Positions 1 to 64,000 of a stretch of 64,000 bases of DNA are shown here, piece by piece. Where the stretch lies: positions 2,914,001 to 2,978,000 of the forward strand of contig NZ_CP041146.1 in NCBI RefSeq assembly GCF_006494775.1. The letters are read 5' to 3'. This stretch comes from Nocardioides humi (lineage in GTDB: Bacteria > Actinomycetota > Actinomycetes > Propionibacteriales > Nocardioidaceae). Position numbers and translations under genes: made by a program. The notes beneath the pieces were generated by a model. It saw nothing but the letters and a program-made list of their open reading frames with translations. It made no database searches and was not told the origin of the DNA. Each line of letters begins with the position of its first letter. Positions within the stretch are counted from its first letter, which is position 1.

Positions 1-1113
1 GAACTCGTCGAGGCCGGGCGCGAGGCGCGGGTCGCGGTTGGCGGCGAGCAGCGAGACGCCGACGGCGTCGCCCTCCTTGATCTGCACGCCGCCGACGACG
101 ACGTCCTGCTTGGCGAAGCGCAGGAAGGCGAGCTGGACGACGCACAGGTGGCGCAGCAGCTCCTCGACCACCCGGTTGACCTGCTCGGCGTCGTCGGAGC
201 GGAGCATCTCGCCGGCCTTCGGGGTGGTGGCGATCAGGTAGGCGCCCAGGGCCAGCATCGACGCGGAGGTCTCGTAGCCGCCGAGGAAGACGCCGTCGGC
301 GATGCCGCCGAGGGTGACGTCGTCGAGCTCGTCGCCGTGCTCCTTCAGCAGGGCGCCGATCAGGCCGTCGCCGGGGTTCGCGCGCTGCTCGCGGACCGCG
401 TTGATGAGGAACTCGCGGGTGTGGGCCGCGGCGCCGAACACGCCGGTGCCTCCCTCGGTGAGGTCGAAGCGCGCCACGCCGAGCTCGAGGAACCGGGCAC
501 GGTCGGCGACCGGCAGGCCGAGCAGGTCGCAGATCACGTCGAACGGTACGGCGAAGGCGAACTCCTCCACCATGTCGACCGGGCGCCCGTCCCGGCCGGC
601 CTCCTCCATCGCGTCCAGCCGCTGCTTGACGATCGCCTCGATGCCGGGCTGCAGCCGGGCGAGCCGGCGCATCGTGAACTCGGGCGTGAGATACCGGCGC
701 AGCGCCGTGTGCAGCGGCGGGTCGGTCATGCCGAGGCCGCCGATCTGCTCCTCGTCGGAGCGGCCCTCCTGCGACACGAACTGGCCGAGGTCGTTGGACC
801 ACACCTCGGCCCCGCCGGCGAGCACCTCGCGCGCCTCGTCGTACCCGCTGACCAGCCAGACGCCCTTGCCGAACAGCTCGGCGAGCTTCTTCACCGGCTC
901 CTCGGCGCGGACCTGCGCCATCTCCGGCAGCGGGTCCAGCCCGGCGCGCTTGAGCGGCAGGGTCACCGAGTCGGGGAGGAAGCGGAGCTTGCGCAGATCG
1001 ATGCCGCCCCGCATGGTGCGGTTGAGCAGCCAGATGCCGATCCGCTGCTTGGCGGGGCCGAGCACGGGGTCGAGCACCGGCCGGAGCATCGAGCCGAGGA
1101 GGGGGACGCGCAT
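1..1113 (-). CDS. Cytochrome P450, C-terminus beyond window edge
   Basis: Heme-thiolate monooxygenase. Reading leftward from the ATG at 1113 the frame stays open to base 1 (371 codons seen), so the gene is cut by the window. The family is shown by the I-helix oxygen-activation motif GGYETSAS (about residues 276-283) and the K-helix ExxR (EELLR, about residues 316-320). The heme-ligating Cys loop would lie to the left of base 1 and cannot be checked. There is no membrane anchor, so this is the soluble bacterial type that needs a ferredoxin and a reductase. The substrate cannot be inferred, and neighbouring genes to the right are not obviously connected. The 142 bases between it and the next gene hold both divergent promoters. 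Confidence 0.93.
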   Translation of the reverse strand, partial: MRVPLLGSMLRPVLDPVLGPAKQRIGIWLLNRTMRGGIDLRKLRFLPDSVTLPLKRAGLDPLPEMAQVRAEEPVKKLAELFGKGVWLVSGYDEAREVLAGGAEVWSNDLGQFVSQEGRSDEEQIGGLGMTDPPLHTALRRYLTPEFTMRRLARLQPGIEAIVKQRLDAMEEAGRDGRPVDMVEEFAFAVPFDVICDLLGLPVADRARFLELGVARFDLTEGGTGVFGAAAHTREFLINAVREQRANPGDGLIGALLKEHGDELDDVTLGGIADGVFLGGYETSASMLALGAYLIATTPKAGEMLRSDDAEQVNRVVEELLRHLCVVQLAFLRFAKQDVVVGGVQIKEGDAVGVSLLAANRDPRLAPGLDEF

Positions 1114-1255
1114 GAGCACATTCCATCAGACGAGAACCCTCGATGAATCCGGTGTGACCCGGATCGCGACCCTGAGGCGTCCCTGATCCGGCGGTCATCA
1201 GCCTGTCATCGCGAGGTCACCGATTCGGCACCGTCGGCCGGATAGCCTGATCGTC

Positions 1256-2026
1256 GTGCCTGACACCGCAGTGGACTGGGACTCCTACGACGCCGTCCTC
1301 TTCGACCTCGACGGCGTGGTCACCCCGACGGCCGAGGTGCACATGCACGCGTGGGCGGCGATGTTCACGGCCTTCCTGGACGCGCGCTCGGCGGCGGACG
1401 GCACGACGTACCCGCCGTACACCGAGCAGGACTACTTCGCCCACGTCGACGGCAAGCCGCGGTACGACGGCGTCCGCTCCTTCCTCGCCTCGCGCGGGAT
1501 CGTGCTGCCCGAGGGGACGCCGGACGACCCGCCGGCGGCGGAGACGGTGTGCGGCCTGGGCAACCGGAAGAACGAGGCGTTCAACCAGATCCTCGCCTCC
1601 GAGGGCGTGACACCCTACCCGGGCTCGGTGGCGCTGCTCCGGGAGCTGCTCCGCCGCGGCACGCCGATGGCGGTGGTGTCGTCGTCGCGCAACGCACCCG
1701 CGGTACTGGTGGCGGCCGGGCTGACCGACTACTTCGGGTTCGTGATGCACGGCGGGCTGGCGGCCGAGCTCGGCCTGCCCGGCAAGCCCGCGCCCGACAC
1801 GTTCAGCCACGCGGCGAGCGTGCTCGGCGCGTCCGACGCGCGGTCCGTCGTGCTCGAGGACGCCGTCAGCGGGGTGGCGGCCGGCCGGGCCGGGGCCTTC
1901 GGCCTGGTGATCGGCGTCGACCGCGGCGCGGGCGAGGACGCCCTGCGCGCGGCGGGAGCCGACCTCGTCGTACCGGATCTCGCGGACCTGTTGCCCGACG
2001 GCCGGTCAGGAGGAGAGAGCGCATGA
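1256..2026 (+). CDS. HAD-superfamily hydrolase, beta-phosphoglucomutase-like
   Basis: Haloacid dehalogenase-fold phosphotransferase of 256 residues. Motif I is FDLDGV with nucleophile Asp17 and acid/base Asp19, followed by a cap domain. Motif II Ser-Ser lies in AVVSSSRN, and the GKPAPDTF and VLEDAVSG loops supply the Lys and acidic residues of motifs III and IV. Beta-phosphoglucomutases convert beta-glucose 1-phosphate to glucose 6-phosphate. The start is GTG at 1256. Its stop overlaps the start of the GH65 phosphorylase gene (ATGA at 2023-2026). That pairing is the classic trehalose/maltose/kojibiose phosphorylase module, in which the GH65 enzyme makes the sugar phosphate used here. The phosphoglucomutase role is inferred from family and context. 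Confidence 0.88.
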   Translation: MPDTAVDWDSYDAVLFDLDGVVTPTAEVHMHAWAAMFTAFLDARSAADGTTYPPYTEQDYFAHVDGKPRYDGVRSFLASRGIVLPEGTPDDPPAAETVCGLGNRKNEAFNQILASEGVTPYPGSVALLRELLRRGTPMAVVSSSRNAPAVLVAAGLTDYFGFVMHGGLAAELGLPGKPAPDTFSHAASVLGASDARSVVLEDAVSGVAAGRAGAFGLVIGVDRGAGEDALRAAGADLVVPDLADLLPDGRSGGESA

Positions 2027-4544
2027 ACGCACCGCCGCCCGACGGCCCGTCCCACGTCGCCCCGCCGGTCGAGGATCCGCTGGACCGGACCCGGTTCCCG
2101 GTGGACGTGTGGCGGCTGGTGGAGACCCGGTTCGACAGCACGGACCTCGGCACGACCGAGTCGCTGTTCACGGTCGGCAACGGCTACCTCGGCCTGCGCG
2201 GCAACTACTCCGAGAGCCGCGACGCCCACCTCGACGGCACCTTCATCAACGGCTTCCACGAGACCTGGCCGATCTCCCACGCCGAGGAGGCCTACGGTTT
2301 CGCGCGGATCGGGCAGACGATCGTCAACGTCCCGGACCCCAAGGTGATCCGGCTGTACGTCGACGACGAGCCGCTGCAGATCTCGGCCGCGGACCTGCTG
2401 GAGTACGAGCGGGCGCTCGACTTCCGCACCGGCGTGCTCAGCCGCGAGCTGCTGTGGCGCACCCCCGGCGGCAAGCGGGTCCGGGTCCGCAGCACCCGGA
2501 TGGTGCCGCTGGAGCAGCGCCACCTCGCCATCCTCAGCTTCGAGGTCACCCTGCTCGACCAGAACGCCTCGCTGGCGATCTCCTCCCAGCTGGTCAACCG
2601 GCAGGACGAGCAGCGCGAGGTCGCCCCGCTCGACGCCAGCGGCGGCGGTACGGCGGACCCGCGCCGGGCGGAGGCGTTCGACCGCCGGGTGCTCGAGCCG
2701 CGGATCCACGGCGCCGACCCCGAGACCGGCCGGCTCAAGCTGGGCTACCGCACCGCGCAGAGCGGGATGACCCTGGGCGTGGTCGCCGATCACGTGCTGG
2801 AGACGGCGTCGCCGTACTCCATGGAGGTGCACGCGGAGGAGGACCTCGCCAAGGCGATCTACCGGATCGCGGCCGAGCCGGGGAAGCCGGTGCGGCTGAC
2901 CAAGCTGGTCTCCTTCCACACCGCCGACACGGTGCCGCCGCGGGAGCTGATCGACCGCTGCGAGCGGACCCTGGCCCGCACCCACGAGGAGGGCGTGGAG
3001 CACCAGTACGCCGCCCAGCGGGCCTGGCTGGACGCGTTCTGGGCGCGCGCCGACGTCGAGATCCCCGGCCAGCCGGCCCTCCAGCAGGCGGTCCGGTGGA
3101 ACCTCTTCTCGATCCTGCAGGCCTCCGCCCGTGCCGAGGGGCAGGGCATCGCGGCCAAGGGCGTGAGCGGGTCCGGGTACGGCGGCCACTACTTCTGGGA
3201 CACCGAGATCTACGTGATGCCGTTCCTCACGTACACGATGCCGTGGGCGGCCCGGAACGCCCTGCGGTTCCGCTACAACCTCCTCGACAGTGCCCGCGCG
3301 CGGGCACGGGAGCTGTCCCAGAAGGGCGCGCTCTTCCCGTGGCGCACCATCAGCGGGCAGGAGGCGTCCGCCTACTACGCCGCCGGCACCGCGCAGTACC
3401 ACATCGACGCCGACGTGGCGTACGCGCTGAGCCAGTACATCGGCGCCACCGGCGACGACGAGTTCCTCGCCCGCGAGGCGGTCGACATCTTCGTCGAGAC
3501 CGCGCGGATGTGGGCCGACCTCGGGTTCTGGCGCGACGAGACCCGCCGCACCTTCCACATCCACGGCGTCACCGGGCCCGACGAGTACACCACCGTCGTC
3601 AACGACAACCTGTACACGAACGTGCTCGCGCGCTTCAACCTGCGCCGCGCCGCCCGCGCGGTCTGGGAGCTGCAACGCGACGACCCGCCGGCGTACGACG
3701 CGCTGGTCCGTCGTACCGGACTCACGGCGGAGGAGCCCGAGGAGTGGGCCGAGTGCGCCGAGGGATGTACATCCCGTTCGACTCCTTCCTCGGCATCCAC
3801 CCGCAGGACCGGCACTTCCTCGAGCGCGAGATGTGGGACCTGGAGAACACGCCCCTCGACAAGCGGCCGCTGCTGCTGCACTACCACCCGCTGGTGATCT
3901 ACCGGTTCCAGGTGCTCAAGCAGGCCGACGTCGTGCTCGCGCTCTACCTGCAGGGCGAGGAGTTCACCTTCGAGCAGAAGCAGGCCGACTTCGAGTACTA
4001 CGACCCGATCACCACCGGCGACTCCACCCTCTCCGCCGTCGTCCAGTCGATCGTCGCCGCCGAGGTCGGCTACCACGAGCTGGCCCTGCGGTACTTCCAC
4101 TCCGCGCTCTTCGTCGACCTCGACGACCGCCACAACAACACCGCCGACGGCGTCCACGTCGCCTCCACCGGCGGCGTGTGGAGCGCCCTCGTCGGCGGCT
4201 TCGGCGGCTTCCGCGACGTCGGCTCCGGCGCCGGCGACCAGCAGTGGCAGCTCGACCCGCGCCTTCCCGACGAGTGGTCCTCCCTGGTCTTCCGGGTGAC
4301 GCTGCACGGCACCCGGGTCCGGGTCACCGTCCGCGCGGCCGAGCTCGAGCTGTACGTCGAGGAGGGGCCCGGCCCCGCCACGTTCTCCGTACGCGGCGAG
4401 CTGGTCAAGGTCTCCGCCGGCGACCCCGTGGTCGTCCCGCTCGAGCACCAGGGGCCCCGGCTGGCCGGCGAGCCGCCGTACCCCGCCGGGATCCAGCGCG
4501 CCGACGGCACGGTGATCTCGGCGATCGTGCCGAGCGGGGACTGA
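2023..4544 (+). CDS. Glycoside hydrolase family 65 disaccharide phosphorylase, frameshifted
   Basis: Inverting phosphorylase of the trehalose/maltose/kojibiose type, which splits a glucose disaccharide with phosphate into beta-glucose 1-phosphate and glucose. The first reading frame carries the N-terminal sandwich domain (VGNGYLGLRGN) and most of the (alpha/alpha)6 barrel. The general acid is Glu521 in HGVTGPDEY. At about 3763-3765 the frame breaks after AECAEG, and the protein continues in the next frame with MYIPFDSFLGIHPQD to the stop at 4544. One added base in the GGG run at 3762-3764 would restore an intact protein of about 840 residues. A Shine-Dalgarno (AGGAGGAG) precedes the ATG. The gene is coupled to the upstream HAD gene. 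The substrate among alpha-linked disaccharides is not resolved. A sequencing error is likelier than a true pseudogene. Confidence 0.9.
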
Positions 4545-4551
4545 GGCTGTC

Positions 4552-4640
4552 GGAATCGCCGCTGAAGCGGTGAAACTGGCACTTCTTGCCCGTTGCAACG
4601 GTCAAGAAGCGAGGGAATCGCCACTGAAGCGGTGATTCCC
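4552..4640. repeat. Paired 22-bp direct repeats around a 28-bp palindrome, between convergent genes
   Basis: Two 22-base copies (4552-4573 and 4614-4635) differ at one base. The first contains the hairpin CCGCT-GA-AGCGG. In the second, outer bases extend the stem to GGGAATC...GATTCCC (4613-4640). Between them lies a near-perfect palindrome at 4582-4609 (CTTCTTG...CAAGAAG). The block sits between the stops of the GH65 gene and the response regulator, so it can serve as a bidirectional terminator. The repeat organisation is more elaborate than a terminator requires. Confidence 0.7.
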
Positions 4641-4646
4641 TCGCCC

Positions 4647-5333
4647 TCACCCCACCCCCGGCGGGCGCCAGTCCACCCGGTTGGCGAGCCCGACGGCGGC
4701 GATCTGGGAGGACACGGCGAGCTTGGCGAGGATCGCCTTGACCTGGGTACGGACGGTGGCGTCGGAGACGACGAAGTGGGCGGCGACCTCGCGGACCGTC
4801 TCGCCGAGCATCAACCGGCCGAGTACCTCGCCCTCACGGGGGCTGAGTCGCTCCAGCCGCTCGCGGATCTCGGCCTGCTCACGGCTCTGCTGACGGGCCA
4901 GGCCGATCAGGGTCTCCCGCTCGCCCGCGTCGAGGACGGGGAGCCCCTGGTCGATGCGCCGGATCGTCGCCAGGATCTCGTTGAGCGACCCGGACTTGGG
5001 GAGGACCCGGCGGGCGCCGAGGGCGAGGCACTCGCCCCACCTGGCCCGGTCGGTGGCGGCGGTGACGACGATGACCTGGGCGCCGGCCTCGACCAGGGAG
5101 GGGATCAGCCGTCGGCCGTCGCCGAGGGCGCCGAGGTCGAGGTCGAGGAGCACCAGGCCGGGCCGCAGCCGCAGCACCCGGCTCAGCAGGGCCTGGGTCG
5201 AGGTGAAGGCGGTCGGTGAGACGCTCAGCGCGTCGTGACCCTCCAGGTCCAGCGCGAGCTCGAGGGACTCGGAGAAGAGGACGTGGTCCTCCACCAGGAC
5301 GATCCGCGTGCGACCGCGCGCAGCCCTGTTCAT
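4647..5333 (-). CDS. NarL/LuxR-family response regulator
   Basis: DNA-binding response regulator of 228 residues. The receiver domain spans about residues 9-130, with acidic pocket Glu15-Asp16, likely phospho-acceptor Asp64 (LLDLDLG) and the conserved Lys in VLPKSGS. The C-terminal LuxR-type helix-turn-helix (about 165-225) contains LSPREGEVLGRLMLGETVREVA. It lies 42 bases downstream of the histidine kinase on the same strand and is its evident partner. The regulon is unknown. Its 3' end faces the GH65 gene across the repeat block at 4552-4640. Confidence 0.93.
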   Translation of the reverse strand: MNRAARGRTRIVLVEDHVLFSESLELALDLEGHDALSVSPTAFTSTQALLSRVLRLRPGLVLLDLDLGALGDGRRLIPSLVEAGAQVIVVTAATDRARWGECLALGARRVLPKSGSLNEILATIRRIDQGLPVLDAGERETLIGLARQQSREQAEIRERLERLSPREGEVLGRLMLGETVREVAAHFVVSDATVRTQVKAILAKLAVSSQIAAVGLANRVDWRPPGVG

Positions 5334-5375
5334 CGGCGCCCCCGCGGGCCGGCAGAACCCTTGCTCACGCGTCGA

Positions 5376-6620
5376 TTATGAACCGGCGTTCCGGTTCCCG
5401 CCCGGCGAACGCGGAACGTCGGCCGGCAGCTCGACGGTGAAGGTGGAGCCCTCGCCGGGCGCGGACTCGACCCGGACCGAGCCACCGTGCAGGGCGACGA
5501 TCCGCTCCACGATGGCGAGGCCGAGCCCGGCACCCGCCCGGCGTCGTACGGCACCGGCGCGCGAGCGGAAGAACTCCTCGAAGACCCGTGCGCGATCGGC
5601 GGCGTCGATGCCGATCCCGGTGTCGGCCACCTCGAGCACGACGCCGGAGGAGGCCGCGGGCCGCACGCTCACCCGGACCCGGCCGCCGGGGTCGCTGTAC
5701 TTGACCGCGTTCGAGAGCAGGTTGGACACCATTCGGTCGAGGTCCTCCGGGTCGCCCGCCACGACCGGCGAGCCGCGGACCTCCAACGACACCGAGACGT
5801 CCCGGAGCCGGGCCGCGGCGGCGTGGAAGCCGATGACGTCGCGGGCGACGGCGCCCAGATCGGTCGGCACCACCCGCAGGGCGACGCCCGGCCGGCCGAG
5901 CTTGGCGAGAGCCGCCATGTCGTCGACGACCGAGGTGATCCGGTCGGCGCCGCCGTCGACCGCGTCCAACGCCGCCCGGGTCGCGTCGTCCGGAGCGGTA
6001 CGGCGGCGCAGCACCTCGACCGTGTTGGCGATCGCCGCGGCGGTGCCCCGCAGCTCGTGGGACAGCACGTCGATGATCGTGCGCCGGTACTCCGCGACCG
6101 CGTGCTCGCGCTCGACCCGCTCCTCGAGGTCGCCCCGCTCCAGAGCGGTGACGAGGGCGCGCTCGGCGAGCCGGACGTACATCTGCAGGGTCTCCCGCTG
6201 CGCGACGTCGGGGCGCCGGCCGTTGCGCGGCAGGTCGACGGACAGCAGCCCGCGCAGCTGCCCGTCGTCGTCGCGCAGCAGTCCGCACAGGAGATCGTCG
6301 GGATCCCAGGCGTCGGGGCCGTCGAGCGCGACGATGTCCGGCACCCACTCGTGTCCCGCGAGGTGACCGCCCGCCCGCTCGGCGGGCAGGAACCGCAGGT
6401 CGCCCCACACCTCCGCAGGCGCCAGCTCCCGCTCGACCAGCTCCACGGGCGCGCGCAGGTCGAGCAGCCGGGCGATCGCATCGTCGTCGCCCACGACCGC
6501 GACCGTGTGCAGCACCCCGTCGGTCACCAGGCTCACCGCGGCCAGGTCGAAGCCCACGAACTCCTGGACGCCCTCGGCGAGCAGCTGCAGGGTCCGCGCC
6601 AGCGCCTTGTCCACGTCCAC
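5376..6620 (-). CDS. Soluble sensor histidine kinase with N-terminal GAF-like domain
   Basis: Histidine kinase of 414 residues without membrane segments, so it senses a cytoplasmic signal. Residues about 1-160 look like a GAF sensor domain, a linker coiled coil follows, and the HisKA helix carries phospho-acceptor His188 in DVLSHELRG. The HATPase domain shows the N box (NLLSNAVKYS), G1 (ADTGIGI) and G2 (GAGLGLAI) motifs. The gene is transcribed just ahead of the NarL-type regulator. A HisKA kinase paired with a LuxR-output regulator is less usual than the HisKA_3 pairing seen at 27327-29119. A nested inverted repeat overlaps its start region. Confidence 0.92.
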   Translation of the reverse strand: MDVDKALARTLQLLAEGVQEFVGFDLAAVSLVTDGVLHTVAVVGDDDAIARLLDLRAPVELVERELAPAEVWGDLRFLPAERAGGHLAGHEWVPDIVALDGPDAWDPDDLLCGLLRDDDGQLRGLLSVDLPRNGRRPDVAQRETLQMYVRLAERALVTALERGDLEERVEREHAVAEYRRTIIDVLSHELRGTAAAIANTVEVLRRRTAPDDATRAALDAVDGGADRITSVVDDMAALAKLGRPGVALRVVPTDLGAVARDVIGFHAAAARLRDVSVSLEVRGSPVVAGDPEDLDRMVSNLLSNAVKYSDPGGRVRVSVRPAASSGVVLEVADTGIGIDAADRARVFEEFFRSRAGAVRRRAGAGLGLAIVERIVALHGGSVRVESAPGEGSTFTVELPADVPRSPGGNRNAGS

Positions 6621-6670
6621 GGCGTACCCCTTGTCCCGATGGTCGCAACCATCCTGGCAGCGGTACGCCG
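6620..6670. promoter_or_regulatory. Nested inverted repeats upstream of the histidine kinase gene
   Basis: The outer arms are GGCGTACC (6621-6628) and GGTACGCC (6662-6669). Inside is GATGGT-CGCA-ACCATC (6638-6653). The element lies in the 78-base gap between the kinase start and the stop of the pseudokinase gene, so it may be an operator for the kinase operon or a terminator for the gene to its right. No T-run is present. Confidence 0.4.
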
Positions 6671-6698
6671 GCGTGGTGGGCCTTCCGGCCGAGTTTCG

Positions 6699-7646
6699 TC
6701 AGACGCTGAACAGCGTGGGCGCCAGCCAGTCAGCGGCCCAGGACACCGGCGCCTGCCGCTCGCCCACCTCCCGGAGCTCCCGGACGGCCAGCTCCAGCAG
6801 GAGCAGGCGGGCCACGCACTCGCGGTCCTCGGGGCGGACCGGCCACTCCGTCAGCAGCTCCGCCGCCTCCCGCACCAGGACCGCGCCCACCCCGGCGGAC
6901 CGGCCGCGGAGCCGCAGCTGCGCGAGCCGGAAGTGGAGGGTGTCGAAGCCGAGCGGGCGGTTCACCGCGAACCGCTCCCAGCCCCACGCCAGCACCCGGC
7001 CGCCGCCGGCGGCAGCCGCGGCGATGGTCGTCGGCGACCAGTTGCCGTGCCAGGCGCCGCGGGGCAGTGCGTCGAGGTCGTGCCGCTCGGCGAGGAGCTC
7101 AAAGGTGGCCGCCAGGCGCTCGGTCACCGACGAGGGCTCCAGCCGCGCGAGGGCCGTGCGCAGCTCCGCCGCGTAGGAGCGGTCGAGGTCGGCGGGGGTG
7201 ACCAGCCGGGCCACCGCGAGCTCGGCCGCCCGGCGCTCCTCGCGGGTCGGCGGACGGCTCGCGTACGGCGGCGGGCCGGCCTCCTCCACCAGCAGCGGCC
7301 CTCCGTGCCAGGTGGTGAGCGCGACCAGGCGGGGCGCGACCAGCGGGGAGCCCAGCTCCGCGACCTCCCCGACCGCGGCCAGGACCGCCGCCTCGGCGAG
7401 GAGCAGTTGCGCGCTCACCGGGTCGAGCGCCCACCGGGCGACGGCGACCACGGCGCCGCTGCCGTCGTACGCGTGGAAGACGGGTCCGTCGGCCGGCGGC
7501 GCCGCGGAGCCGAGCACCAGCCGGACCGGCCGGCCGAGCGCGTCCCCGATCAGCGCCGCCAGCTCGTCCATGACGCCGACGGCGTCGTCCGCGGTGAGCC
7601 CGGGGCCGGACTCGGGATCGACGAACCCGGCGGTGGTGCGTGTCAT
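6699..7646 (-). CDS. Aminoglycoside-phosphotransferase-fold protein, catalytically degenerate
   Basis: Protein of 315 residues in the APH/choline-kinase fold group. The start is ATG at 7646, with an AGGAAGG ribosome site just before it. The catalytic-loop equivalent is HGNWSPTTI at residues 200-208, where active relatives have HGDWxPWN, so the catalytic Asp is Asn202. The metal-binding Asp segment, usually xWDWERF in this family, reads AWGWERF (220-226), with Gly222 where the Asp is expected. Both key acids are therefore missing, which suggests a pseudokinase with a binding or structural role. Neighbours do not reveal the partner. A 442-base gap separates it from the divergent LPATG protein gene. 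The fold assignment is fairly secure; the lack of activity is inference. Confidence 0.75.
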   Translation of the reverse strand: MTRTTAGFVDPESGPGLTADDAVGVMDELAALIGDALGRPVRLVLGSAAPPADGPVFHAYDGSGAVVAVARWALDPVSAQLLLAEAAVLAAVGEVAELGSPLVAPRLVALTTWHGGPLLVEEAGPPPYASRPPTREERRAAELAVARLVTPADLDRSYAAELRTALARLEPSSVTERLAATFELLAERHDLDALPRGAWHGNWSPTTIAAAAAGGGRVLAWGWERFAVNRPLGFDTLHFRLAQLRLRGRSAGVGAVLVREAAELLTEWPVRPEDRECVARLLLLELAVRELREVGERQAPVSWAADWLAPTLFSV

Positions 7647-8088
7647 CGGCCTGGCCTTCCTGCTCGCCTGCGGGCACGGGTGTGGTGCGGGACTGCCAGC
7701 GTCCTCGATCCGGCGGCTCGGCGGACCGGCGATGCGCCGTTCTCCCCAGATTTCGGGATGCCGCGTCCGCGGCCGATCCGGCTCCACGGCGGGCGCCGGC
7801 AGCGGTCTCACCAACGTGGGGGATAGCCGATGACCAGGACTCTCGTCGGCACATGAGCGTCCTAGGCTCGTAGTGCCTCGGGTGGCGCGACATCCTCGCT
7901 CGGAGACGGGCGGGGTCGGGGGACCCGCGAGCCGATCTGTCTGATCGCTTCGCGGAGGTGTCGCGCCCCTCGGGCCTATCCCGGATCCACCGACGAGACG
8001 GCTCCAGCCGTGTCGCCGAGCTCTGTGTCGTGACCGTCCCTCGCCGGCCGCACCGCACGATCCGTCCCGAGCCAGTGAGGAACGAAGA
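7647..8088. other. Long intergenic region between divergent genes
   Basis: The 442 bases have no convincing coding frame on either strand. They must contain the promoters of the leftward pseudokinase gene and the rightward LPATG surface-protein gene. The right half holds a strongly structured segment (7884-7967, listed separately). The left half (7660-7860) shows nothing recognisable. A purine-rich AGGAACGAAGA precedes the ATG at 8089 and can act as its ribosome site. Confidence 0.7.
7884..7967 (+). ncRNA. Candidate structured 5' leader of the LPATG protein gene
   Basis: A 9-bp perfect closing stem pairs GGCGCGACA (7884-7892) with TGTCGCGCC (7959-7967). It encloses two further stem-loops: GCTCG/CGAGC (7898-7902 with 7928-7932), which contains GGGTC-GGGG-GACCC at 7913-7926, and a short GATC/GATC hairpin at 7934-7946. 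A closed multibranch junction 121 bases ahead of a start codon is the shape of a cis-regulatory RNA. High G+C makes chance stems common and no known class fits, so this is a candidate only. The plus strand is assumed from the downstream gene. Confidence 0.3.
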
Positions 8089-9416
8089 ATGAGACGACTG
8101 ACCATCGCGCTGCTGGCGCTCGCCGCGATCCTGACCGGCACGGTCATGCTCGCCGGCCCCGCCTCGGCGCACCACTCCGATATCCAGGGAACGGCGGCGT
8201 GCGACAGCACGCCCGGCAACTACCTGGTGACCTGGCGAGTCCACAACTGGAACGGCAACTCCGCCGCCAACCAAGCGCGCGTCACCAGCTCCTCGCGCGG
8301 CGTCGTTCCGGTCGGAACCACGTTCGAGGACGACGAGACCAAGACCTTCACGGAGAAGGTGACGGCCACCGAGCCGCTGAGCCTCACCGTGTCGATGACG
8401 TGGCGCAACGGCACCATCTCGACCGACACCGGTCGCGCTGCGGGCTTCCCCGCCTGCGAGGAGGACGTCACCGCGGCAGGGCCGAGCGTCACTGCGGCCA
8501 CCTGCGATTCGGCCGGGCGATTGAACGTGCCCGGGGACACCGACAAGGTCGGCTACACGCAGACCCCGAGGGCTCGGGCCCCGGCAGCTACGTGGTCACC
8601 GCGACCGCGAAGCCCGGATACCGGCTCCAGGGCCGCTCCACCTGGACGCTCACGGTCGACCCGCAGCTCGACGCGGAGCAGTGCTGGCGGCCGGCGACTC
8701 CGGTCGCGCCCGCCGTCACCCCGGTGCGCGGCTGCGACACCGTGGGCTCCCTCGTACTGCCCACGACCGAAGGGATCACCTACGAGGTCACCGAGGGCGA
8801 CGGCAAGACCGGGACCTGGACCGTCGTCGCCACCGCGGACCCCGGGTACACGATCGCTGCGTACGCCCCGACCGTTTTCACCGGCGACCTGGGCACCCCC
8901 GACCGTTGCGCGACTCCGGCCGTTCCGACGGTGACGGAGCCGACCTGCGATGCCGCGGCGCAGGTCGTGCTGCCGAGCACCGAGGGCGTCAGGTACGCCA
9001 CCAGCACGGGTTCGGACGAGACGACCGTGGTGACCGCGACCGCGCTGCCCGGCTACGAGCTCGTCGGAACGACCGAGTGGCGCTTCCAGCTCGCGCCCCC
9101 GCTCGCGGCCGCCTCCTGCACGCCGACGACGCCCATCGTCCCGGTCACGCCCACCACGCCCACCACGCCGGTCACGCCGGTCACGCCGGTCACGCCGGTC
9201 ACGCCGGTCACGCCGGTCACGCCGGCGGTCCACCACCCCGCACCGCCCGCCGCCGCGCCTCCCCCAGCGCACCCGGCACCACCGGTCGCGACCGCGCTGC
9301 CGGCGACCGGCGCCGATGCCGTGACCGGGCTGGCCGCCCTGGCGGGCGTCCTCCTGCTGGCCGGCGGCCTGGCGCTGGTGCGAAGCGCGCGCGGGCGACC
9401 CGAGGCTCTCGGATAG
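8089..9416 (+). CDS. LPATG-anchored surface protein with three Cys-containing repeats, frameshifted
   Basis: Exported protein. It has an N-terminal signal peptide ending near PASAHH, a first domain of about 110 residues, and three similar modules of about 60 residues with a CDxxGxLxLPxTEG start and a VTATAxPGYxLxG core. A Thr-Pro-Val repeat stretch and a Pro/Ala spacer follow. The C-terminus is a sorting signal: LPATG, hydrophobic helix, then Arg-rich tail. Sortases cut between T and G and attach such proteins to the cell wall. The frame breaks at about 8564-8569: adding one base to the CCCC run turns TPRAR into TPEGSGPGSY and joins both halves into about 442 residues. No sortase gene lies in the window. 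Ligand and role are unknown. Confidence 0.82.
9171..9224 (+). repeat. Six tandem copies of a 9-base unit (Val-Thr-Pro)
   Basis: Six perfect head-to-tail copies of GTCACGCCG encode Val-Thr-Pro. They are preceded by degenerate Thr-Thr-Pro units. The tract forms the extended wall-spanning stalk between the repeat modules and the sorting signal of the surface protein. Slippage could change copy number in steps of three residues without shifting the frame. A short-read or noisy assembly may miscount it. Confidence 0.9.
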
Positions 9417-9434
9417 TGAGATACCAGTCTCACT
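9415..9434. promoter_or_regulatory. Inverted repeat AGTGAGA-N6-TCTCACT at the MFS gene
   Basis: Seven-base perfect arms (9415-9421 and 9428-9434) begin in the stop codon of the surface protein and lie 28 bases before the GTG of the permease gene. They could end the upstream transcript, since a TTT follows, or be an operator for the permease. The short spacing favours an operator, but no adjacent regulator gene supports it. Confidence 0.4.
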
Positions 9435-9462
9435 TTGCGGACAGCGGTGCTTGACTGGAGCG

Positions 9463-10709
9463 GTGACCCGCACCGCCGCCCCGCACCCGCAGGCGGCGCG
9501 CACGGTGTCCGCCACGCACCGCTGGGCGATGCTGGCGGCGGGGACGGGGCACAGGCGGCGACGTCGGCGATGGTCGTGGCGCCGAGCTTCCTGATCCCGG
9601 AGCTGCACCGGCCGGTGGCCGCGGGCGGCTACGGCATGAGCCTCGCCGAGGCCGGGCTGGTGGCGTCGGCGTCGATGACCGGGATGATGTTCACGCTGGT
9701 GCTGTGGGGGCTGGTGGTCGACCGGCGCGGGGAGCGGTTCGCGCTGCTGACCGGGCTGCTGGTGACGGCCGCCGGTGGCGCGGCGGCGGCCGCGCTCGCC
9801 GAGCCGTGGCCGATGGCGGCGGCGCTGTGCTTCGCGGGCATCGGCGCCGCGGCGACCAACTCCGCCTCGGGCCGGGTGGTCGTCGGCTGGTTCCCGCCGG
9901 AGCGGCGCGGGATCGCGATGGGCATCCGGCAGACCGGACAGCCGCTCGGGGTCGGCCTCGCGGCCGGCACGGTCGCCGTCATCGCCCACCACCACGGCAT
10001 CGGCCCGGCGCTGTGGGTGCCGACCGGCGCGGCCCTCGCCATCACGGCCTTCGTCGCCCTCGTCGTCCTCGACCCGCCGCGCCCGGCCGCCGCGGCGGGC
10101 GACCACCGGGCGGTCAACCCCTACCGCGCCGACCGCTACCTCGCCCGGGTCCACGGTGCCTCGGTGCTGCTCGTCGTCCCCCAGTTCCTGGTGTGGACCT
10201 TCGGGCTGACCTGGCTCGTCGCCGACCTCGGCTGGTCGCCGGGCGTCGCCGGCCTCGTCGTCGCCGGCACCCAGGTCGCCGGTGCCGCCGCCCGGATCGG
10301 CGCGGGCTGGGCGTCCGACCTGGTCGGCAGCCGGATGCGGCCGATGCGCGCGGTCGCGGTCCTCGCGGCCGCCACCATGGCGCTGCTCGGCCTGGCCGCC
10401 GCCGGCGCGGAGGACTCGGCGGTGGTCACGGGCGTCGCCGTCGTCCTCCTCGTCGTCGCGTCCGCGGTGACCGTCGCCGACAACGGACTGGCCTTCACCG
10501 CGGTCGCCGAGCGCGCCGGCCCGTTCTGGTCCGGCCGCGCGCTCGGCCTGCAGAACACCGCCCAGCACCTCGCCGCCGTCGCGGTCCCGCCGATCGCCGG
10601 CCTGACCATCACCGCCTGGGGGTACGGCGCGACGTACGCCCTCGCCGCCGCGCTCCCCCTGCTCGCCGTGCTGGTGGTCCCGGTCGCCGGCGAGCGATCG
10701 GTCAGCTGA
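9463..10709 (+). CDS. Major facilitator superfamily transporter, frameshifted near the N-terminus
   Basis: Twelve-helix MFS permease. The likely start is GTG at 9463, reading VTRTAAPHPQ and then HRWAMLAAGTG. After that the frame breaks at the GGGG run at 9546-9549. One added G gives AQAATSAMVVAPSFLIPEL and continues open to the stop at 10709 (about 415 residues). The loop between helices 2 and 3 carries the family signature-like VVDRRGERFALL. The second half begins after a cytoplasmic loop near VNPYRADRYLARVHG. The substrate is unknown; it resembles the sugar-phosphate/anion or cyanate branch more than drug pumps, but weakly. Its last 8 bases overlap the convergent xthA gene. Confidence 0.85.
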
Positions 10710-11583
10710 GCGCGGCCAGGTCGTAGTCGACGACGACCGGCGCGTGGTCGCTGAGCCGGACGCCGGCGTGCTCGCGGTCGACGACCGCCGACACCGCCGC
10801 GCGGGCCAGCCGCGGGGTGGCGAGGTGGTAGTCGATCCGCCAGCCCGCGTCCTTGGCGTAGGCCTGGCCCAGCCAGCTCCACCAGGAGTACGGCCCCTCG
10901 ACGTCCGGGTGCAGCCGGCGGACGACGTCGATCAGCGTCCGCGGCGTGAGCTGGGCGTCGAGCCAGGCACGCTCCTCGGGCAGGAAGCCCTCGACCTGGT
11001 TGCTGCGCCGCCAGTTCGCGACGTCCGCCCGCGTGTGCGCGATGTTGAGGTCGCCGGTCAGCAGGAACTCCCGGCCCGCCGCCGCGGCCGCCCTCCGCGA
11101 GGCCGCCAGGTGGCGCGCGAAGCCGGCCATGAACGCCATCTTCCGCGCGTGCTTCGCCCCGCCGTCCGGCGCCTCCCGCATCCGCCGCGGGTCCTGGAGG
11201 TGCGCGGGGAGGCCGCCCTTGGGGAGGTAGAGGCTCGCCACCGTCAGCGGTACGTCGGCCAGGTCGACCTCCACGTACCGCCCCTCCGTCGCGTGGCGGC
11301 GCAGCGCCCGCGGCAGCGGACAGGTGGGGTCCGGGACGGCCCAGGTGCGCACGGCAGCGGCCGGCCGGCGGGTCAGCACGGCGACGCCGTTGCGCCCGGC
11401 GATCTCGCCGGCGTCGTACGCCACCTCGTAGTCGCCGAAGGCGTCCTCGGGCAGCGCCGCATCCGGGCAGCGCACCTCCTGCAGCGTGACGACATCGCAG
11501 CCGCGGGTCGCCAGCCAGTCGCCGAAGCCGCGGCGGTGGGCGGCTCGGATGCCGTTGATGTTGACGGTCGCGATGCGCAGCAC
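10702..11583 (-). CDS. xthA: Exodeoxyribonuclease III / AP endonuclease
   Basis: Exonuclease III-family enzyme of 293 residues that cuts DNA at abasic sites and trims 3' ends in base excision repair. The metal-dependent phosphodiesterase fold is evident from NINGIRAA (Asn metal ligand), LQEVRC (Glu), GDLNIAHTRAD (Asp/Asn) and the C-terminal RIDYHLAT with SDHAPVV (Asp-His pair). The start is GTG at 11583. It is the last gene of a three-gene leftward set, nine bases after the decarboxylase-fold gene. The overlap with the MFS gene is tail to tail. Confidence 0.95.
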   Translation of the reverse strand: MLRIATVNINGIRAAHRRGFGDWLATRGCDVVTLQEVRCPDAALPEDAFGDYEVAYDAGEIAGRNGVAVLTRRPAAAVRTWAVPDPTCPLPRALRRHATEGRYVEVDLADVPLTVASLYLPKGGLPAHLQDPRRMREAPDGGAKHARKMAFMAGFARHLAASRRAAAAAGREFLLTGDLNIAHTRADVANWRRSNQVEGFLPEERAWLDAQLTPRTLIDVVRRLHPDVEGPYSWWSWLGQAYAKDAGWRIDYHLATPRLARAAVSAVVDREHAGVRLSDHAPVVVDYDLAALS

Positions 11584-11592
11584 CGGGCGAGG

Positions 11593-12192
11593 CTACTCGT
11601 CGGCGACTGGCGACTCATCGGGAAGCCCGACGTCGAAGACGTCCATCATCAGCGCCAGCGTCGCGTAGTAGCCCACCAGGACCACGAGCTCCAGGAGGTC
11701 GGCCCGGCCCAGCGCGGCCGAGGCCTGCTCGAACCCGGCGTCGTCGAGGGTCCGCTCGTGCACGAGCCGGCGCGCGAGGTCGTGGCACAGCCGCTCCCGC
11801 TCGTCGGCTCCGGCGAAGGTGCCGTCCGCGACGGCGGCGATCTCGGCGGCGTCCATGCCGATCGCGGCGGCGACCCGCGCGTGCGCCCAGGCCTCGAAGC
11901 CGGAGCCCGTCGCCGCGGCCACGGCGAGGATCGCGATCTCCCGCTCACGGGCGGTCAGCTCGCCCTGGTAGCGGATCGCGGCGCCGAGCTCCTGGAGGGG
12001 ACCGCCGACGCCGGGCTGCAGCAGCATCAGCCCGAACGGGCCGTGCAGGGCGCCGTCGGCGTCGGTCAGCGGGAACGGCTGCTCGCCCGTGGCGCGGGGA
12101 CCGGACGTGAGCGCGTCGTAGAGACGCCGGGCCTCGGGGCCGAGCCGGCCGAGCTCGTCGGGCCGGGGCGAGCGGAACCGGCCGCTCGTCAC
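11593..12192 (-). CDS. Carboxymuconolactone decarboxylase-fold protein without the AhpD cysteines
   Basis: All-helical protein of 199 residues in the AhpD/carboxymuconolactone decarboxylase fold: TAREREIAILAVAAATGSGFEAWAH is the characteristic helix pair. The CxxC of AhpD disulfide reductases is absent, so a decarboxylase-like or other chemistry is more likely than peroxide reduction. The GTG start at 12192 overlaps the stop of the epimerase gene (GTGA). That fixes both the start and the reading frame of the frameshifted neighbour. The substrate is unknown. Confidence 0.88.
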   Translation of the reverse strand: MTSGRFRSPRPDELGRLGPEARRLYDALTSGPRATGEQPFPLTDADGALHGPFGLMLLQPGVGGPLQELGAAIRYQGELTAREREIAILAVAAATGSGFEAWAHARVAAAIGMDAAEIAAVADGTFAGADERERLCHDLARRLVHERTLDDAGFEQASAALGRADLLELVVLVGYYATLALMMDVFDVGLPDESPVADE

Positions 12193-13159
12193 GGCTGCGC
12201 CCGCCACCTGGCCAGGAGCTCGGCCTCCCGCTCGGTCGTGATGCCGGTAATCCGGGCTGCCGGGTCGGCGTCCAGCCAGGCGCGGGTGTCGCGGGTGGTC
12301 GCGTCGACCGGGCGCGGCTCGAGCCCGGCCTCGAGGGCGGGGCCGGCGTCGTGGGCCAGCATGCCGTCGTACTCGGGACGGGGCAGCCAGAGCGGGATGC
12401 TGTCCGGGCCGGACCACGGCTCGACCCCCTCGGCCTGGAGGAACTCCTGGTCGACCCAGACGAGGCGGGCGTCGGGCAGGCAGGCGGCGAGCAGGTCGGC
12501 GAACGGGCGCTCGGGGCGATGCCGTCGTACGTCCCCCCAGCGCGGTGCTCCGCCAGGCCCACCACCCAGGCGGCGAGGTCGCGGACGTCGACGACCTGCA
12601 CCAGGTCCTGGGGCCGGCCCGGCGCGAGCACGTCGCCGGTCGCGGTCGAGCGACGCGCCCAGTAGGCGAACCGCCCGCTGGGGTCGCCGGGACCCACGAT
12701 CAGCCCGGGCCGGACCACCGCCGCCGACGGCACCGCCTCGAGCACGAGCCGCTCGCAGGCGACCTTCATGCCGCCGTAGTTCTCCAGGCTCGCCATCGGG
12801 TCGAGGTCCTCGGTCACCTCCGGCAGGAGCCGCCCCTCGCCCGGACCTGCGGGGTCGCCGTGGTCGGCGTAGACCGAGATGGTGGAGACGAACACCCAGT
12901 GCGCATTGGGTACGGCGGCCAGCGCCCGCCGCACGTGCGAGGGCGTGCGCGCCACGTCGACCACGGCGTCGTACGGGTCGCCGTCGGTGAGCTCCGCGGG
13001 GGCCGGCTGGTCGCGGTCCCAGCGCACCGTCGTCACGCCCGGTGGCACCGTGCCGGACTGCCCGCGGTTGGCGCAGACCACGTCGTGGCCGCGCCGCACC
13101 GCCTCCGCCGCGACCGCACGGGACAGGAACTGGGTACCGCCGAGAACGAGGAGCCTCAT
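12189..13159 (-). CDS. NAD-dependent epimerase/dehydratase-like protein, frameshifted
   Basis: Extended short-chain reductase fold. The N-terminal dinucleotide site is LVLGGTQFLSRAVA (GxxxxxS variant of GxxGxxG), STISVY supplies the Ser region, and the usual YxxxK is represented by NYGGMK (YGGMK). The frame breaks at the GGGG run at 12513-12516 on the plus strand. One added base changes APSARSPT into APERPFADLLAACLPDARL and runs to a TGA at 12189, giving about 323 residues. The TGA then overlaps the GTG of the next gene, which strongly supports this reconstruction. It is the first gene of the leftward operon with the decarboxylase-fold protein and xthA. The substrate is likely a nucleotide sugar or other small molecule; unresolved. 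Confidence 0.85.
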
Positions 13160-13205
13160 CTCCCCACTATGCCCAACTCCCGGCGGAACCAGCCGCGCGA
13201 GAACC

Positions 13206-13264
13206 GCGCCCCATGCGAATTCGTCCTCATTCGGCGGAATCGCGGACGAATTCGCATGGGGCGC
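13206..13264. terminator. 21-bp perfect inverted repeat, long hairpin
   Basis: Arms 13206-13226 and 13244-13264 are exact reverse complements (each contains GCGAATTCG). The 17-base loop contains a further ATTC-GGCG-GAAT hairpin. It lies in the 124-base gap after the NYN gene and before the start of the epimerase gene, both leftward. It can form a very stable cruciform or RNA hairpin. No T-tract follows, so intrinsic termination is uncertain. It may instead be a small dispersed repeat. Confidence 0.6.
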
Positions 13265-13283
13265 CGAACGACTGCCCGCAGCC

Positions 13284-13841
13284 TCAGAGGAACTGCGTCG
13301 GGTCGAACTCGTCGATCGGGATGATCCGGACCCGCGGCAGCCGCTCGTTGAACGCGTTGACGTCGTACTCGAGGTCGAAGAACTGCAGTCCGCGGGCCGT
13401 CAGCTGCGAGAACGCGCTGTTGCGGAACTCGGTGAACCCGACCAGGCCCACCCGCCGGCCGTCGAGGACGTGCTCGACCTGCTCGACGAAGTCGCCGTCG
13501 TTGCTGACCAGGACGACGTCCGCCTCGCGGTTCGCCAGCTCGTCCAGCGTGCGCTGGATGGCGATGTCGACGACCTTCTGGTTGGCGCCGCCGGACAGCG
13601 GGATCGGCCGGTACCCGATCGCCAGCAGCGCCTGCACGAACGACATCGGCAGCTCGCTGTTGGCCGCCAGGAAGAACAGTCCGTTCGCCGGCTGACCCCA
13701 CTGCCGCTCCACGAACTGCAGCAGCCGCTCCCACCGCGGCCGCTCCTCGGGCCGCGGGCGCCGGCCCAGGATCGACGTCCCGAGGGTGGCGTCGATGTTC
13801 TCCCCGTCCACCAGGACGTGGGTGGTCCGCGCGGTCTCCAT
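13284..13841 (-). CDS. NYN-domain (PIN-like) ribonuclease family protein
   Basis: Small protein of 185 residues with the NYN/LabA-type PIN-like fold. The acidic residues that would bind metal are visible as HVLVDGENID near the N-terminus and VVLVSNDGDFVEQVE in the centre, with a further VVDIAIQRTLDELAN segment. Members of this group are predicted or proven RNases acting in RNA turnover. There is no membrane segment. It sits alone between hairpin 13206-13264 and a small secreted-protein gene with 24 bases between them, so the two may be cotranscribed. The target RNA is unknown. Confidence 0.88.
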   Translation of the reverse strand: METARTTHVLVDGENIDATLGTSILGRRPRPEERPRWERLLQFVERQWGQPANGLFFLAANSELPMSFVQALLAIGYRPIPLSGGANQKVVDIAIQRTLDELANREADVVLVSNDGDFVEQVEHVLDGRRVGLVGFTEFRNSAFSQLTARGLQFFDLEYDVNAFNERLPRVRIIPIDEFDPTQFL

Positions 13842-13865
13842 GGCAGGAGCCTAGGGGTGACGGGC

Positions 13866-14384
13866 TCAGCCGCGCTTGACCCCGACGAAGTCGGTCCAGT
13901 CGCCCTTCGTCTTGTAGAACCCGGCGACCGCCTTGAACCGGTAGCGCGGCGCGGTGCTGTCCAGGCAGGCCTGCGGGACGACGATGCGGACCCGGTCGCG
14001 GTCGAACCGCCACTTGCCGCGGATCCCGGAGCACTCGATCGGCGTGCCGCCGAACTCCTGGTCGGTCGGCTCCCACAGCTGGGTCACCGCGCCGGTGCGG
14101 GGGCGGTAGCCGCTGTAGGCGATGAAGCCCTCGTCGGTCCCCGGCCGGGTGCCGATGAACACCTTCGTCTGGGCCTTGCGGGCCTTGTCGAGGCCGCGGA
14201 AGGTCAGCTTGAGCACCACGCGATCAGCCCGGTTGTCGATCTTGACGCGCAGGATGTCCATCCGGGCGGGCAGCGCCGGCTCGGCGCCGTCGTCGATCAC
14301 CTTCACGGCCGCGCCCGCCGGCGCCGGCAGGGCCAGCAACCCGGCGAGGAGCGTCACGAACGAGGTCAGCAGCAGGGTGCGCAT
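13866..14384 (-). CDS. Small secreted protein of unknown function
   Basis: Predicted mature secreted protein. An N-terminal signal peptide (MRTLLLTSF, hydrophobic core, cleavage near AGAA) is followed by about 145 residues rich in beta-strand patterns. Two Cys residues (in PIECSG and QACLDS) could form a disulfide. The start is ATG at 14384, chosen because the signal peptide begins directly there; longer frames upstream are antisense to the lysozyme gene. No family recognised. Similar small secreted proteins are common in Nocardioides-type genomes, but that is recollection, not a search. Confidence 0.72.
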   Translation of the reverse strand: MRTLLLTSFVTLLAGLLALPAPAGAAVKVIDDGAEPALPARMDILRVKIDNRADRVVLKLTFRGLDKARKAQTKVFIGTRPGTDEGFIAYSGYRPRTGAVTQLWEPTDQEFGGTPIECSGIRGKWRFDRDRVRIVVPQACLDSTAPRYRFKAVAGFYKTKGDWTDFVGVKRG

Positions 14385-14426
14385 GCCTCGACGATACGTC
14401 GCCGCCACGCATGGTTGGCTGGGCGC

Positions 14427-15239
14427 GTGAGGAGCCTGGTCACCGCGACGGCCTGTGCGGCGCTGCTGGCGCTGGCGGCGTGCGGCGGGGGTACGCCGAC
14501 GTCGGGCGTGCCGCCGACGACGCCGCCCGCGTCCACCCCCGCCTCCACCCCCGCCTCCACCCCCGCCTCCAGCGCCACGCCGGCGAACACCCCCGCACCC
14601 ACCCTCACGCCCACGCCGGAGCCCGACCCGGAGCTCGAGGTCGTCGAGGGCATCGACGCCTCCCACCACCAGGGCCCGATCGACTGGGACCGGGTGGCGG
14701 GGGCGGGGATCGTGTTCGCCTACCTCAAGGCGACGGAGGGCACCGGGTTCACCGACCCGCGGTTCGCGGCGCACCGGGCGGCCGCCGTACGGGCGGGGGT
14801 CGCGGTGGGCGGCTACCACTACTTCCAGCTCTGCAGCGACGGCACCGCTCAGGCCGAGCATTTTCTTGATGTGCTCAGCCTGGCCGTCCTCGGCGACCAG
14901 CCCGATCCCACGCTCCCGCCGGCGATCGACCTCGAGCTCGCCGGCAGCTGCGCCGACCCGCCGGCGGCCGGCACCCTGCTCGCCGAGGTCCGGGAGTTCC
15001 TCGCCACGGTCGACGACCGCCTCGGCACCACCACGCTGGTCTACCTCTACCCCGAGTTCGAGGAGCGCTTCGGGTTCGCCGACGACCTGGCCGACCACCC
15101 GCAGTGGGTACGACGCCTCGGCGACCGTCCGCCGGCGCGGGACTGGTCCGTGTGGCAGTACGACGACCGCGGCGCCGTCCCCGGCATCAGCGGAGGCGTC
15201 GACCGCAACCGGGGAACAATCCCCGTCGGGATGCGTTGA
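14427..15239 (+). CDS. GH25 family lysozyme, lipoprotein
   Basis: Cell-wall hydrolase of 270 residues. The GTG at 14427 starts a lipoprotein signal peptide with lipobox LAAC-GGG, then a Ser/Thr/Pro/Ala linker containing four STPA repeats. The GH25 (beta/alpha)-barrel follows. Its signatures are GIDASHHQGPIDW, FAYLKATEGTGF, GGYHYF and PAIDLEL, where the D-x-E pair is the expected catalytic set. It cleaves the beta-1,4 bond between MurNAc and GlcNAc. A membrane-tethered enzyme suggests remodelling of its own wall. Thioredoxin follows seven bases later in the same operon, an unexplained pairing. Confidence 0.92.
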   Translation: MRSLVTATACAALLALAACGGGTPTSGVPPTTPPASTPASTPASTPASSATPANTPAPTLTPTPEPDPELEVVEGIDASHHQGPIDWDRVAGAGIVFAYLKATEGTGFTDPRFAAHRAAAVRAGVAVGGYHYFQLCSDGTAQAEHFLDVLSLAVLGDQPDPTLPPAIDLELAGSCADPPAAGTLLAEVREFLATVDDRLGTTTLVYLYPEFEERFGFADDLADHPQWVRRLGDRPPARDWSVWQYDDRGAVPGISGGVDRNRGTIPVGMR

Positions 15240-15245
15240 GAGGTC

Positions 15246-15596
15246 ATGTCCACCATCGACCTCACCGCCGGCAACTTCGAGCAGACGGTGCTCGACAACG
15301 AGATCGTCTTCGTCGACTTCTGGGCGTCGTGGTGCGGTCCGTGCCGCAACTTCGCGCCCATCTACGAGGCGGCCGCCGAGGAGCACGGCGACCTCGTCTT
15401 CGGCTCGGTCAACACCGAGGAGGAGCAGCAGCTCGCCGCGGCCGCCAAGGTCACCTCGATCCCGACCCTGATGGCGTTCAAGAAGGGCGCCCTGGTCTTC
15501 TCCCAGGCCGGCGCGCTGCCCGCGCCCGCGCTGGCGCAGGTGATCGCGGCCGTCCGCGACTTCGACGTCGACGCCGCGAAGGCCGCCGGGAAGTGA
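15246..15596 (+). CDS. trxA: Thioredoxin
   Basis: Cytosolic thiol-disulfide oxidoreductase of 116 residues. The active site is WCGPC with Cys30 and Cys33, the cis-Pro is in SIPTLMAF, and length and fold are typical. There is no signal peptide, so it acts in the cytoplasm. It has a GAGAGG ribosome site after the lysozyme stop, and its own stop overlaps the GTG start of the flavin-dependent oxidoreductase gene (GTGA at 15593-15596). It is likely an accessory thioredoxin, since the main trxA is usually beside trxB near the origin. Confidence 0.95.
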   Translation: MSTIDLTAGNFEQTVLDNEIVFVDFWASWCGPCRNFAPIYEAAAEEHGDLVFGSVNTEEEQQLAAAAKVTSIPTLMAFKKGALVFSQAGALPAPALAQVIAAVRDFDVDAAKAAGK

Positions 15597-16645
15597 GCGA
15601 GCTGCAGCTCGGGCTCGACACCTTCGGCGACGTCACCGTCGACGTACGCACCGGCGAGCGCCTCGGCCACCCCGAGGTGATCCGGAACGTCGTCGAGCAG
15701 GGCGTGCTCGCCGACCGGGTGGGCGTCGACGTGTTCAGCGTCGGCGAGCACCACCGCGACGACTTCGCGGTCTCCGCGCCCGACATGGTGCTGGCCGCGA
15801 TCGCCGGGCGCACCGAGCGGATCGGCCTCGGTACGGCGGTCACGGTGCTCAGCTCCGACGACCCGGTCCGCGTCTACCAGCGGTTCGCGACCCTCGACGC
15901 GGTCTCCGGCGGCCGCGCGGAGGTCACCCTCGGCCGTGGCTCCTTCACCGAGTCGTTCCCGCTGTTCGGCTACGACCTCGGCGACTACGACCGGCTGTTC
16001 TCCGAGAAGCTCGACCTGTGGGCGGCGCTCCAGGGCGAGCAGCCGGTCACCTGGGACCGCGGCGAGCTGCGTGCCCCGCTGCGCGACGCCCGGATCTTCC
16101 CCACCACCGCCCGCGGCTCGATCCCGACCTGGATCGGCGTCGGCGGCTCGCCGGAGTCGGTGGTCCGCGCCGCCCGCTACGGCTTCCCGCTCATGCTGGC
16201 GATCATCGGCGGCGAGCCGGCCCGGTTCGCGCCCTTCGCCGACCTCTACCGCCGCGCCCTCGACGAGCTCGAGATCGGCCATCGTCCGATCGGCGTGCAC
16301 TCCCCCGGCTTCGTCGCCGACACCGACGAGGAGGCGCGCGAGCTGCTGTTCCCGCACTTCAAGGCCAGCCGCGACCGGATCGGCGCCGAGCGCGGCTGGG
16401 GTCCCGCCACCCGCGAGCAGTACGACGCCGAGGTCGACCACGGCGCCCTCTTCGTCGGCTCGCCGGAGACCGTCGCCCGCAAGATCGCCGATGCCGTCCG
16501 GGTGCTCGGCATCCAGCGCTTCGACCTGAAGTACAGCAACGGCACCCTGCCCCACGAGCAGCTGATGCACAGCATCGAGCTGTACGGCGCCCAGGTGGCC
16601 CCGCGCGTGCGCGAGCTGCTCGCCGCGGAGCCGGTCACGGCCTGA
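15593..16645 (+). CDS. LLM-class (luciferase-like) flavin-dependent oxidoreductase
   Basis: Bacterial-luciferase-fold monooxygenase of 350 residues that uses reduced FMN or F420 as cosubstrate. Family marks are LQLGLDTFGD at the first strand, FSVGEHHRDDFAVSAPDMVLAAIAGRTERIGLGTAV and TWIGVGGSPESVVRAARYGFPLMLAIIGG. The GTG start is set by overlap with the thioredoxin stop. Last gene of the lysozyme-thioredoxin-LLM set. Its final 11 bases overlap the convergent TetR gene. The substrate is unknown. Confidence 0.92.
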   Translation: MSELQLGLDTFGDVTVDVRTGERLGHPEVIRNVVEQGVLADRVGVDVFSVGEHHRDDFAVSAPDMVLAAIAGRTERIGLGTAVTVLSSDDPVRVYQRFATLDAVSGGRAEVTLGRGSFTESFPLFGYDLGDYDRLFSEKLDLWAALQGEQPVTWDRGELRAPLRDARIFPTTARGSIPTWIGVGGSPESVVRAARYGFPLMLAIIGGEPARFAPFADLYRRALDELEIGHRPIGVHSPGFVADTDEEARELLFPHFKASRDRIGAERGWGPATREQYDAEVDHGALFVGSPETVARKIADAVRVLGIQRFDLKYSNGTLPHEQLMHSIELYGAQVAPRVRELLAAEPVTA

Positions 16646-17273
16646 CGACGTCCACCGTCAGGAACAGCTCCACCAGTACGTCGACGAGCCGGTCCCGCTC
16701 GACGTCGAGGTCGCCCTGCAGGGCGGCCCCCAGCGCGTGGGCCACGCCGCCGATGAGGAAGCGCGCCCGGAGCAGCAGCTCGACCGGCAGCCCCTCCGGC
16801 GAGCCCGCCGGGTCGCCCGAGGACGCGGTCGCGGCGAGCATCCCGGCGAACCGGCGGCTCTCCTCCAGCACCCGCGGGCCCAGCACCGGCGAGGTGATCG
16901 ATTCCAGCAGCGCGATCCGGCCCTTGCGCGGGTCCTCGAGGAAGAGGTCGGCCATCTCGGCCAGCACCGCCCGAGTCCGCTCCTCGACGCCCTCGACGCC
17001 CTCGGGCGCCGTCGCCAGCGCGGCGACCGAGCGCGCCGCCGCCTCGGCGGCGATCTGCTCGAACACCGCGAGCTGGAGCGCCTCGATGCTCGGAAAGCTC
17101 TCGTAGAAGTACCGCGCCGCCAGCCCCGACTCCTCGGCCACACCGCGCACGGTGGCGCCGGCGACGCCGCGGGTGCCCATCAGCTCCAGGCCGGCAGCGA
17201 GCAGCCGGGCGCGCCGCTCGGCGACGCGCTCGGCGGCCGCGCGACCGCCGTACCGCCGTGCGCTCTCCGTCAC
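16635..17273 (-). CDS. TetR-family transcriptional regulator
   Basis: Repressor of 212 residues. The N-terminal helix-turn-helix (about 20-65) reads AAGLELMGTRGVAGATVRGVAEESGLAARYFYESFPS, the typical TetR pattern, and is followed by an all-helical ligand domain. The start is GTG at 17273. It is divergent from the MpaB-like oxygenase gene, and the 81-base gap holds two GTCAA-type palindromes (17284-17334) that are the expected operators. It likely represses itself and the oxygenase gene until a lipophilic ligand binds; the ligand is unknown. Confidence 0.92.
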   Translation of the reverse strand: MTESARRYGGRAAAERVAERRARLLAAGLELMGTRGVAGATVRGVAEESGLAARYFYESFPSIEALQLAVFEQIAAEAAARSVAALATAPEGVEGVEERTRAVLAEMADLFLEDPRKGRIALLESITSPVLGPRVLEESRRFAGMLAATASSGDPAGSPEGLPVELLLRARFLIGGVAHALGAALQGDLDVERDRLVDVLVELFLTVDVVRP

Positions 17274-17283
17274 CCGGACATCT

Positions 17284-17334
17284 TGACACGCGCGTTGACC
17301 GATGGGTGAATGGATCTGTCAACGCGCGTTATCA
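17284..17334. promoter_or_regulatory. Paired TetR operator candidates
   Basis: Perfect 12-base arms ACGCGCGTTGAC (17288-17299) and GTCAACGCGCGT (17318-17329) face each other. Each arm also lies in its own near-palindrome, TTGACACGCGCGTTGACC and TGTCAACGCGCGTTATCA. Two dimer sites in a short divergent gap fit double control of the TetR gene and the oxygenase gene. Confidence 0.75.
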
Positions 17335-17354
17335 GTTGGGCGAGGAGCACACGT

Positions 17355-18313
17355 ATGACCGACCTGCCTCCCTGGCACCCCTCGCAGCCGCACCACGCCC
17401 TCGCCGCCGACGTCCGCGCCTGGCTCGGCACGCCGGCCGCCTTCGCCCTCTTCGGCCGGCTCGCGCTCGACCAGGTCGCCTACCGCGAGGTGGCCGCGGC
17501 GGTCGACGCGACCGGCCGGTTCGCGCAGAACTTCACCGACCGCGGGATCCGCAGCGGCCTGTGGGGACCGCTGCTGCTCTTCGGCGACGACGCCGACCGC
17601 CGGGCCTCGGCGCAGCGGCTCAAGGACCTGCACGGCCAGGTCCGCGGCGAGGGGAAGGGGCACTTCGCCGGCGAGCGCTACAGCGCGCTCAACCCCGCGC
17701 TGTGGAAGTGGGTCGGCACGACCAGCCTGATGGTCTTCCACACCGGCTACGTCACGACGTACCGCGGGCGGCTGACCGCCGAGCAGCGCGAGGTCGTCTA
17801 CGGCACGATCCGCCACCTCGTCGACTTCGACCTGCCCAGCGAGCAGGCCCGGATGCCCGCGACGGCCGCCGAGGCGGAGGCCTACTACGACGAGGTCGCC
17901 GCCACCGTGCTCGAGGACAACGAGTTCCTGCAGTGGGCCAACGCCACCTTCGACCGGCTGCCGGTGCCGACGCTGGTCGGGCCGCGCTGGCTGCAGCGGG
18001 CGATCGCGCCGTTCTGGCGGATCCTCACCCCGCGCTCGGCCGGCCCGCGAAGGTCTGCGCCGAGGGCGCGGCGCATCCCCGCATGCGCGAGCTGCTCGGC
18101 GTCCGCTGGACCCGGCGTCGCCGGGCCGAATTCGGGCTCTACCTGCTGCTCATCCGTACGGCGCGCCGGTGGCTGCCGCGCTGGCTGCTGCTGGACCCCC
18201 TGGCGCTCAACCGGCTGCGGTACGAGCGGCTGCGCGCACGCTACGAGCGGCCGCAGCTCGCCTCGTTCGCCGCACCTGTGGCCGGAGCACAAAAGACACC
18301 GGGGACTCTGTAG
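17355..18313 (+). CDS. MpaB-family (DUF2236) oxygenase, frameshifted
   Basis: Member of the MpaB/DUF2236 family, heme- or metal-dependent oxygenases that include latex-clearing protein and fungal MpaB. Conserved stretches are the RGIRSGLWGPLLLFGDD start, WVGTTSLMVFHTGY (His near the centre) and the FDRLPVPTL segment. The frame breaks near the CCC at 18044-18046. One added C changes GPRRSAPRA into GPAKVCAEGAAHPRMRELL and restores about 319 residues to the stop at 18313. A GAGGAG ribosome site precedes the ATG. The gene is divergent from a TetR regulator across a clear operator. It is the first of two TetR/MpaB modules in the window. The substrate is unknown. Confidence 0.85.
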
Positions 18314-18390
18314 CCGCGCACGAGCGAGCGCCCGGGACGCCGACCCAGACTCGGTGGGGTCGAGAGAACCGAGCCGATACGGAGCCCGAG

Positions 18391-18606
18391 ATGCGCGACC
18401 TGATGACCCTGGTGCCGATCTTCGCCTTCATGCTGATCCCCGTCTGGATCCCGCTCGCCGCGATGGCGTTCGGCGCCCTCCACGACGCGGTCGTCGCACC
18501 GGCGCGGCGGGCCCGCGCGCCCCGTCGTACCCGGCAGGCGCAGCCCGGGCACCGGGCGGTCAGCCCCGCCGGTCCTCGGGTCCCCGCGGCAGGAACTGCG
18601 CGGTGA
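18391..18606 (+). CDS. Small single-pass membrane protein, unknown
   Basis: Putative 71-residue protein. It starts at an ATG after GGAGCCCGAG and has a hydrophobic helix (LVPIFAFMLIPVWIPLAAMAF), then a basic tail rich in Arg and Pro. The transmembrane-then-basic layout looks like a genuine small inner-membrane protein. Its last 47 bases overlap a convergent gene, which lowers confidence. No family recognised. Confidence 0.5.
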   Translation: MRDLMTLVPIFAFMLIPVWIPLAAMAFGALHDAVVAPARRARAPRRTRQAQPGHRAVSPAGPRVPAAGTAR

Positions 18607-19221
18607 AGGCCGGCCAGGCCTCGTCGATCAGCTCCTCCATGTCGAGATAGGTCGCCTTCCGCACGTAGGCCTTCGCCAGCTCGGTGTCCAGCACCCGGAG
18701 CAGGAATCGCCGCAGCTCGGCGTCCAGTCCGGCCACCTTGCGCAGCACCGCCCCGCGCCGGGTGTCGGTCTTCAGCTCCAGCCCGATCTGGTCCTCGGCC
18801 GGGGTCCGCAGCTCCAGACGCAGCTTGAGCGGCGCCTCGGTGTGCACCACGAGCACGAGCGGTACGACGACCTCCGCGTTGAACGTCAGCTTGTCCAGCG
18901 GCAGCTCGAGGTCGAACACCACGCTGATCGGCAGGTCGATCGCGTAGGTCAGCAGCTCCCCGGGGACCAGCTCCCCCGTGGTGGGCCGGTAGGTCCCACG
19001 AAGCTCACGCTCGCGAAGGCCCGCCCCGGGCCGGCGCCGATCGGGCCGAGCGCGATCTGGTCGCCCAGGACCTCGTCGACGGTGCGCAGGATCCGCTCCT
19101 TGTGGAGCACGCGGTGGATCCAGTTGACGCCGAACTGCTCGTACGACGTCGGCACGCTCCCGGCCCCGGCCGCGTCACCGACCGCGTCCTCGCCGACGTC
19201 CTCGACCACTCCCTCGACCAC
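18560..19221 (-). CDS. Conserved actinobacterial protein of unknown function, frameshifted
   Basis: Two frames join into one protein of about 220 residues. The upstream frame runs VVEDVGEDAVGDA, YEQFGVNWIHRVLHKERIL, ALGPIGAGPGRAFASVSFVG. The downstream frame runs from RPTTGELVPGE to LPISVVFDLELPLDKL and KATYLDMEELIDEAWPAF. The break is at the CCC at 18995-18997 on the plus strand; one added base gives SFVGTYRPTTGELVPGE. A GTG at 19221 is the likely start, and one at 19209 is possible. The protein has no signal or membrane segment. It is divergent from the UvrA-like gene with about 100 bases between, so shared control is possible. No domain recognised. Confidence 0.65.
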
Positions 19222-19336
19222 GCTCTCCCCATGTCCTGCCCGGAATCCCCCTCCGGGACGGCCGATTCTCGTACACCCCAACGACCGGGCGCCCGACGGG
19301 TCCCGGGTGTCGGAGCGATCCGCCATGATGGGGCGC

Positions 19337-21694
<2,358 letters not shown>

Positions 21695-21697
21695 GCC

Positions 21698-22027
21698 TCA
21701 CTCCCAGGCGACGACGGCCTCCGGGTCGCCGGCCACCCCGAGGTCGCGCGCGGCCGCCGAGATCCGCCGGGCGAGGTCCAGGTCGGCGGTCGTGAGCGAC
21801 CCGGTGTCGTGGGTCGACAGGTGGACCGCGAGCGACGGGTACCCGAGCTTCAGGTCCGGGTGGTGGTTGGCCGCCTCGGCGAGCTCGCCGATCGCGTTCA
21901 CCAGCTGGAGGCCGGTCGCGAAGCTGCCGGTGCGGAACACGGCGAAGGCATGGACCCCCAGGACCCGCCAGTCGGCGACGCCCTCGGCCCGGCTGAACTC
22001 CTCGGCGCTGATCTGTTCGTAGCCCAT
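21698..22027 (-). CDS. 4a-hydroxytetrahydrobiopterin dehydratase family protein
   Basis: Pterin-4a-carbinolamine dehydratase (PCD/DCoH) fold of 109 residues. The active-site region NHHPDLKLGYPSLAVHLSTHDTGSLT matches the family NHHPxxxxxYxxVxxxLxTHxxGGLT. It dehydrates 4a-hydroxytetrahydropterin during cofactor recycling by aromatic hydroxylases, or has another role in folate/pterin metabolism. No hydroxylase gene is adjacent; folE lies about 8 kb away. It is divergent from the thioesterase gene by a very short gap, so the promoters must overlap the start regions. Confidence 0.92.
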   Translation of the reverse strand: MGYEQISAEEFSRAEGVADWRVLGVHAFAVFRTGSFATGLQLVNAIGELAEAANHHPDLKLGYPSLAVHLSTHDTGSLTTADLDLARRISAAARDLGVAGDPEAVVAWE

Positions 22028-22056
22028 GGATCGACGGTACGCCCCGCCCTGCGAGG

Positions 22057-22536
22057 ATGCCGCTCGTGGGTGAGGCCTTCGACTGCGAGATCCAGGCGCG
22101 GCTGCGCGACATCAACCTCGGCGGCCACGTCGACAACGTCGAGACGCTGCGGGTGCTCGACGAGGCACGGCTGCTGTTCTTCGGGCACGCCCCGCTCCCC
22201 GGCGACGGCCGCCCCGGGCTGCTCCGCGACCTGCCGCCCGGCATCACCCACCTGATCGGGTCCCAGCGGATCGACTACCACGCCGAGATGCGGTTCGTGG
22301 CCTACCAGCCGTTCCTGGTGCGGATCTGGGTCAGCCACGTCGGCCGCACGTCGTTCGCCATCTCCTCCGAGCTGCGCGTCGCGCCCGGCCACGCCCCGGC
22401 GGTCGTCGCCGAGACGTCCGCGGTGTTCTGGGACACCGCCGCCGGGTCGGCCTGGCCGATCTCCGACGCGGTGCGGGCCACGCTCGCGTCGTACGCCGGT
22501 CCGGCGGTGCCGCTCAGGGAGCGGGCGGGCCGCTGA
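22057..22536 (+). CDS. Hotdog-fold acyl-CoA thioesterase-like protein
   Basis: Hotdog-fold protein of about 159 residues. The family pattern RLRDINLGGHVDNVETLRVLDEAR contains the Asp-x5-His-Asn element (D-INLGG-HVDN) of 4-hydroxybenzoyl-CoA-type thioesterases. The ATG at 22057 or the GTG at 22066 could be the start; GAGG at 22052-22055 is better spaced for the GTG. The acyl-CoA substrate is not known. Its 3' end overlaps the DUF4184 gene by 23 bases, tail to tail. Confidence 0.88.
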   Translation: MPLVGEAFDCEIQARLRDINLGGHVDNVETLRVLDEARLLFFGHAPLPGDGRPGLLRDLPPGITHLIGSQRIDYHAEMRFVAYQPFLVRIWVSHVGRTSFAISSELRVAPGHAPAVVAETSAVFWDTAAGSAWPISDAVRATLASYAGPAVPLRERAGR

Positions 22537-23293
22537 CCTCCTCGGCCTCGGGGGTCTCCGGGGCCCCGGGGGTCTCGGAGGCACGCGGGGCGAGGCGCCA
22601 GGCGGCGGCGAGGAGCACGACCAGCGCCGCCAGCGCGAGGATGCCGGCGACGGCGGCGTGGAAGGCGGCGCGGTGGAGCCCGTCGCCGAGGTGCAGCGCG
22701 CCGGTGGCCAGGGACACCGCGGTCGCGGCGCCGAACCCGGCCGGCAGCGCGGCCGCGGGCAGTCGCCGCGGGCGCGGCGTATCGCGGGGGGAGCGGCGTA
22801 CGTGGACCACGATCGCCAGCCCGGTCACCAGCAGGCCGAGGATCCCGGACGCGAACTGCGCCCACTGCTGGCCGGGCAGCGGACCGTGCGTCTCCTGCAG
22901 CCAGGCCACGTGCCGCACGCCCCACCGTCCCTGGTGGGTGAAGGCGTCCCAGACGACGTGGGTCGCCGACCCGACGATCGCGGCGAGCGGAGCGAGCAGC
23001 CAGGCGGTGCGGCCGATCCGGGCGCGGGCCGGGAGCCGGTCGCGGACGGCGGCGGGCGCGGTGTCGACGAGGGCGTCGCGACCCCAGCGGTCCCAGAACG
23101 CCAGCAGCGCGAGGGTGAGGACGAGGTCGACGGTCACGATGCCGGCCGGGCTGTGGGTGAAGCCGTAGAGCGACCAGGTCTGTCCCAGCACCGGCAGGTC
23201 CGGCGTCATCGACCCGATCACCATCGCCGACAGCGGCAGCCCGAGGCCGCGCAACGGCAGGACGGCGGCCGGGTGGGCCAGGGTGACGGGCAC
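22514..23293 (-). CDS. DUF4184 membrane protein
   Basis: Integral membrane protein of 259 residues. The start MPVTLAHPAAVLPL with GSMTPDLPVL is the hallmark of the DUF4184 family, distantly like membrane-bound metal-dependent hydrolases. The conserved acidic/His residues SMTPD, GSATHVVWDAFTHQG could bind metal. About six hydrophobic segments are visible, and the tail is Glu/Pro-rich. The GTG start is one base after the stop of the DUF1905 gene, so both are cotranscribed. The function is unknown. Confidence 0.85.
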   Translation of the reverse strand: MPVTLAHPAAVLPLRGLGLPLSAMVIGSMTPDLPVLGQTWSLYGFTHSPAGIVTVDLVLTLALLAFWDRWGRDALVDTAPAAVRDRLPARARIGRTAWLLAPLAAIVGSATHVVWDAFTHQGRWGVRHVAWLQETHGPLPGQQWAQFASGILGLLVTGLAIVVHVRRSPRDTPRPRRLPAAALPAGFGAATAVSLATGALHLGDGLHRAAFHAAVAGILALAALVVLLAAAWRLAPRASETPGAPETPEAEEVSGPPAP

Positions 23294-23294
23294 G

Positions 23295-23594
23295 TCAGGC
23301 GTCCTGGCTCCGGGAGGCGAGCTCGAGGTCCGCGGTCAGCTCCTGGCCGACCTCGATCCCCTCGGCCCGGCGTACGGCGACGCGCAGCGGCACCAGATAG
23401 CGCCCGTCCTTCGGGAACAGGGCGGTGCGGAAGCCGGTGTCGCCGATGCGTACGTCGACCGCGACCTGCCCCCAGTACTCCAGGCCGCGCGCCGCCTCCT
23501 TGATGTCGTCGCTCTCGTCCTCCGGCACGGCGAGGAAGTAGAACGGCGCGGGGCCCCGCCACTCGATGACGGGTCCGGTGCAGGTGAAGGGCAC
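23295..23594 (-). CDS. DUF1905 domain protein
   Basis: Small beta-barrel-like protein of 99 residues. The stretch FTCTGPVIEWRGPAPFYFLAVP, and VAVDVRIGDTGFRTALFPKDGRYLVPL further on, are characteristic of DUF1905. The GTG at 23594 is chosen because the family begins just there; a longer frame to 23651 exists. It lies 28 bases after the ArsR-SRPBCC gene and one base before the DUF4184 gene, forming a leftward three-gene operon. Its biochemical role is unknown. Confidence 0.85.
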   Translation of the reverse strand: MPFTCTGPVIEWRGPAPFYFLAVPEDESDDIKEAARGLEYWGQVAVDVRIGDTGFRTALFPKDGRYLVPLRVAVRRAEGIEVGQELTADLELASRSQDA

Positions 23595-23622
23595 CTCAGC
23601 AACCGTAGTCGCTGCCCCGTGG

Positions 23623-24429
23623 TCAGCCGTTCTTCGCCATCTGGGCGGCACGCTCCTCGGCGTGGAACGCCCAGGGCTCCTGCGGCAGCACGTCGCCGGT
23701 CTCCAGCAGGGTCTTGAGGTTCGCGAGCACGGCCGGCCAGCCCTGGCCGATGGCGTGGAGATCGTCCACGCTCGCCAGGAGGGTGTGGGTGACGGTGAGC
23801 CTTACGATGTCGCGGCCGGGCTCGATCTCGAAGGCGACCACGCTCGGCTCGAACGTCGGGTCGGCGACGCGCGCGGGATCGTCGAAGCCGAACACCAGGC
23901 GGCGCGGGCGATCCACCTCGATCACCCGCCCGGCGGCGTCCGCGACGCCCGACCCGTCGACCCGCACGTGGTCGACCCTGCTGCCCACCTGCCAGTCGGA
24001 CACCTGCGCGTGCCCCCAGAACCGGCCGGTCAGCTCGGGATCGGTCAGCGCCCGCCACACCTGCTCCGGGGTGGCGCGGATGTAGGTGGTGTAGACGTAG
24101 TCCGGGACGGTCATGGCGTACTCCTCGGCTCGCTGCTTGATGGCGTCCAGGGCCGCCAGCCGCGGCTCCTCGAACTTCCAGATCCAGCGGCGCTGGATCT
24201 CGTGGATCGGTACGGCGTTGAGGTAGTGCAGCTTGCGCCGACCGTCGCGCACCGACGTCACCAGGCCCGCGGCCTCCAGCAGGTCGAGGTGCTGGCTGAC
24301 CGACTGCCGCCGCATGGCGAGTCCCTCGCAGAGCTCGCCCAGGGTCCGGCCCGACCGCTCGTGCAGCATGTCCAGCAGCCGCCGGCGGCCGGCGTCGGCC
24401 AGGGCCTTGAACACCGCGTCCGCATCCAC
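23623..24429 (-). CDS. ArsR-type winged helix fused to an SRPBCC (AHA1-like) domain
   Basis: Two-domain protein of 268 residues. Residues about 1-95 form an ArsR-family winged helix (ADAGRRRLLDMLHERSGRTL, RRQSVSQHLDLLEAAGLV). Residues about 110-265 form a START/AHA1-like beta barrel (YTTYIRATPEQVWRALTDPELTGRFWG, GWPAVLANLKTLLETG). The second domain has a hydrophobic cavity and probably senses a small lipid-like ligand for the DNA-binding half. It starts at GTG 24429, twelve bases from a perfect 16-base palindrome. It heads the operon with the DUF1905 and DUF4184 genes and is likely autoregulated. Confidence 0.9.
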   Translation of the reverse strand: MDADAVFKALADAGRRRLLDMLHERSGRTLGELCEGLAMRRQSVSQHLDLLEAAGLVTSVRDGRRKLHYLNAVPIHEIQRRWIWKFEEPRLAALDAIKQRAEEYAMTVPDYVYTTYIRATPEQVWRALTDPELTGRFWGHAQVSDWQVGSRVDHVRVDGSGVADAAGRVIEVDRPRRLVFGFDDPARVADPTFEPSVVAFEIEPGRDIVRLTVTHTLLASVDDLHAIGQGWPAVLANLKTLLETGDVLPQEPWAFHAEERAAQMAKNG

Positions 24430-24440
24430 CGCGCCATCAT

Positions 24441-24456
24441 GCAGGCAATTGCCTGC
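24441..24456. promoter_or_regulatory. Operator palindrome GCAGGCAATTGCCTGC
   Basis: Perfect 16-base palindrome centred 20 bases upstream of the ArsR-SRPBCC start, with a partial repeat (TATTGCA) next to it. Position and symmetry fit an autoregulatory site for the winged-helix dimer. Confidence 0.7.
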
Positions 24457-24496
24457 CTATTGCAAGGCGCATGGGACGCGAGGCGCCGCTTCAGGC

Positions 24497-24868
24497 TCAG
24501 TAACGGGATCCGTCGCGGCCGAGTGGGTCGTACTCGTCGTCGTCGACGTAGCCCGACGGCCGCTCGTGCCCGATCTCGCAGAGATCGGCCGGCGAGAGCA
24601 GGCCGCCGCGGGCCTGGGCCTTCTGCTCGGCGATGCAGGCGTACCAGTCGGAGTCGTCGGACTCCCGGTTGGTCGTCGAGCCCGCCGAGGACGCCACCAC
24701 GATCCCGATCACGACCGCCGCCAGGGCCCCGACGATGCCCAGCGCGACACCGGCGCCCGCGTCACCCCCGGTGCGGGTCGACCGCCCGGTGGACAGGCCG
24801 GGATCCGGCACCCCCGAGCTCGCGGCGGGCCGTCCCTGATCGTCGTCCGGCTTCTCGTACTGCTCCCA
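24497..24868 (-). CDS. Small single-pass membrane protein, unknown
   Basis: Protein of 123 residues. A charged, Pro/Gly-rich N-terminal half (MWEQYEKPDDDQGRPA) is followed by one membrane helix (VALGIVGALAAVVIGIVVASS) and an acidic C-terminal part with two Cys (DWYACIAEQ, ADLCEIG). A GGGAGG ribosome site precedes the ATG at 24868. The layout suggests a cytoplasmic N-terminus and an external tail with a possible disulfide. No family recognised. It lies between the ankyrin lipoprotein gene and the ArsR-SRPBCC gene, all leftward. Confidence 0.75.
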   Translation of the reverse strand, partial: WEQYEKPDDDQGRPAASSGVPDPGLSTGRSTRTGGDAGAGVALGIVGALAAVVIGIVVASSAGSTTNRESDDSDWYACIAEQKAQARGGLLSPADLCEIGHERPSGYVDDDEYDPLGRDGSRY

Positions 24869-24927
24869 CATGCCCGGGAGCCTCCCCGCACCCGCGGGGC
24901 GGCAAACGCGGTCCCCGGCGACCAGGC

Positions 24928-26181
24928 TCACCGGCGCAGCAGGGCCGCGATCTCGTCGTACCCGCGCTGCTGGGCGTGCTGGAGCGGCGTGACGCCGTCG
25001 CGGTCGGCGACGGCGGGGTCGACGCCGGCGTCGAGCAGGATCCGGACGATCTCCCGGTAGGGCTCGCCGCCGTCGCCGAGGATGATCGCCTCCAGCAGGG
25101 CGGTCCAGCCGAGGTCGTTGACGTGGTCGAGGTCGACCTCGGTCTCGACGACGCGACGGATGTAGTCGACGTGGCCGCGCTCGCCGGCGGGGATCGGCGA
25201 GAGGCCGCCGTACCGGTTGCGGATGGTGAGGTCCGGGTTCGCCGGGAGCAGCGCCTCCAGCATGGCCACGCTGCCGGTCACGCCGGTGACCAGCCACGGG
25301 GTGTCGTGGCGGTCGTCGAGCGCGTCCGGGTCGGCACCCATCGCGACGAGCAGCCGGGCGACGGCCACGCGGTCGAAGGTGCTGGCGAGGAGGAGGGCGG
25401 TACGACGGTGCGCGTCGCGCGCCTCGAGGTCGGCTCCGGCGCGCAGCGCGAGCGCCACCGCGTCGGCGTCGCCGCGCTCGGCGGCCCGCAGCAGCGCCGC
25501 GTCGGGGTCGGCGGGCAGGTCGGCGGTGGTCATCGTGGCCAGGATCCTCTCCAGTCCGTCGTACCCGCGCTCGCGGGCCATCTGCAGCGGGGTCAGCCCC
25601 GCCGACGGCGAGACGCGGTCGAGCTCGACGCCGCCGGCGGCGAGCACCCGCACGGTGGCGGCGTACGCCGCCGTGTCCTCTCCCAGCCACACCGCCTCGT
25701 GGATCGCCTGGTAGCCGATCCGGTTGACGTGGTCGCGGTCGATGCCGGCCCGCAGCAGCTCGCCGACGACGAGGGCGTGCCCGCGCTCGGCGGCGCGGAT
25801 CAGGCCGGTGCCGTTCCAGCCGTCCTTGTCGTTCACCCTCGCACCGTTGCGGAGGGTGAGCCGGAGCAGGTCGAGGTACCCCTCGCTGGTCGCGACGAGG
25901 TACGCCGACTGCTCGGTGTCGTCCTTGGCGTTGACGTCGGCGCCCTGCCGGACCAGCCGGCGCACGGCCTTCACGTCGTCGCGCCAGGCGGCGTCGCGGA
26001 GCCGCTGGTCCAGCTCGGCCTGCGGGACGGCAGGTGCGGCGGTGCCTGTCGTACGGCCCGCCTCGGGGCTCGCGTCGGGGGTGGGCCCCGGCGACGCGGC
26101 GGGACCGCCGCCCCCGCACGCGCCCAGGACGAGCGCGAGCGGGAGGACGGCGGCACCGGCGATGCCGCGCCGGGCGTTCAT
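24928..26181 (-). CDS. Ankyrin-repeat lipoprotein
   Basis: Exported lipoprotein of 417 residues. The signal peptide ends in lipobox LGAC-GGGG, followed by a Pro/Ala/Thr linker to about residue 55 and then a solenoid of about ten ankyrin repeats: GADVNAKDDTEQSAYLVATSEGYLDLLRLTLRNGA and similar units through to GVTPLQHAQQRGYDEIAALLRR. Ankyrin stacks bind proteins, so an extracytoplasmic binding role is likely. The ATG overlaps the stop of the preceding beta-propeller gene (ATGA at 26178-26181), so the two are translationally coupled and may work together outside the cell. Confidence 0.9.
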   Translation of the reverse strand: MNARRGIAGAAVLPLALVLGACGGGGPAASPGPTPDASPEAGRTTGTAAPAVPQAELDQRLRDAAWRDDVKAVRRLVRQGADVNAKDDTEQSAYLVATSEGYLDLLRLTLRNGARVNDKDGWNGTGLIRAAERGHALVVGELLRAGIDRDHVNRIGYQAIHEAVWLGEDTAAYAATVRVLAAGGVELDRVSPSAGLTPLQMARERGYDGLERILATMTTADLPADPDAALLRAAERGDADAVALALRAGADLEARDAHRRTALLLASTFDRVAVARLLVAMGADPDALDDRHDTPWLVTGVTGSVAMLEALLPANPDLTIRNRYGGLSPIPAGERGHVDYIRRVVETEVDLDHVNDLGWTALLEAIILGDGGEPYREIVRILLDAGVDPAVADRDGVTPLQHAQQRGYDEIAALLRR

Positions 26182-27215
26182 CGGGTCGGGTCCGCGATCA
26201 CCTCGTAGGGACCGGAGGCGATCTCCTCGTCGAACTTGCTGTCGACGTACAGGATCTGGCCACGCAGCTCCGCGGCGGTGGTCAGCACGCGATCGGGCGA
26301 GCTGGCCCGCTGGCGGATCAGCTTCGCGCGGCGGCCGTCGGCGGAGAGCCGCAGGGTCGCGACCTGCCTGCTGAAGTTGCGGACCACGGTCAGGCGGCTG
26401 CCCTGCAGCACCAGGCCGTCGGCGTCGACGAGGTCCGCGCCACCGGTCCGGATCGGAGTCGCCTTGCCCGTCTTCAGCGCGAACCGCCACAGCCGGCCGG
26501 TGTTGCCCTGCGCGACCACGAAGGCCTTCCGGTCCGGGGTCAGCGTGATGCCGCCGAGGTTGAAGCCGGTCTCCCGGGCGATCCGGTCGGTGGCGTCGGC
26601 CCACAGCCGTACCTTCCAGCCGTTGCGGCCCTTGGCGACGCGGAAGAGCTGGGCGTCGTTGGAGTCGGTGAAGTACGCCGCGCCGTCGGGGCCGATCGCG
26701 ACGTCGTTGAGGAAGACGTCGTTGCCGGGCGTCTGCAGGGCGGCGAGCAGCCTGCCCTTCCTGTTGTAGACCCACAGGTCCGGGCGGCCGTTGTCGACGC
26801 CGCCGTCGCCGATCCCGTTGGGGCCGCCGGCGATGTAGACGCGGCCCTTCGTGTCGACGGCGATGCCGCGGGCGGTGTACCGGCCGTCGGTGCCGTGGCC
26901 GGCGAGCCACTCGCGGGTCCGGGCGGTGCCGACCTCAACCCCGTTCTCGGTGCGCTTCCGAGGCACGATCCCACGATGCAGCTCGCCTCCGGTGACCTCG
27001 CTGACGTAGAACCGGCCGCGGCGCTCGTCGGCGCCGATGCCCTCGAACTTCGAGCCGGCCGGGTTGGCGGCGTCGACCGGATCGCCGGCGAGCAGGTAGG
27101 TCGCGGCGCGGCCGTGGTCCCGGTCCGCGGCGGTCGCGGCCGTCGTACCCGTCAGGCCCGCGGCGGCGGTCGTCGCGACGAGCAGGGAGCTGGCGATGAG
27201 GTGGGTTCGCTTCAT
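26178..27215 (-). CDS. Secreted six-bladed beta-propeller protein (SMP-30/ScyD-like)
   Basis: Exported protein of about 345 residues. It has a signal peptide (MKRTHLIASS, cleavage near ATAAD) and repeated propeller units: FEGIGADERRGRFYVSEVTGGEL, ARGIAVDTKGRVYIAGG, LNDVAIGPDGAAYFTDS, LGGITLTPDRKAFVVAQGNTGRLWRF and DADGLVLQGSRLTVVRN. This fits the SMP-30/gluconolaconase-like or ScyD families. The ATG at 27215 is preferred to a GTG at 27224. The gene is coupled to the ankyrin lipoprotein gene downstream and divergent from a membrane histidine kinase, which may control it. Substrate or ligand is unknown. Confidence 0.85.
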   Translation of the reverse strand: MKRTHLIASSLLVATTAAAGLTGTTAATAADRDHGRAATYLLAGDPVDAANPAGSKFEGIGADERRGRFYVSEVTGGELHRGIVPRKRTENGVEVGTARTREWLAGHGTDGRYTARGIAVDTKGRVYIAGGPNGIGDGGVDNGRPDLWVYNRKGRLLAALQTPGNDVFLNDVAIGPDGAAYFTDSNDAQLFRVAKGRNGWKVRLWADATDRIARETGFNLGGITLTPDRKAFVVAQGNTGRLWRFALKTGKATPIRTGGADLVDADGLVLQGSRLTVVRNFSRQVATLRLSADGRRAKLIRQRASSPDRVLTTAAELRGQILYVDSKFDEEIASGPYEVIADPTR

Positions 27216-27260
27216 GGGCTCCACTCTGCGGCGGCGACCGGGGCCGGGGCGTCGGGCAGC

Positions 27261-27280
27261 CGGCTACCCCTCGATAGCCG
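27261..27280. promoter_or_regulatory. Inverted repeat in the divergent propeller/kinase promoter region
   Basis: Arms CGGCTA (27261-27266) and TAGCCG (27275-27280), separated by eight bases, lie in the 111-base gap between the propeller gene and the histidine kinase gene. It could be the binding site of the adjacent LuxR-type response regulator. That is a positional argument only. Confidence 0.4.
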
Positions 27281-27326
27281 AATGGTTGATGCCGTCGTCG
27301 GCCCTGCTCCCTACGCTGGGCGAGCC

Positions 27327-28496
27327 ATGACTGTCTCCGAGCCCGCCCGCCGCCCCGGCGAGCGCGGCATCCTCGCCCCCGCCGGCCGCCTCGACCGGTG
27401 GCTGCTCGTGGTGCTGGTGGTGCTGCTCGTCACCTGCGCGGTGCGGTACGTCGACCGGCACGGCCTCGACGCCGCCGGGATAGCCGTACTGGCGGGCGCG
27501 CTGGTGCTCGGGCTGGCGTACGCCACCCGGGGGCTGCTGGCCGGCCGCGCCTGGTGGCCGACGGCGTGGGTGACCGGGATGGTCGTGCTCTGGGGCGCGC
27601 TCACCGCGGTCGCGCCGTCGTTCGCCTGGTGCGCGGTGCCGGTGGCGTTCGCGGTGCTCCAGGTGCTGCCGTTCGGCTGGGCGGTGGGCACCGTGGTCGC
27701 GATGACGGTGCTGCTCACCGCCGCCTGGCAGCGGATCACCGACGGCTTCGACCCGGTGCAGGTCGCGGGCCCGATCGGGGTCGCGCTGGTGACCGTGCTG
27801 GCCTATCGCGCGCTGGACCTGGAGTCCCTGGCCCGCCAGCACGCGCAGGCCGAGGTCGGCGCGCTGGCCGAGCGGACCCGCCTGTCGCGGGAGATCCACG
27901 ACTCCGTCGGGCAGGGCCTGTCCAGCATCAACCTGCTCCTCCAGGCGGCCGAGCGCTCCTGGGACACGCAGCCGGCGACCTCGCGGGAGCACGTCCGGAC
28001 CGCCGCCTCCACCGCGCGCGACGGCCTCGACGAGGTACGCCGCGTGGTGCGCGACCTCGCCCCCGCCGACCTCGCCGCCACCGCCGCGGCCCTGCCGGAC
28101 GCGCTGCGCACCGCGGCGGCGCGGGCGTCGCTCGTGGGCGTGCAGGTGGAGGTCCGCGTCGACGGCTCGCCCGCCGTCGTACCCGCCGAGGTCGCGGCGG
28201 CACTGGTCCGCACCGCGCGCGGCGCGCTCGCCAACGTCCGCGAGCACGCGGGCGCCGGGCGGGTGGCGCTGACGCTGACCTACCACCCGGACGAGGTGGT
28301 GCTCGACGTGCGCGACGACGGCCGCGGGTTCGATCCCACGCAGGTGCGGGCCTCCGGGACGCGAGGCCGCGGCCTGGCCGGGATCCGCGACCGGGCGGCG
28401 GCCCTCGGCGGCCGCGCCGACGTCGAGAGCGCGCCGGACGAGGGCACCACCGTCTCGGTCCGCTTCCCCCTCCACCTCCGACAGGAGCGGCCATGA
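27327..28496 (+). CDS. NarX/DesK-type membrane sensor histidine kinase
   Basis: Sensor kinase of 389 residues. About five to six membrane helices lie between residues 24 and 160, with very short external loops, so it probably senses something in or near the membrane. Residues 185-260 form the HisKA_3 dimerisation domain with His191 in REIHDSVGQGL. The HATPase domain has a G1 box DVRDDGRGFDP and a G2 box GRGLAGIRDRA. The stop overlaps the response regulator start (ATGA at 28493-28496), which shows the cognate pair. It is divergent from the propeller/ankyrin operon. Confidence 0.95.
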   Translation: MTVSEPARRPGERGILAPAGRLDRWLLVVLVVLLVTCAVRYVDRHGLDAAGIAVLAGALVLGLAYATRGLLAGRAWWPTAWVTGMVVLWGALTAVAPSFAWCAVPVAFAVLQVLPFGWAVGTVVAMTVLLTAAWQRITDGFDPVQVAGPIGVALVTVLAYRALDLESLARQHAQAEVGALAERTRLSREIHDSVGQGLSSINLLLQAAERSWDTQPATSREHVRTAASTARDGLDEVRRVVRDLAPADLAATAAALPDALRTAAARASLVGVQVEVRVDGSPAVVPAEVAAALVRTARGALANVREHAGAGRVALTLTYHPDEVVLDVRDDGRGFDPTQVRASGTRGRGLAGIRDRAAALGGRADVESAPDEGTTVSVRFPLHLRQERP

Positions 28497-29119
28497 TCCG
28501 GATCGTGCTGGTCGACGACCACCCCGTGGTCCGGGCCGGGCTGCGCGCCCTCGTCGACGGACAGGGGGACCTGACCGTGGTCGGCGAGGCCGACGGGCTC
28601 GCCTCGGCCGTCGCCGTGGTGACGGCCGACCGGCCCGACGTCGTACTGATGGACCTCTCGCTCGGGCCCGGCGAGGCCGGCGGCGCCGAGGTGACCGCGA
28701 CGCTGCGGGCGCTGGCCGAGCCGCCCGAGGTGCTGGTGCTGACGACCTACGACACCGAGTCGGACATCCTGCGCGCGCTGGAGGCGGGGGCGCGCGGGTA
28801 CCTGCTCAAGGATGCCCCGCCCGACGAGCTGTTCGCCGGGATCCGCGCCACGGCGCGCGGCGAGACGGTGCTGGCGCCGTCGGTCGCCGCGACGCTGGTG
28901 CGTCGTACGACGCCCGGCGCGACCACCATCACCGAGCGCGAGGTCGAGGTGCTCGAGCTGCTCTCCCGCGGGCTCGGCAACAAGGAGATGGCGCGCGAGC
29001 TGTTCGTCTCCGAGGCGACCGTGAAGTCGCACCTCTCGCACATCTACACCAAGCTCGGCGTCGACACCCGCGCCGGCGCCGTCGCGGCCGCCATCGAGCG
29101 CCGCATCATCCGGGCCTGA
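28493..29119 (+). CDS. NarL-family response regulator
   Basis: Response regulator of 208 residues. The receiver domain has acidic pair Asp8-Asp9, phospho-acceptor Asp54 (VLMDLSLG), the Thr of VLTTYD and the Lys of YLLKDA. The LuxR helix-turn-helix carries ITEREVEVLELLSRGLGNKEMARELFVSEATVKSHLSHIYTKL. Translationally coupled to the kinase. Targets could include the divergent propeller/ankyrin genes. Two hairpins follow the stop. Confidence 0.95.
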   Translation: MIRIVLVDDHPVVRAGLRALVDGQGDLTVVGEADGLASAVAVVTADRPDVVLMDLSLGPGEAGGAEVTATLRALAEPPEVLVLTTYDTESDILRALEAGARGYLLKDAPPDELFAGIRATARGETVLAPSVAATLVRRTTPGATTITEREVEVLELLSRGLGNKEMARELFVSEATVKSHLSHIYTKLGVDTRAGAVAAAIERRIIRA

Positions 29120-29121
29120 GG

Positions 29122-29204
29122 GGGCGGCTTGGCGGGCCGCCCGGCCGGGGCCGGGTGGTCGTGTGCCTGAGAACCCGGATGTCCACGGTGTCAGGCACAC
29201 GACC
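29122..29204. terminator. Two hairpins between convergent genes
   Basis: The first hairpin is GGGCGGC-N7-GCCGCCC (29122-29142), directly after the response regulator stop. The second has perfect 14-base arms, 29157-29170 (GGTCGTGTGCCTGA) and 29191-29204, with a 20-base loop. It lies 17 bases from the stop of the convergent FAD oxidoreductase gene. Together they can terminate both transcripts. Neither has a clear T-run, which is common in high-GC actinobacteria. Confidence 0.7.
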
Positions 29205-29220
29205 CCCACCGCGCCGCGGG

Positions 29221-30413
29221 TCAGGCCAGGTCGGCCAGCGGCACCGAAGGATCGCGGACGGCGTCGGTGGCCCCAACGCCGACCACCGCGCGCAGCGGCT
29301 CGATCGCGTCCCAGTCGTTGAGGTGCATGCCGGCGACCACCCGGTCGCCGCGCAGCCAGAGCACGCTCGCCTGCCGGGCGGCGAGGTCGCCGCGGACCAC
29401 GAGGTCGTCGTACCCGGCGCCGTGGCCGACGTACTCCATGCCGAGGTCGTACTGGTCGGTGAAGAAGTACGGCAGCCGGGTGTAGGGCTCGTCGCCGCCG
29501 AGCATGACCCGCGCGGCGTGGCGGCCCTGGTGGATGGCGGTGTCCCAGTGCTCGACGCGGATCCTGCCGAGGACGGGGTGGTTCTGGTCGGCGAGGTCGC
29601 CGGCGGCGAACACGTGGGGGTCGGAGGCGCGGAGCCGGGCGTCGACGAGGACGCCGTTGTCCACCGCGAGGCCCGCGTCGGCGGCGAGCCGGTCGTTCGG
29701 GGTGACGCCCACGGCGACGACGAGCAGGTCGGCGACGACCGGCTCGCCGTCCTCGACCCGGACGACCGCCTTCCCGTCGTCGTGCTCGACCCCGGTCACG
29801 CTCGCGCCGAGGCGGAGGTCGACGCCGTGCTCGCGGTGCAGGTCGGCGAAGACGGTCGCGATCTCGTCGCCGAGCACCCGCTGCAGGGGCAGCGACGCGG
29901 ACTCGAGGACGGTCACCGAGGCGCCGCGCTGGCGTGCCGCGGAGGCCACCTCGAGGCCGATCCAGCCGGCGCCGATGATCGCGATCCGCGCGCCTTCGGT
30001 CAGCCGGTCGCGCAACGCCAGCGCGTCGTCGAGGGTGCGCAGGTGGAGGACCGGGGCACCCGACGTGTCCGCCATCGCGAGGTGCCGCGGGGTCGCGCCG
30101 GTCGCGAGGAGCAGCCGGTCGTACGGCAGCCCGCCGGCGCCGAGCCGCACCCGCCCGCGGTCGAGGTCGATCCCGGTGACGACGGTGCCGACCCGGACGT
30201 CGACCTGCTGCTCGTCGTACCACTCCCGGGGTGGACGAACGCCGCGTCCGGCTCGGCCGAGCCGAGCAGCAGGCCCTTGGAGAGGGGCGGGCGCTCGTAC
30301 GGCAGGTGCGGCTCCTCGCCCACGACGACGATGTCGCCCGTGTGGCCCTGCTCGCGCAGCTCGGCGACCGCGTTGGCCGCGGCCAGTCCGGCTCCGATGA
30401 TCACGACGTTCAT
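29221..30413 (-). CDS. FAD-dependent ferredoxin-reductase-like oxidoreductase, frameshifted
   Basis: NAD(P)H:rubredoxin/ferredoxin reductase type flavoprotein of about 397 residues. The FAD site is VVIIGAGLAAANAVAELRE, followed by PYERPPLSK. The NAD site is IAIIGAGWIGLEVASAAR, and the second FAD motif is VFAAGDLAD. The frame breaks at the GGGG at 30228-30231 (plus strand). One added base turns HPGSGTTSS into HPREWYDEQQVDVRVG and joins the two parts. Such enzymes pass electrons to ferredoxins that serve P450s or Rieske oxygenases. The ATG overlaps the folE stop, so expression is coupled to pterin synthesis. Confidence 0.9.
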
Positions 30414-31024
30414 CGCCGCCCCCTCGTCAGGTCCAGGAACTCGGATCGGCTCCGGGCGTCGTCACGCAGCTGTCCGAACAACGCGGACGTCAGCGTGCGG
30501 GAGCCGGTGGCCCGCGCGCCGCGCAGGCTCATGCAGGTGTGCTGGGCGTCGAGGACGACGCCCACGCCGCGCGGCTCGAGCGCCCGCTGCAGGTGGTCGG
30601 CGATCCGCTTGGTCAGCCGCTCCTGGGTCTGCGGCCGGCGCGCGTGGTGGTCGACCATCCGCGCGAACTTCGACAGCCCCAGGATCCGCCCGCCCGGCAG
30701 GTAGCCGACGTGCGCGACGCCCACGAACGGGAGCAGGTGGTGCTCGCACAGCGACTGCACCGGGATGTCCTCGACGAGCACCAGCTCGTCGTACTCGTCG
30801 TCGTTGGGGAAGGTCGTCAGCTCGAACTCCGGCGGCGACGTCAGCTCGACCAGCGCGTCGACCATCCGGCGCGGGGTGTCCGCGAGGTGCTCGACGGTGA
30901 GGTCGAGGCCGAGTGCGGTGAGCAGGTCGACGGCCGCGCCGTGGGCCCGTGCGCGGTCGATCGACGGACCGTCGGTCACGACCCGGGGGTGCCACCGATC
31001 CTCTAAAACTGTCACGGTTTCCAT
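30410..31024 (-). CDS. folE: GTP cyclohydrolase I
   Basis: Zinc enzyme of 204 residues that converts GTP to 7,8-dihydroneopterin triphosphate, the first step of folate and pterin synthesis. Family motifs: DTPRRMVDAL, PVQSLCEHHLLPFVG with zinc ligands Cys and His, GLSKFARMVDHHARRPQTQERL, and VLDAQHTCMSLRGARATGS with the second zinc Cys. The ATG at 31024 lies inside an inverted repeat; a GTG at 30979 is an alternative start. There is no clear ribosome site. Its stop overlaps the FAD oxidoreductase start. It sits outside the usual fol cluster and may be a second copy with a special role. Confidence 0.94.
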   Translation of the reverse strand: METVTVLEDRWHPRVVTDGPSIDRARAHGAAVDLLTALGLDLTVEHLADTPRRMVDALVELTSPPEFELTTFPNDDEYDELVLVEDIPVQSLCEHHLLPFVGVAHVGYLPGGRILGLSKFARMVDHHARRPQTQERLTKRIADHLQRALEPRGVGVVLDAQHTCMSLRGARATGSRTLTSALFGQLRDDARSRSEFLDLTRGRR

Positions 31025-31029
31025 TTAGA
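31002..31029. promoter_or_regulatory. TCTAAA...TTTAGA inverted repeat over the folE start
   Basis: Six-base arms TCTAAA (31002-31007) and TTTAGA (31024-31029) flank a 16-base core in an AT-rich patch that stands out in this GC-rich region. It covers the annotated start codon, so either it is an operator overlapping the start of transcription and translation, or the true start is the downstream GTG. No dedicated regulator gene is adjacent. Confidence 0.45.
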
Positions 31030-31080
31030 ACCTGTGGACGGCCGCTGTCAACCGTCGGACCCTCCGCGCAGACTCCTCCC

Positions 31081-31716
31081 ATGGCTGACCGACGACATGG
31101 CACCCCGCCGCCACCGACCGACTCCGAGGTGGTCTCCGAGCGCTGGGACGGCGACGACCTCTCCGGGCGCGCGTTCCGGCGGCTGGCGTTCGTCGACGTC
31201 GACCTGACCGACGTGGTGGCCCGCGGCGCGACCTTCGAGGAGTGCTCGTTCCGCGAGTGCGACCTCAACGGCGGCCGGTTCACCGACACCGGCTTCCTCA
31301 ACTGCGCCTTCACGAGGTCCGCCTTCTTCGGCGCCCGCTTCGAGGGGTGCAAGCTGGTCGGCTCGACCTTCGACCGCTGCCGGTTCGGCGCACTCGAGGT
31401 CGTCGGCGGCAACTGGCGCTTCGTCGGGCTGCCGGGCGCCGACCTGCGCAAGGTCGTGCTGCGCCGGGTCGACCTCCGCGAGGCCGACCTCGGCGGCGCC
31501 CGACTGGCCGGGGCCACGATCCACCACGTCGACCTCGGCGGCGCGTCGCTGCACGAGGCGGACCTGACCGGAGCGGACCTCCGCGGCTCCGACCTCTCCT
31601 CCGTCGACCCGGTGGCCACGCCGCTGACCGGCGCGGTGGTCGACCTCGACCAGGCGGTCGCGCTGGTGCGGGCGCTCGGGGCGCGGGTGGAGGAGGCGGT
31701 GCCGATGGAGTCCTGA
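31081..31716 (+). CDS. Pentapeptide-repeat protein
   Basis: Protein of 211 residues made largely of A(D/N)LxX-type pentapeptide repeats: FVDVDLTDVVARGATFEECSFRECDLNGG, then ADLRKVVLRRVDLREADLGG and HEADLTGADLRGSDLSS. These form a right-handed beta helix. Relatives such as Qnr and MfpA mimic DNA and protect gyrase, but many others have no known role, and this one lacks a clear Qnr layout. No signal peptide. It is divergent from folE. Confidence 0.9.
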   Translation: MADRRHGTPPPPTDSEVVSERWDGDDLSGRAFRRLAFVDVDLTDVVARGATFEECSFRECDLNGGRFTDTGFLNCAFTRSAFFGARFEGCKLVGSTFDRCRFGALEVVGGNWRFVGLPGADLRKVVLRRVDLREADLGGARLAGATIHHVDLGGASLHEADLTGADLRGSDLSSVDPVATPLTGAVVDLDQAVALVRALGARVEEAVPMES

Positions 31717-31770
31717 CAACCGAATACGGCCGAACACGGCAGTCGGACGCCGGGGCGGCGCCGGGCGGGC

Positions 31771-32040
31771 TCAGCCCTTCTGGACGGCGTCGAGCACCGC
31801 GTCGAGCTTGGCCTTCAGCTCCGGGACCTCGTCGAGCAGGACGAGCTTGTCGTTGAGGTCGCCGAGCAGGGTCTGCACCTGGCCGAGCACGTCGCGGGTC
31901 TCGGCGAGGGTGGCGTCCACCGTGGTGAGCTTGCCGTCGACGTCGACCAGCGTCGTGTCGACGCTGGCGAGGGCGGCCTCGGCGCTCTTGAGCACCTTGT
32001 CGGTGCGCTTGAGGACGTCGGCGACGGGGTTGAGGCCCAC
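31771..32040 (-). CDS. Small coiled-coil protein, unknown
   Basis: Protein of 89 residues, almost entirely helical, with heptad-like repeats (LASVDTTLVDVDGKLTTVDATLAETRDVLGQVQTLLGDL) that suggest a coiled-coil oligomer. A GAAGGAGAAC ribosome site precedes the ATG. It lies 75 bases downstream of the second MpaB-like gene on the same strand and may be cotranscribed. No known family. Confidence 0.75.
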   Translation of the reverse strand: MGLNPVADVLKRTDKVLKSAEAALASVDTTLVDVDGKLTTVDATLAETRDVLGQVQTLLGDLNDKLVLLDEVPELKAKLDAVLDAVQKG

Positions 32041-32115
32041 GGGTTCTCCTTCGGTACGGCGGATGTGGGGCCACTCTGTCAGCCGCGGCGGCCGGGGACC
32101 GCGACCCGAGCCGGG

Positions 32116-33171
32116 TCAGCGCGCCCCGAGCACCGGCTCCGACTCGACCAGGCCGTCGTCGCTGGGGGCCTCGCCACGACCGAACACCTTGTCGTGCTGC
32201 TTCGCCCGCCAGGCGAGGTGCGCCTCGGCCGGCCGGTCGTACCCGTAGCGCTCCTGCGCCTGCGTGGGGGTGAGCAGCTCCGGGCTCGCCGGCGGTACGC
32301 CGAGCAGCACCGGCGCGACGACCGGGACCGTGCTGGGCGAGAGCAGGCCGAGGATGCGCAGCTGGAGCCGCTTGCTCACCGACAGGAGGGCGAAGGTGGT
32401 GCGCAGCACCGGGCGCGCGAGCAGGTCCATGGCCCGCGGCTGGGTGACGTCGCCCATCTGCCGCATCCAGTGCGGCAGGGTGGCGATGACGCCGGCGCGG
32501 AAGAGCCGGCCGATCACCCAGCGGGCCGGGCGCAGCACGGCCGGCAGGTCGTCGGCGAGCTGGCTGACGTCCATCAGGTGCTTCATCGCGCGCTGCGCGA
32601 TCGGCGAGCCGGACATCTGCGGGCGCATCCGCTCGTAGTAGGCGTGCAGCTCGGCGCGGGAGCGCGGCACATCGTCCGGGTCGCAGGTCTGCAGCTCGGC
32701 GGCTCGGGCGCACTCCGCCCAGTACTGCGCCTCCTCGGCCGCGGACAGCTTGCCGGGTCCGTACATCTCGTACGCCTTGAGCACCGAGTGCCAGCCCGTG
32801 ACGAGGATCCACAGCTGGGAGTCGGGGTCGTTGGCGTCGTACCGGCCGCCGCCGTAGGGCTCGGTCCCGATCGCCTTGCTGTGCACCTTGACCAGGACGT
32901 CGGCCGCGCGGGCGGTGGTCCGGCTGTCGCCGAACGCGACCAGCGCGAAGTAGTGGATGGTGCGGTCGTAGCGGGTCTTGGGCCGGCGGTAGATGTCCTG
33001 GGTGCGGTCGACCGACGCGACCAGGTTGGGGTCGAGCTCCTCCACGACGACCGCGCGGCTGAAGCCGATCGTCAGCGACGTGGGGTAGCCCCACACCTTC
33101 CACGCCACCGAGTCGGGCCCGAAGAAGCCGTAGTCCTCGGCGGGGGCGATGTCACGCTTGCGGAGAGCCAT
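32116..33171 (-). CDS. MpaB-family (DUF2236) oxygenase
   Basis: Intact MpaB/DUF2236 family protein of 351 residues. It begins with PAEDYGFFGPDSVAWKVWG and includes VASVDRTQDIYRRPKTRYDRTIHY, the central WILVTGWHSVLKAYEMYGP with its His, and a C-terminal helical region. These proteins bind heme or metal and oxidise hydrophobic substrates. It is divergent from a TetR gene across a palindrome, the same arrangement as at 16635-18313. The substrate is unknown. Confidence 0.9.
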   Translation of the reverse strand: MALRKRDIAPAEDYGFFGPDSVAWKVWGYPTSLTIGFSRAVVVEELDPNLVASVDRTQDIYRRPKTRYDRTIHYFALVAFGDSRTTARAADVLVKVHSKAIGTEPYGGGRYDANDPDSQLWILVTGWHSVLKAYEMYGPGKLSAAEEAQYWAECARAAELQTCDPDDVPRSRAELHAYYERMRPQMSGSPIAQRAMKHLMDVSQLADDLPAVLRPARWVIGRLFRAGVIATLPHWMRQMGDVTQPRAMDLLARPVLRTTFALLSVSKRLQLRILGLLSPSTVPVVAPVLLGVPPASPELLTPTQAQERYGYDRPAEAHLAWRAKQHDKVFGRGEAPSDDGLVESEPVLGAR

Positions 33172-33181
33172 GCGACCAGAA

Positions 33182-33199
33182 TGCTACAGATGTGTAGTA
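33182..33199. promoter_or_regulatory. TetR operator candidate CTACA-N4-TGTAG
   Basis: Perfect five-base arms CTACA (33184-33188) and TGTAG (33193-33197) sit in the 51-base gap between the MpaB-like gene and the divergent TetR gene, partly extended by flanking T/A. The location fits control of both genes. Confidence 0.65.
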
Positions 33200-33222
33200 A
33201 ATGGAACCCTAGAGTGGGAGCC

Positions 33223-33834
33223 ATGCCCGAGCCCGCCCGCAAGCGACGCCCGTACGCCCCGCGCGTGCCGATGGCCGAGCGCCGCGAGCAGCTGCTCGAC
33301 GCCGCGCTGGCGATCATCGACCGCGACGGGTACGACGGCGTCTCGATCGACGCGATCGCGCGGGAGGCGGGCGTCACCCGCCCGGTCGTGTACGGCGCCT
33401 TCGACGGCCTCGGCCCGCTGCTGATGACCCTGCTCGACCGGCAGCAGGAGCGGGCGCTGGCCCAGCTGTTCGGCGCGCTCCCGCTCGACGCGGCCGGGGA
33501 GGACCCGGTCGCGGTGGTCGAGCGCGCGACGCCGGCCCTGCACGCCATGGTGCTGGCCGACCCGGTGACCTGGCGGGCGATCCTCACGTCGCCGGCGAAC
33601 GTCCCGGACGTGGTGCGGGAGCGGATCGAGGGCGACCGCGAGCAGGTCCGGGCGGTCATCGAGCAGCTCGTGGCGGGCGTGCTCGGCGACCGGGCGGACG
33701 CCGAGGTGCTCGCCCACGGCATCCTCGCGCTCCTCGACCACTTCGGCCGGCTGGTGCTGGCCGACCCCGGCCGGTTCACCGCCGAGCGGCTCACCGCCGT
33801 GGTCGGCTCGATGGCGAAGGCGTGGCTCCCGTGA
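33223..33834 (+). CDS. TetR-family transcriptional regulator
   Basis: Regulator of 203 residues with an N-terminal TetR helix-turn-helix (RREQLLDAALAIIDRDGYDGVSIDAIAREAGVTRPVVYGAFDG) after a basic arm, and a helical ligand domain. Divergent from the MpaB-like oxygenase gene, its probable target. The stop overlaps the GTG of the first acetyltransferase gene (GTGA at 33831-33834), so three genes follow in one operon. Confidence 0.93.
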   Translation: MPEPARKRRPYAPRVPMAERREQLLDAALAIIDRDGYDGVSIDAIAREAGVTRPVVYGAFDGLGPLLMTLLDRQQERALAQLFGALPLDAAGEDPVAVVERATPALHAMVLADPVTWRAILTSPANVPDVVRERIEGDREQVRAVIEQLVAGVLGDRADAEVLAHGILALLDHFGRLVLADPGRFTAERLTAVVGSMAKAWLP

Positions 33835-34313
33835 CCGGCGCGGCGACCGCGGTCCGGCTCGCGACCCCCGCCGACGCCTATGTCGTCGGCGGGCTGCTCT
33901 TCGACTTCAACACCGAGTTCGGGTCGCCCACGCCGAGCGCCGCCGACTTCGGCGACCGGTTCACGACGCTGCTGGCGCGCTCCGACGTGCTCGTCGTGCT
34001 GGCCGAGGACCCGGCGACCGGCGAGGCGACCGGGTTCGGCCTCCTCACACTCCGCCCCACGCCGTACGGCGACGGGCCGCTCGCCCAGCTCGAGGAGCTG
34101 TACGTCGTCCCGACCCTGCGCGACGAGGGCATCGGCACGGCCCTGCTGACGCGGGCGGTCGCGGAGGTCGAGCAGCGCGGCGGGATCGAGGTCCACATCA
34201 ACGTCGACGAGATCGACGCCGACACCCGGCGGTTCTACGAGCGGCACGGGTTCACGAACATCCAGCCCGGCGAGGACTACCGCATGCTCTGCTACCTCCG
34301 CGAGCTCACGTGA
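33831..34313 (+). CDS. GNAT-family N-acetyltransferase
   Basis: Acetyltransferase of 160 residues. The acetyl-CoA pyrophosphate loop is represented by VVPTLRDEGIGTALLTRAVAEVE (R-x-x-G-x-G/A form), preceded by the LEELYV strand. The C-terminal FYERHGFTN is typical. The GTG at 33831 is favoured by its overlap with the TetR stop; a GTG at 33822 is possible. The acceptor is unknown. Its stop overlaps the next GNAT gene. Confidence 0.92.
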   Translation: MTGAATAVRLATPADAYVVGGLLFDFNTEFGSPTPSAADFGDRFTTLLARSDVLVVLAEDPATGEATGFGLLTLRPTPYGDGPLAQLEELYVVPTLRDEGIGTALLTRAVAEVEQRGGIEVHINVDEIDADTRRFYERHGFTNIQPGEDYRMLCYLRELT

Positions 34314-34786
34314 CCACCGCGCTCCGCCCCGCCCGGCCCGGTGAGGCCGCCGCCCTGACCGAGCTCGCGCTGCGCTCGAAGGGCCACTGGGGCTACGACG
34401 ACGGGTTCCTGGAGGCGTGCCGCGACGAGCTGACGATGCGCGACGACGAGCTCGCCGCCCGCCGTACCGTCGTGGCGGAGCTGCCCGACGGCCGGATCGC
34501 CGGCTTCCGGACCCTGGAGGGCGAGCCGCCCACCGGCGTCCTCGGCATGATGTTCGTCGACCCGGACCTGATCGGCCACGGCGTCGGCCGAGCCCTGGTC
34601 ACGCACCTGGTCGAGGAGGCCCGGGCGGCCGGGTTCACGCTGCTCACCATCGACGCCGACCCGAACGCCGAGGCGTTCTACCGCGCCGCCGGCGCGGTCC
34701 GGGTCGGCGCCACCCCCTCCGGCTCGATCCCCGGCCGCGTGCTCCCGCTGCTCGAGCTCAGGCTCCCTGCCACGGCCCCGCGCTGA
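34310..34786 (+). CDS. GNAT-family N-acetyltransferase
   Basis: Second acetyltransferase of 158 residues with the core MMFVDPDLIGHGVGRALVTHLVEEAR (acetyl-CoA loop) and DADPNAEAFYRAAGAVRVG. The GTG start overlaps the previous stop (GTGA). Its 3' end overlaps the convergent AraC gene by 29 bases. The acceptor is unknown; a family member with the same GHWGYDDGFLEACR start is common in actinobacteria (recollection). Confidence 0.92.
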   Translation: MTTALRPARPGEAAALTELALRSKGHWGYDDGFLEACRDELTMRDDELAARRTVVAELPDGRIAGFRTLEGEPPTGVLGMMFVDPDLIGHGVGRALVTHLVEEARAAGFTLLTIDADPNAEAFYRAAGAVRVGATPSGSIPGRVLPLLELRLPATAPR

Positions 34787-35600
34787 ACTCCCCCGGCGTC
34801 AGCCCGGTGACCGCGCGGAAGTCCCGGGTGAGGTGGGCCTGGTCGGCGTAGCCCAGCTCGGCAGCGACCCGCGCCAGGTCGACGTCCTCCCCGGCCCGCA
34901 GCAGGTCGGCCGCGTCGTGGAGCCGGCGCCGCTGGACCAGCCACTTCGGCGAGAGCCCGATCCGGCGCCGGGTCAGCCGCTGCAGCGCCCGCTCGCCGAG
35001 GTCGAACTTCGCGCACACCTGCGACACCCGCTGCACCTCGCGGTCGCCCTCGACGTACTCGACGATCGCGTTCACCAGCCGGCCCTCCTCGTCCGCCGGA
35101 GCCAGGACGGCGAGCGCCTCGGCCACCAGCGCGCAGGCCTCCTGCTGGCGGGCGATCTCGGCGGGGTCGTCGCCCAGCGCGGCCTGCACGGCGGCGATCA
35201 GCCCGGCCCCGTCGAGCGCCTCCACCTCGCGCAGGTCGCGTCGCTGGTCGACCAGGCCGACCACCGGCCCGCCGACCAGCGCGAGCCCGGCGGCCGGCTG
35301 CATCATCGCCCCGACGACCCAGCCGGCACCGCTCAGCTCCTCCGTGTTCAGCCCGCCGTGCGGCCCGACCAGCTGGCCGCCGTCGTGACCGACCACGACC
35401 TGGCAGACGGGGTACTGCAGCACCCGCTGCACCGACGTCTCCCCCGGCAGCAGCGACCAGACCGGCAACCAGAACCGGCGTACGACGTCCGCGAGCTCCG
35501 GCGGCGCGGCGTACCGCCGCAGTGACGGGCTGAACCCCCGCACGTCGCGCAGGTGCGCGGGCTCGTCGACGTCGAGCGGTCCGTCGGGTCTCCAGCGCAT
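34758..35600 (-). CDS. AraC-family transcriptional regulator
   Basis: Regulator of 280 residues. The N-terminal half (about 30-150) is a cupin-like sensor of the DUF6597 type (PPELADVVRRFWLPVWSL). The C-terminal AraC double helix-turn-helix ends with DLARVAAELGYADQAHLTRDFRAVTGLTPGEFS. Divergent from the VOC protein gene by 50 bases, which is the likely target. Inducer unknown. Confidence 0.93.
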   Translation of the reverse strand: MRWRPDGPLDVDEPAHLRDVRGFSPSLRRYAAPPELADVVRRFWLPVWSLLPGETSVQRVLQYPVCQVVVGHDGGQLVGPHGGLNTEELSGAGWVVGAMMQPAAGLALVGGPVVGLVDQRRDLREVEALDGAGLIAAVQAALGDDPAEIARQQEACALVAEALAVLAPADEEGRLVNAIVEYVEGDREVQRVSQVCAKFDLGERALQRLTRRRIGLSPKWLVQRRRLHDAADLLRAGEDVDLARVAAELGYADQAHLTRDFRAVTGLTPGEFSAGPWQGA

Positions 35601-35650
35601 GTGTCGGATTCTTTCAAGACACTGTCGGTGCGCCGAGGGAAGGTGGAGAC

Positions 35651-36040
35651 ATGACCTCTCCCGTGACCGAGCTCATCGCGTTCACCATCGACAGCGCCGA
35701 CGCCGCGAAGGCGGCACGGTTCTACGCCGACCTGACCGGCGGCGAGGTCACCGGCGACTACCCGGAGTACGGCTACGCCTCGGCGTCCGTCCTCGGCGCC
35801 ACGTTCAACTTCCAGACCGTCGCCGACTACGCCCGCCCCGAGTGGCCGGGCCAGGAGCACCCCCAGCAGTTCCACCTGGACTTCCGGGTCCCCGACCTCG
35901 AGAGCGCGACCGAGCACGCCCGCGCCCTGGGCGCCACCGTCGCCGGCACCCAGCCGGCGGCCGAGGCCGGTGGCTCCTGGCGGGTGATGATCGACCCCGA
36001 CGGGCACCCGTTCTGCCTGTGCCCGCCGCAAGAGGCTTAG
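35651..36040 (+). CDS. VOC-superfamily (glyoxalase-like) protein
   Basis: Protein of 129 residues with the vicinal-oxygen-chelate fold: two beta-alpha-beta-beta-beta modules. Module starts are ELIAFTIDSADAAKAARFYADLTGG and HPQQFHLDFRVPDLESATEHARALGA, and the end is MIDPDGHPFCLCP. Family members include dioxygenases, glyoxalase and resistance proteins; catalytic type cannot be told. It is probably controlled by the divergent AraC protein. Confidence 0.92.
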   Translation: MTSPVTELIAFTIDSADAAKAARFYADLTGGEVTGDYPEYGYASASVLGATFNFQTVADYARPEWPGQEHPQQFHLDFRVPDLESATEHARALGATVAGTQPAAEAGGSWRVMIDPDGHPFCLCPPQEA

Positions 36041-36092
36041 AGGTTCCCGAGAACCGGTGACAGGCGGGCGCACCCGGGAGCATCATGGGGCG

Positions 36093-36344
36093 ATGCGCCG
36101 GGTGCACCCCCCTCTCCCGAGCGCGGGCGCGGCCTACCTGGACGCCCGCGGAGACGGCCGTGCGCTGCGCGTCAGCTGGCACTCCGAGGCGGAGCTCGTG
36201 GTGCTGTCGCTGTGGCGCGACAACGTCTGCACGGCCACCTTCCAGCTCGACGTGGCGGACGTGCCGGGCCTGGTCGACCTGCTCTCGGCCCGGTTCGCCG
36301 CCGAGACCACGGAGTCGGCGGCGGTCAGCCCACGGTGCGGATGA
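36093..36344 (+). CDS. Small conserved protein of unknown function
   Basis: Protein of 83 residues: MRRVHPPLPSAGAAYLD, then alternating strands (ALRVSWHSEAELVVLSLWRDNVCTATFQL) and a helix (DVADVPGLVDLLSARFA). It looks like a small alpha/beta domain. An ATG at 36093 is chosen; a longer GTG-start reading to 36057 exists. Its 3' end overlaps the aldehyde dehydrogenase gene by 20 bases. I recall similar short proteins in actinobacteria but no function. Confidence 0.7.
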   Translation: MRRVHPPLPSAGAAYLDARGDGRALRVSWHSEAELVVLSLWRDNVCTATFQLDVADVPGLVDLLSARFAAETTESAAVSPRCG

Positions 36345-37668
36345 GCTTCTTGTTGACGAACTCCTCCATGCCGTAGCGGCCGAGCTCGCGGCCGAAGCCG
36401 GAGCGCTTGATGCCGCCGAAGGGCAGCTCGGCGGCGTCGAGGCCGACGCCGTTGACGAACACCATGCCGGCCTCGATCTGGTCGGCGACCCGCTGCGCCT
36501 GGGCCGAATCCGCCGTGAAGACGTACGACCCGAGGCCGTAGGGGGTGTCATTGGCGATCCGGACGGCGTCGTCCTCGTCCGTCGCGCGGAACACCATGGC
36601 GACCGGGCCGAACAGCTCCTGACGGTACGCCGGGTTGTCGGTGCCGATGCCGGAGAGCACGCCGGTCGGGTAGAACGCGCCGTCGCGCTCGCCCGCGGTG
36701 GCGAGGGTGGCGCCGCCGGCGACGGCCTCCTCGACCTGGCGGCCGAGGTTCTCGGCAGCGGCCAGCGAGGAGAGCGGCGAGCCGGGGGAGGCGGCGAGGA
36801 GGGCGTCGGTGAAGCGGGAGACGAAGTCGTCGTAGAGGTCGTCGACGACGACGAACCTCTTGCCGGCGTTGCAGGCCTGCCCGGTGTTCTCCATCCGGGC
36901 TGACACCGCGGCCGCGACCGTGGCGTCGAGGTCGTCGCTGCCGAGCACGACGAACGGGTCGGAGCCGCCGAGCTCGAGCACGCACTTCTTCAGGTTGCGG
37001 CCGGCGATCTCCGCGACGGCCGCGCCGGCACGCTCCGAGCCGGTCAGCGAGACCCCCTGGATCCGCGGGTCGGCGATCACGTCCGCGATCTGCTCGTTCG
37101 TCGCGTAGACGTTGACGTACGCGCCCTCCGGGTAGCCGGCGTCGAGGAAGACCTGCTGGAGCAGCGCGGCCGACCGCGGGCACTGCGGGGCGTGCTTGAG
37201 CACGATGGTGTTGCCGAGCGCCAGGTTGGGGGCGGCGAACCGGGCGACCTGGTACGCCGGGAAGTTCCACGGCATGATCCCGAGCAGGGCGCCGACGGGC
37301 GCGCGCCGGATGACGGCCGTGCCCTCGCCGTCGCCGAGCTCGATCGGCTCGTCGGCCAGGAAGCGCTCGGCGTTGTCGGCGTAGAACTCGTAGATCGCGG
37401 CCGAGAAGTCGACCTCGCCCTCGGCGTCCTCGAGCGGCTTGCCCATCTCCTCGACCATCGCGGCGGACAGCTCGGCGCTGCGCTCACGGTGCAGCTCGGC
37501 GACCCGGCGCAGCAGGGCGGCCCGGTCGGCGACGGTCGAGGTCCGCCCCCACGAGGCGTACGCCGATGCGGCAGCGTCGACCGCGGCCGCGACCTCGGCG
37601 TCGGTGGCGGTGGGGAAGGTCTCGACCAGCTCCCCGGTCGCGGGGTTGCGGACGGCGTACTCGGTCAT
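36325..37668 (-). CDS. NAD(P)-dependent aldehyde dehydrogenase, succinate-semialdehyde type
   Basis: Aldehyde dehydrogenase of 447 residues. Motifs: PWNFPAYQV, SLTGSERAG (cofactor), Glu232 in LELGGSDPF and nucleophile Cys266 in NTGQACNAGKR; the end reads PFGGIKRSGFGRELG. It is the short form (about 450 residues) typical of succinate-semialdehyde dehydrogenases. As last gene of the polyamine transporter operon, it probably oxidises an aldehyde from putrescine or GABA breakdown. A GAAGGAG ribosome site precedes the ATG at 37668. An aminotransferase is not in the window. Confidence 0.93.
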   Translation of the reverse strand: MTEYAVRNPATGELVETFPTATDAEVAAAVDAAASAYASWGRTSTVADRAALLRRVAELHRERSAELSAAMVEEMGKPLEDAEGEVDFSAAIYEFYADNAERFLADEPIELGDGEGTAVIRRAPVGALLGIMPWNFPAYQVARFAAPNLALGNTIVLKHAPQCPRSAALLQQVFLDAGYPEGAYVNVYATNEQIADVIADPRIQGVSLTGSERAGAAVAEIAGRNLKKCVLELGGSDPFVVLGSDDLDATVAAAVSARMENTGQACNAGKRFVVVDDLYDDFVSRFTDALLAASPGSPLSSLAAAENLGRQVEEAVAGGATLATAGERDGAFYPTGVLSGIGTDNPAYRQELFGPVAMVFRATDEDDAVRIANDTPYGLGSYVFTADSAQAQRVADQIEAGMVFVNGVGLDAAELPFGGIKRSGFGRELGRYGMEEFVNKKLIRTVG

Positions 37669-37697
37669 GGGGGCTCCTTCGGGTCGGAAACAGCAGG

Positions 37698-38498
37698 TCA
37701 GCGGGCGGCCTCGACGTCCGAGGACAGTCGCTGCGCGAGCCAGACGGGGAGGATCGAGAAGACGATCAGGACGACGGCGACGACGTTGACCACCGGCGCC
37801 TGGTTGGGGCGGAACATGTTGTTGAGAATCCAGATCGGGAGGGTGGTCGCGCCGTTGCCGGCGGTGAACGTGGTCACGATGATCTCGTCGAAGCTCAGTG
37901 CGAAGGCCAGCATGCCACCTGCGAGGAGGGCCGAGCGGAGCTGCGGGAGGGTGACCAGCCGGAAGGTGGTGAGCACCCCCGCGCCGAGGTCGGCCGAGGC
38001 CTCCTCGAGGCTGGTGCCGAGCCGCCGCAGCCGGGCCTGCACGTTGTTGAACACGGTGACGATGCAGAACGTCGCGTGCGCGATCACGATCGTCCAGATC
38101 GACAGGTCGACGCCGAGGATCCCCTTGAACCCGTTGTTGAGCGCGATGCCGGTCACCACGCCGGGCAGCGCGATCGGCAGGATCACCAGCAGGTTGACCG
38201 AGCTCTTGCCGAAGAACGAGTACCGCTGCAGGGCGAGCGCGAGCAGCGTGCCGAGCAGGAGCGCCAGCGCGGTGGCGACGACCGCCACCTGCAAGCTGGT
38301 CACCAGGGCCTCGCGGACGCCGGAGCTGTGCGCGGCCCGCTCCCACCACTCGAAGGTGACGCCCCGCGGCGGCCAGGTCATCGACTGGCTCGGGTTGACC
38401 GAGTTGGCCACCACGATCAGCAGCGGAAGGTAGATCAGCGCCAGCACGCCGAAGGTGAGGCCGGCCAGGACCCGGCGGGCGAGCGGACTGAGGGTCAT
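37698..38498 (-). CDS. potC: Polyamine ABC transporter permease (PotC-like)
   Basis: Inner-membrane permease of 266 residues with six predicted helices. The EAA loop EEASADLGAGVLTTFRLVTLPQL contacts the ATPase. The N-terminal LPLLIVVANSVNPSQSMTWPPRG segment is typical of PotC/PotI. It lies 13 bases after potB. Together with PotB it forms the channel for spermidine/putrescine-type substrates. Confidence 0.92.
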   Translation of the reverse strand: MTLSPLARRVLAGLTFGVLALIYLPLLIVVANSVNPSQSMTWPPRGVTFEWWERAAHSSGVREALVTSLQVAVVATALALLLGTLLALALQRYSFFGKSSVNLLVILPIALPGVVTGIALNNGFKGILGVDLSIWTIVIAHATFCIVTVFNNVQARLRRLGTSLEEASADLGAGVLTTFRLVTLPQLRSALLAGGMLAFALSFDEIIVTTFTAGNGATTLPIWILNNMFRPNQAPVVNVVAVVLIVFSILPVWLAQRLSSDVEAAR

Positions 38499-38511
38499 CG
38501 CAGGCTCTCCA

Positions 38512-39426
38512 TCACAGGTTCTCCAGGGCGCCGGTACGTCGGATCGCGGTCAGCAGCACGAGCATCACCACGATCGGGATCATCGCGATCGCCGCCGCCA
38601 GCGGCAGGTTGTTGGCCGCGCCGGCGTTGATGAAGATCAGGTTGCCGAGCATCTGGCTGGCGCCCCCGACGATGTTGACGGTGATGTAGTCGCCCATGGT
38701 GAGCGAGAAGCTGAAGATCGCGCCGGCCACGATGCCGGGTACGAGCAACGGCAGCACGATCGAGCGCAGCACCATGCCGGTGGGCGCGCCGAGGTCGCCG
38801 GCCGCCTCGAGCAGCGAGTCGGGGACCCGCTCGAGCGCGGCGTAGATCGGCAGGATGACGTAGGGCAGCCAGATGTAGGCCTGGGTGATGACGACCGCGG
38901 TCAGCCCGTACCCGGGCGAGCCGATGCCGGTCCACTCGGCCAGGCCACCCTCGGACAGCACGATCCGCCAGGCGAAGACCTTGACCAGGTAGCTGGCCCA
39001 CAGCGGGGTGAGCACCGCGACCACGAGCATCCGGCGGACCCGCGGCGAGGCGACCTTCGCCATGTAGAAGGCGATCGGCAGCGCGATGGCCACGTCGATC
39101 ACGGTCACCGCGGCCGCGACGCCGACCGTGCGGAGGGCGACCTTGCGGTAGACCTCGTTCTCGAGGAGCGTGCGGAAGTTGTCCAGCGTCCACGAGCGGT
39201 CGATCTCGCTGCTCAGGCTGTCCACCGACCACAGCGAGGTGATCAGCAGCGCCGCCAGCGCGACGACGTACACGAGCAGCATCCAGGCGAGCGGCGCGGA
39301 CAGCAGGAGCGAGAGTCGCAGCCACACCATGCGGTGCAGCAGCCGGGACCCCGGCCGGGCCACCGGGCCCCGCGGTGCGGGGTCGGTGGTCCGGCCGGGC
39401 CGGGTCTGGGTGGACGTGGCGGACAT
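38512..39426 (-). CDS. potB: Polyamine ABC transporter permease (PotB-like)
   Basis: Permease of 304 residues with six predicted helices after a basic N-terminal tail. The EAA loop is EAAGDLGAPTGMVLRSIVLPLL. TLTPLWASYLVKVFAWRIVL is characteristic of PotB/PotH. The ATG at 39426 is two bases past the potD stop. It is part of the potA-D-B-C operon. Confidence 0.92.
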   Translation of the reverse strand: MSATSTQTRPGRTTDPAPRGPVARPGSRLLHRMVWLRLSLLLSAPLAWMLLVYVVALAALLITSLWSVDSLSSEIDRSWTLDNFRTLLENEVYRKVALRTVGVAAAVTVIDVAIALPIAFYMAKVASPRVRRMLVVAVLTPLWASYLVKVFAWRIVLSEGGLAEWTGIGSPGYGLTAVVITQAYIWLPYVILPIYAALERVPDSLLEAAGDLGAPTGMVLRSIVLPLLVPGIVAGAIFSFSLTMGDYITVNIVGGASQMLGNLIFINAGAANNLPLAAAIAMIPIVVMLVLLTAIRRTGALENL

Positions 39427-39428
39427 GA

Positions 39429-40610
39429 TCAGCCCTTGATCTCCGTCCACGCCTCGGTCCACTGGGCGTAGTCGGTGCACTCGACGTCGGTCCGGCCGTC
39501 CAGGCACTTCTTGATCGGGGTGCGCCAGAACCACAGCTGCTCGGCGTACGCCTCGTCACCGGCGTGGAAGGTGTCGCAGTGGTCGGGGTCGGTCGTCTTC
39601 GCGCACGCCTCGGGGCTGTTGGGCGCCTCGCCGAAGTACTCGGTCGCCTGCGCGTTCGCCTCGGGGCTGAGGATGTAGTCCATCCACTGGTAGGCGCAGT
39701 TGGGGTGCTTGGCCTGCGAGGAGAGCATCCAGGTGTCGTTCCACGCGGTCGCGCCCTCGGTGGGCAGGGTGACGTCGACGTCCTTGTTCTCGATGCTGTT
39801 CTTGATCACCTGCCAGGTGGTGCCGACGACCGAGTCGCCGGTCTCGAACGCCTGGACCTCCTTGAGGTAGTCCGACCAGTACTCGCCGACGTACTGGCGC
39901 TGCTCCTTGAGCAGCGCCACCGATGCGGCGAGCTGGTCCTCGTCGAGCGCGTAGGGGTTCTCGATGCCCAGCTCGGGCTGGGTCTTCATGAGGTACAGCG
40001 CGGCGTCGGCGATGTAGATCGGCGAGTCGTACGCCGTCACCTTGCCCTTGTTGGCCGCCAGCTGGTCCTTCTCGAAGACCGCGCCCCACGACGTGGGCGC
40101 CTCGGCGAAGCTCTTCTTGTTGAACATCAGCAGGTTGGCGCCGTAGCCGTGCGGGACGCCGTAGTTGACGCCGTCGACGGTGTTCCACTCGGTGTTCTTG
40201 AGGAAGTCGAAGACCTGCTCGTAGTTGGGGACCAGGTCGGTGTTGACCGCCTGGGCCTCGTCGGAGGCGATGAGGCGCAGCGAGAGGTCGCCGGAGGCCG
40301 CGATGACGTCGTACTCGCCGGACTTGGCGAGGTTGAGCGCCTCGTCGGAGGTGCCGTAGACCTTGCTGGTCACCTCGCAGCCGGTGTCCTTCTCGAAGGC
40401 CGACACCCAGTCGACGCTCGGGTCGTTGCTGCCGTCCTCGACGTACCCCGGCCAGGCGAGGATCGAGACCTTGCCCTCGGTCTCGCCGAGCTTCTCGACG
40501 GCCTCGGTCTTCTTGTCGTCGCTGCCGCCACCGCACGCGGTCAGTACCGAGACCGAGAGCAGGGACAGACAGGCCAGGGCGACCCGGCCGCGCTGGAGGG
40601 TGGTTTTCAT
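39429..40610 (-). CDS. potD: Polyamine-type ABC transporter substrate-binding lipoprotein
   Basis: Extracytoplasmic binding protein of 393 residues. Signal peptide with lipobox LTAC-GGGS, then a two-lobed PotD-like fold starting KVSILAWPGYVEDG. Aromatic and acidic residues such as DVIAASGDLSLRLI and GVPHGYGANLLMFN line the ligand cleft in this family. Six Cys in the mature part suggest disulfides. A ligand of the putrescine/spermidine or related amine type is inferred from family, permeases and the aldehyde dehydrogenase. Confidence 0.92.
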   Translation of the reverse strand: MKTTLQRGRVALACLSLLSVSVLTACGGGSDDKKTEAVEKLGETEGKVSILAWPGYVEDGSNDPSVDWVSAFEKDTGCEVTSKVYGTSDEALNLAKSGEYDVIAASGDLSLRLIASDEAQAVNTDLVPNYEQVFDFLKNTEWNTVDGVNYGVPHGYGANLLMFNKKSFAEAPTSWGAVFEKDQLAANKGKVTAYDSPIYIADAALYLMKTQPELGIENPYALDEDQLAASVALLKEQRQYVGEYWSDYLKEVQAFETGDSVVGTTWQVIKNSIENKDVDVTLPTEGATAWNDTWMLSSQAKHPNCAYQWMDYILSPEANAQATEYFGEAPNSPEACAKTTDPDHCDTFHAGDEAYAEQLWFWRTPIKKCLDGRTDVECTDYAQWTEAWTEIKG

Positions 40611-40674
40611 CGGTGTCTCCTCGTTGGTTGCTGGTGCGGGAGCAGTGGGGTGGGGGCGCAGGGAGAGTCGGGGG

Positions 40675-41751
40675 TCAGGAGCCGGTCGAGAGGGGGACGA
40701 CGTCCGCGCGCGCGAACCGCACGGTGACGTCGTCGCCGCGGTGCTCGGGGTCGTCGAGCGAGCCCGTCGACTGCTCGAGCGCGACCAGCTCGACGCCGTC
40801 GGAGGTCCGCAGGTGGACGCGGTTGCCGGTGCCGAGGTAGATCGTCTCGACGACGACCGCGTCGAGCCGGATCTCGTCGGCGCGGGGGTCGGTGGACGCG
40901 CCGGCGGGCGCGAGCCGGAGCCGCTCGGGGCGGACCGCGTGCTCGCCGGCGACGCCGAGGATCCGCTGGGAGGTCGCGGCGTCGAAGAGGTTGGTGGTGC
41001 CGACGAACCCGGCGACGTACGCCGAGGCGGGGTTCTCGTAGATCTCCCGCGGCGTGCCGAGCTGCTGGATGCGGCCGGCGTCGAAGACGGCGATCCGGTC
41101 GCTGAGGGTCAGCGCCTCCTCCTGGTCGTGGGTGACGAAGACGAAGGTGATGCCGAGCTCGCGCTGGAGCTGCTTGAGCTCGACCTGCATCTGCTCGCGG
41201 AGCTTGAGGTCGAGGGCGCCGAGGGGCTCGTCGAGGAGCAGCACCCGAGGCTGGAGCACGATCGCGCGGGCCAGCGCGACCCGCTGCCGCTGGCCGCCGG
41301 AGAGCTGCGTGGGCCGGCGGGCGCCGAGGTGCCCGAGGCGGACCGTGTCGAGCGCCTGCTGTGCGCGGTCGCGGCGCGCCTTCTTGCCCAGGCCGCGCAC
41401 CCGCAGGCCGTAGGCGACGTTGTCGAGCACGCTCATGTGCGGGAACAGGGCGTAGTCCTGGAAGACCGTGTGGACGTCCCGCTCGAACGGCGCCGTGCGG
41501 GTGACGTCCACCCCGCCGAGGCGGACGGTGCCGGCCGTGGCCTGCTCGAAGCCGGCGACCAGCCGCAGCACCGTCGTCTTGCCCGAGCCCGACGGGCCGA
41601 GCATCGAGAAGAACTCGCCGTCGGCGATGTCGAGGTCGACGTCGTCGACCGCGACCACGTCGCCGAAGGTCTTGCGCAGGCCGCGGAGGGAGATCGCGGG
41701 CGTGCGGTCGACGGCGGCCGGGTCGGCGGGAGCGCTGGTCGAGAGGGACAT
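40675..41751 (-). CDS. potA: Polyamine ABC transporter ATP-binding protein
   Basis: ATPase of 358 residues. Walker [11 protein letters not shown]-loop [10 protein letters not shown], signature [14 protein letters not shown], Walker [14 protein letters not shown]-loop [11 protein letters not shown], then a C-terminal TOBE domain. It is first in the operon; 64 bases separate it from potD. Divergent from the GntR gene with a 119-base control region that includes a 16-base inverted repeat. Confidence 0.94.
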
Positions 41752-41819
41752 CGGATGTGCCTTTCGTCACGGTCAGATCGGCGTTAACATATGACTTCAC
41801 AGTTCAAAGCACAAGGGAT

Positions 41820-41835
41820 GCGGCAAGATTGCCGC
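41820..41835. promoter_or_regulatory. Inverted repeat GCGGCAA-GA-TTGCCGC between pot operon and gntR
   Basis: Perfect seven-base arms separated by two bases lie 36 bases before the GntR start and 69 bases before potA. The nearby GTTAACATATGAC (41783-41795) is the only AT-rich patch of the gap and may contain the leftward promoter. A site for the GntR-family regulator is the natural reading. Confidence 0.55.
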
Positions 41836-41870
41836 CACACGTCATGCGGCGGTGACAGGAGGAGAAGACG

Positions 41871-42617
41871 GTGGCCGTGCCGTTCTACGGACGCGCATCC
41901 GCGGCGGTGTTCTCGCCGCTCGAGTCGCTGAGCCGCTCGGAGCTCGTCGTCCGACGCCTCACCGACGCGATCGCGCTCGGCCTGCTCCCCGACGCCGAGC
42001 AGCTCCCCGGCGAGCTCGACCTGGCCGGGATCTTCGGCGTCTCCACGGTCACCGTGCGCGAGGCACTGTCGGTGCTGCGCTCCGAAGGGCTGATCGAGAC
42101 CCGGCGCGGGCGCGGCGGCGGCAGCTTCGTGCGGACCCCCGAGGACGGCATCAGCCACCTCGCCCGGCGCCGGCTCGACGGGTTCAGCCTGGGCGAGCTG
42201 CGCGACCTCGGCGACGTGTACGCCGCCATCTGCGGCGCGAGCGCGGCGCTGGCCGCCCGCCGCTCCAGCCCCGACGACGTCGACCGGCTGCAGCGGGTCG
42301 CCGACGCGCTCGAGCACGCCGAGACCCCCGACGCCCGGCGGCGGGCCGACGCCCAGTTCCACATCGAGGTGGCCGCCGCCGCCCAGTCCCCCCGGCTCTA
42401 CCACGAGGAGGTCAGCCTCCAGGCCGAGTTCGGGACCCTGCTGTGGCTCGCCTTCGGCGACGACGACAGCCACGCCCAGATGGTCCGCAGCTGCCGGGCC
42501 GTCGTCGCCGCGATCGCCGACCGCGATCCCCACGCCGCCCGCGAGGCGGCCGAGCAGCGGGTGGCCGACTCCACCGCCCGCCTCATCGACTACCAGCTCA
42601 GCGAGGTCCACCGATGA
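41871..42617 (+). CDS. GntR/FadR-type transcriptional regulator
   Basis: Regulator of 248 residues. The N-terminal winged helix reads ELVVRRLTDAIALGLLPDAEQLPGELDLAGIFGVSTVTVREALSVLRSEGLIETRRGRGGGSFV. The C-terminal FCD-type helical bundle likely binds a small carboxylate or amine with metal. A GGAGGAG ribosome site precedes the GTG start. The stop overlaps the Cache-protein start (ATGA at 42614-42617). It probably controls the divergent polyamine operon. Confidence 0.93.
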   Translation: MAVPFYGRASAAVFSPLESLSRSELVVRRLTDAIALGLLPDAEQLPGELDLAGIFGVSTVTVREALSVLRSEGLIETRRGRGGGSFVRTPEDGISHLARRRLDGFSLGELRDLGDVYAAICGASAALAARRSSPDDVDRLQRVADALEHAETPDARRRADAQFHIEVAAAAQSPRLYHEEVSLQAEFGTLLWLAFGDDDSHAQMVRSCRAVVAAIADRDPHAAREAAEQRVADSTARLIDYQLSEVHR

Positions 42618-43336
42618 AGCCCTCGAACCACACGGTCCGCCTCTCCCCCGCCGACACCGCTGCCGTCCATGCCGCCGTGGCCGAGCTCGCCGACCACGCC
42701 TTCGGCCTCGCCGACCGGATCGCCGGCGCCGTGGCCCGGGCGCTCGCCGACCGCGCCGCGCCTCGTCGTACCGATCTCGGGCCGGTGGAGCCGCTCGTCG
42801 TGCCCGTGCTCGGCGACCGGAGCCAGCCCGTGCAGGGCGCCGGCTTCGTCGCCGCGCCGGGCGTCCTCCGGGACGCCGAGTGGTGGCTGGAGTGGTTCGC
42901 CTGCGACACCGACGGCCGCCCTCAGCGCCTGGTCACCCACTCCGAGCCGCAGGCGATCGGGTTCTACGACTACGAGCACCTGCCGTGGTTCGTCGTCCCC
43001 CGCGAGACCGGTGGCCGCCACGTCACCGGGCCGTACGTCGACTACCTGTGCACCGAGGAGTACACCCTCACCTTCACCGTGCCCGTCCTCGTCGGCGGCG
43101 ACTTCCGCGGCGTCGCCGGCGCCGACATCGCCGTCAAGAACGCCGAGCAGGCGCTGCTCCCGTCGCTGCGCGCCTGCGGCTCCGGGGTGGCGGTCGTCAA
43201 CAACTTCGGCCGGATCCTGTCGAGCAACAGCGGCCGGCACCTGTGCGGCGACCTGCTCGACGGTGTCGCGTTCGACGTCCTGCCGGACGACCAGCGGGTC
43301 GGCGACCTCCCGCTCGCGGTGGTGCCGCTGGCCTGA
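42614..43336 (+). CDS. Free-standing Cache (PDC) sensor-domain protein
   Basis: Protein of 240 residues that looks like an isolated Cache/PDC ligand-binding domain: LEWFACDTDGRPQRLVTHSEPQAIGFYDYEHLPWFVVPRE, then VTGPYVDYLCTEEYTLTFTVPVLVGGDFRGVAGADIAVKNAEQALL (the GVAGADI strand is typical). No signal peptide, membrane helix or output domain can be seen, so it seems cytoplasmic, which is unusual for Cache domains. It is translationally coupled to the GntR regulator and likely helps sense the amine or its catabolite. The role is inference. Confidence 0.85.
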   Translation: MKPSNHTVRLSPADTAAVHAAVAELADHAFGLADRIAGAVARALADRAAPRRTDLGPVEPLVVPVLGDRSQPVQGAGFVAAPGVLRDAEWWLEWFACDTDGRPQRLVTHSEPQAIGFYDYEHLPWFVVPRETGGRHVTGPYVDYLCTEEYTLTFTVPVLVGGDFRGVAGADIAVKNAEQALLPSLRACGSGVAVVNNFGRILSSNSGRHLCGDLLDGVAFDVLPDDQRVGDLPLAVVPLA

Positions 43337-43418
43337 TCGGCCGGGTCAGCCGGCTTCCTCGTCGAGCACCCAGCTCACGGAGCAGCGCCCCGAGCCAGGG
43401 CGCAACCTCCAGGCCTCG

Positions 43419-43441
43419 CTAGTGTCCCGTCAGGACATTAG
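43419..43441. terminator. Hairpin between convergent genes
   Basis: CTAGTGTCC (43419-43427) pairs with GGACATTAG (43433-43441) over nine positions including one G-T. It lies between the stops of the Cache gene and the reductase-like gene and overlaps the latter's stop. It may end both transcripts. Confidence 0.55.
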
Positions 43442-44037
43442 GGCCGCCGGTACGTCAGGTGGGTGACATGCGGCGTCTGCCGCACACCGGCGGGCACGAG
43501 CCCCAGCGCAGGCACGTCCGCGAACATCCGGGACCCCTCGGTGAGCCCGGAGGCGAACGGGACGACGTGGAGGCGGAGCTCGTCGAGCAGGCCGGCGGCG
43601 AGGCAGGCGTTGATGGTGGTGGCGCCGCCGGCGACGGCGACGTCCGCGTCGCCGGCCGCGGCCCGGGCCTGGGCCACGGCCGACTCGAGGCCGTCGGTGA
43701 CGAAGTGGAAGGTGGTGCCGCCGTCCATCTCCAGCGGCTCGCGGCCGTGGTGGGTGAGGACGAACACCGGCGCGTGGTACGGCGGGTCCTCGCCCCACCA
43801 CCCGCGCCAGTCCGGGTCCCAGGGGCCCTCGCCGGGCACGAACATGTTGCGGCCCATCACGAACGCGCCGGCCGCGACGATGGCGGCGACCTCGTCGCGG
43901 TTCTCGTCGCCGTGCTCGAACATCCAGGTGTGCAGGGGTCCGTTGTCGAACGTGCCGAACGGCCGCTCGAAGCTCTGCTCCGTCCCGGCTCCGAAGCCGT
44001 CGAGGGTGGTGGAGATGTCAGCGGTCACGATGCCCAT
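43438..44037 (-). CDS. Dihydrofolate reductase/RibD C-terminal fold protein
   Basis: Protein of 199 residues in the RibD-C/DHFR-like family (YyaP/YwjB type). Marks are the start IVTADISTTLDGFGAG, AGAFVMGRNMFVPGEGPWDPDW, VFVLTHHGREPLEM, VAVAGGATTINACLAAGLLDELRLHVVP. It should bind NADPH; the true substrate of this group is mostly unknown and it need not be a folate enzyme. Divergent from the LysE gene by 66 bases. Confidence 0.9.
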   Translation of the reverse strand: MGIVTADISTTLDGFGAGTEQSFERPFGTFDNGPLHTWMFEHGDENRDEVAAIVAAGAFVMGRNMFVPGEGPWDPDWRGWWGEDPPYHAPVFVLTHHGREPLEMDGGTTFHFVTDGLESAVAQARAAAGDADVAVAGGATTINACLAAGLLDELRLHVVPFASGLTEGSRMFADVPALGLVPAGVRQTPHVTHLTYRRP

Positions 44038-44103
44038 GGACGGGCAGACCGGCGGGGCCGCGCGAACTCATCGCCGGCCGCGATGCCGTGCGAGAATCGC
44101 GGC

Positions 44104-44775
44104 GTGCTGGGCATCACCGACCTGTCGACGTACCTCGTCGGCCTGGTCCTCATCATCCTGCTGCCCGGCCCCAACTCGCTGTACGTCCTCTCGGCGGCGG
44201 CGCGGCGCGGGGTCCGGGACGGGTACGCCGCCGCGGCGGGCGTGTGGACGGGCGACGCGGTGCTCATGACGCTGTCCGCCGCCGGGGTCGCGTCGCTGCT
44301 CAAGACCAACGACGTGGCGTTCGGGATCGTGAAGTTCGCGGGCGCGACCTATCTCGGCTGGCTGGCCTTCACGATGCTGCGGGCGGCGGTGGGGATGTGG
44401 CGCTCGCGGCGTACCGTCGCCGAGGTGGCGGCGGACGCGGCCGACGCGGCGGCGCCGGCACCGGCCCAGACCGCCGAGCGGCCCTACCGGCGGGCGCTGG
44501 TGATCAGCCTGCTGAACCCGAAGGCGATCCTGTTCTTCGTCGCCTTCTTCGTGCAGTTCGTCGACCCGGCCTACGCCCACCCGGCGCTGTCGTTCGTCGT
44601 GCTCGGCACCCTCGCGCAGATCGCCAGCGTCGCCTACCTGAGCGCGCTGATCTTCTTCGGCACCCGCCTGGCCGCGGCGTTCCGGCGGCGCCGGGCGCTC
44701 TCGGCCGGCGCGACCTCGGCGGTCGGCGCGGTGTTCCTGGGCTTCGCGGTGAAGCTGTCGTTCGCTACCACGTGA
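44104..44775 (+). CDS. LysE-family amino acid/metabolite exporter
   Basis: Membrane protein of 223 residues with six helices. LLPGPNSLYVLSAAARRGVRDG is the family signature and ALVISLLNPKAILFFVAFFVQFV marks the second half. Members such as LeuE export amino acids. A GTG at 44104 fits the family N-terminus; an ATG at 44083 in frame is possible. A linker of Ala/Asp between helices 3 and 4 is longer than usual. The last 11 bases overlap the convergent CDF gene. Confidence 0.9.
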   Translation: MLGITDLSTYLVGLVLIILLPGPNSLYVLSAAARRGVRDGYAAAAGVWTGDAVLMTLSAAGVASLLKTNDVAFGIVKFAGATYLGWLAFTMLRAAVGMWRSRRTVAEVAADAADAAAPAPAQTAERPYRRALVISLLNPKAILFFVAFFVQFVDPAYAHPALSFVVLGTLAQIASVAYLSALIFFGTRLAAAFRRRRALSAGATSAVGAVFLGFAVKLSFATT

Positions 44776-45706
44776 CGGCGTCGCAGGCCGCCGAGCGGTG
44801 GCCCTCGACCTGCAGCGTGGCGTGCTCGATCTGGAACCGCTCGCGCAGCAGCACCTGACCGTCCCGCAGTACACCGGCCCCGTCGGCGCCCTCGACGAGC
44901 ACGAGGTGGGCGGTGGCGACGTGCATGCCGGAGGTGAGCGTCCAGGCGTGCAGGTCGTGGACGTCGCACACGCCCTCGATCTCGCCGAGCGCACCGGCGA
45001 CGGTGTCGATGTCGACGCCGGCAGGCACGTGCTGGCCGAGCACGGCGAGCACCTCGCGGCCCAGCATGACGGCGCGAACCGCGACGAAGGCGCCGATGAG
45101 GAACGCGACGACCGTGTCCCAGACGCCGTCGCCGGTGACCACGATCAGGATCCCGGCCGCCATCACGCCCACGCTGCCGGCGGTGTCGGCGACGACCTCG
45201 AGGTAGGCGCCCTTCACGTTGAGCGAGTCCTGCGAGCCCGCGCGCAGCAGGAGCAGCGCGATCACGTTGACGACGAGGCCGAGGAAGCCCACCACGAGCA
45301 TCGGGCCGGTCTCGATGTCGGGTCCCGAGCCGCCCCGGCCGATCCGTCCGACGGCCTCGACCACGACGTACGCCGCAACGCCCAGCATCATCAGCACCGC
45401 GAGGCCGGAGGCGAACACCTCGGCGCGGTAGGAGCCGTAGGTACGCCGCCCGGTGCTGTCCGCGCGGGTCGCGATCTTGGTCGCGACGAGCGCGGCGCCG
45501 AGCGTGACGACGTCGGCCGCCATGTGGCCGGCGTCGGAGATCAGGGCGAGCGAGCCGCTGATCAGGCCGACGACCAGCTCGACCACGAAGAACGACGCGA
45601 TCAGCCCGAAGGCGACCGCCAGCCGCCAGCGGTGGCGTGCGCCCGCATGGCCGGTCGCCCCGCCGGTGCCACCACCCGCGTGGCCGTGCCCGTGTCCGAC
45701 GCCCAC
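44765..45706 (-). CDS. Cation diffusion facilitator (CzcD/ZitB-like) metal exporter
   Basis: CDF transporter of 313 residues. A His-rich N-terminus (GHGHGHAGG) is followed by six helices. The metal-site helix 2 reads SDAGHMAADVVTL (Asp-x3-His... Asp) and helix 5 reads EVVADTAGSVGVMAAG; a C-terminal cytosolic ferredoxin-like domain ends in the CDAVTW tail. It exports Zn2+, Co2+ or Cd2+ in exchange for protons. A GGAGAGGAG ribosome site precedes the GTG at 45706. It is 22 bases downstream of the second transporter gene in one leftward operon with a CmtR-like sensor. Confidence 0.93.
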   Translation of the reverse strand: MGVGHGHGHAGGGTGGATGHAGARHRWRLAVAFGLIASFFVVELVVGLISGSLALISDAGHMAADVVTLGAALVATKIATRADSTGRRTYGSYRAEVFASGLAVLMMLGVAAYVVVEAVGRIGRGGSGPDIETGPMLVVGFLGLVVNVIALLLLRAGSQDSLNVKGAYLEVVADTAGSVGVMAAGILIVVTGDGVWDTVVAFLIGAFVAVRAVMLGREVLAVLGQHVPAGVDIDTVAGALGEIEGVCDVHDLHAWTLTSGMHVATAHLVLVEGADGAGVLRDGQVLLRERFQIEHATLQVEGHRSAACDAVTW

Positions 45707-45728
45707 GACGTCTCCTCTCCGATCCGGT

Positions 45729-46355
45729 TCAGCAGCTGCCGCAGCAGCCCTTGCCGCGCCACGCCTCGACACCCTCGCGCACCGCGACCGCCGCGATCAC
45801 CAGGCCGGCCACCGGGTCGGCCCAGCTCCAGCCGAGCAGCGCGTTGAGCAGCAGCCCGGCCAGCAGCGCGGCGGACAGCCAGGTGCAGAGCAGGGTCTGG
45901 GTGCCGTCGGCGACGACGGCGTTGGAGCCGAGCGCGCGGCCGGTCCGGCGCTGCGCCCACGACAGGAACGGCATCACCGCGAGCGAGACCGCCGCGAGCA
46001 CGATGCCGACCGTGGACGCGTCCGGCTCGTGCCCGCCGAGCAGCGCGCGGGCGGACCCGACGCCGACGTACGCCGCCAGCGCGAGGAAGGAGACGGCCAT
46101 CAGCCGCAGCGCCGTCCGCTCGCGGGACTCCGGCAGCGGGTGCCGGAACTGCCACAGCACGACCAGCCCGCTCGACACCTCGACCACCGAGTCGAGGCCG
46201 AACCCGACCAGCGCGACCGAGCCCGCGACGAGCCCCGCGCTGACCGCGATCACCGCCTCGACGACGTTGTAGGCCACTGAGGCCGCGGCCAGCAGCCGGG
46301 CTCGGCGGGCGAGGAGCGGGCGCGGCGCGGACCCGAGGGTCAGGTCGACGGACAT
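45729..46355 (-). CDS. CDF-like cation transporter with Cys-rich tail
   Basis: Membrane protein of 208 residues, related to cation efflux proteins but without the C-terminal cytosolic domain. Helix 2 contains GFGLDSVVEVSSGLVVLWQ and helix 5 contains NAVVADGTQTLLCTWLSAALL, where the Asp residues would bind metal. The end is GKGCCGSC, three Cys in the last five residues, a possible soft-metal ligand. The ATG shares one base with the stop of the ArsR gene, so it is directly controlled by that sensor. Confidence 0.88.
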   Translation of the reverse strand: MSVDLTLGSAPRPLLARRARLLAAASVAYNVVEAVIAVSAGLVAGSVALVGFGLDSVVEVSSGLVVLWQFRHPLPESRERTALRLMAVSFLALAAYVGVGSARALLGGHEPDASTVGIVLAAVSLAVMPFLSWAQRRTGRALGSNAVVADGTQTLLCTWLSAALLAGLLLNALLGWSWADPVAGLVIAAVAVREGVEAWRGKGCCGSC

Positions 46356-46738
46356 CAGTCGTCCAGGGTGTGCAGGGCGGCCGGGCCGAAGTTCTCGCAC
46401 AGCACGGCGGCCTCGCCGGTCGCCTCCAGCAGCCGCTCGGCCGCGCGCAGGATGTCGCGGGTCAGCTCGGGATGGGCCAGGGAGATCACCGACGCGCGGC
46501 CGCTGGGCCGCGACACCACGAGCCCGCAGTCGCGCAGGCAGGCGAGGTGCTTGGAGACCGTCGACTGCGCGAGCCCGAGGTGGGCGGTGAGGTCGACGAC
46601 CCGGTGCTCGCCGAGGGCGAGGTGCTGCAGGATCGCCAGCCGGTTGGGGTCGCTCAGGCCGTGCAGCAGGCACGCCGCCGCGACGAGCGCGTCGACCTCC
46701 GAGGGGGCGTCCGCCTCCAGCACCTCATTCATCGCCAT
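46355..46738 (-). CDS. CmtR-like ArsR/SmtB metal sensor
   Basis: Repressor of 127 residues. The winged helix contains LGLAQSTVSKHLACLRDCGLVVSRPSG. Cys67 and Cys71 in the recognition helix plus Cys114 (AVLCENF) match the CxxxC plus distal Cys ligand set that defines Cd/Pb-sensing CmtR of mycobacteria. The start is ATG at 46738, or 46732 (MNEV). A palindrome overlaps the start. First gene of the operon with two cation exporters, so Cd, Pb or Zn should induce export. Specificity is inferred from ligand pattern. Confidence 0.92.
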   Translation of the reverse strand: MAMNEVLEADAPSEVDALVAAACLLHGLSDPNRLAILQHLALGEHRVVDLTAHLGLAQSTVSKHLACLRDCGLVVSRPSGRASVISLAHPELTRDILRAAERLLEATGEAAVLCENFGPAALHTLDD

Positions 46739-46746
46739 GTGGCGAT
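46731..46746. promoter_or_regulatory. ATCGCCA-TG-TGGCGAT palindrome at the cmtR-like start
   Basis: Perfect seven-base arms separated by two bases cover the ATG at 46738. It may be the autoregulatory operator. If translation starts at 46732 the site would lie just in front of the coding region. Confidence 0.6.
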
Positions 46747-46799
46747 GTCATCACGATCAGGCGAAGGAAGTCAAGGGTCCTATGCTCGCCCCTGTGATG

Positions 46800-47591
46800 A
46801 TGCGACCGGCCGAGCTGGACGGCGTCCGCGCCGGCACCGTCGACCTGGCGTTCCGCCGCTGGGACCGGCCGCGGGTGAAGGTCGGGACCCGGCTGCGCAC
46901 GGCCGTCGGGGTGGTCGAGGTGGTCAGCGTCGAGGAGGTCGCGCCCTCCCGGCTGCGCGTCGACGACGCCCGCCGCGCGGGCGCCGCATCGCTGACCGCG
47001 CTCCGGGAGGCGCTGTCGGCGCGGCCGGACCGGCCGGTGTTCCGCGTCGGCCTGAGGTACGGCGGCGCCGACCCCCGCGAGGCGCTGCGCGCGGCGATCC
47101 CCGACGCGGAGGAGATCGCGACGGTCCTCGCGGGCCTCGACCGGCTCGACGCCGCCTCCCCCGTCGGACCGTGGACCCGCACCACGCTGCGGATCATCGA
47201 CCGCAACCCGGAGGTGCGGGCTCCCGACCTGGCCGCCGAGCTCGGCCGTGAGACGCCCGACTTCAAGAAGGACGTGCGCAAGCTCAAGGAGCGTGGGCTG
47301 ACCGAGTCGCTGGCGATCGGGTACCGGCTCTCCCCGCGCGGCGAGGCCGTGCTGGACCACGAGGACGGCCCGCGCGAGCGCGCCCCTCGTCGTGCCGGGA
47401 CCCCGTTGCCGCGCACCATCGGCGCCCCCGCCACCCGGGCCCTGCGGGAGGTCGACGTCCACACCGTGGAGGCGGTCAGCGGCTGGCGCCGGGCCGACCT
47501 CGCGGCGCTGCACGGGGTCGGCCCGATCGCGCTCGACCGGCTGGAGGGCGCGATGGCCGAGCTCGGGCTGGATTACCGGCCCCAAGACTGA
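46800..47591 (+). CDS. ASCH-like N-terminal domain protein with C-terminal helix-hairpin-helix
   Basis: Protein of 263 residues. The N-terminal part (VDLAFRRWDRPRVKVGTRLRTAVGVVEVVSVEEV, then DDARRAGAASLTALREAL) looks like an ASCH/PUA-type RNA-binding fold. The middle (LRIIDRNPEVRAPDLAAELGRETPDFKKDVRKLKERGL) resembles a winged helix, and the end (VSGWRRADLAALHGVGPIALDRLEGAMAELGL) a helix-hairpin-helix. This suggests nucleic-acid binding. In-frame ATGs lie at 46797 and 46800 and a GTG at 46794. It is divergent from the metal operon. The function is unknown. Confidence 0.72.
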   Translation: MRPAELDGVRAGTVDLAFRRWDRPRVKVGTRLRTAVGVVEVVSVEEVAPSRLRVDDARRAGAASLTALREALSARPDRPVFRVGLRYGGADPREALRAAIPDAEEIATVLAGLDRLDAASPVGPWTRTTLRIIDRNPEVRAPDLAAELGRETPDFKKDVRKLKERGLTESLAIGYRLSPRGEAVLDHEDGPRERAPRRAGTPLPRTIGAPATRALREVDVHTVEAVSGWRRADLAALHGVGPIALDRLEGAMAELGLDYRPQD

Positions 47592-47652
47592 CGCATCCAG
47601 GCGGGGAGGAGAGAACATGAGGTGGGCTCGGCGCTCGCGAAGGCCGCGCAAC

Positions 47653-48903
47653 CTACGTGCGTCGGTGGAAGCGGATGTCTCCGTTGGGGAGGCGGTCGTG
47701 GGTGTAGTGGTGGTCGTGGATCCGTTGGTGATGGTGCGCGCACAGGGTGACCGCGTGGTCGAGGTCGGTCGATCCTCCGTTTGACCAGGGGTCTTCGTGG
47801 TGGAGGTGGCACCAGCGGGCGGGGATCGTGCAACCCTCACCGCGACAGGTGTGGTCGCGCAGTCGGATCGCAGCACGTTGAGCGGGCTGGAACAACCGGG
47901 CCGACCGCCCCAGATCGAGCACGCGGCCGTGTCGGTCGAGGACGGCGGGCAGGATCCGGGCCTGGCAGGCCAACCGGCGGGCCTCGGTCGCGGAGATCGA
48001 CTGCTCGCCTTCACCGGCGAGGATCCCGGCGGTGGCGAGGTCGGTGCGGAGCTGGTCGATGCTGATGGTGACCACGACGGCGGTGGCATCACCCCCGTGG
48101 ACAGGGAGGCGCTCGGGGTCGATCAGCTCCAGCAGGTCCATGAACGCCCGGGCGCGACGCCGGTTGAACGGGATACGTGCGAGATCCGGGTTCTCACCCA
48201 TCTCGGGTGGGCGCCGGGGGTTGGTGTGGGCGTCGAGGTAGGTCTTGAGTCGCTCCACGCAGGTGGTGGGCAGGATCCCGGTGATGCGGGAGGAGCCGTC
48301 GCCGAGGTCGCGGAACTTCAACGAAGCCTTCTCGCGTGCCGCTGCCTCTTCGGCTTCGAGACGTTTCGCTTCTTCGGCTTCGGCGATCTCGGGAGCCAGG
48401 ACGTCGAGGATCCGCCGTCCCAGACGCCGCAGCTCGATGGGGGCGAACTCGGCGGCGTACTCCACGAGCCGCGCCTCGGCGTTGGCACACAGTTCGGGTC
48501 CGAGCCGGTCAGGTAGGTCGTCGATGGCCTGGGTGATCACCCTGGCCTGTGTCGAGGTCACCTGCCCAGCTCGCATCGCCTGCGCCACCCGTGGCCGGGC
48601 CTCGAGCCCGTGGGCCAGGTGGAGGTCCGCACGGGCCGGCGCGGGGTCGAGGTGGGCAGCGTGAGCGAGCCACGCCGCCGCGTCCCGGGCACCGTGCACG
48701 ACGGCGATGTCACCGGCGTCGGCCAGGGTCCGCAACCGCAACTCTTCGACCTGCGCCACCAACGCGGTCGCCTGGAGCAGGAGTTGCTCCTTCTCGGGCG
48801 TCGACAGGTACAACGGCTGGGCGTCAGCCACCTCGGCCAGCGCCTCGCGACATGTCTCCACCGCCGCCAGCAACGGCTGCTGAACAAGCGGAGCCAGGCT
48901 CAT
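47653..48903 (-). CDS. DUF222/HNH endonuclease (13E12-repeat type)
   Basis: Protein of 416 residues. The N-terminal and central DUF222 region is helical with a charged segment (EIAEAEEAKRLEAEEAAAREKASLK). The C-terminal HNH motif is CRGEGCTIPARWCHLHHEDPWSNGG with LDHAVTLCAHHHQRIHDH, i.e. His-Asn-His nuclease core plus a four-Cys zinc site. Third codon positions are less G/C-rich than in neighbours, hinting at transfer. The family is multicopy in many actinobacteria. A perfect LexA box lies 51 bases upstream of the ATG, so it belongs to the SOS regulon. Its exact DNA target is unknown. Confidence 0.92.
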   Translation of the reverse strand: MSLAPLVQQPLLAAVETCREALAEVADAQPLYLSTPEKEQLLLQATALVAQVEELRLRTLADAGDIAVVHGARDAAAWLAHAAHLDPAPARADLHLAHGLEARPRVAQAMRAGQVTSTQARVITQAIDDLPDRLGPELCANAEARLVEYAAEFAPIELRRLGRRILDVLAPEIAEAEEAKRLEAEEAAAREKASLKFRDLGDGSSRITGILPTTCVERLKTYLDAHTNPRRPPEMGENPDLARIPFNRRRARAFMDLLELIDPERLPVHGGDATAVVVTISIDQLRTDLATAGILAGEGEQSISATEARRLACQARILPAVLDRHGRVLDLGRSARLFQPAQRAAIRLRDHTCRGEGCTIPARWCHLHHEDPWSNGGSTDLDHAVTLCAHHHQRIHDHHYTHDRLPNGDIRFHRRT

Positions 48904-48953
48904 GATCCGGACCTTCCCGAGTGGTCGACGTACGTCGAATCCTACCACGGGAC

Positions 48954-48969
48954 TCGAACAAATGTTCGA
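48954..48969. promoter_or_regulatory. LexA (SOS) box TCGAACAAATGTTCGA
   Basis: Exact match to the actinobacterial LexA consensus TCGAAC-N4-GTTCGA. It lies 51 bases upstream of the DUF222/HNH start and 128 bases from the decarboxylase gene on the other side. LexA control of 13E12-family genes is known in Mycobacterium tuberculosis, which supports the DUF222/HNH gene as the target. Confidence 0.92.
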
Positions 48970-49020
48970 ACGACGTGCCTTCCTGTGGATGCCCGCGTGG
49001 ATGCCCGCGTGATGCCCGCC

Positions 49021-49047
49021 TGTCACAGACGGCGTACCGCCGGTGTC
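49021..49047 (+). promoter_or_regulatory. ECF41 sigma-factor promoter TGTCACA-N16-TGTC
   Basis: The published ECF41 promoter consensus is TGTCACA-N16-CGTC. Here the -35 (TGTCACA, 49021-49027) is exact, the spacer is exactly 16, and the -10 differs at one base (TGTC, 49044-49047). It lies 35 bases in front of the ATG of the decarboxylase-fold gene that precedes the ECF41 sigma gene, the position where such autoregulated promoters are found. Confidence 0.85.
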
Positions 49048-49081
49048 TCCATGCCGACGATGACCGATCCGAGGAGGAGAC

Positions 49082-49693
49082 ATGACCACCAGCCCGACCA
49101 GCACCGCCCGCATCCCCGCCGCGCCGATCACGGGCCTCTACGGCGCCCTGGTCAAGAAGTTCGCCGGCCGGATGTTCGGCCGCGTGCCGGAGTCGCTCGG
49201 CGTGATGTGGCACCACCTGCCGGCGCTCAAGGCGAGCATGGCCTACGGCCAGAAGGTCCAGAAGTGGGACGAGTGCGACGAGACCCTCAAGACCTACGCG
49301 CACATGGCCGTCGCCTCGCTCATCGGCTGCTCGTGGTGCCTGGACTTCAACTACTTCCTGTCCCGCGACAAGGGCCTCGACGAGGACAAGGCCCGCGAGG
49401 TCCCGCGCTGGCGCGACTCGGAGGTGTTCTCCCCTCTCGAGCGGCAGGTGCTGGAGTACGCCGAGGCGGCCAGCCAGACGCCCCCGACGGTGACCGACGA
49501 GATGGTCGAGCCGCTGCTCGCCGCGCTCGGCCCGGCCGGCCTGCTGGAGCTCACCAGCACGATCGGCTTCGCCAACCTGACCACCCGCAGCAACGTGGCG
49601 CTGGGCATCGAGTCGGAGGGCTTCGCGACGGCCTGCGGGATGAAGCCGTTGGCGCAGCCGGGTCCGTCGGCCGCCGTACCCTCGGGTTCATGA
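49082..49693 (+). CDS. Carboxymuconolactone decarboxylase-fold protein, ECF41 partner
   Basis: Protein of 203 residues in the AhpD/CMD fold. Unlike the protein at 11593 it keeps the redox pair: ASLIGCSWCLDFN with Cys83 and Cys86. ECF41 sigma factors typically sit next to genes for carboxymuconolactone decarboxylases, oxidoreductases or epimerases (COE genes), which are their target. A GAGGAGGAG ribosome site and an ECF41 promoter precede it; the stop overlaps the sigma-factor start (ATGA). It may handle an oxidant or reactive metabolite; the chemistry is unknown. Confidence 0.92.
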   Translation: MTTSPTSTARIPAAPITGLYGALVKKFAGRMFGRVPESLGVMWHHLPALKASMAYGQKVQKWDECDETLKTYAHMAVASLIGCSWCLDFNYFLSRDKGLDEDKAREVPRWRDSEVFSPLERQVLEYAEAASQTPPTVTDEMVEPLLAALGPAGLLELTSTIGFANLTTRSNVALGIESEGFATACGMKPLAQPGPSAAVPSGS

Positions 49694-50574
49694 CCTCTCG
49701 GGACGACGCCGACCCGTTCGTCGCCCACCGCAACCTGCTCTTCACCGTCGCCTACGAGATGCTCGGCTCCGCGGCCGACGCCGAGGACGTGGTGCAGGAG
49801 ACCTGGCTGCGGTGGGCCGACGTGGACCAGGCGCAGGTGCACGACCCGCGCGCCTACCTGGTCCGCATCGTCACCCGCCAGTCCCTCAACCGGCTGCGCA
49901 CGCTGGCCCGTCGCCGCGAGGACTACGTCGGCGAGTGGCTGCCCGAGCCGCTGCTGACCGCGCCCGACGTGGCCGAGGACGTCGAGCTCGCCGAGAGCGT
50001 GTCGATGGCGCTGCTGACGGTGCTGGAGACGCTGGGGCCGACCGAGCGGGCGGTGTTCGTGCTGCGCGAGGTGTTCGAGACGCCGTACGACGAGATCGCG
50101 GCCGCCGTCGGCAAGTCGCCGGCCGCGGTGCGGCAGATCGCGACCCGCGCCCGCAACCACGTGGCCGCCCGGCGGCCGCGGGTCGACGTCGACCGGGGCG
50201 AGCAGCAGGCGGTCGTCGGGCGCTTCCTCGCCGCCGTGCAGACCGGCGACCTCCAGGGCCTGCTCGACGCCCTCGCCCCCGACGTCGTGATGCTGGCCGA
50301 CGGCGGCGGCGTGGCCCAGGCCATCCGCAAGCCGCTGCGCGGCGCCGAGCCGGTGGCCCGGCTGCTGGCGCAGTTCGCCGCCTTCGCGCCGAACAGCGTC
50401 ATCGAGCCGGTGTGGCTCAACGGCTCCCCCGGCGCCCGGATCGACGCCGACGGCGAGCTCACCGCGGTCAGCCTGGTGGTCGAGGGCGGCCGGATCACCC
50501 GGATCCTGGCCATCCGGAACCCGGCCAAGCTGACCGCGCTCGACGCGGTGGCCGCGCTCAGTCGCGACCGCTGA
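49690..50574 (+). CDS. sigJ: ECF41-family RNA polymerase sigma factor (SigJ-like)
   Basis: Sigma factor of 294 residues. Region 2 (about 10-75: FVAHRNLLFTVAYEMLGSAADAEDVVQETWLRW), the ECF41-specific linker motif WLPEP at 83-87, region 4 (about 110-160) and a C-terminal SnoaL-like domain of about 110 residues that replaces an anti-sigma factor. That domain carries DGGG at 204-207 and NPAKL at 277-281, equivalent to the DGGGK and NPDKL motifs of ECF41. It likely transcribes its own operon from 49021. The signal for release of the SnoaL domain is unknown. Confidence 0.93.
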   Translation: MTSRDDADPFVAHRNLLFTVAYEMLGSAADAEDVVQETWLRWADVDQAQVHDPRAYLVRIVTRQSLNRLRTLARRREDYVGEWLPEPLLTAPDVAEDVELAESVSMALLTVLETLGPTERAVFVLREVFETPYDEIAAAVGKSPAAVRQIATRARNHVAARRPRVDVDRGEQQAVVGRFLAAVQTGDLQGLLDALAPDVVMLADGGGVAQAIRKPLRGAEPVARLLAQFAAFAPNSVIEPVWLNGSPGARIDADGELTAVSLVVEGGRITRILAIRNPAKLTALDAVAALSRDR

Positions 50575-50596
50575 GCGGGAACTCTAAGGTGGCCGC

Positions 50597-51516
50597 ATGG
50601 CGGCCACCCCCGAGGCTCGGATCGAGGCGTTCCTGGCGGACTACTTCGCGCAGTGGGAGGTGGTGGCGCCGCTCTTCGAGCAGCAGGCGGTCGACGGCTT
50701 CGACCGGTGGCTGCCGGCGCTGGCGGAGGTGGAGCAGCGCCACCTCGCGCCGGGGACGGACTTCCGGATCGAGAACAGCTTCGCCCGGCCGGCCACCTTC
50801 CGGCCCGGCGGCGAGGAGGTCGCCCGGGTCGAGACGGACGGCGACGCCGGCAGGGTCCGCACGGTCGTGGACGACGTGCTCGAGAGCGTCCGGGAGTACG
50901 AGCTGGTGCGGGTCGGCGGCGACTGGCTGATCGGCTGGACCCGGCTGCGTCGTTCCGGCCCCGCGAGGTGGTCGTCGACGGCCGGCCGGGCACGGTCGAG
51001 GTGCGCGGCGCCGGCTCGCTGGTCTCGGACAGCGGCGTGCTGACGGTCGTCGACCTCGGCTACGACAACGACGACGCGCTCCCGCTCGCGCGCCGGGTCG
51101 CCCCCGGCACCTATCCGGTCCAGGTCGGCACTGCCTACGGCCGCAACACCGCGCTGCGCGTGCTCCTCTCGCCCGCCGAGCCGGTGGCCTGGCACCCCGC
51201 CGGCACCGTGCACGGGCACGTCTTCGGGGTCGACGCCGGCAACCTGTGCGTGGCCGACTACCCGTCGTACGCCGCGGTGTCGCGACGCGAGAAGGAGCGG
51301 GTGACGGACGTCCTCGCCCGCACCACCGATCGACCGGCGGTGCTGCCGCTGACCTTCGGCGGCGAGCACGCCGTCGGGGTGGTCGCGGACTCGGGCTGGG
51401 GCGACGGCGCCTACCCGGCGTTCTGGGGCGTGGACGCGACCGGCGCGATCGCGCAGCTGGTCGTCGACTTCCTGGTGCTGGTCACCGAGCAGGACGGCGT
51501 CCTGCGCCACGTCTGA
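50597..51516 (+). CDS. NTF2-like domain fused to DUF4241, frameshifted
   Basis: The first frame (MAATPEARIEAFLADYFAQWEVVAPLFEQQAVDGF...WLIGWTRLRR) is an NTF2/SnoaL-like domain of about 115 residues. The second frame (REVVVDGRPGTVEVRGAGSL, VQVGTAYGRNTALRVLLSP, FGVDAGNLCVADY, GVVADSGWGDGAYPAFWGVD) is a DUF4241 domain. One added C in the run at 50959-50962 joins them into about 306 residues. DUF4241 is seen among predicted immunity proteins of toxin systems, but no toxin gene is adjacent. The stop abuts the convergent TetR stop (TGATCA). Confidence 0.82.
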
Positions 51517-52134
51517 TCAGGCGGGCCGGAGCAGCACCGGCATCAGGTCGTGGACCTGCGCACGCAGGTCGTCGAGCACGCCCTCGCGCTCGCACAGGTA
51601 GCCCAGCAGCGCCTGCTGGAAGAGCCCGTCGAGCAGGCCGTAGGCGACGTGGGGGGTCATCGCGGGCGCGGCGCCCGCGAGGTCGGCGTACGTGCTGACC
51701 ACCCGCCAGACCATGTCCTCCAGGGTCTGGTCGATCTGGAGCACCGCCTCGCGCAGGCTCACCTCGAACATGCTCTGCGAGCGCAGGTCGTACCAGAGCC
51801 GGTGCATCGGGGCTTCCTCGACGATGGTCTCGACCAGCTTGTCGGCGAACGCCGCGACCAGCCCGTCGGCGGTCGTCGCGTCGGCGACCACACCGTCGTA
51901 CCGGTGCACGCAGGTCGCCTTGTACTGCCGCACGCAGTAGACGATCAGCTCGAGCTTGTCGTGGAAGTAGTAGTGGACGACGCCGTGGGAGAACTCCGAG
52001 TTGTTGGCGATCTCGCGCAGGCTGGCGCGGGCGTAGCCGAGCTCGCCGAGGGTCCGCAGCGCGGAGTCGGCCAGCGCACGGCGGCGCTCGTCGTGCTTGT
52101 CGGCAGGCGTACGACGAGCCGTGGCAGTCGTCAT
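51517..52134 (-). CDS. TetR-family transcriptional regulator
   Basis: Regulator of 205 residues. Helix-turn-helix ADSALRTLGELGYARASLREIANNSEFSHGVVHYYFHDK, then a helical ligand domain (MHRLWYDLRSQSMFEVSL). ATG at 52134 chosen; a longer frame runs into the operator region. It is divergent from the SDR gene, and the gap holds repeated TTGAC/GTCAA half-sites. It probably represses the SDR-reductase-ligase operon; the inducer may be an acyl-CoA, by context only. Confidence 0.93.
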   Translation of the reverse strand: MTTATARRTPADKHDERRRALADSALRTLGELGYARASLREIANNSEFSHGVVHYYFHDKLELIVYCVRQYKATCVHRYDGVVADATTADGLVAAFADKLVETIVEEAPMHRLWYDLRSQSMFEVSLREAVLQIDQTLEDMVWRVVSTYADLAGAAPAMTPHVAYGLLDGLFQQALLGYLCEREGVLDDLRAQVHDLMPVLLRPA

Positions 52135-52165
52135 GTCGGGCGACACTACCGGACCTCCGGCGCTC

Positions 52166-52226
52166 CTTGACAGGTGACCAGACTTTTCTGGGCAATTGTC
52201 AAGAGAAGTCTTGACAGTCGTCAAGA
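52166..52226. promoter_or_regulatory. Array of TTGAC/GTCAA half-sites in the TetR-SDR gap
   Basis: CTTGACA (52166-52172) faces TGTCAAG (52197-52203), and TCTTGAC-AGTC-GTCAAGA (52209-52226) is a second palindrome. At least four half-sites of the same sequence in 61 bases are a strong sign of operators for the adjacent TetR protein. Confidence 0.75.
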
Positions 52227-52275
52227 GACCGGAGTTGTGTGTCCTGCATCACTCACCGACGAAGGAGTCGCTCCC

Positions 52276-53079
52276 ATGACAGTCCCCGAGACGAGCACCA
52301 CCGAGCTGACCGGCCGCACCGCGCTGGTGACCGGCGGCGCCCAGGGCCTGGGCAGGAAGTTCGCCGAGTACCTCACCGCCGCCGGCGCCACCGTCGTGGT
52401 CGCCGACCTGCAGGACGACAAGGGGAAGACCGTCGCGGACGCGATCGGCGGCACCTTCGTCCACCTCGACGTCACCGACGACGCCTCGTGGGAGGCCGCC
52501 GTGGCGCAGGCCGTCCGGGAGACCGGCGGGCTCGACATCCTGGTCAACAACGCCGGCATCGAGATCGCCGGCCTCTTCGTCGACCTCGATCCCGACGTCG
52601 TACGCCGCATCTTCGACGTCAACGTGGTCGGTACCTCCCTGGGCATCAAGCACTCCTTCCGCGCGATGGGCCCGGGCGGCGCGGCCGGGAAGGGCGGCGT
52701 GGTGATCAACATCGCCTCGGTCGCGGCGACGATCGCCTTCCCCGCGCTGTCGGCGTACTCCGCGTCCAAGTCGGCCGTCGACCGGATCACCCGGATCGCC
52801 GCGATGGAGAGCGGCAAGCTCGGGCTCGGCGTCCGGGTCAACTGCGTCTACCCCGGGCTGGTCCCCAACGAGATGGGTGCCGGGCTGGCCAATGAGATGA
52901 CCGCGCTCGGCCTGTTCCCGTCGCCGGAGGAGGCGGTCGCCGGCGTGGTCGCGCTGACCCCGTCAGGCCGGCTGGCCACCGAGGACGAGATCGCGGACGC
53001 GGTCGTCTTCCTCGCCTCCGACCGGTCGAGATTCGTCAACGGCGTCGGCCTGCCGGTCGACGGCGGGATGGGGATGTGA
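52276..53079 (+). CDS. Short-chain dehydrogenase/reductase
   Basis: Classical SDR of 267 residues: cofactor motif TGGAQGLG, acidic VVADL at the second strand, structural NNAG, catalytic Ser in NIASVAA and YSASK (Tyr-x3-Lys), and C-terminal GVGLPVDGGMGM. It oxidises or reduces a hydroxy/keto group, possibly of a steroid or acyl-CoA. GAAGGAG ribosome site. Its stop overlaps the next gene (GTGA). First gene of an operon with a reductase-like protein and an acyl-CoA ligase. Confidence 0.94.
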   Translation: MTVPETSTTELTGRTALVTGGAQGLGRKFAEYLTAAGATVVVADLQDDKGKTVADAIGGTFVHLDVTDDASWEAAVAQAVRETGGLDILVNNAGIEIAGLFVDLDPDVVRRIFDVNVVGTSLGIKHSFRAMGPGGAAGKGGVVINIASVAATIAFPALSAYSASKSAVDRITRIAAMESGKLGLGVRVNCVYPGLVPNEMGAGLANEMTALGLFPSPEEAVAGVVALTPSGRLATEDEIADAVVFLASDRSRFVNGVGLPVDGGMGM

Positions 53080-54215
53080 GCGCCGTGAGCACCACCAGGC
53101 CCGTCGTCGTCTACGGCGCGTCCGGCTACACCGGCCGGCTGATCTGCGAGTACCTCCGCGAGTTCGGCGTCCCCTTCGTCGCCGCCGGCCGCTCGGCCGA
53201 CAAACTCAAGGACTCGATGGACGCCCACGTACCCGGCATCGAGACGGCCGACTACGACATCGTCGAGGTCGGGCACGACGTCGCCGCGCTCACCGAGCTC
53301 CTCCAGGACGCGTCGGTCGTGTGCAACACCGTCGGCCCGTTCAGCAAGCACGGCCCGGCCGTCGTCGAGGCGGCGCTCGCCGCCGGCACCCACTACCTCG
53401 ACACCACCGGCGAGCAGGACTGGCTGATCACCTGCGAGGAGCGGTACGGCGCGGACTTCGCCGCCGCCGGCCTGCTGCTCTCCCCCGGCATCGCGCAGAT
53501 GTACACGACCGGCGAGATCGCCGCCGAGCTCTGCCTCGAGAAGCCGGGCCTGGACACCCTCGACATCGCGGTGTTCTGGGGAGGATCCCCCACCATCGCC
53601 TCCACGCAGACCATCCTGGTCAACGCCGCGACGTCGAGGGCCCACTACCTCCAGCAGAACCAGTACGTCGAGTTCGACCCCACGCAGGGCCTGGTCCCGC
53701 TCGTCGTACCGGGTCAGCACGAGCTCGCCCTGTCGCTGCCGTGGGGCGGCACGTCGCACCCGGTCTGGTACCGCACCGACCCGCGGGTGGCGAACTGCAA
53801 GGCGCAGGGCGGGGTCTTCAACGCGGCGCTGATGAACGGCGTCCCGCAGATCGTCGCCGGCGCGCTCGAGGCGACCAAGGACATGAGCGAGGCGGAGCGG
53901 GACGAGGCGCTGACCGCGACCGCCGCGCAGGTCATGAACCAGATGCCGCCGCGCGAGAACCCGCGGCTCAACAAGTCGCTGGACTCGGTGCACGCCTCCG
54001 GGCCGCTCGGCCGCGCGCACTGTGTGATCCACGGCAACCAGAACTACAAGCAGACCGGACTGCTGCAGGCCTACGCGGCCTACTCCCTGCTCCAGCAGCC
54101 GCCGCTGCGGGTCGGGTTCGCCTCGGGCTGCAAGGCGTTCGGTCACCGCGCGCTGCTCGGCCAGCTGCGGGCGTTCGGCCTGGTCGCCGAGCCGGTCCTC
54201 ACGACCGAGGGCTGA
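53076..54215 (+). CDS. Saccharopine-dehydrogenase-like (trans-acting enoyl reductase) NAD(P) protein
   Basis: Protein of 379 residues with an N-terminal Rossmann fold VVVYGASGYTGRLICEYL, then VVCNTVGPFSKHGPAVVEAALAAGTHYLDTTGEQ. This matches the saccharopine dehydrogenase/trans-acting enoyl reductase superfamily (DUF5938-like). The reaction is probably reduction of a double bond or ketone. GTG at 53076 is set by overlap with the SDR stop; GTG at 53085 is also possible. It lies 13 bases ahead of the ligase gene. Confidence 0.88.
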   Translation: MSAVSTTRPVVVYGASGYTGRLICEYLREFGVPFVAAGRSADKLKDSMDAHVPGIETADYDIVEVGHDVAALTELLQDASVVCNTVGPFSKHGPAVVEAALAAGTHYLDTTGEQDWLITCEERYGADFAAAGLLLSPGIAQMYTTGEIAAELCLEKPGLDTLDIAVFWGGSPTIASTQTILVNAATSRAHYLQQNQYVEFDPTQGLVPLVVPGQHELALSLPWGGTSHPVWYRTDPRVANCKAQGGVFNAALMNGVPQIVAGALEATKDMSEAERDEALTATAAQVMNQMPPRENPRLNKSLDSVHASGPLGRAHCVIHGNQNYKQTGLLQAYAAYSLLQQPPLRVGFASGCKAFGHRALLGQLRAFGLVAEPVLTTEG

Positions 54216-54228
54216 GGGGGTCGGCTCG

Positions 54229-55764
54229 GTGCGCCTGGTCGACTACCTGGACAAGGGTGCGTCGCTGGGGGGCGACGCGCTCTGCCTGGTCTGCGACGGG
54301 CGGACGTGGACGTACGACGAGGTGGGAGGCCTCGCCGGACGGATCGCGTCCGCCCTCGCAGGACGGGGCGTGGCACCGGGGGACAAGGTGGCGATCCTCG
54401 CCGCCAACGACCCGGTCGCGTTCACCTGCGTGTTCGGGATCAGCCGCGCCGGCGCGGTCTGGTGCCCGATCAACCCGCGCAACGAGGCAGCGGAGAACCG
54501 TGACCTGCTGGCGCTGTTCGACTGCACGACGCTGATCTTCCAGGCGTCGTACGCCGGGCTGGTCGACCAGATCCGCGGCGACCTGCCGGCGATCACCACC
54601 CTGGTGTGCCTCGACGCGGCGCCGGAGTGGGCGCTGTCGTGGGAGTCCTTCCTGGACTGCGGCGTGGAGTCCGTCGATCGGCCGGCTCTGGACGACCTCG
54701 CGATGATCGTCGGTACGGGCGGCACCACCGGGCGGCCCAAGGGGGTGATGCTCACCGGCACCAACCTGGAGACGATGACCGCGCTCACCCTGATGAGCTA
54801 TCCATGGCCCGAGGCGCCCGCGCGGCCGGCGTACCTCGCGCTGGCGCCGCTCACCCACGCGGCCGGCGTGCTCTGCTTCCCGGTGCTCGCCTCCGGCGGA
54901 TCGATCGTGGTCATGCGGACGCCGGACGTCGGCGCCTTCCTGGGGCTGATCGCGTCGGAGCGGGTGACGCACACCTTCCTGCCGCCGACGCTGATCTACC
55001 TGGTGCTCGACCACCCCGCGCTCCCGTCGACGGATCTCTCGTCCCTGCAGTGCTTCTGGTACGGCGCCGCGCCGATGTCGTCGCTCCGGCTGGAGGAGGC
55101 GCTCACCCGGATCGGGCCGGTGATGGCGCAGCTCTTCGGCCAGACCGAGGCGCCGATGATGATCTCGACCATGGCGCCGCGCGACCACTTCCGCCCCGAC
55201 GGGAGCATCGCCCACGAGCGGCTGTCATCAGCGGGGCGGCCGGCCCCGCTGGTGACGGTCTCCATCATGTCCTCCTCCGGCGAGCTGCTCGCTGCGGGCG
55301 AGCGCGGCGAGATCGTGGTCCGCAGCTCGCTGGTGATGCGGGGCTACTACAAGAACCCGGAGGCGACGGCCGAGGCGTCGGCGTACGGCTGGCACCACAC
55401 GGGCGACATCGGGTACCTCGACGAGGACGGCTTCCTGCACATCGTCGACCGGGCCAAGGACATGGTGATCACCGGCGGGTTCAACGTGTACTCCACCGAG
55501 GTCGAGCAGGCGCTGATGGCGCACCCCGCCGTCGCCGACTGCGCCGTGATCGGCCTGCCCGACGAGAAGTGGGGCGAGCGGCTCACCGCCGTCCTGCAGC
55601 TGCGGCCGGGGCAGGCGGTCGCGCCGGACGAGGTGCAGGCGTTCGTGAAGGAGCGGATCGGCAGCGTGAAGACGCCCAAGCAGGTCGAGGTCTGGACGGA
55701 CCTGCCGCGCTCGAAGGTCGGCAAGGTGCTCAAGACCGAGATCAAGGAGCGGCTGGGGTCCTGA
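54229..55764 (+). CDS. Acyl-CoA synthetase (AMP-dependent ligase)
   Basis: Adenylate-forming ligase of 511 residues. P-loop GTGGTTGRPKG, YGAAPM, GQTEAPMMIS, the adenine-binding HTGDIGYLDEDGFLHIVDR, hinge Asp, VITGGFNVYSTEVE, and the catalytic Lys in LPRSKVGKVLK. It activates a carboxylic acid with ATP and CoA. With the SDR and reductase it likely belongs to a catabolic path for an unusual acid, such as a steroid or terpenoid side chain; that is a guess from context. Confidence 0.94.
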   Translation: MRLVDYLDKGASLGGDALCLVCDGRTWTYDEVGGLAGRIASALAGRGVAPGDKVAILAANDPVAFTCVFGISRAGAVWCPINPRNEAAENRDLLALFDCTTLIFQASYAGLVDQIRGDLPAITTLVCLDAAPEWALSWESFLDCGVESVDRPALDDLAMIVGTGGTTGRPKGVMLTGTNLETMTALTLMSYPWPEAPARPAYLALAPLTHAAGVLCFPVLASGGSIVVMRTPDVGAFLGLIASERVTHTFLPPTLIYLVLDHPALPSTDLSSLQCFWYGAAPMSSLRLEEALTRIGPVMAQLFGQTEAPMMISTMAPRDHFRPDGSIAHERLSSAGRPAPLVTVSIMSSSGELLAAGERGEIVVRSSLVMRGYYKNPEATAEASAYGWHHTGDIGYLDEDGFLHIVDRAKDMVITGGFNVYSTEVEQALMAHPAVADCAVIGLPDEKWGERLTAVLQLRPGQAVAPDEVQAFVKERIGSVKTPKQVEVWTDLPRSKVGKVLKTEIKERLGS

Positions 55765-55779
55765 GCTGCGAGGCGCCGC

Positions 55780-56526
55780 TCAGCGCACGTAGCCGCTCAG
55801 GTGCCGCCGCGCGACGTCGGAGGCGAACAGCTCGGCCGAGAGCGCGACCATGTCGTCCATCCGGTCGTCGAGGTACATCAGCGCGTCGGCGTTCAGCAGC
55901 CGCTTGGTCGCCTCGAGCCCCTGCCGCTCGCAGGCGGTCAGTCCGGCCACGAGCTCGTCGACGGCCTCGTCGAGGAGCTCCGGGCGGACGGCATGGGTGA
56001 TCAGGCCGCTCTCGAGGGCGGTCCGGGCGTCGAAGGTCCCCGCGGTGAGGAAGGCGGTGCCGGCGACCCGCGCGCTCATCCGCGGCAGCACGCTGAGCGA
56101 GATCACCGCCGGGGTGAGGCCGAGACGGGCCTCGGTGAAGGCGTAGGTGACGTCGTCGCCGGCGACGGCCAGGTCGCAGGCGGCGACGATGCCGAGCCCA
56201 CCTGCCCGCACCGGGCCGTGGATCCGGGCGACGACCGGCAGCGGGTGGGCCAGGATCGCCCGGAGCAGCCCGGCGAGCCGGTGCGCCGAGACCTCCATGC
56301 CCTCGCGGTGCGCCTCCCCCAGGTCCGCGCCCGCGCAGAACGCGCGGCCCTCGGCCCGCAGCACGACCGCCAGGACGTCGTCCTCGGCCGCGCGGTGCAG
56401 GGCGGCGCGCAGCTCCTCGAGCAGCTGGGCCGAGAGCGCGTTGCGGTTGCGGTCGGAGTCGAGGGTGAGGACGGCGTACGGCCGCGCGTCGGGCCCGGTC
56501 CGCGCGTAGCGGACGACCGCCGTCAC
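55780..56526 (-). CDS. Enoyl-CoA hydratase/isomerase family protein
   Basis: Crotonase-fold enzyme of 248 residues. Oxyanion-hole segments [12 protein letters not shown] and [21 protein letters not shown] are clear. One of the two usual catalytic Glu positions appears in [12 protein letters not shown]. It hydrates or isomerises an enoyl-CoA. The GTG start overlaps the scoB stop (GTGA), so it is part of the CoA-transferase operon. It converges on the acyl-CoA ligase gene with 15 bases between. Confidence 0.92.
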
Positions 56527-57161
56527 GACGCGGGGATCAGCAGCGGTGCGCCGGTGAGCTCACGGACCTTGTCGGCGTCGGTGCCGGGCGCGGTGTCGAC
56601 GAGCACCAGGCCGTCGTCCGTGACGTCGAGGACGGCGAGGTCGGTGATGATCCGGTCGACCACGCCGGCGCCGGTCAGCGGGAGGGTGCACTGCTCCACG
56701 ATCTTGGGGGTGCCGTCCTTGGCGACGTGGTCGGTGATCACGACGACGCGGCGGGTGCCGGCGACCAGGTCCATCGCGCCGCCCATGCCCTTGACGAGCT
56801 TGCCGGGCACGGTCCAGTTGGCGAGGTCGCCGTTGCTCGCGACCTGCAGCGCGCCGAGGATCGCGATGTCGACGTGGCCGCCGCGGATCATGGCGAAGCT
56901 GGTGGCGGAGTCGAAGTACGACGCGCCGGGGGCGGTCGTGACCGTCTGCTTGCCGGCGTTGATGAGGTCGGCGTCCTCGTCGCCGTCGTAGGGGAAGGGC
57001 CCCATGCCGAGCAGGCCGTTCTCGCTCTGCAGCATCACGTTGACGCCGGGCGGCAGGTGGTCGGCCACCAGCGTCGGGATGCCGATGCCGAGGTTGACGT
57101 AGTCGCCGTCGTTCAGCTCCCGGGCGGCGATCGCCGCCATCTCCTCGCGGCTCCAGGCCAT
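56523..57161 (-). CDS. scoB: 3-oxoacid CoA-transferase subunit B
   Basis: Beta subunit of 212 residues. The catalytic Glu is in [12 protein letters not shown]; the start [18 protein letters not shown] and [14 protein letters not shown] are typical. With subunit A it moves CoA from succinyl-CoA to a 3-oxoacid such as acetoacetate or 3-oxoadipate. It begins one base after the subunit A stop. Confidence 0.94.
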
Positions 57162-57162
57162 G

Positions 57163-57888
57163 TCAGGCTCCCACTCCCGCGGCGGCGGCCTCGGGGCGAG
57201 GCCGGACGACGCGCTGCTCGATGTCCTTGGGTCGGTCGCTGGCGAGGACGGTGACGTCGACGAAGATGCCCGGCGTCATCACCTCGTCCGGGTCGAGGAA
57301 GCCGTCGAGGACCTCCTCGGCCTCGGCGATGCAGAACCGGCCGCTCATGGCGACGAGCGGGTTGAAGTTGCGGGCCGTGGCGCGGTAGCGCAGGTTGCCC
57401 TCCGCGTCCGCGGTGCGCGCGTGGACGAGCGCGAGGTCGGCGACGATGCCGCGCTCGAGGACGTAGGTCTCGCCGTCGAACTCCTCGTGCGGCTTGCCCT
57501 CCGCGACCTCGGTGCCGACGCCGGTGCGGGTGAAGAAGCCCGCGATGCCGGAGCCGCCGGCGCGCAGCCGCTCGGCGAGCGTGCCCTGCGGGCAGAACTC
57601 CACCTCGAGCGCCCCGTCGAGGTACTGCTGCGCGAACAGCCTGTTCTCGCCGACGTACGACGCGATCACCTTGCTCACCTGGCTGTTCTCCAGCAGCAGG
57701 CCGAGGCCCTTGCCGTCGACGCCCATGTTGTTGGACACGATCGTCAGGTCGCGCGCGCCGCTGTCGCGCACCGCCTCGATCAGGTCGCGCGGGATGCCGC
57801 AGAGGCCGAAGCCGCCCACCGCGATCGTCATGCCGTCCCGGACCCGCTCGGCCACCGCGGCCCGGGGGTCGTCCACCAGCTTCCTCAT
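57163..57888 (-). CDS. scoA: 3-oxoacid CoA-transferase subunit A
   Basis: Alpha subunit of 241 residues. The glycine-rich start [19 protein letters not shown] (CoA-transferase loop), [22 protein letters not shown] and YFEFDGE-like [11 protein letters not shown] are family marks. ATG at 57888. First gene of the scoA-scoB-enoyl-CoA hydratase operon, divergent from the IclR gene across a clear palindrome. Confidence 0.94.
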
Positions 57889-57960
57889 GCTCCAGTTCTC
57901 CGCCGCACCCCGTGGCGCGGTCAAGGAAGTGGTCATTCGGCGGATGCCGTGGCTGCCGTG

Positions 57961-57977
57961 CGTCCACTCAGTGGACG
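57961..57977. promoter_or_regulatory. IclR operator candidate CGTCCACTCAGTGGACG
   Basis: Perfect palindrome with eight-base arms and one central base, 14 bases before the IclR start and 73 bases before scoA. Its location in the divergent gap suggests control of both directions by the IclR protein. Confidence 0.75.
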
Positions 57978-57990
57978 TAGCATCACCACC

Positions 57991-58740
57991 ATGGAACGCA
58001 CCCCGGGCGTCGTCGAGAAGGTCGCCGCGCTGCTGCGCGCGCTCTCGGCCGCCGAGTCCGGTACGACGACCACCGAGCTCGCCGCCGCCACCGCGCAGCC
58101 GCGCGCGACCACTCACCGGCTGCTCGAGTCGCTGGCCGCCGAGGGCCTCGCCGACCGCGATCCGGCGACCGGGCGGTGGTACCTCGGTCCCGAGACCTAC
58201 GTCCTCGGGATGGCCGCCGCCGCCCGCTACGACCTCAGCAACGAGGCCCGCGCGAGCGTGCACCGGCTGGCGAAGGAGACCGGCGAGAGCGCGTTCTTCT
58301 CGGTGCGGCGCGGCGACGAGACCGTGGTCCTGCTCCGCGAGGACGGCGACTTCCCGATCCGCTCCTACGTCCTCTACGAGAGCGCCCGGTTCCCCCTCGG
58401 CGTGGTCTCGGCCGGGCTCGCGATCCTCGCCCACCTGCCGGACCGGGAGGTGGACGCCTTCTTCGCCCGCACCGACCTCGCCGCCGAGTGGGGGCCGCAG
58501 CACGCCGAGGCGGCCGTCCGCAAGCGCCTGGCCGCGACCCGTCGTACCGGCTGGTCGCTCAACCCGGGCCATGTCGTCGAGGGCTCCTGGGGCATGGCCG
58601 CGGCGGTCTTCGACAAGAGCGGCCGCCCCGAGTGGGCGCTCACGCTGACCGGGGTGGAGCAGCGGTTCCGGGGCGAGCGGCAGCAGGTGCTGGGCCGGCT
58701 GCTGCTGGAGGAGGCGCACCGGCTCTCGCGGCTGGCGTGA
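57991..58740 (+). CDS. IclR-family transcriptional regulator
   Basis: Regulator of 249 residues. N-terminal winged helix VVEKVAALLRALSAAESGTTTTELAAATAQPRATTHRLLESLAAEGL; C-terminal effector domain with SAFFSVRRGDETVVLLREDG and GVVSAGLAILAHLP. Likely controls the divergent CoA-transferase operon in response to an aromatic or acyl intermediate. Its TGA directly abuts the convergent CNNM gene stop (TGATCA). Confidence 0.94.
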   Translation: MERTPGVVEKVAALLRALSAAESGTTTTELAAATAQPRATTHRLLESLAAEGLADRDPATGRWYLGPETYVLGMAAAARYDLSNEARASVHRLAKETGESAFFSVRRGDETVVLLREDGDFPIRSYVLYESARFPLGVVSAGLAILAHLPDREVDAFFARTDLAAEWGPQHAEAAVRKRLAATRRTGWSLNPGHVVEGSWGMAAAVFDKSGRPEWALTLTGVEQRFRGERQQVLGRLLLEEAHRLSRLA

Positions 58741-60048
58741 TCAGGCCTCCTCGACGTCGGCCGCCGGGGCGCCGGTGACCTCCACCTGGGTGATCCGGCG
58801 CCCGTCGACCGCCGCGACCCGCAGCACGGCGTCGCCGACGTCGACCCGGTCGCCCACCTCGGCGACCCGCCCGAGCCGGGCGAGCAGATAGCCCGCCACG
58901 GTCTCGTAGTCGCCGTCCGGCAGCACCACCCCGGTCTCCTCCGCAACGTCCTCGATGGTCAGGCCGCCCGGGACGACGACGGGCCCGGCCGGACCGCCCG
59001 CCGCCCGGGGCGCAAGCGCGTCGGGCTCGTCGTACTCGTCGCGGATGTCGCCGACGATCTCCTCCACGAGGTCCTCGAGGGTGACGATGCCGTCCGTCCC
59101 GCCGAACTCGTCGACCACGACCGCCAGGTGCCTGCCCTCCTCCCGGAGCAGGACGACGGTCGGCAGCACCTTGTTGGTGCCGGGCAGGTGCAGCACCTCG
59201 CGCTGGACGTCCGCCACCACCCGCCCCGGCACCTGGTCGCCGAGCAGGTCGCGGACGTGGACGAAGCCGGTGATGTCGTCGAAGTCCTCGCCGATCACCG
59301 GGTAGCGGGAGTAGGGCTGGTCGACGACCCACGCGGCGGCCTCCGCCAGCGGTGTGCTGCCCTTGACGAACACCACGTCGCCGCGCGGGCGCATCACCTC
59401 CTTGAGGTTGCTCCGGGTCGCGGCGAAGACGTCGCCGAGGATCTGCCGCTCCTCCGCCGCGAGACCCTCGTGGCCGGCGACGATCTCGCGGAGCTCCTCC
59501 TTGCTCACCTCCTCCGAGGTGGCGTTCGGGTCACCGCCGAGGAGCCGGACCAGGGTGTTCGTGGAGACCGACAGCAGCCAGATCACCGGACGCATCAGGG
59601 TGGCGAACCGGTCGAGCACCGGACCCGTCAGCATCGCCACCCCGGCCGCGCGCTGCAGCGCGAGCCGCTTGGGGACCAGCTCGCCGAGCACCAGCGAGAG
59701 ATAGGCGATCAGCAGGGTCATCACGACCAGCGCCACCGTGTCCGCGGCGTCCGGGCCGAGCCCCAGGTCGACGAGGTACGGCGCCACGTCGGGCGCCAGG
59801 GTCGAGCCGCCGTACGCGGCCGAGAGGAAGCCCGCGACCGTCACGCCGATCTGGACCGCGGACAGGAACCGGTTGGGGTCCCGCGCGATCGCGGCGACCC
59901 GCTGGCCGCGGCCGCCGCGCAGCGCGAGCTGGTTGACCTGGGTCTCCCGCAGGGACACCAGCGCCAGCTCGGTGGCCGCGAAGACGCCGCCGACGAGCAC
60001 GAAGGCCACGACGAGGCCGAGGTTCACGAACGTCTGGACGTCGATCAT
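58741..60048 (-). CDS. CNNM/CorC-type membrane protein (hemolysin family)
   Basis: Membrane protein of 435 residues. An N-terminal DUF21/CNNM domain with four helices (VAFVLVGGVFAATELALVSLRETQV), a CBS pair in the middle (VMRPRGDVVFVKGSTPLAEAAAWV, YSRYPVIGEDFDDITGFVHVRDLL) and a C-terminal CorC/HlyC-type domain with VVVDEFGGTDGIVTLEDLVEEIVGDI. Bacterial members are Mg2+ or Co2+ export/homeostasis proteins; a haemolysin role is a historic name. ATG at 60048. Confidence 0.93.
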   Translation of the reverse strand: MIDVQTFVNLGLVVAFVLVGGVFAATELALVSLRETQVNQLALRGGRGQRVAAIARDPNRFLSAVQIGVTVAGFLSAAYGGSTLAPDVAPYLVDLGLGPDAADTVALVVMTLLIAYLSLVLGELVPKRLALQRAAGVAMLTGPVLDRFATLMRPVIWLLSVSTNTLVRLLGGDPNATSEEVSKEELREIVAGHEGLAAEERQILGDVFAATRSNLKEVMRPRGDVVFVKGSTPLAEAAAWVVDQPYSRYPVIGEDFDDITGFVHVRDLLGDQVPGRVVADVQREVLHLPGTNKVLPTVVLLREEGRHLAVVVDEFGGTDGIVTLEDLVEEIVGDIRDEYDEPDALAPRAAGGPAGPVVVPGGLTIEDVAEETGVVLPDGDYETVAGYLLARLGRVAEVGDRVDVGDAVLRVAAVDGRRITQVEVTGAPAADVEEA

Positions 60049-60117
60049 CGCCGTTCACCCGCCCTCGGCACGACAGGTGAACGGAAGCAACATCGAGGCT
60101 CATCCATGACCGGGATC

Positions 60118-60284
60118 CTAGTAGTGTGTCGCGGCTGAAACGTGGTGGTGGGAGGTGTCCAGGTGCGTGCATCGCAAGGCGGCGTAGCGACGGCATACCG
60201 GGTTGTCTTCCGAGCTTCGCCAACGCCGCGAGGTGCGTGCCTGGGCGACTCCCGGCCCGCGTTTTGGCTGCGACGCGCTACTAG
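60118..60284 (+). repeat. 167-bp near-palindromic element (hairpin RNA or MITE-like)
   Basis: The left arm starting CTAGTAG (60118) is matched over about 60 bases by the reverse complement of the right arm ending CTACTAG (60284). The outer 28 bases pair throughout if G-U is allowed, and pairing resumes at GGGAG, CCAGG and CTCGC. About twelve arm differences are T-for-C or G-for-A, i.e. G-U pairs in plus-strand RNA but A-C mismatches in the minus strand. The element sits between the CNNM start and the acetyltransferase stop. The ends carry CTAG. It encodes no transposase. Confidence 0.75.
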
Positions 60285-60326
60285 TGTGGTGCCTGCTCTC
60301 CAGGCATGCTCAGGACGGATCCGGGC

Positions 60327-60869
60327 TCAGGACGGGAGCACCATCACCACGACGTCCGGTCCGGCGTCGCCGACCGCGTCGCGCAGCCAGTCCGGTCGCA
60401 GTCTCAACACCTCCGACCAGCCCTCCCGGCGGTAGAGGGTCAGCGCCGCGGGATGGACCGGCAGCACCTCGAGGCACGGGTGCCGGCCGGCCGCACGGAT
60501 GTCGGCCACCACCACGTCGAGCAGCAGCCGGCCGAGTCCGCGACCCCGCGCCTCGACGCCCACGAACAAGGTGCTCACCCAGCCGAGATCGCCGACCTCA
60601 CAGCCGTGGGCCGCCGTGCACGCGGCGTTGAGGGCCGCGGCGCCGGGGAAGCCGCCGGCGGGGCCGGTCCGGCACACGTGGCCGACCGGGCGGCCGGCGA
60701 GCTCGGCCGTCCACGCGGACAGCGCGTCGTCGGCGTGGAGGAACTGCTCGACGGGGACGGGCAGCGGATCGCGGAACGGGTAGCGGCTCGACGACTGCTG
60801 GGCGAGCAGCACCTCGGCCAGCACCGGCAGGTCGGCGGTACGACGACGCCGGACCCAGACCTGCTCCAC
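60327..60869 (-). CDS. GNAT-family N-acetyltransferase
   Basis: Acetyltransferase of 180 residues: VEQVWVRRRRTADLPVLAEVL start, core VSTLFVGVEARGRGLGRLLLDVVVADIRAAG (acetyl-CoA loop RGRGLG) and LEVLPVHPAALTLYRREGWSEV. GTG at 60869 is preferred to the longer frame that would run into the CsoR operator region. The acceptor is unknown. An 11-base direct repeat (GCTCAGGACGG at 60309 and 60325) covers its stop. Confidence 0.88.
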   Translation of the reverse strand: MEQVWVRRRRTADLPVLAEVLLAQQSSSRYPFRDPLPVPVEQFLHADDALSAWTAELAGRPVGHVCRTGPAGGFPGAAALNAACTAAHGCEVGDLGWVSTLFVGVEARGRGLGRLLLDVVVADIRAAGRHPCLEVLPVHPAALTLYRREGWSEVLRLRPDWLRDAVGDAGPDVVVMVLPS

Positions 60870-60941
60870 GCCGTGATGGTCGCACGGCTCGCCTTCCGAG
60901 GGGCCGCCGCCGTACCGAGGGGCTCGCCTTCTTGAAATGGA

Positions 60942-60955
60942 TACCCTAGGGGGTA
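60942..60955. promoter_or_regulatory. CsoR operator TACCCTAGGGGGTA
   Basis: The TACCC...GGGTA inverted repeat with a G-tract is the typical CsoR binding site. It lies 12 bases before the csoR ATG, where bound CsoR would block transcription of the copper operon until Cu(I) is bound. Confidence 0.88.
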
Positions 60956-60966
60956 CTGTATCGATC

Positions 60967-61263
60967 ATGGAGCACGAGCACAGCTACATCGCGAACCGCA
61001 CCAAGGACGACTACCTCAAGCGGCTGCGGCGCATCGAGGGCCAGGCGCGCGGGCTGCAGCGGATGGTCGAGGAGGAGAAGTACTGCATCGACATCCTCAC
61101 CCAGGTCTCCGCGATGACGAAGGCCCTCCAGTCGGTCGCGCTGGGCCTGCTCGACGAGCACATGGCGCACTGCGTCGTGGAAGCGGTGCGCGAGGGAGGC
61201 GAGGAGGCCGAGATCAAGCTCAAGGAGGCCTCCGACGCCATCGCGCGCCTGGTCCGCTCCTGA
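60967..61263 (+). CDS. csoR: Copper-sensing repressor CsoR
   Basis: All-helical copper sensor of 98 residues. The Cu(I) ligands Cys40, His65 and Cys69 are present with exactly the spacing of mycobacterial CsoR (Cys-x24-His-x3-Cys), in EEEKYCIDIL and DEHMAHCVVEAV. It represses the operon and releases DNA on binding Cu(I). ATG at 60967 is chosen over the ATG at 60937, which lies before the operator. First gene of csoR-copZ-membrane protein-copA. Confidence 0.95.
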   Translation: MEHEHSYIANRTKDDYLKRLRRIEGQARGLQRMVEEEKYCIDILTQVSAMTKALQSVALGLLDEHMAHCVVEAVREGGEEAEIKLKEASDAIARLVRS

Positions 61264-61302
61264 CCGACCCCGACATCCCACCCGAGATCCGAGAGGACCC
61301 TC

Positions 61303-61509
61303 ATGAGCACCACCCAGACCTTCACCGTCAGCGGCATGACCTGCGGCCACTGCGTCGCCTCCGTCACCGAGGAGGTGCAGGAGATCGCCGGCGTCGAGGC
61401 CGTCGCGGTCGACCTGCCCACCGGTGCGGTCACCGTCACCAGCGCCGCTCCCCTCGACGGGGCCGCCGTCAAGGCCGCCGTCGAGGAGGCCGGCTACCAG
61501 CTCGCATGA
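61303..61509 (+). CDS. copZ: Copper chaperone CopZ-like
   Basis: HMA-domain protein of 68 residues. MTCGHC has Cys14 and Cys17 as Cu(I) ligands and the domain is complete. It carries Cu(I) in the cytosol to the CopA ATPase. A GAGAGGA ribosome site precedes the ATG. Its stop overlaps the next gene start (ATGA at 61506-61509). Confidence 0.95.
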   Translation: MSTTQTFTVSGMTCGHCVASVTEEVQEIAGVEAVAVDLPTGAVTVTSAAPLDGAAVKAAVEEAGYQLA

Positions 61510-62429
61510 ACACGCCGACGCGGCTGGCGGGCTTCGGGGCCATCGCGGTCGCCGTGTTCGGCATCGCCCTGCTCGCCGGCCGGCTGACCGGTCCGGTCGA
61601 CGCGGAGCCCGCCGGGCACGACGACGCGCACGACGACCGCGTCCACCTCGCGCCCGCGACCACCGCCGAGATCCCGGGAGGGCTGATGACGTCCCAGGAC
61701 GGCTACACCCTCGCCCTCGCCGACGACCGCGCGTCCGCCGGCGACGGCACGCCGGTGAGCTTCACGATCAGCGGCCCGGACGGCGCTCCCGTGACGGCGT
61801 ACGACGTCCAGCACGAGAAGCAGCTCCACCTGATCGCCGTACGACGGGACTTCAGCGGGTTCCAGCACGTCCACCCGACGCTGCACGACGGCGTCTGGTC
61901 GACCGAGCTCGACCTGACGCCCGGGACCTGGCGGCTGTTCGCCGACTTCAAGGCCACCGGCGGCAGCGCCCTCACGCTCGGCGCGGACCTGGCGGTCGAG
62001 GGCGACTTCCGGCCGGCGACCACGGCCGGGGAGAGCCGGACCGCGACGGTCGACGGCTACGTGGTCACCCTCGACGGCGACCTGTCGGCCGGCGCCGACG
62101 CCCGGCTCACGCTGAGCGTCAGCCGGGACGGCGCGCCGGTCACCGACCTCCAGCCGTACCTCGGCGCCTACGGCCACCTGGTCGCGCTGCGCGCCGGCGA
62201 CCTCGCCTACCTCCATGTCCACCCGGACGGCGAGCCCGGCGACGGCACGACGCAGCCGGGGCCGGACGTCGTCTTCCACACCGCGGTCCCCAGCGCGGGG
62301 ACCTACCACCTCTATCTCGACTTCCAGCACGACGGCGTCGTCCGCACCGCGGCGTTCACCGTCACCGCCGGGGGTACCGGGACGACCGAGAGCGACGAGC
62401 ACGGAGAGAGCAGTGAGCACGGACACTGA
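61506..62429 (+). CDS. Membrane-anchored His-rich protein of the copper operon
   Basis: Exported or N-terminally anchored protein of 307 residues. Helix [20 protein letters not shown] is followed by His/Asp-rich [10 protein letters not shown]. Two similar beta-rich halves then follow, each with an HVHP motif: [20 protein letters not shown] and [20 protein letters not shown], each ending in a Tyr/Trp-x-Leu-x-x-Asp-Phe strand. The C-terminus is HGESSEHGH. This suggests periplasmic-side copper binding, cupredoxin-like fold being a guess. It overlaps copA by 17 bases, so they are coupled. Confidence 0.85.
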
Positions 62430-64000
62430 CCACGCCACGCCCGAGCAGCAGGTCGAGCTCGCGCTGACCGGGATGACCTGCGCGTCCTGCGCGAACCGGA
62501 TCGAGCGCAAGCTCAACAAGCTCGACGGCGTCACCGCCACGGTCAACTACGCAACCGAGAAGGCGAAGGTGACCTACGCCGACGGCGTCTCGACCGACGA
62601 CCTGGTGGCCGCCGTCGAGGCGGCGGGGTACGGCGCGTCGCTGCCGCGGCCGCCGTCCACCTCGGGCGGGGGCGGCGAGGACGCGGTGGAGGACGACCCG
62701 GTCGCGCCACTGCGCCGGCGGCTGCTCGTCTCGGCGGTGCTGTCGGTGCCGGTGGTCGCGATGGCGATGGTGCCGGCGCTGCAGTTCGACAACTGGCAGT
62801 GGCTCTCGCTGACCCTGGCCGCGCCGGTCGTGGTGTGGGGCGCCTGGCCGTTCCACCGGGCGGCGTGGGCCAACCTGCGGCACGGCACGTCCACCATGGA
62901 CACGCTGATCTCGCTCGGCACGCTGGCCGCGCTGGGCTGGTCGCTGTACGCGCTGTTCTGGGGCACCGCCGGCGAGCCGGGCATGAAGCACCCGTTCGAG
63001 CTGACCATCGAGCGCAGCGACGGCAGCGGCAACATCTACCTCGAGGCCGCCGCCGGCGTGACGACCTTCATCCTCGCCGGGCGCTACTTCGAGCAGCGCT
63101 CCAAGCGGCGGGCCGGGGCGGCGCTCCGGGCGCTGCTCGAGCTGGGCGCGAAGGAGGTCGCGGTCCTCGGGCCCGACGACACCGAGACACGGGTGCCGGT
63201 CGGCGACCTGAAGAGCGGCGACCGGTTCGTCGTACGCCCGGGCGAGAAGATCGCCACCGACGGCGTGGTCGAGCGCGGCAGCTCCGCGGTCGACGCGTCG
63301 ATGCTGACCGGCGAGTCGGTGCCGGTCGAGGTCGGCGAGGGCGACACCGTGGTCGGCGCCACGGTGAACGCCGGCGGCCGGCTCGTCGTCCGGGCGACCC
63401 GCGTCGGCGCGGACACCCAGCTCGCGCAGATGGCGCGGCTGGTCGAGGACGCGCAGAACGGCAAGGCCGAGGTGCAGCGGCTGGCCGACCGGATCTCCGG
63501 CGTCTTCGTGCCGATCGTCATCCTGCTCGCGGCCGGGACCCTCGGGTTCTGGCTCGGCACCGGCAACGGCGCCGGCGCGGCGTTCACGGCCGCGGTCGCC
63601 GTCCTCATCATCGCGTGCCCCTGCGCCCTCGGCCTGGCCACGCCGACCGCCCTCATGGTCGGCACCGGCCGGGGCGCGCAGCTCGGCATCCTGATCAAGG
63701 GGCCCGAGGTGCTGGAGTCGACGCGTGCCGTCGACACCGTCGTCCTCGACAAGACCGGCACCGTCACGACCGGCACCATGGCGCTGCGCGACGTGATCGC
63801 CGCCGAGGGCGAGTCCGCAGACGACGTGCTGCGGTACGCCGGCGCGCTCGAGGACTCCTCCGAGCACCCGATCGCCCGGGCGATCGCCTCCGCCGCGCGG
63901 GAGCGGGGTCCGCTGCCGGCGGTCGAGGACTTCGCGAACGTCGAGGGGCTCGGCGTGCAGGGCGTGCTGGTCGACGGGGACGCGAGCCACGCCGTCCTGG
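62413..64000 (+). CDS. copA: Copper-exporting P1B-type ATPase, C-terminus beyond window edge
   Basis: Heavy-metal ATPase cut by the right edge (529 codons seen). Starts GTG at 62413 after GGAGAGAG. N-terminal HMA domain with MTCASC; then membrane helices, the actuator TGES ([14 protein letters not shown]), the membrane metal site CPC ([17 protein letters not shown]) and the phosphorylation motif DKTGT. The CPC motif identifies a Cu+-exporting ATPase. It pumps Cu(I) out of the cytosol. Last seen gene of the copper operon. Confidence 0.96.

Follow-up and report, generated by a model that had tools for sequence, protein, structure and literature searches.

The near-palindrome at 60118-60284 belongs to a widespread family of mobile hairpins, about 165 bases long, in soil actinobacteria; the window, by which we mean the whole 64,000-bp stretch analysed, covers positions 2914001-2978000 of a 6.22 Mb chromosome. 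In Kribbella these hairpins are inserted at CT^AG without target duplication. In all nine genomes examined their orientation is coupled to the replication fork: the strand whose arms pair through additional G-U pairs, hereafter the G-U strand, mostly has the sequence of the nascent lagging strand.

The arms of the window palindrome pair nearly end to end, and the RNA fold of the plus strand (-120.1 kcal/mol, z -8.6) was equalled by none of 200 shuffles, confirming the structure that an earlier reading of the sequence alone had picked out; the minus strand gave -79.3 kcal/mol (z -3.3), with 1 of 200 shuffles as good. The plus-strand fold contains 14 G-U pairs, 12 in the arms and two in the innermost stem. 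An alignment scoring G-U and A-C equally placed no A-C in the arms of this copy, its three A-C all lying inside a conserved internal loop, so that the sequence-only reading was correct in counting about twelve strand-biased differences. Some ORFs cross the palindrome, none of them gene-like by eye. By analogy with other copies, the element would run from AG to CT inside a single CT^AG (Table 1). Separately, the interval 60967-62429 contains in a row a CsoR-like regulator, a CopZ-like metallochaperone and one more protein, resembling by eye a copper cluster.

Table 1. The hairpin element and neighbouring features in the window
Feature	Position	Strand	Basis or remark
Whole element, 163 bp, AG...CT	60120..60282	+	Near-complete single hairpin; + is the G-U, better folding strand; probable bounds, by analogy with 66 Kribbella copies and one empty site
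CT, left half of CTAG target	60118..60119	.	Sequence; analogy with empty site
AG, right half of CTAG target	60283..60284	.	Sequence; analogy with empty site
Left outer arm	60120..60157	+	Differs among copies, complementary to right arm; concerted change counted in G056
Right outer arm	60247..60282	+	Folds and arm alignments
Conserved core hairpin, cross-genus	60158..60246	+	Model R1, which extends a few bases further either side
GTGCGTGC, direct repeat, left copy	60163..60170	+	Pairs with right copy; four pairs are G-U
GTGCGTGC, direct repeat, right copy	60233..60240	+	Pairs with left copy
GCAAGGC, conserved	60174..60180	+	In and beside internal loop, left side; core alignment
AACGC, conserved	60222..60226	+	In and beside internal loop, right side; core alignment
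Flanking ORF, presumably a GNAT-like acetyltransferase (by eye)	60327..60968	-	Stop 42 bp from CTAG
Flanking ORF, presumably a CNNM/CBS hemolysin-like membrane protein (by eye)	58741..60048	-	ORF list

The blastn search for further copies that the sequence-only reading had proposed returned 41 matches to the window hairpin in its own genome (G000), and plain DNA comparison returned matches in 27 of 58 relatives. A covariance model, R1, built from an alignment of 40 cores, gave at least 78 matches in G000 at E<=0.01, the weakest of which are uncertain; this number is a lower bound because 150 of 14,221 candidates were scored. R1 also had matches in 74 of the 246 genomes sampled from the class, covering 21 of 103 genera, in a survey that scored 16 candidates per genome under stricter filters than the own-genome search. 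The named matches comprised 26 loci of Nocardioides and Kribbella, and eight Streptomyces plasmids. Among the genomes treated below, G000 and G025 are taken as Nocardioides and G056, G046 and G038 as Kribbella. With a Streptomyces copy as query we recovered 137 places in 63 plasmid records, and 30 of the 40 plasmid matches listed stop near the same two points, 155-175 bp apart. Phage records yielded no match to the family, Rfam yielded none for the window at the gathering cut-off or for 13 family loci at E<=0.1, and our literature searches, which covered few subscription papers, found no published description of the family. The many copies, their sharp ends and an empty site (see below) bear out the suggestion of a hairpin-type mobile element.

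Well-preserved copies folded as single hairpins of about 160-170 bases; four (L005, L006, L023 and L025) share a loop about 50 bases longer, common to copies with otherwise unlike outer arms. In the 40 aligned cores, GGTGCGTGC is conserved on both arms, GCAAGGC and AACGC are conserved at the internal loop, and four pairs between the GGTGCGTGC/GTGCGTGC repeats are UG or GU in 36-38 of the 40 sequences. Covariation, also proposed as a check, was evident as both-side changes that kept pairing at 17 of 28 consensus core pairs. The core is conserved in sequence and structure, and the outer arms mainly in complementarity.

The wobble bias first noticed in the window is general. When G-U and A-C received equal scores, which keeps the alignment from favouring either, G-U exceeded A-C in 42 of the 43 elements scoring >30, the other being a tie (totals 300 vs 80). 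Over all 81 distinct loci, 65 had more G-U, 11 were ties and five, all with short or poor arms, had more A-C; the 34 loci with 39-50 pairs contained 211 G-U and 49 A-C, with a G-U excess in 33. Part of the A-C count is alignment noise, because some arms overrun the true ends. The 66 Kribbella elements contained 606 G-U, 114 A-C and 234 other mismatches, and 63 of them had a G-U excess (two ties, one opposite). Folding with DNA parameters also made the G-U strand the more stable one in 84 of 85 copies examined. The excess of G-U over A-C across the family indicates a pairing constraint on one strand that is much weaker on the other.

Outer arms are unlike between subfamilies and still pair. The 35 copies in Kribbella G056 differ from one another in sequence, yet their outermost 18 pairs are nearly all Watson-Crick. 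Pairs of copies differing at one outer position showed 11 double and no single changes, and those differing at two showed 29 double changes and one single, although copies are shared between pairs and these counts are hence not independent. Over the 66 Kribbella elements, the first non-Watson-Crick pair lies at a median position of 20, with the wobble pairs further in. The Streptomyces plasmid copies gave 33 double vs 67 single arm changes over 30 positions at 9 of 13 loci, a count that takes in part of the mismatched inner arm and includes one locus out of register by one base at its end.

To define the insertion site we used an empty site and the flanks of many copies. At locus L213 of G056, 8 of 29 orthologous loci in other Kribbella genomes lack the element and read CT^AG at the junction, seven of them aligned on both sides (for example, CCCCGCT^AGGGGTG); the remaining orthologous loci are different at the junction or unalignable across it. 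An A beside the left end and a T beside the right end are nearly constant, in 32 and 31 of 35 copies and, in a larger set, in 53 and 57 of 66 Kribbella copies. TA occurs on both sides of 23 of these 66 copies, a set in which about six ends were placed a few bases off. Perfect targets are uninformative on duplication of TA or CTAG, because the element ends AG...CT overlap the CTAG target in sequence. At imperfect targets, however, none of the 43 Kribbella copies lacking two-sided TA had equal flanking dinucleotides, indicating that the element is AG...CT and was inserted without duplication. The sequence-only reading had also raised a target-site duplication from the CTAG at both ends of the palindrome; the two CTAGs are present, but the 43 informative copies speak against any duplication. 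Similarly, a TA duplication, first favoured from the Streptomyces plasmid ends (of ten plasmid copies with their ends read, almost all have TA on both sides), was ruled out by the Kribbella flanks.

These flanks already strain the view that the family is a conventional MITE, mobilised with TA duplication at CTAG by a cut-and-paste DDE transposase of IS630- or IS5-like type, which we consider improbable. Such an element would have inverted ends and could prefer CTAG, it would account for the two-sided TA in Kribbella and on the plasmids, and an annotated IS5-family transposase with GGTGTCC-type inverted ends lies ~3.5 kb from one plasmid copy, some hairpin ends being, as we take them, IS5-like. 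A DDE-type MITE would nevertheless be expected to show the target-site duplication that is missing from all 43 informative copies, and it does not predict an orientation coupled to replication. Moreover, a profile search of the own genome for PF13358 (IS630-type DDE_3) returned nothing, and no autonomous element with matching ends was present among the loci checked.

Many copies abut the 3' ends of genes. In Kribbella, 37 of 63 adjacent 3' ends but 9 of 68 5' ends had a copy no more than 10 bp away; in Nocardioides the counts were 37 of 65 vs 17 of 68. If CTAG is commonest at TAG stop codons, such contacts are expected from a CTAG target. At three Streptomyces plasmid loci (L162 1501-1504, L166 1501-1504 and L161 1666-1669) the element end overlaps the annotated end of the neighbouring gene, so that the element apparently contributes part of the stop codon.

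Orientation was compared with replication in nine genomes. Among the matches listed, the G-U strand was the nascent-lagging (that is, leading-template) sequence in 187 of 228 copies (78 in G000 and 150 of 184 matches from the eight other genomes), and the majority orientation was identical in all nine. The origin was marked by dnaA and the terminus taken opposite to it, except in G230, which was assumed linear; rounded lengths were used for G191, G231 and G230, and G032 consists of two contigs. Again among the matches listed, the rule was followed in Kribbella by 34 of 35 copies (G056), 17 of 17 (G046) and 12 of 14 (G038), and in Nocardioides by 59 of 78 (G000) and 23 of 28 (G025). The proportions were 9 of 11 in G032, 9 of 12 in G191, 12 of 17 in G231 and 12 of 16 in G230, not significant singly (p 0.065-0.15); all p-values given here are nominal, because copies are related. 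The window hairpin conforms to the rule, 19 of the 78 G000 copies break it, and 44 of 60 follow it when the zone around the expected terminus is left out. In G056 the orientation reverses between 5,729,714 and 5,811,238, bracketing the origin within 82 kb in this one genome (dnaA lies at ~5,758,000). A second reversal falls between 1.26 and 2.34 Mb, in the region where the terminus is expected.

We then asked how the rule relates to neighbouring genes, using 136 copies (for Kribbella 66 of 71 matches, for G000 50 of 78 and for G025 20 of 37) and a home-made gene caller trained on the window. In Kribbella it was obeyed by 13 of 14 copies in head-on tandem, 27 of 28 co-directional, 10 of 10 convergent, 12 of 13 divergent and 1 of 1 unclassified contexts; in Nocardioides it was obeyed by 53 of 70 copies, including two of three head-on. 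Transcription as the cause of orientation was consequently rejected in Kribbella, where head-on copies still obey; the Nocardioides head-on sample is three copies. Leading-strand GC skew around copies was -0.01 in G000 and +0.02 in G056, so near zero that a mutational strand bias acting on inserted copies is improbable as the cause, and R1 reads the polarity of the shared core. Selection for one very long RNA hairpin, as the sequence-only reading had suggested, stands as a one-strand pairing constraint across the family and not as to RNA: the strand tracks replication and not transcription, so that the folded form could be single-stranded DNA as well as RNA.

The same counts bear on a host regulatory RNA hairpin, a 3' UTR stabiliser or terminator spread by recombination. 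The strength of the plus-strand RNA fold and the many copies at gene 3' ends would suit such a role, but we regard it as very improbable, because in Kribbella 27 of 28 copies in co-directional tandem contexts have the G-U strand antisense to their neighbours and 13 of 14 in head-on contexts have it in the sense direction, indicating that orientation ignores gene direction. Placement at 3' ends is also expected from a CTAG target favouring TAG stops, and no copy compared with Rfam matched a family there.

The main rival to our preferred reading places the bias after insertion, and we hold it to be an appreciable possibility, if not a probable one. Insertion would be blind to orientation, and replication would then remove or flip copies with the G-U strand on the lagging template. 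Cleavage of the hairpin, its deletion, or inversion of its interior by template switching would continue until that template carries the A-C strand, the weaker folder. Palindromes are unstable on the lagging template, the G-U strand is the more stable with DNA parameters in nearly all copies examined, and the observed rule places the weaker strand on the lagging template. The arms of G056 copies change in concert, and template switching is described, in a study in yeast (PMC8604942), as homogenising inverted-repeat arms and inverting spacers. However, the strand difference in G000 was alike in rule-breakers and other copies (10.5 vs 12.1 kcal/mol, p = 0.44, 13 vs 37 copies; 50 of 78 examined), and thus gives no help to this explanation; L212-L217 of G056, 90-100% identical to L213, all obey the rule. 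On its own, loss or flipping also leaves the pairing of the G-U strand and the missing target duplication unexplained.

Any account has to explain why one strand must fold, how the hairpin is joined without duplication and why it is coupled to the fork, and a G-U strand that folds and is joined at CT^AG would do so most simply. We therefore favour, with nearly even credence, a mobile hairpin that is non-autonomous and acts in the form of its folded G-U strand. Beyond strand folding, duplication-free joining and fork coupling, we infer the following course. A presumed enzyme would recognise the folded core of the G-U strand, as single-stranded DNA or RNA, while the paired foot would hold the 5' AG and 3' CT ends together. 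The hairpin would enter DNA at the fork, the simplest destination being a CT^AG of the nascent lagging strand, and the following round of replication would turn it double-stranded. The outer arms would be recopied from each other by fill-in or template switching, which could explain why they change together. A more far-reaching version, which we rate as rather unlikely, is that the family represents a new class of bacterial mobile element: a single folded strand (RNA or single-stranded DNA) would enter the nascent lagging strand by blunt joining at CT^AG, with polarity opposite to IS200/IS605, driven largely by host replication enzymes or a hairpin-recognising recombinase, arm recopying keeping the ends paired.

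Several results count against the folded-strand reading, among them the rule-breaking copies of G000, the four genomes not significant singly, the five loci with an A-C excess, the predominance of single changes in the plasmid arms and the opposite template polarity of known single-stranded DNA elements (PMC6006769). In addition, searches with four profiles found no enzyme for it. Besides the absence of PF13358 from the own genome, PF01609 (DDE_Tnp_1) gave two hits in the own genome, neither with matching ends, and PF01797 (Y1 transposase) gave one partial match, in G056, among 28 genomes. PF00078 (RVT_1 reverse transcriptase) was found in 9 of the 28 and was absent from G000, G025, G056, G046, G230, G231 and G191, copy-rich genomes among them, unlike what would be expected of a retro-element with its own RVT_1 in its hosts. 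A TAGGGTGTGTCTCCC pattern was present in G211, G231, G191 and G291, with none in G249, and 30 of its 47 matches made loci; inspection of ORFs at L178, L189, L191 and L200, which have TAGGGTGTGTCTCCC ends without a partner end, revealed no transposase. The Streptomyces plasmid neighbourhoods opened had no gene common to all. These searches found no partner enzyme, and the orientation may mean that the hairpins are moved as folded single strands by one yet to be found.

Comparison with known systems led us to file these hairpins as kin of single-strand-like hairpin elements, closest in behaviour to REPINs and IS200/IS605 and a member of neither. The palindromic MITEs Correia, ERIC, RUP and ypal, of about 100-170 bp, have inverted ends and many copies, and several duplicate TA; our family is like them in size, ends and copy number and unlike them in TA duplication and replication-coupled orientation. 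Integron attC sites are folded single strands recognised by structure, with conserved unpaired bases. The folded strand with conserved unpaired bases would be a shared feature, but we saw no cassette array, and here the whole element is the hairpin. IS200/IS605 elements insert without target duplication, as the Kribbella copies do. According to a published account (PMC6006769), they are also coupled to replication and their hairpins are recognised by structure, and they, like known single-stranded DNA elements, use the lagging-strand template; in our family, by contrast, the better folding strand is the other one, the G-U strand lying on the leading template in the 187 of 228 matches listed. 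It is possible that the active form is instead a folded A-C strand. A Y1 match, moreover, is missing from 27 of the 28 genomes.

The REPIN/REP elements, associated with RAYT (TnpA-REP), are likewise short, non-autonomous extragenic hairpins with compensatory changes, and mobility through a Y1 transposase has been proposed for them in two papers (PMC3116915; PMC6006769). In REPINs, however, the outer REPs are conserved and the interior is variable, whereas here conservation lies in the core and variation in the outer arms. The GT[AG]G foot of REPs is not the rule either: the Kribbella foot is mostly AGTG...CACT and other copies start AAGGGC or AGGG, although the window copy contains GTAG, as AGTAG. 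The single partial PF01797 match also sets the hosts apart from those of a RAYT-dependent element. A MITE review (PMC10969869) makes no mention, by word search, of Streptomyces, Actinomycet, Actinobacteria, hairpin, stop codon or orientation.

The orientation of this class-wide family is a natural record of fork polarity, and with these hairpins the entry of long palindromes into chromosomes, and their survival there, can be tested directly. If a folded strand does move without a known transposase, there would be an undiscovered mobilising enzyme or a host replication route to be found.

Some copies depart from the standard form or location. Short derivatives of ~84-95 bp occur at L179 (G211) and L203 (G231), where the sequence was read and the ends and outer arms are kept with the core absent, and, judged from end spacing, at L197 (G231) and L193 (G291). 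A solitary 32-base outer-arm fragment without a core (L059 ~2146-2177, G000:C1:5976645-5976676) is perhaps an excision or deletion scar. Finally, two copies (L264 ~1600 and 4916; G000:C1, 260 and 263 kb) lie within a cluster resembling by eye ftsZ, ftsQ, murC and murG, one of them between the genes so identified as murC and murG.
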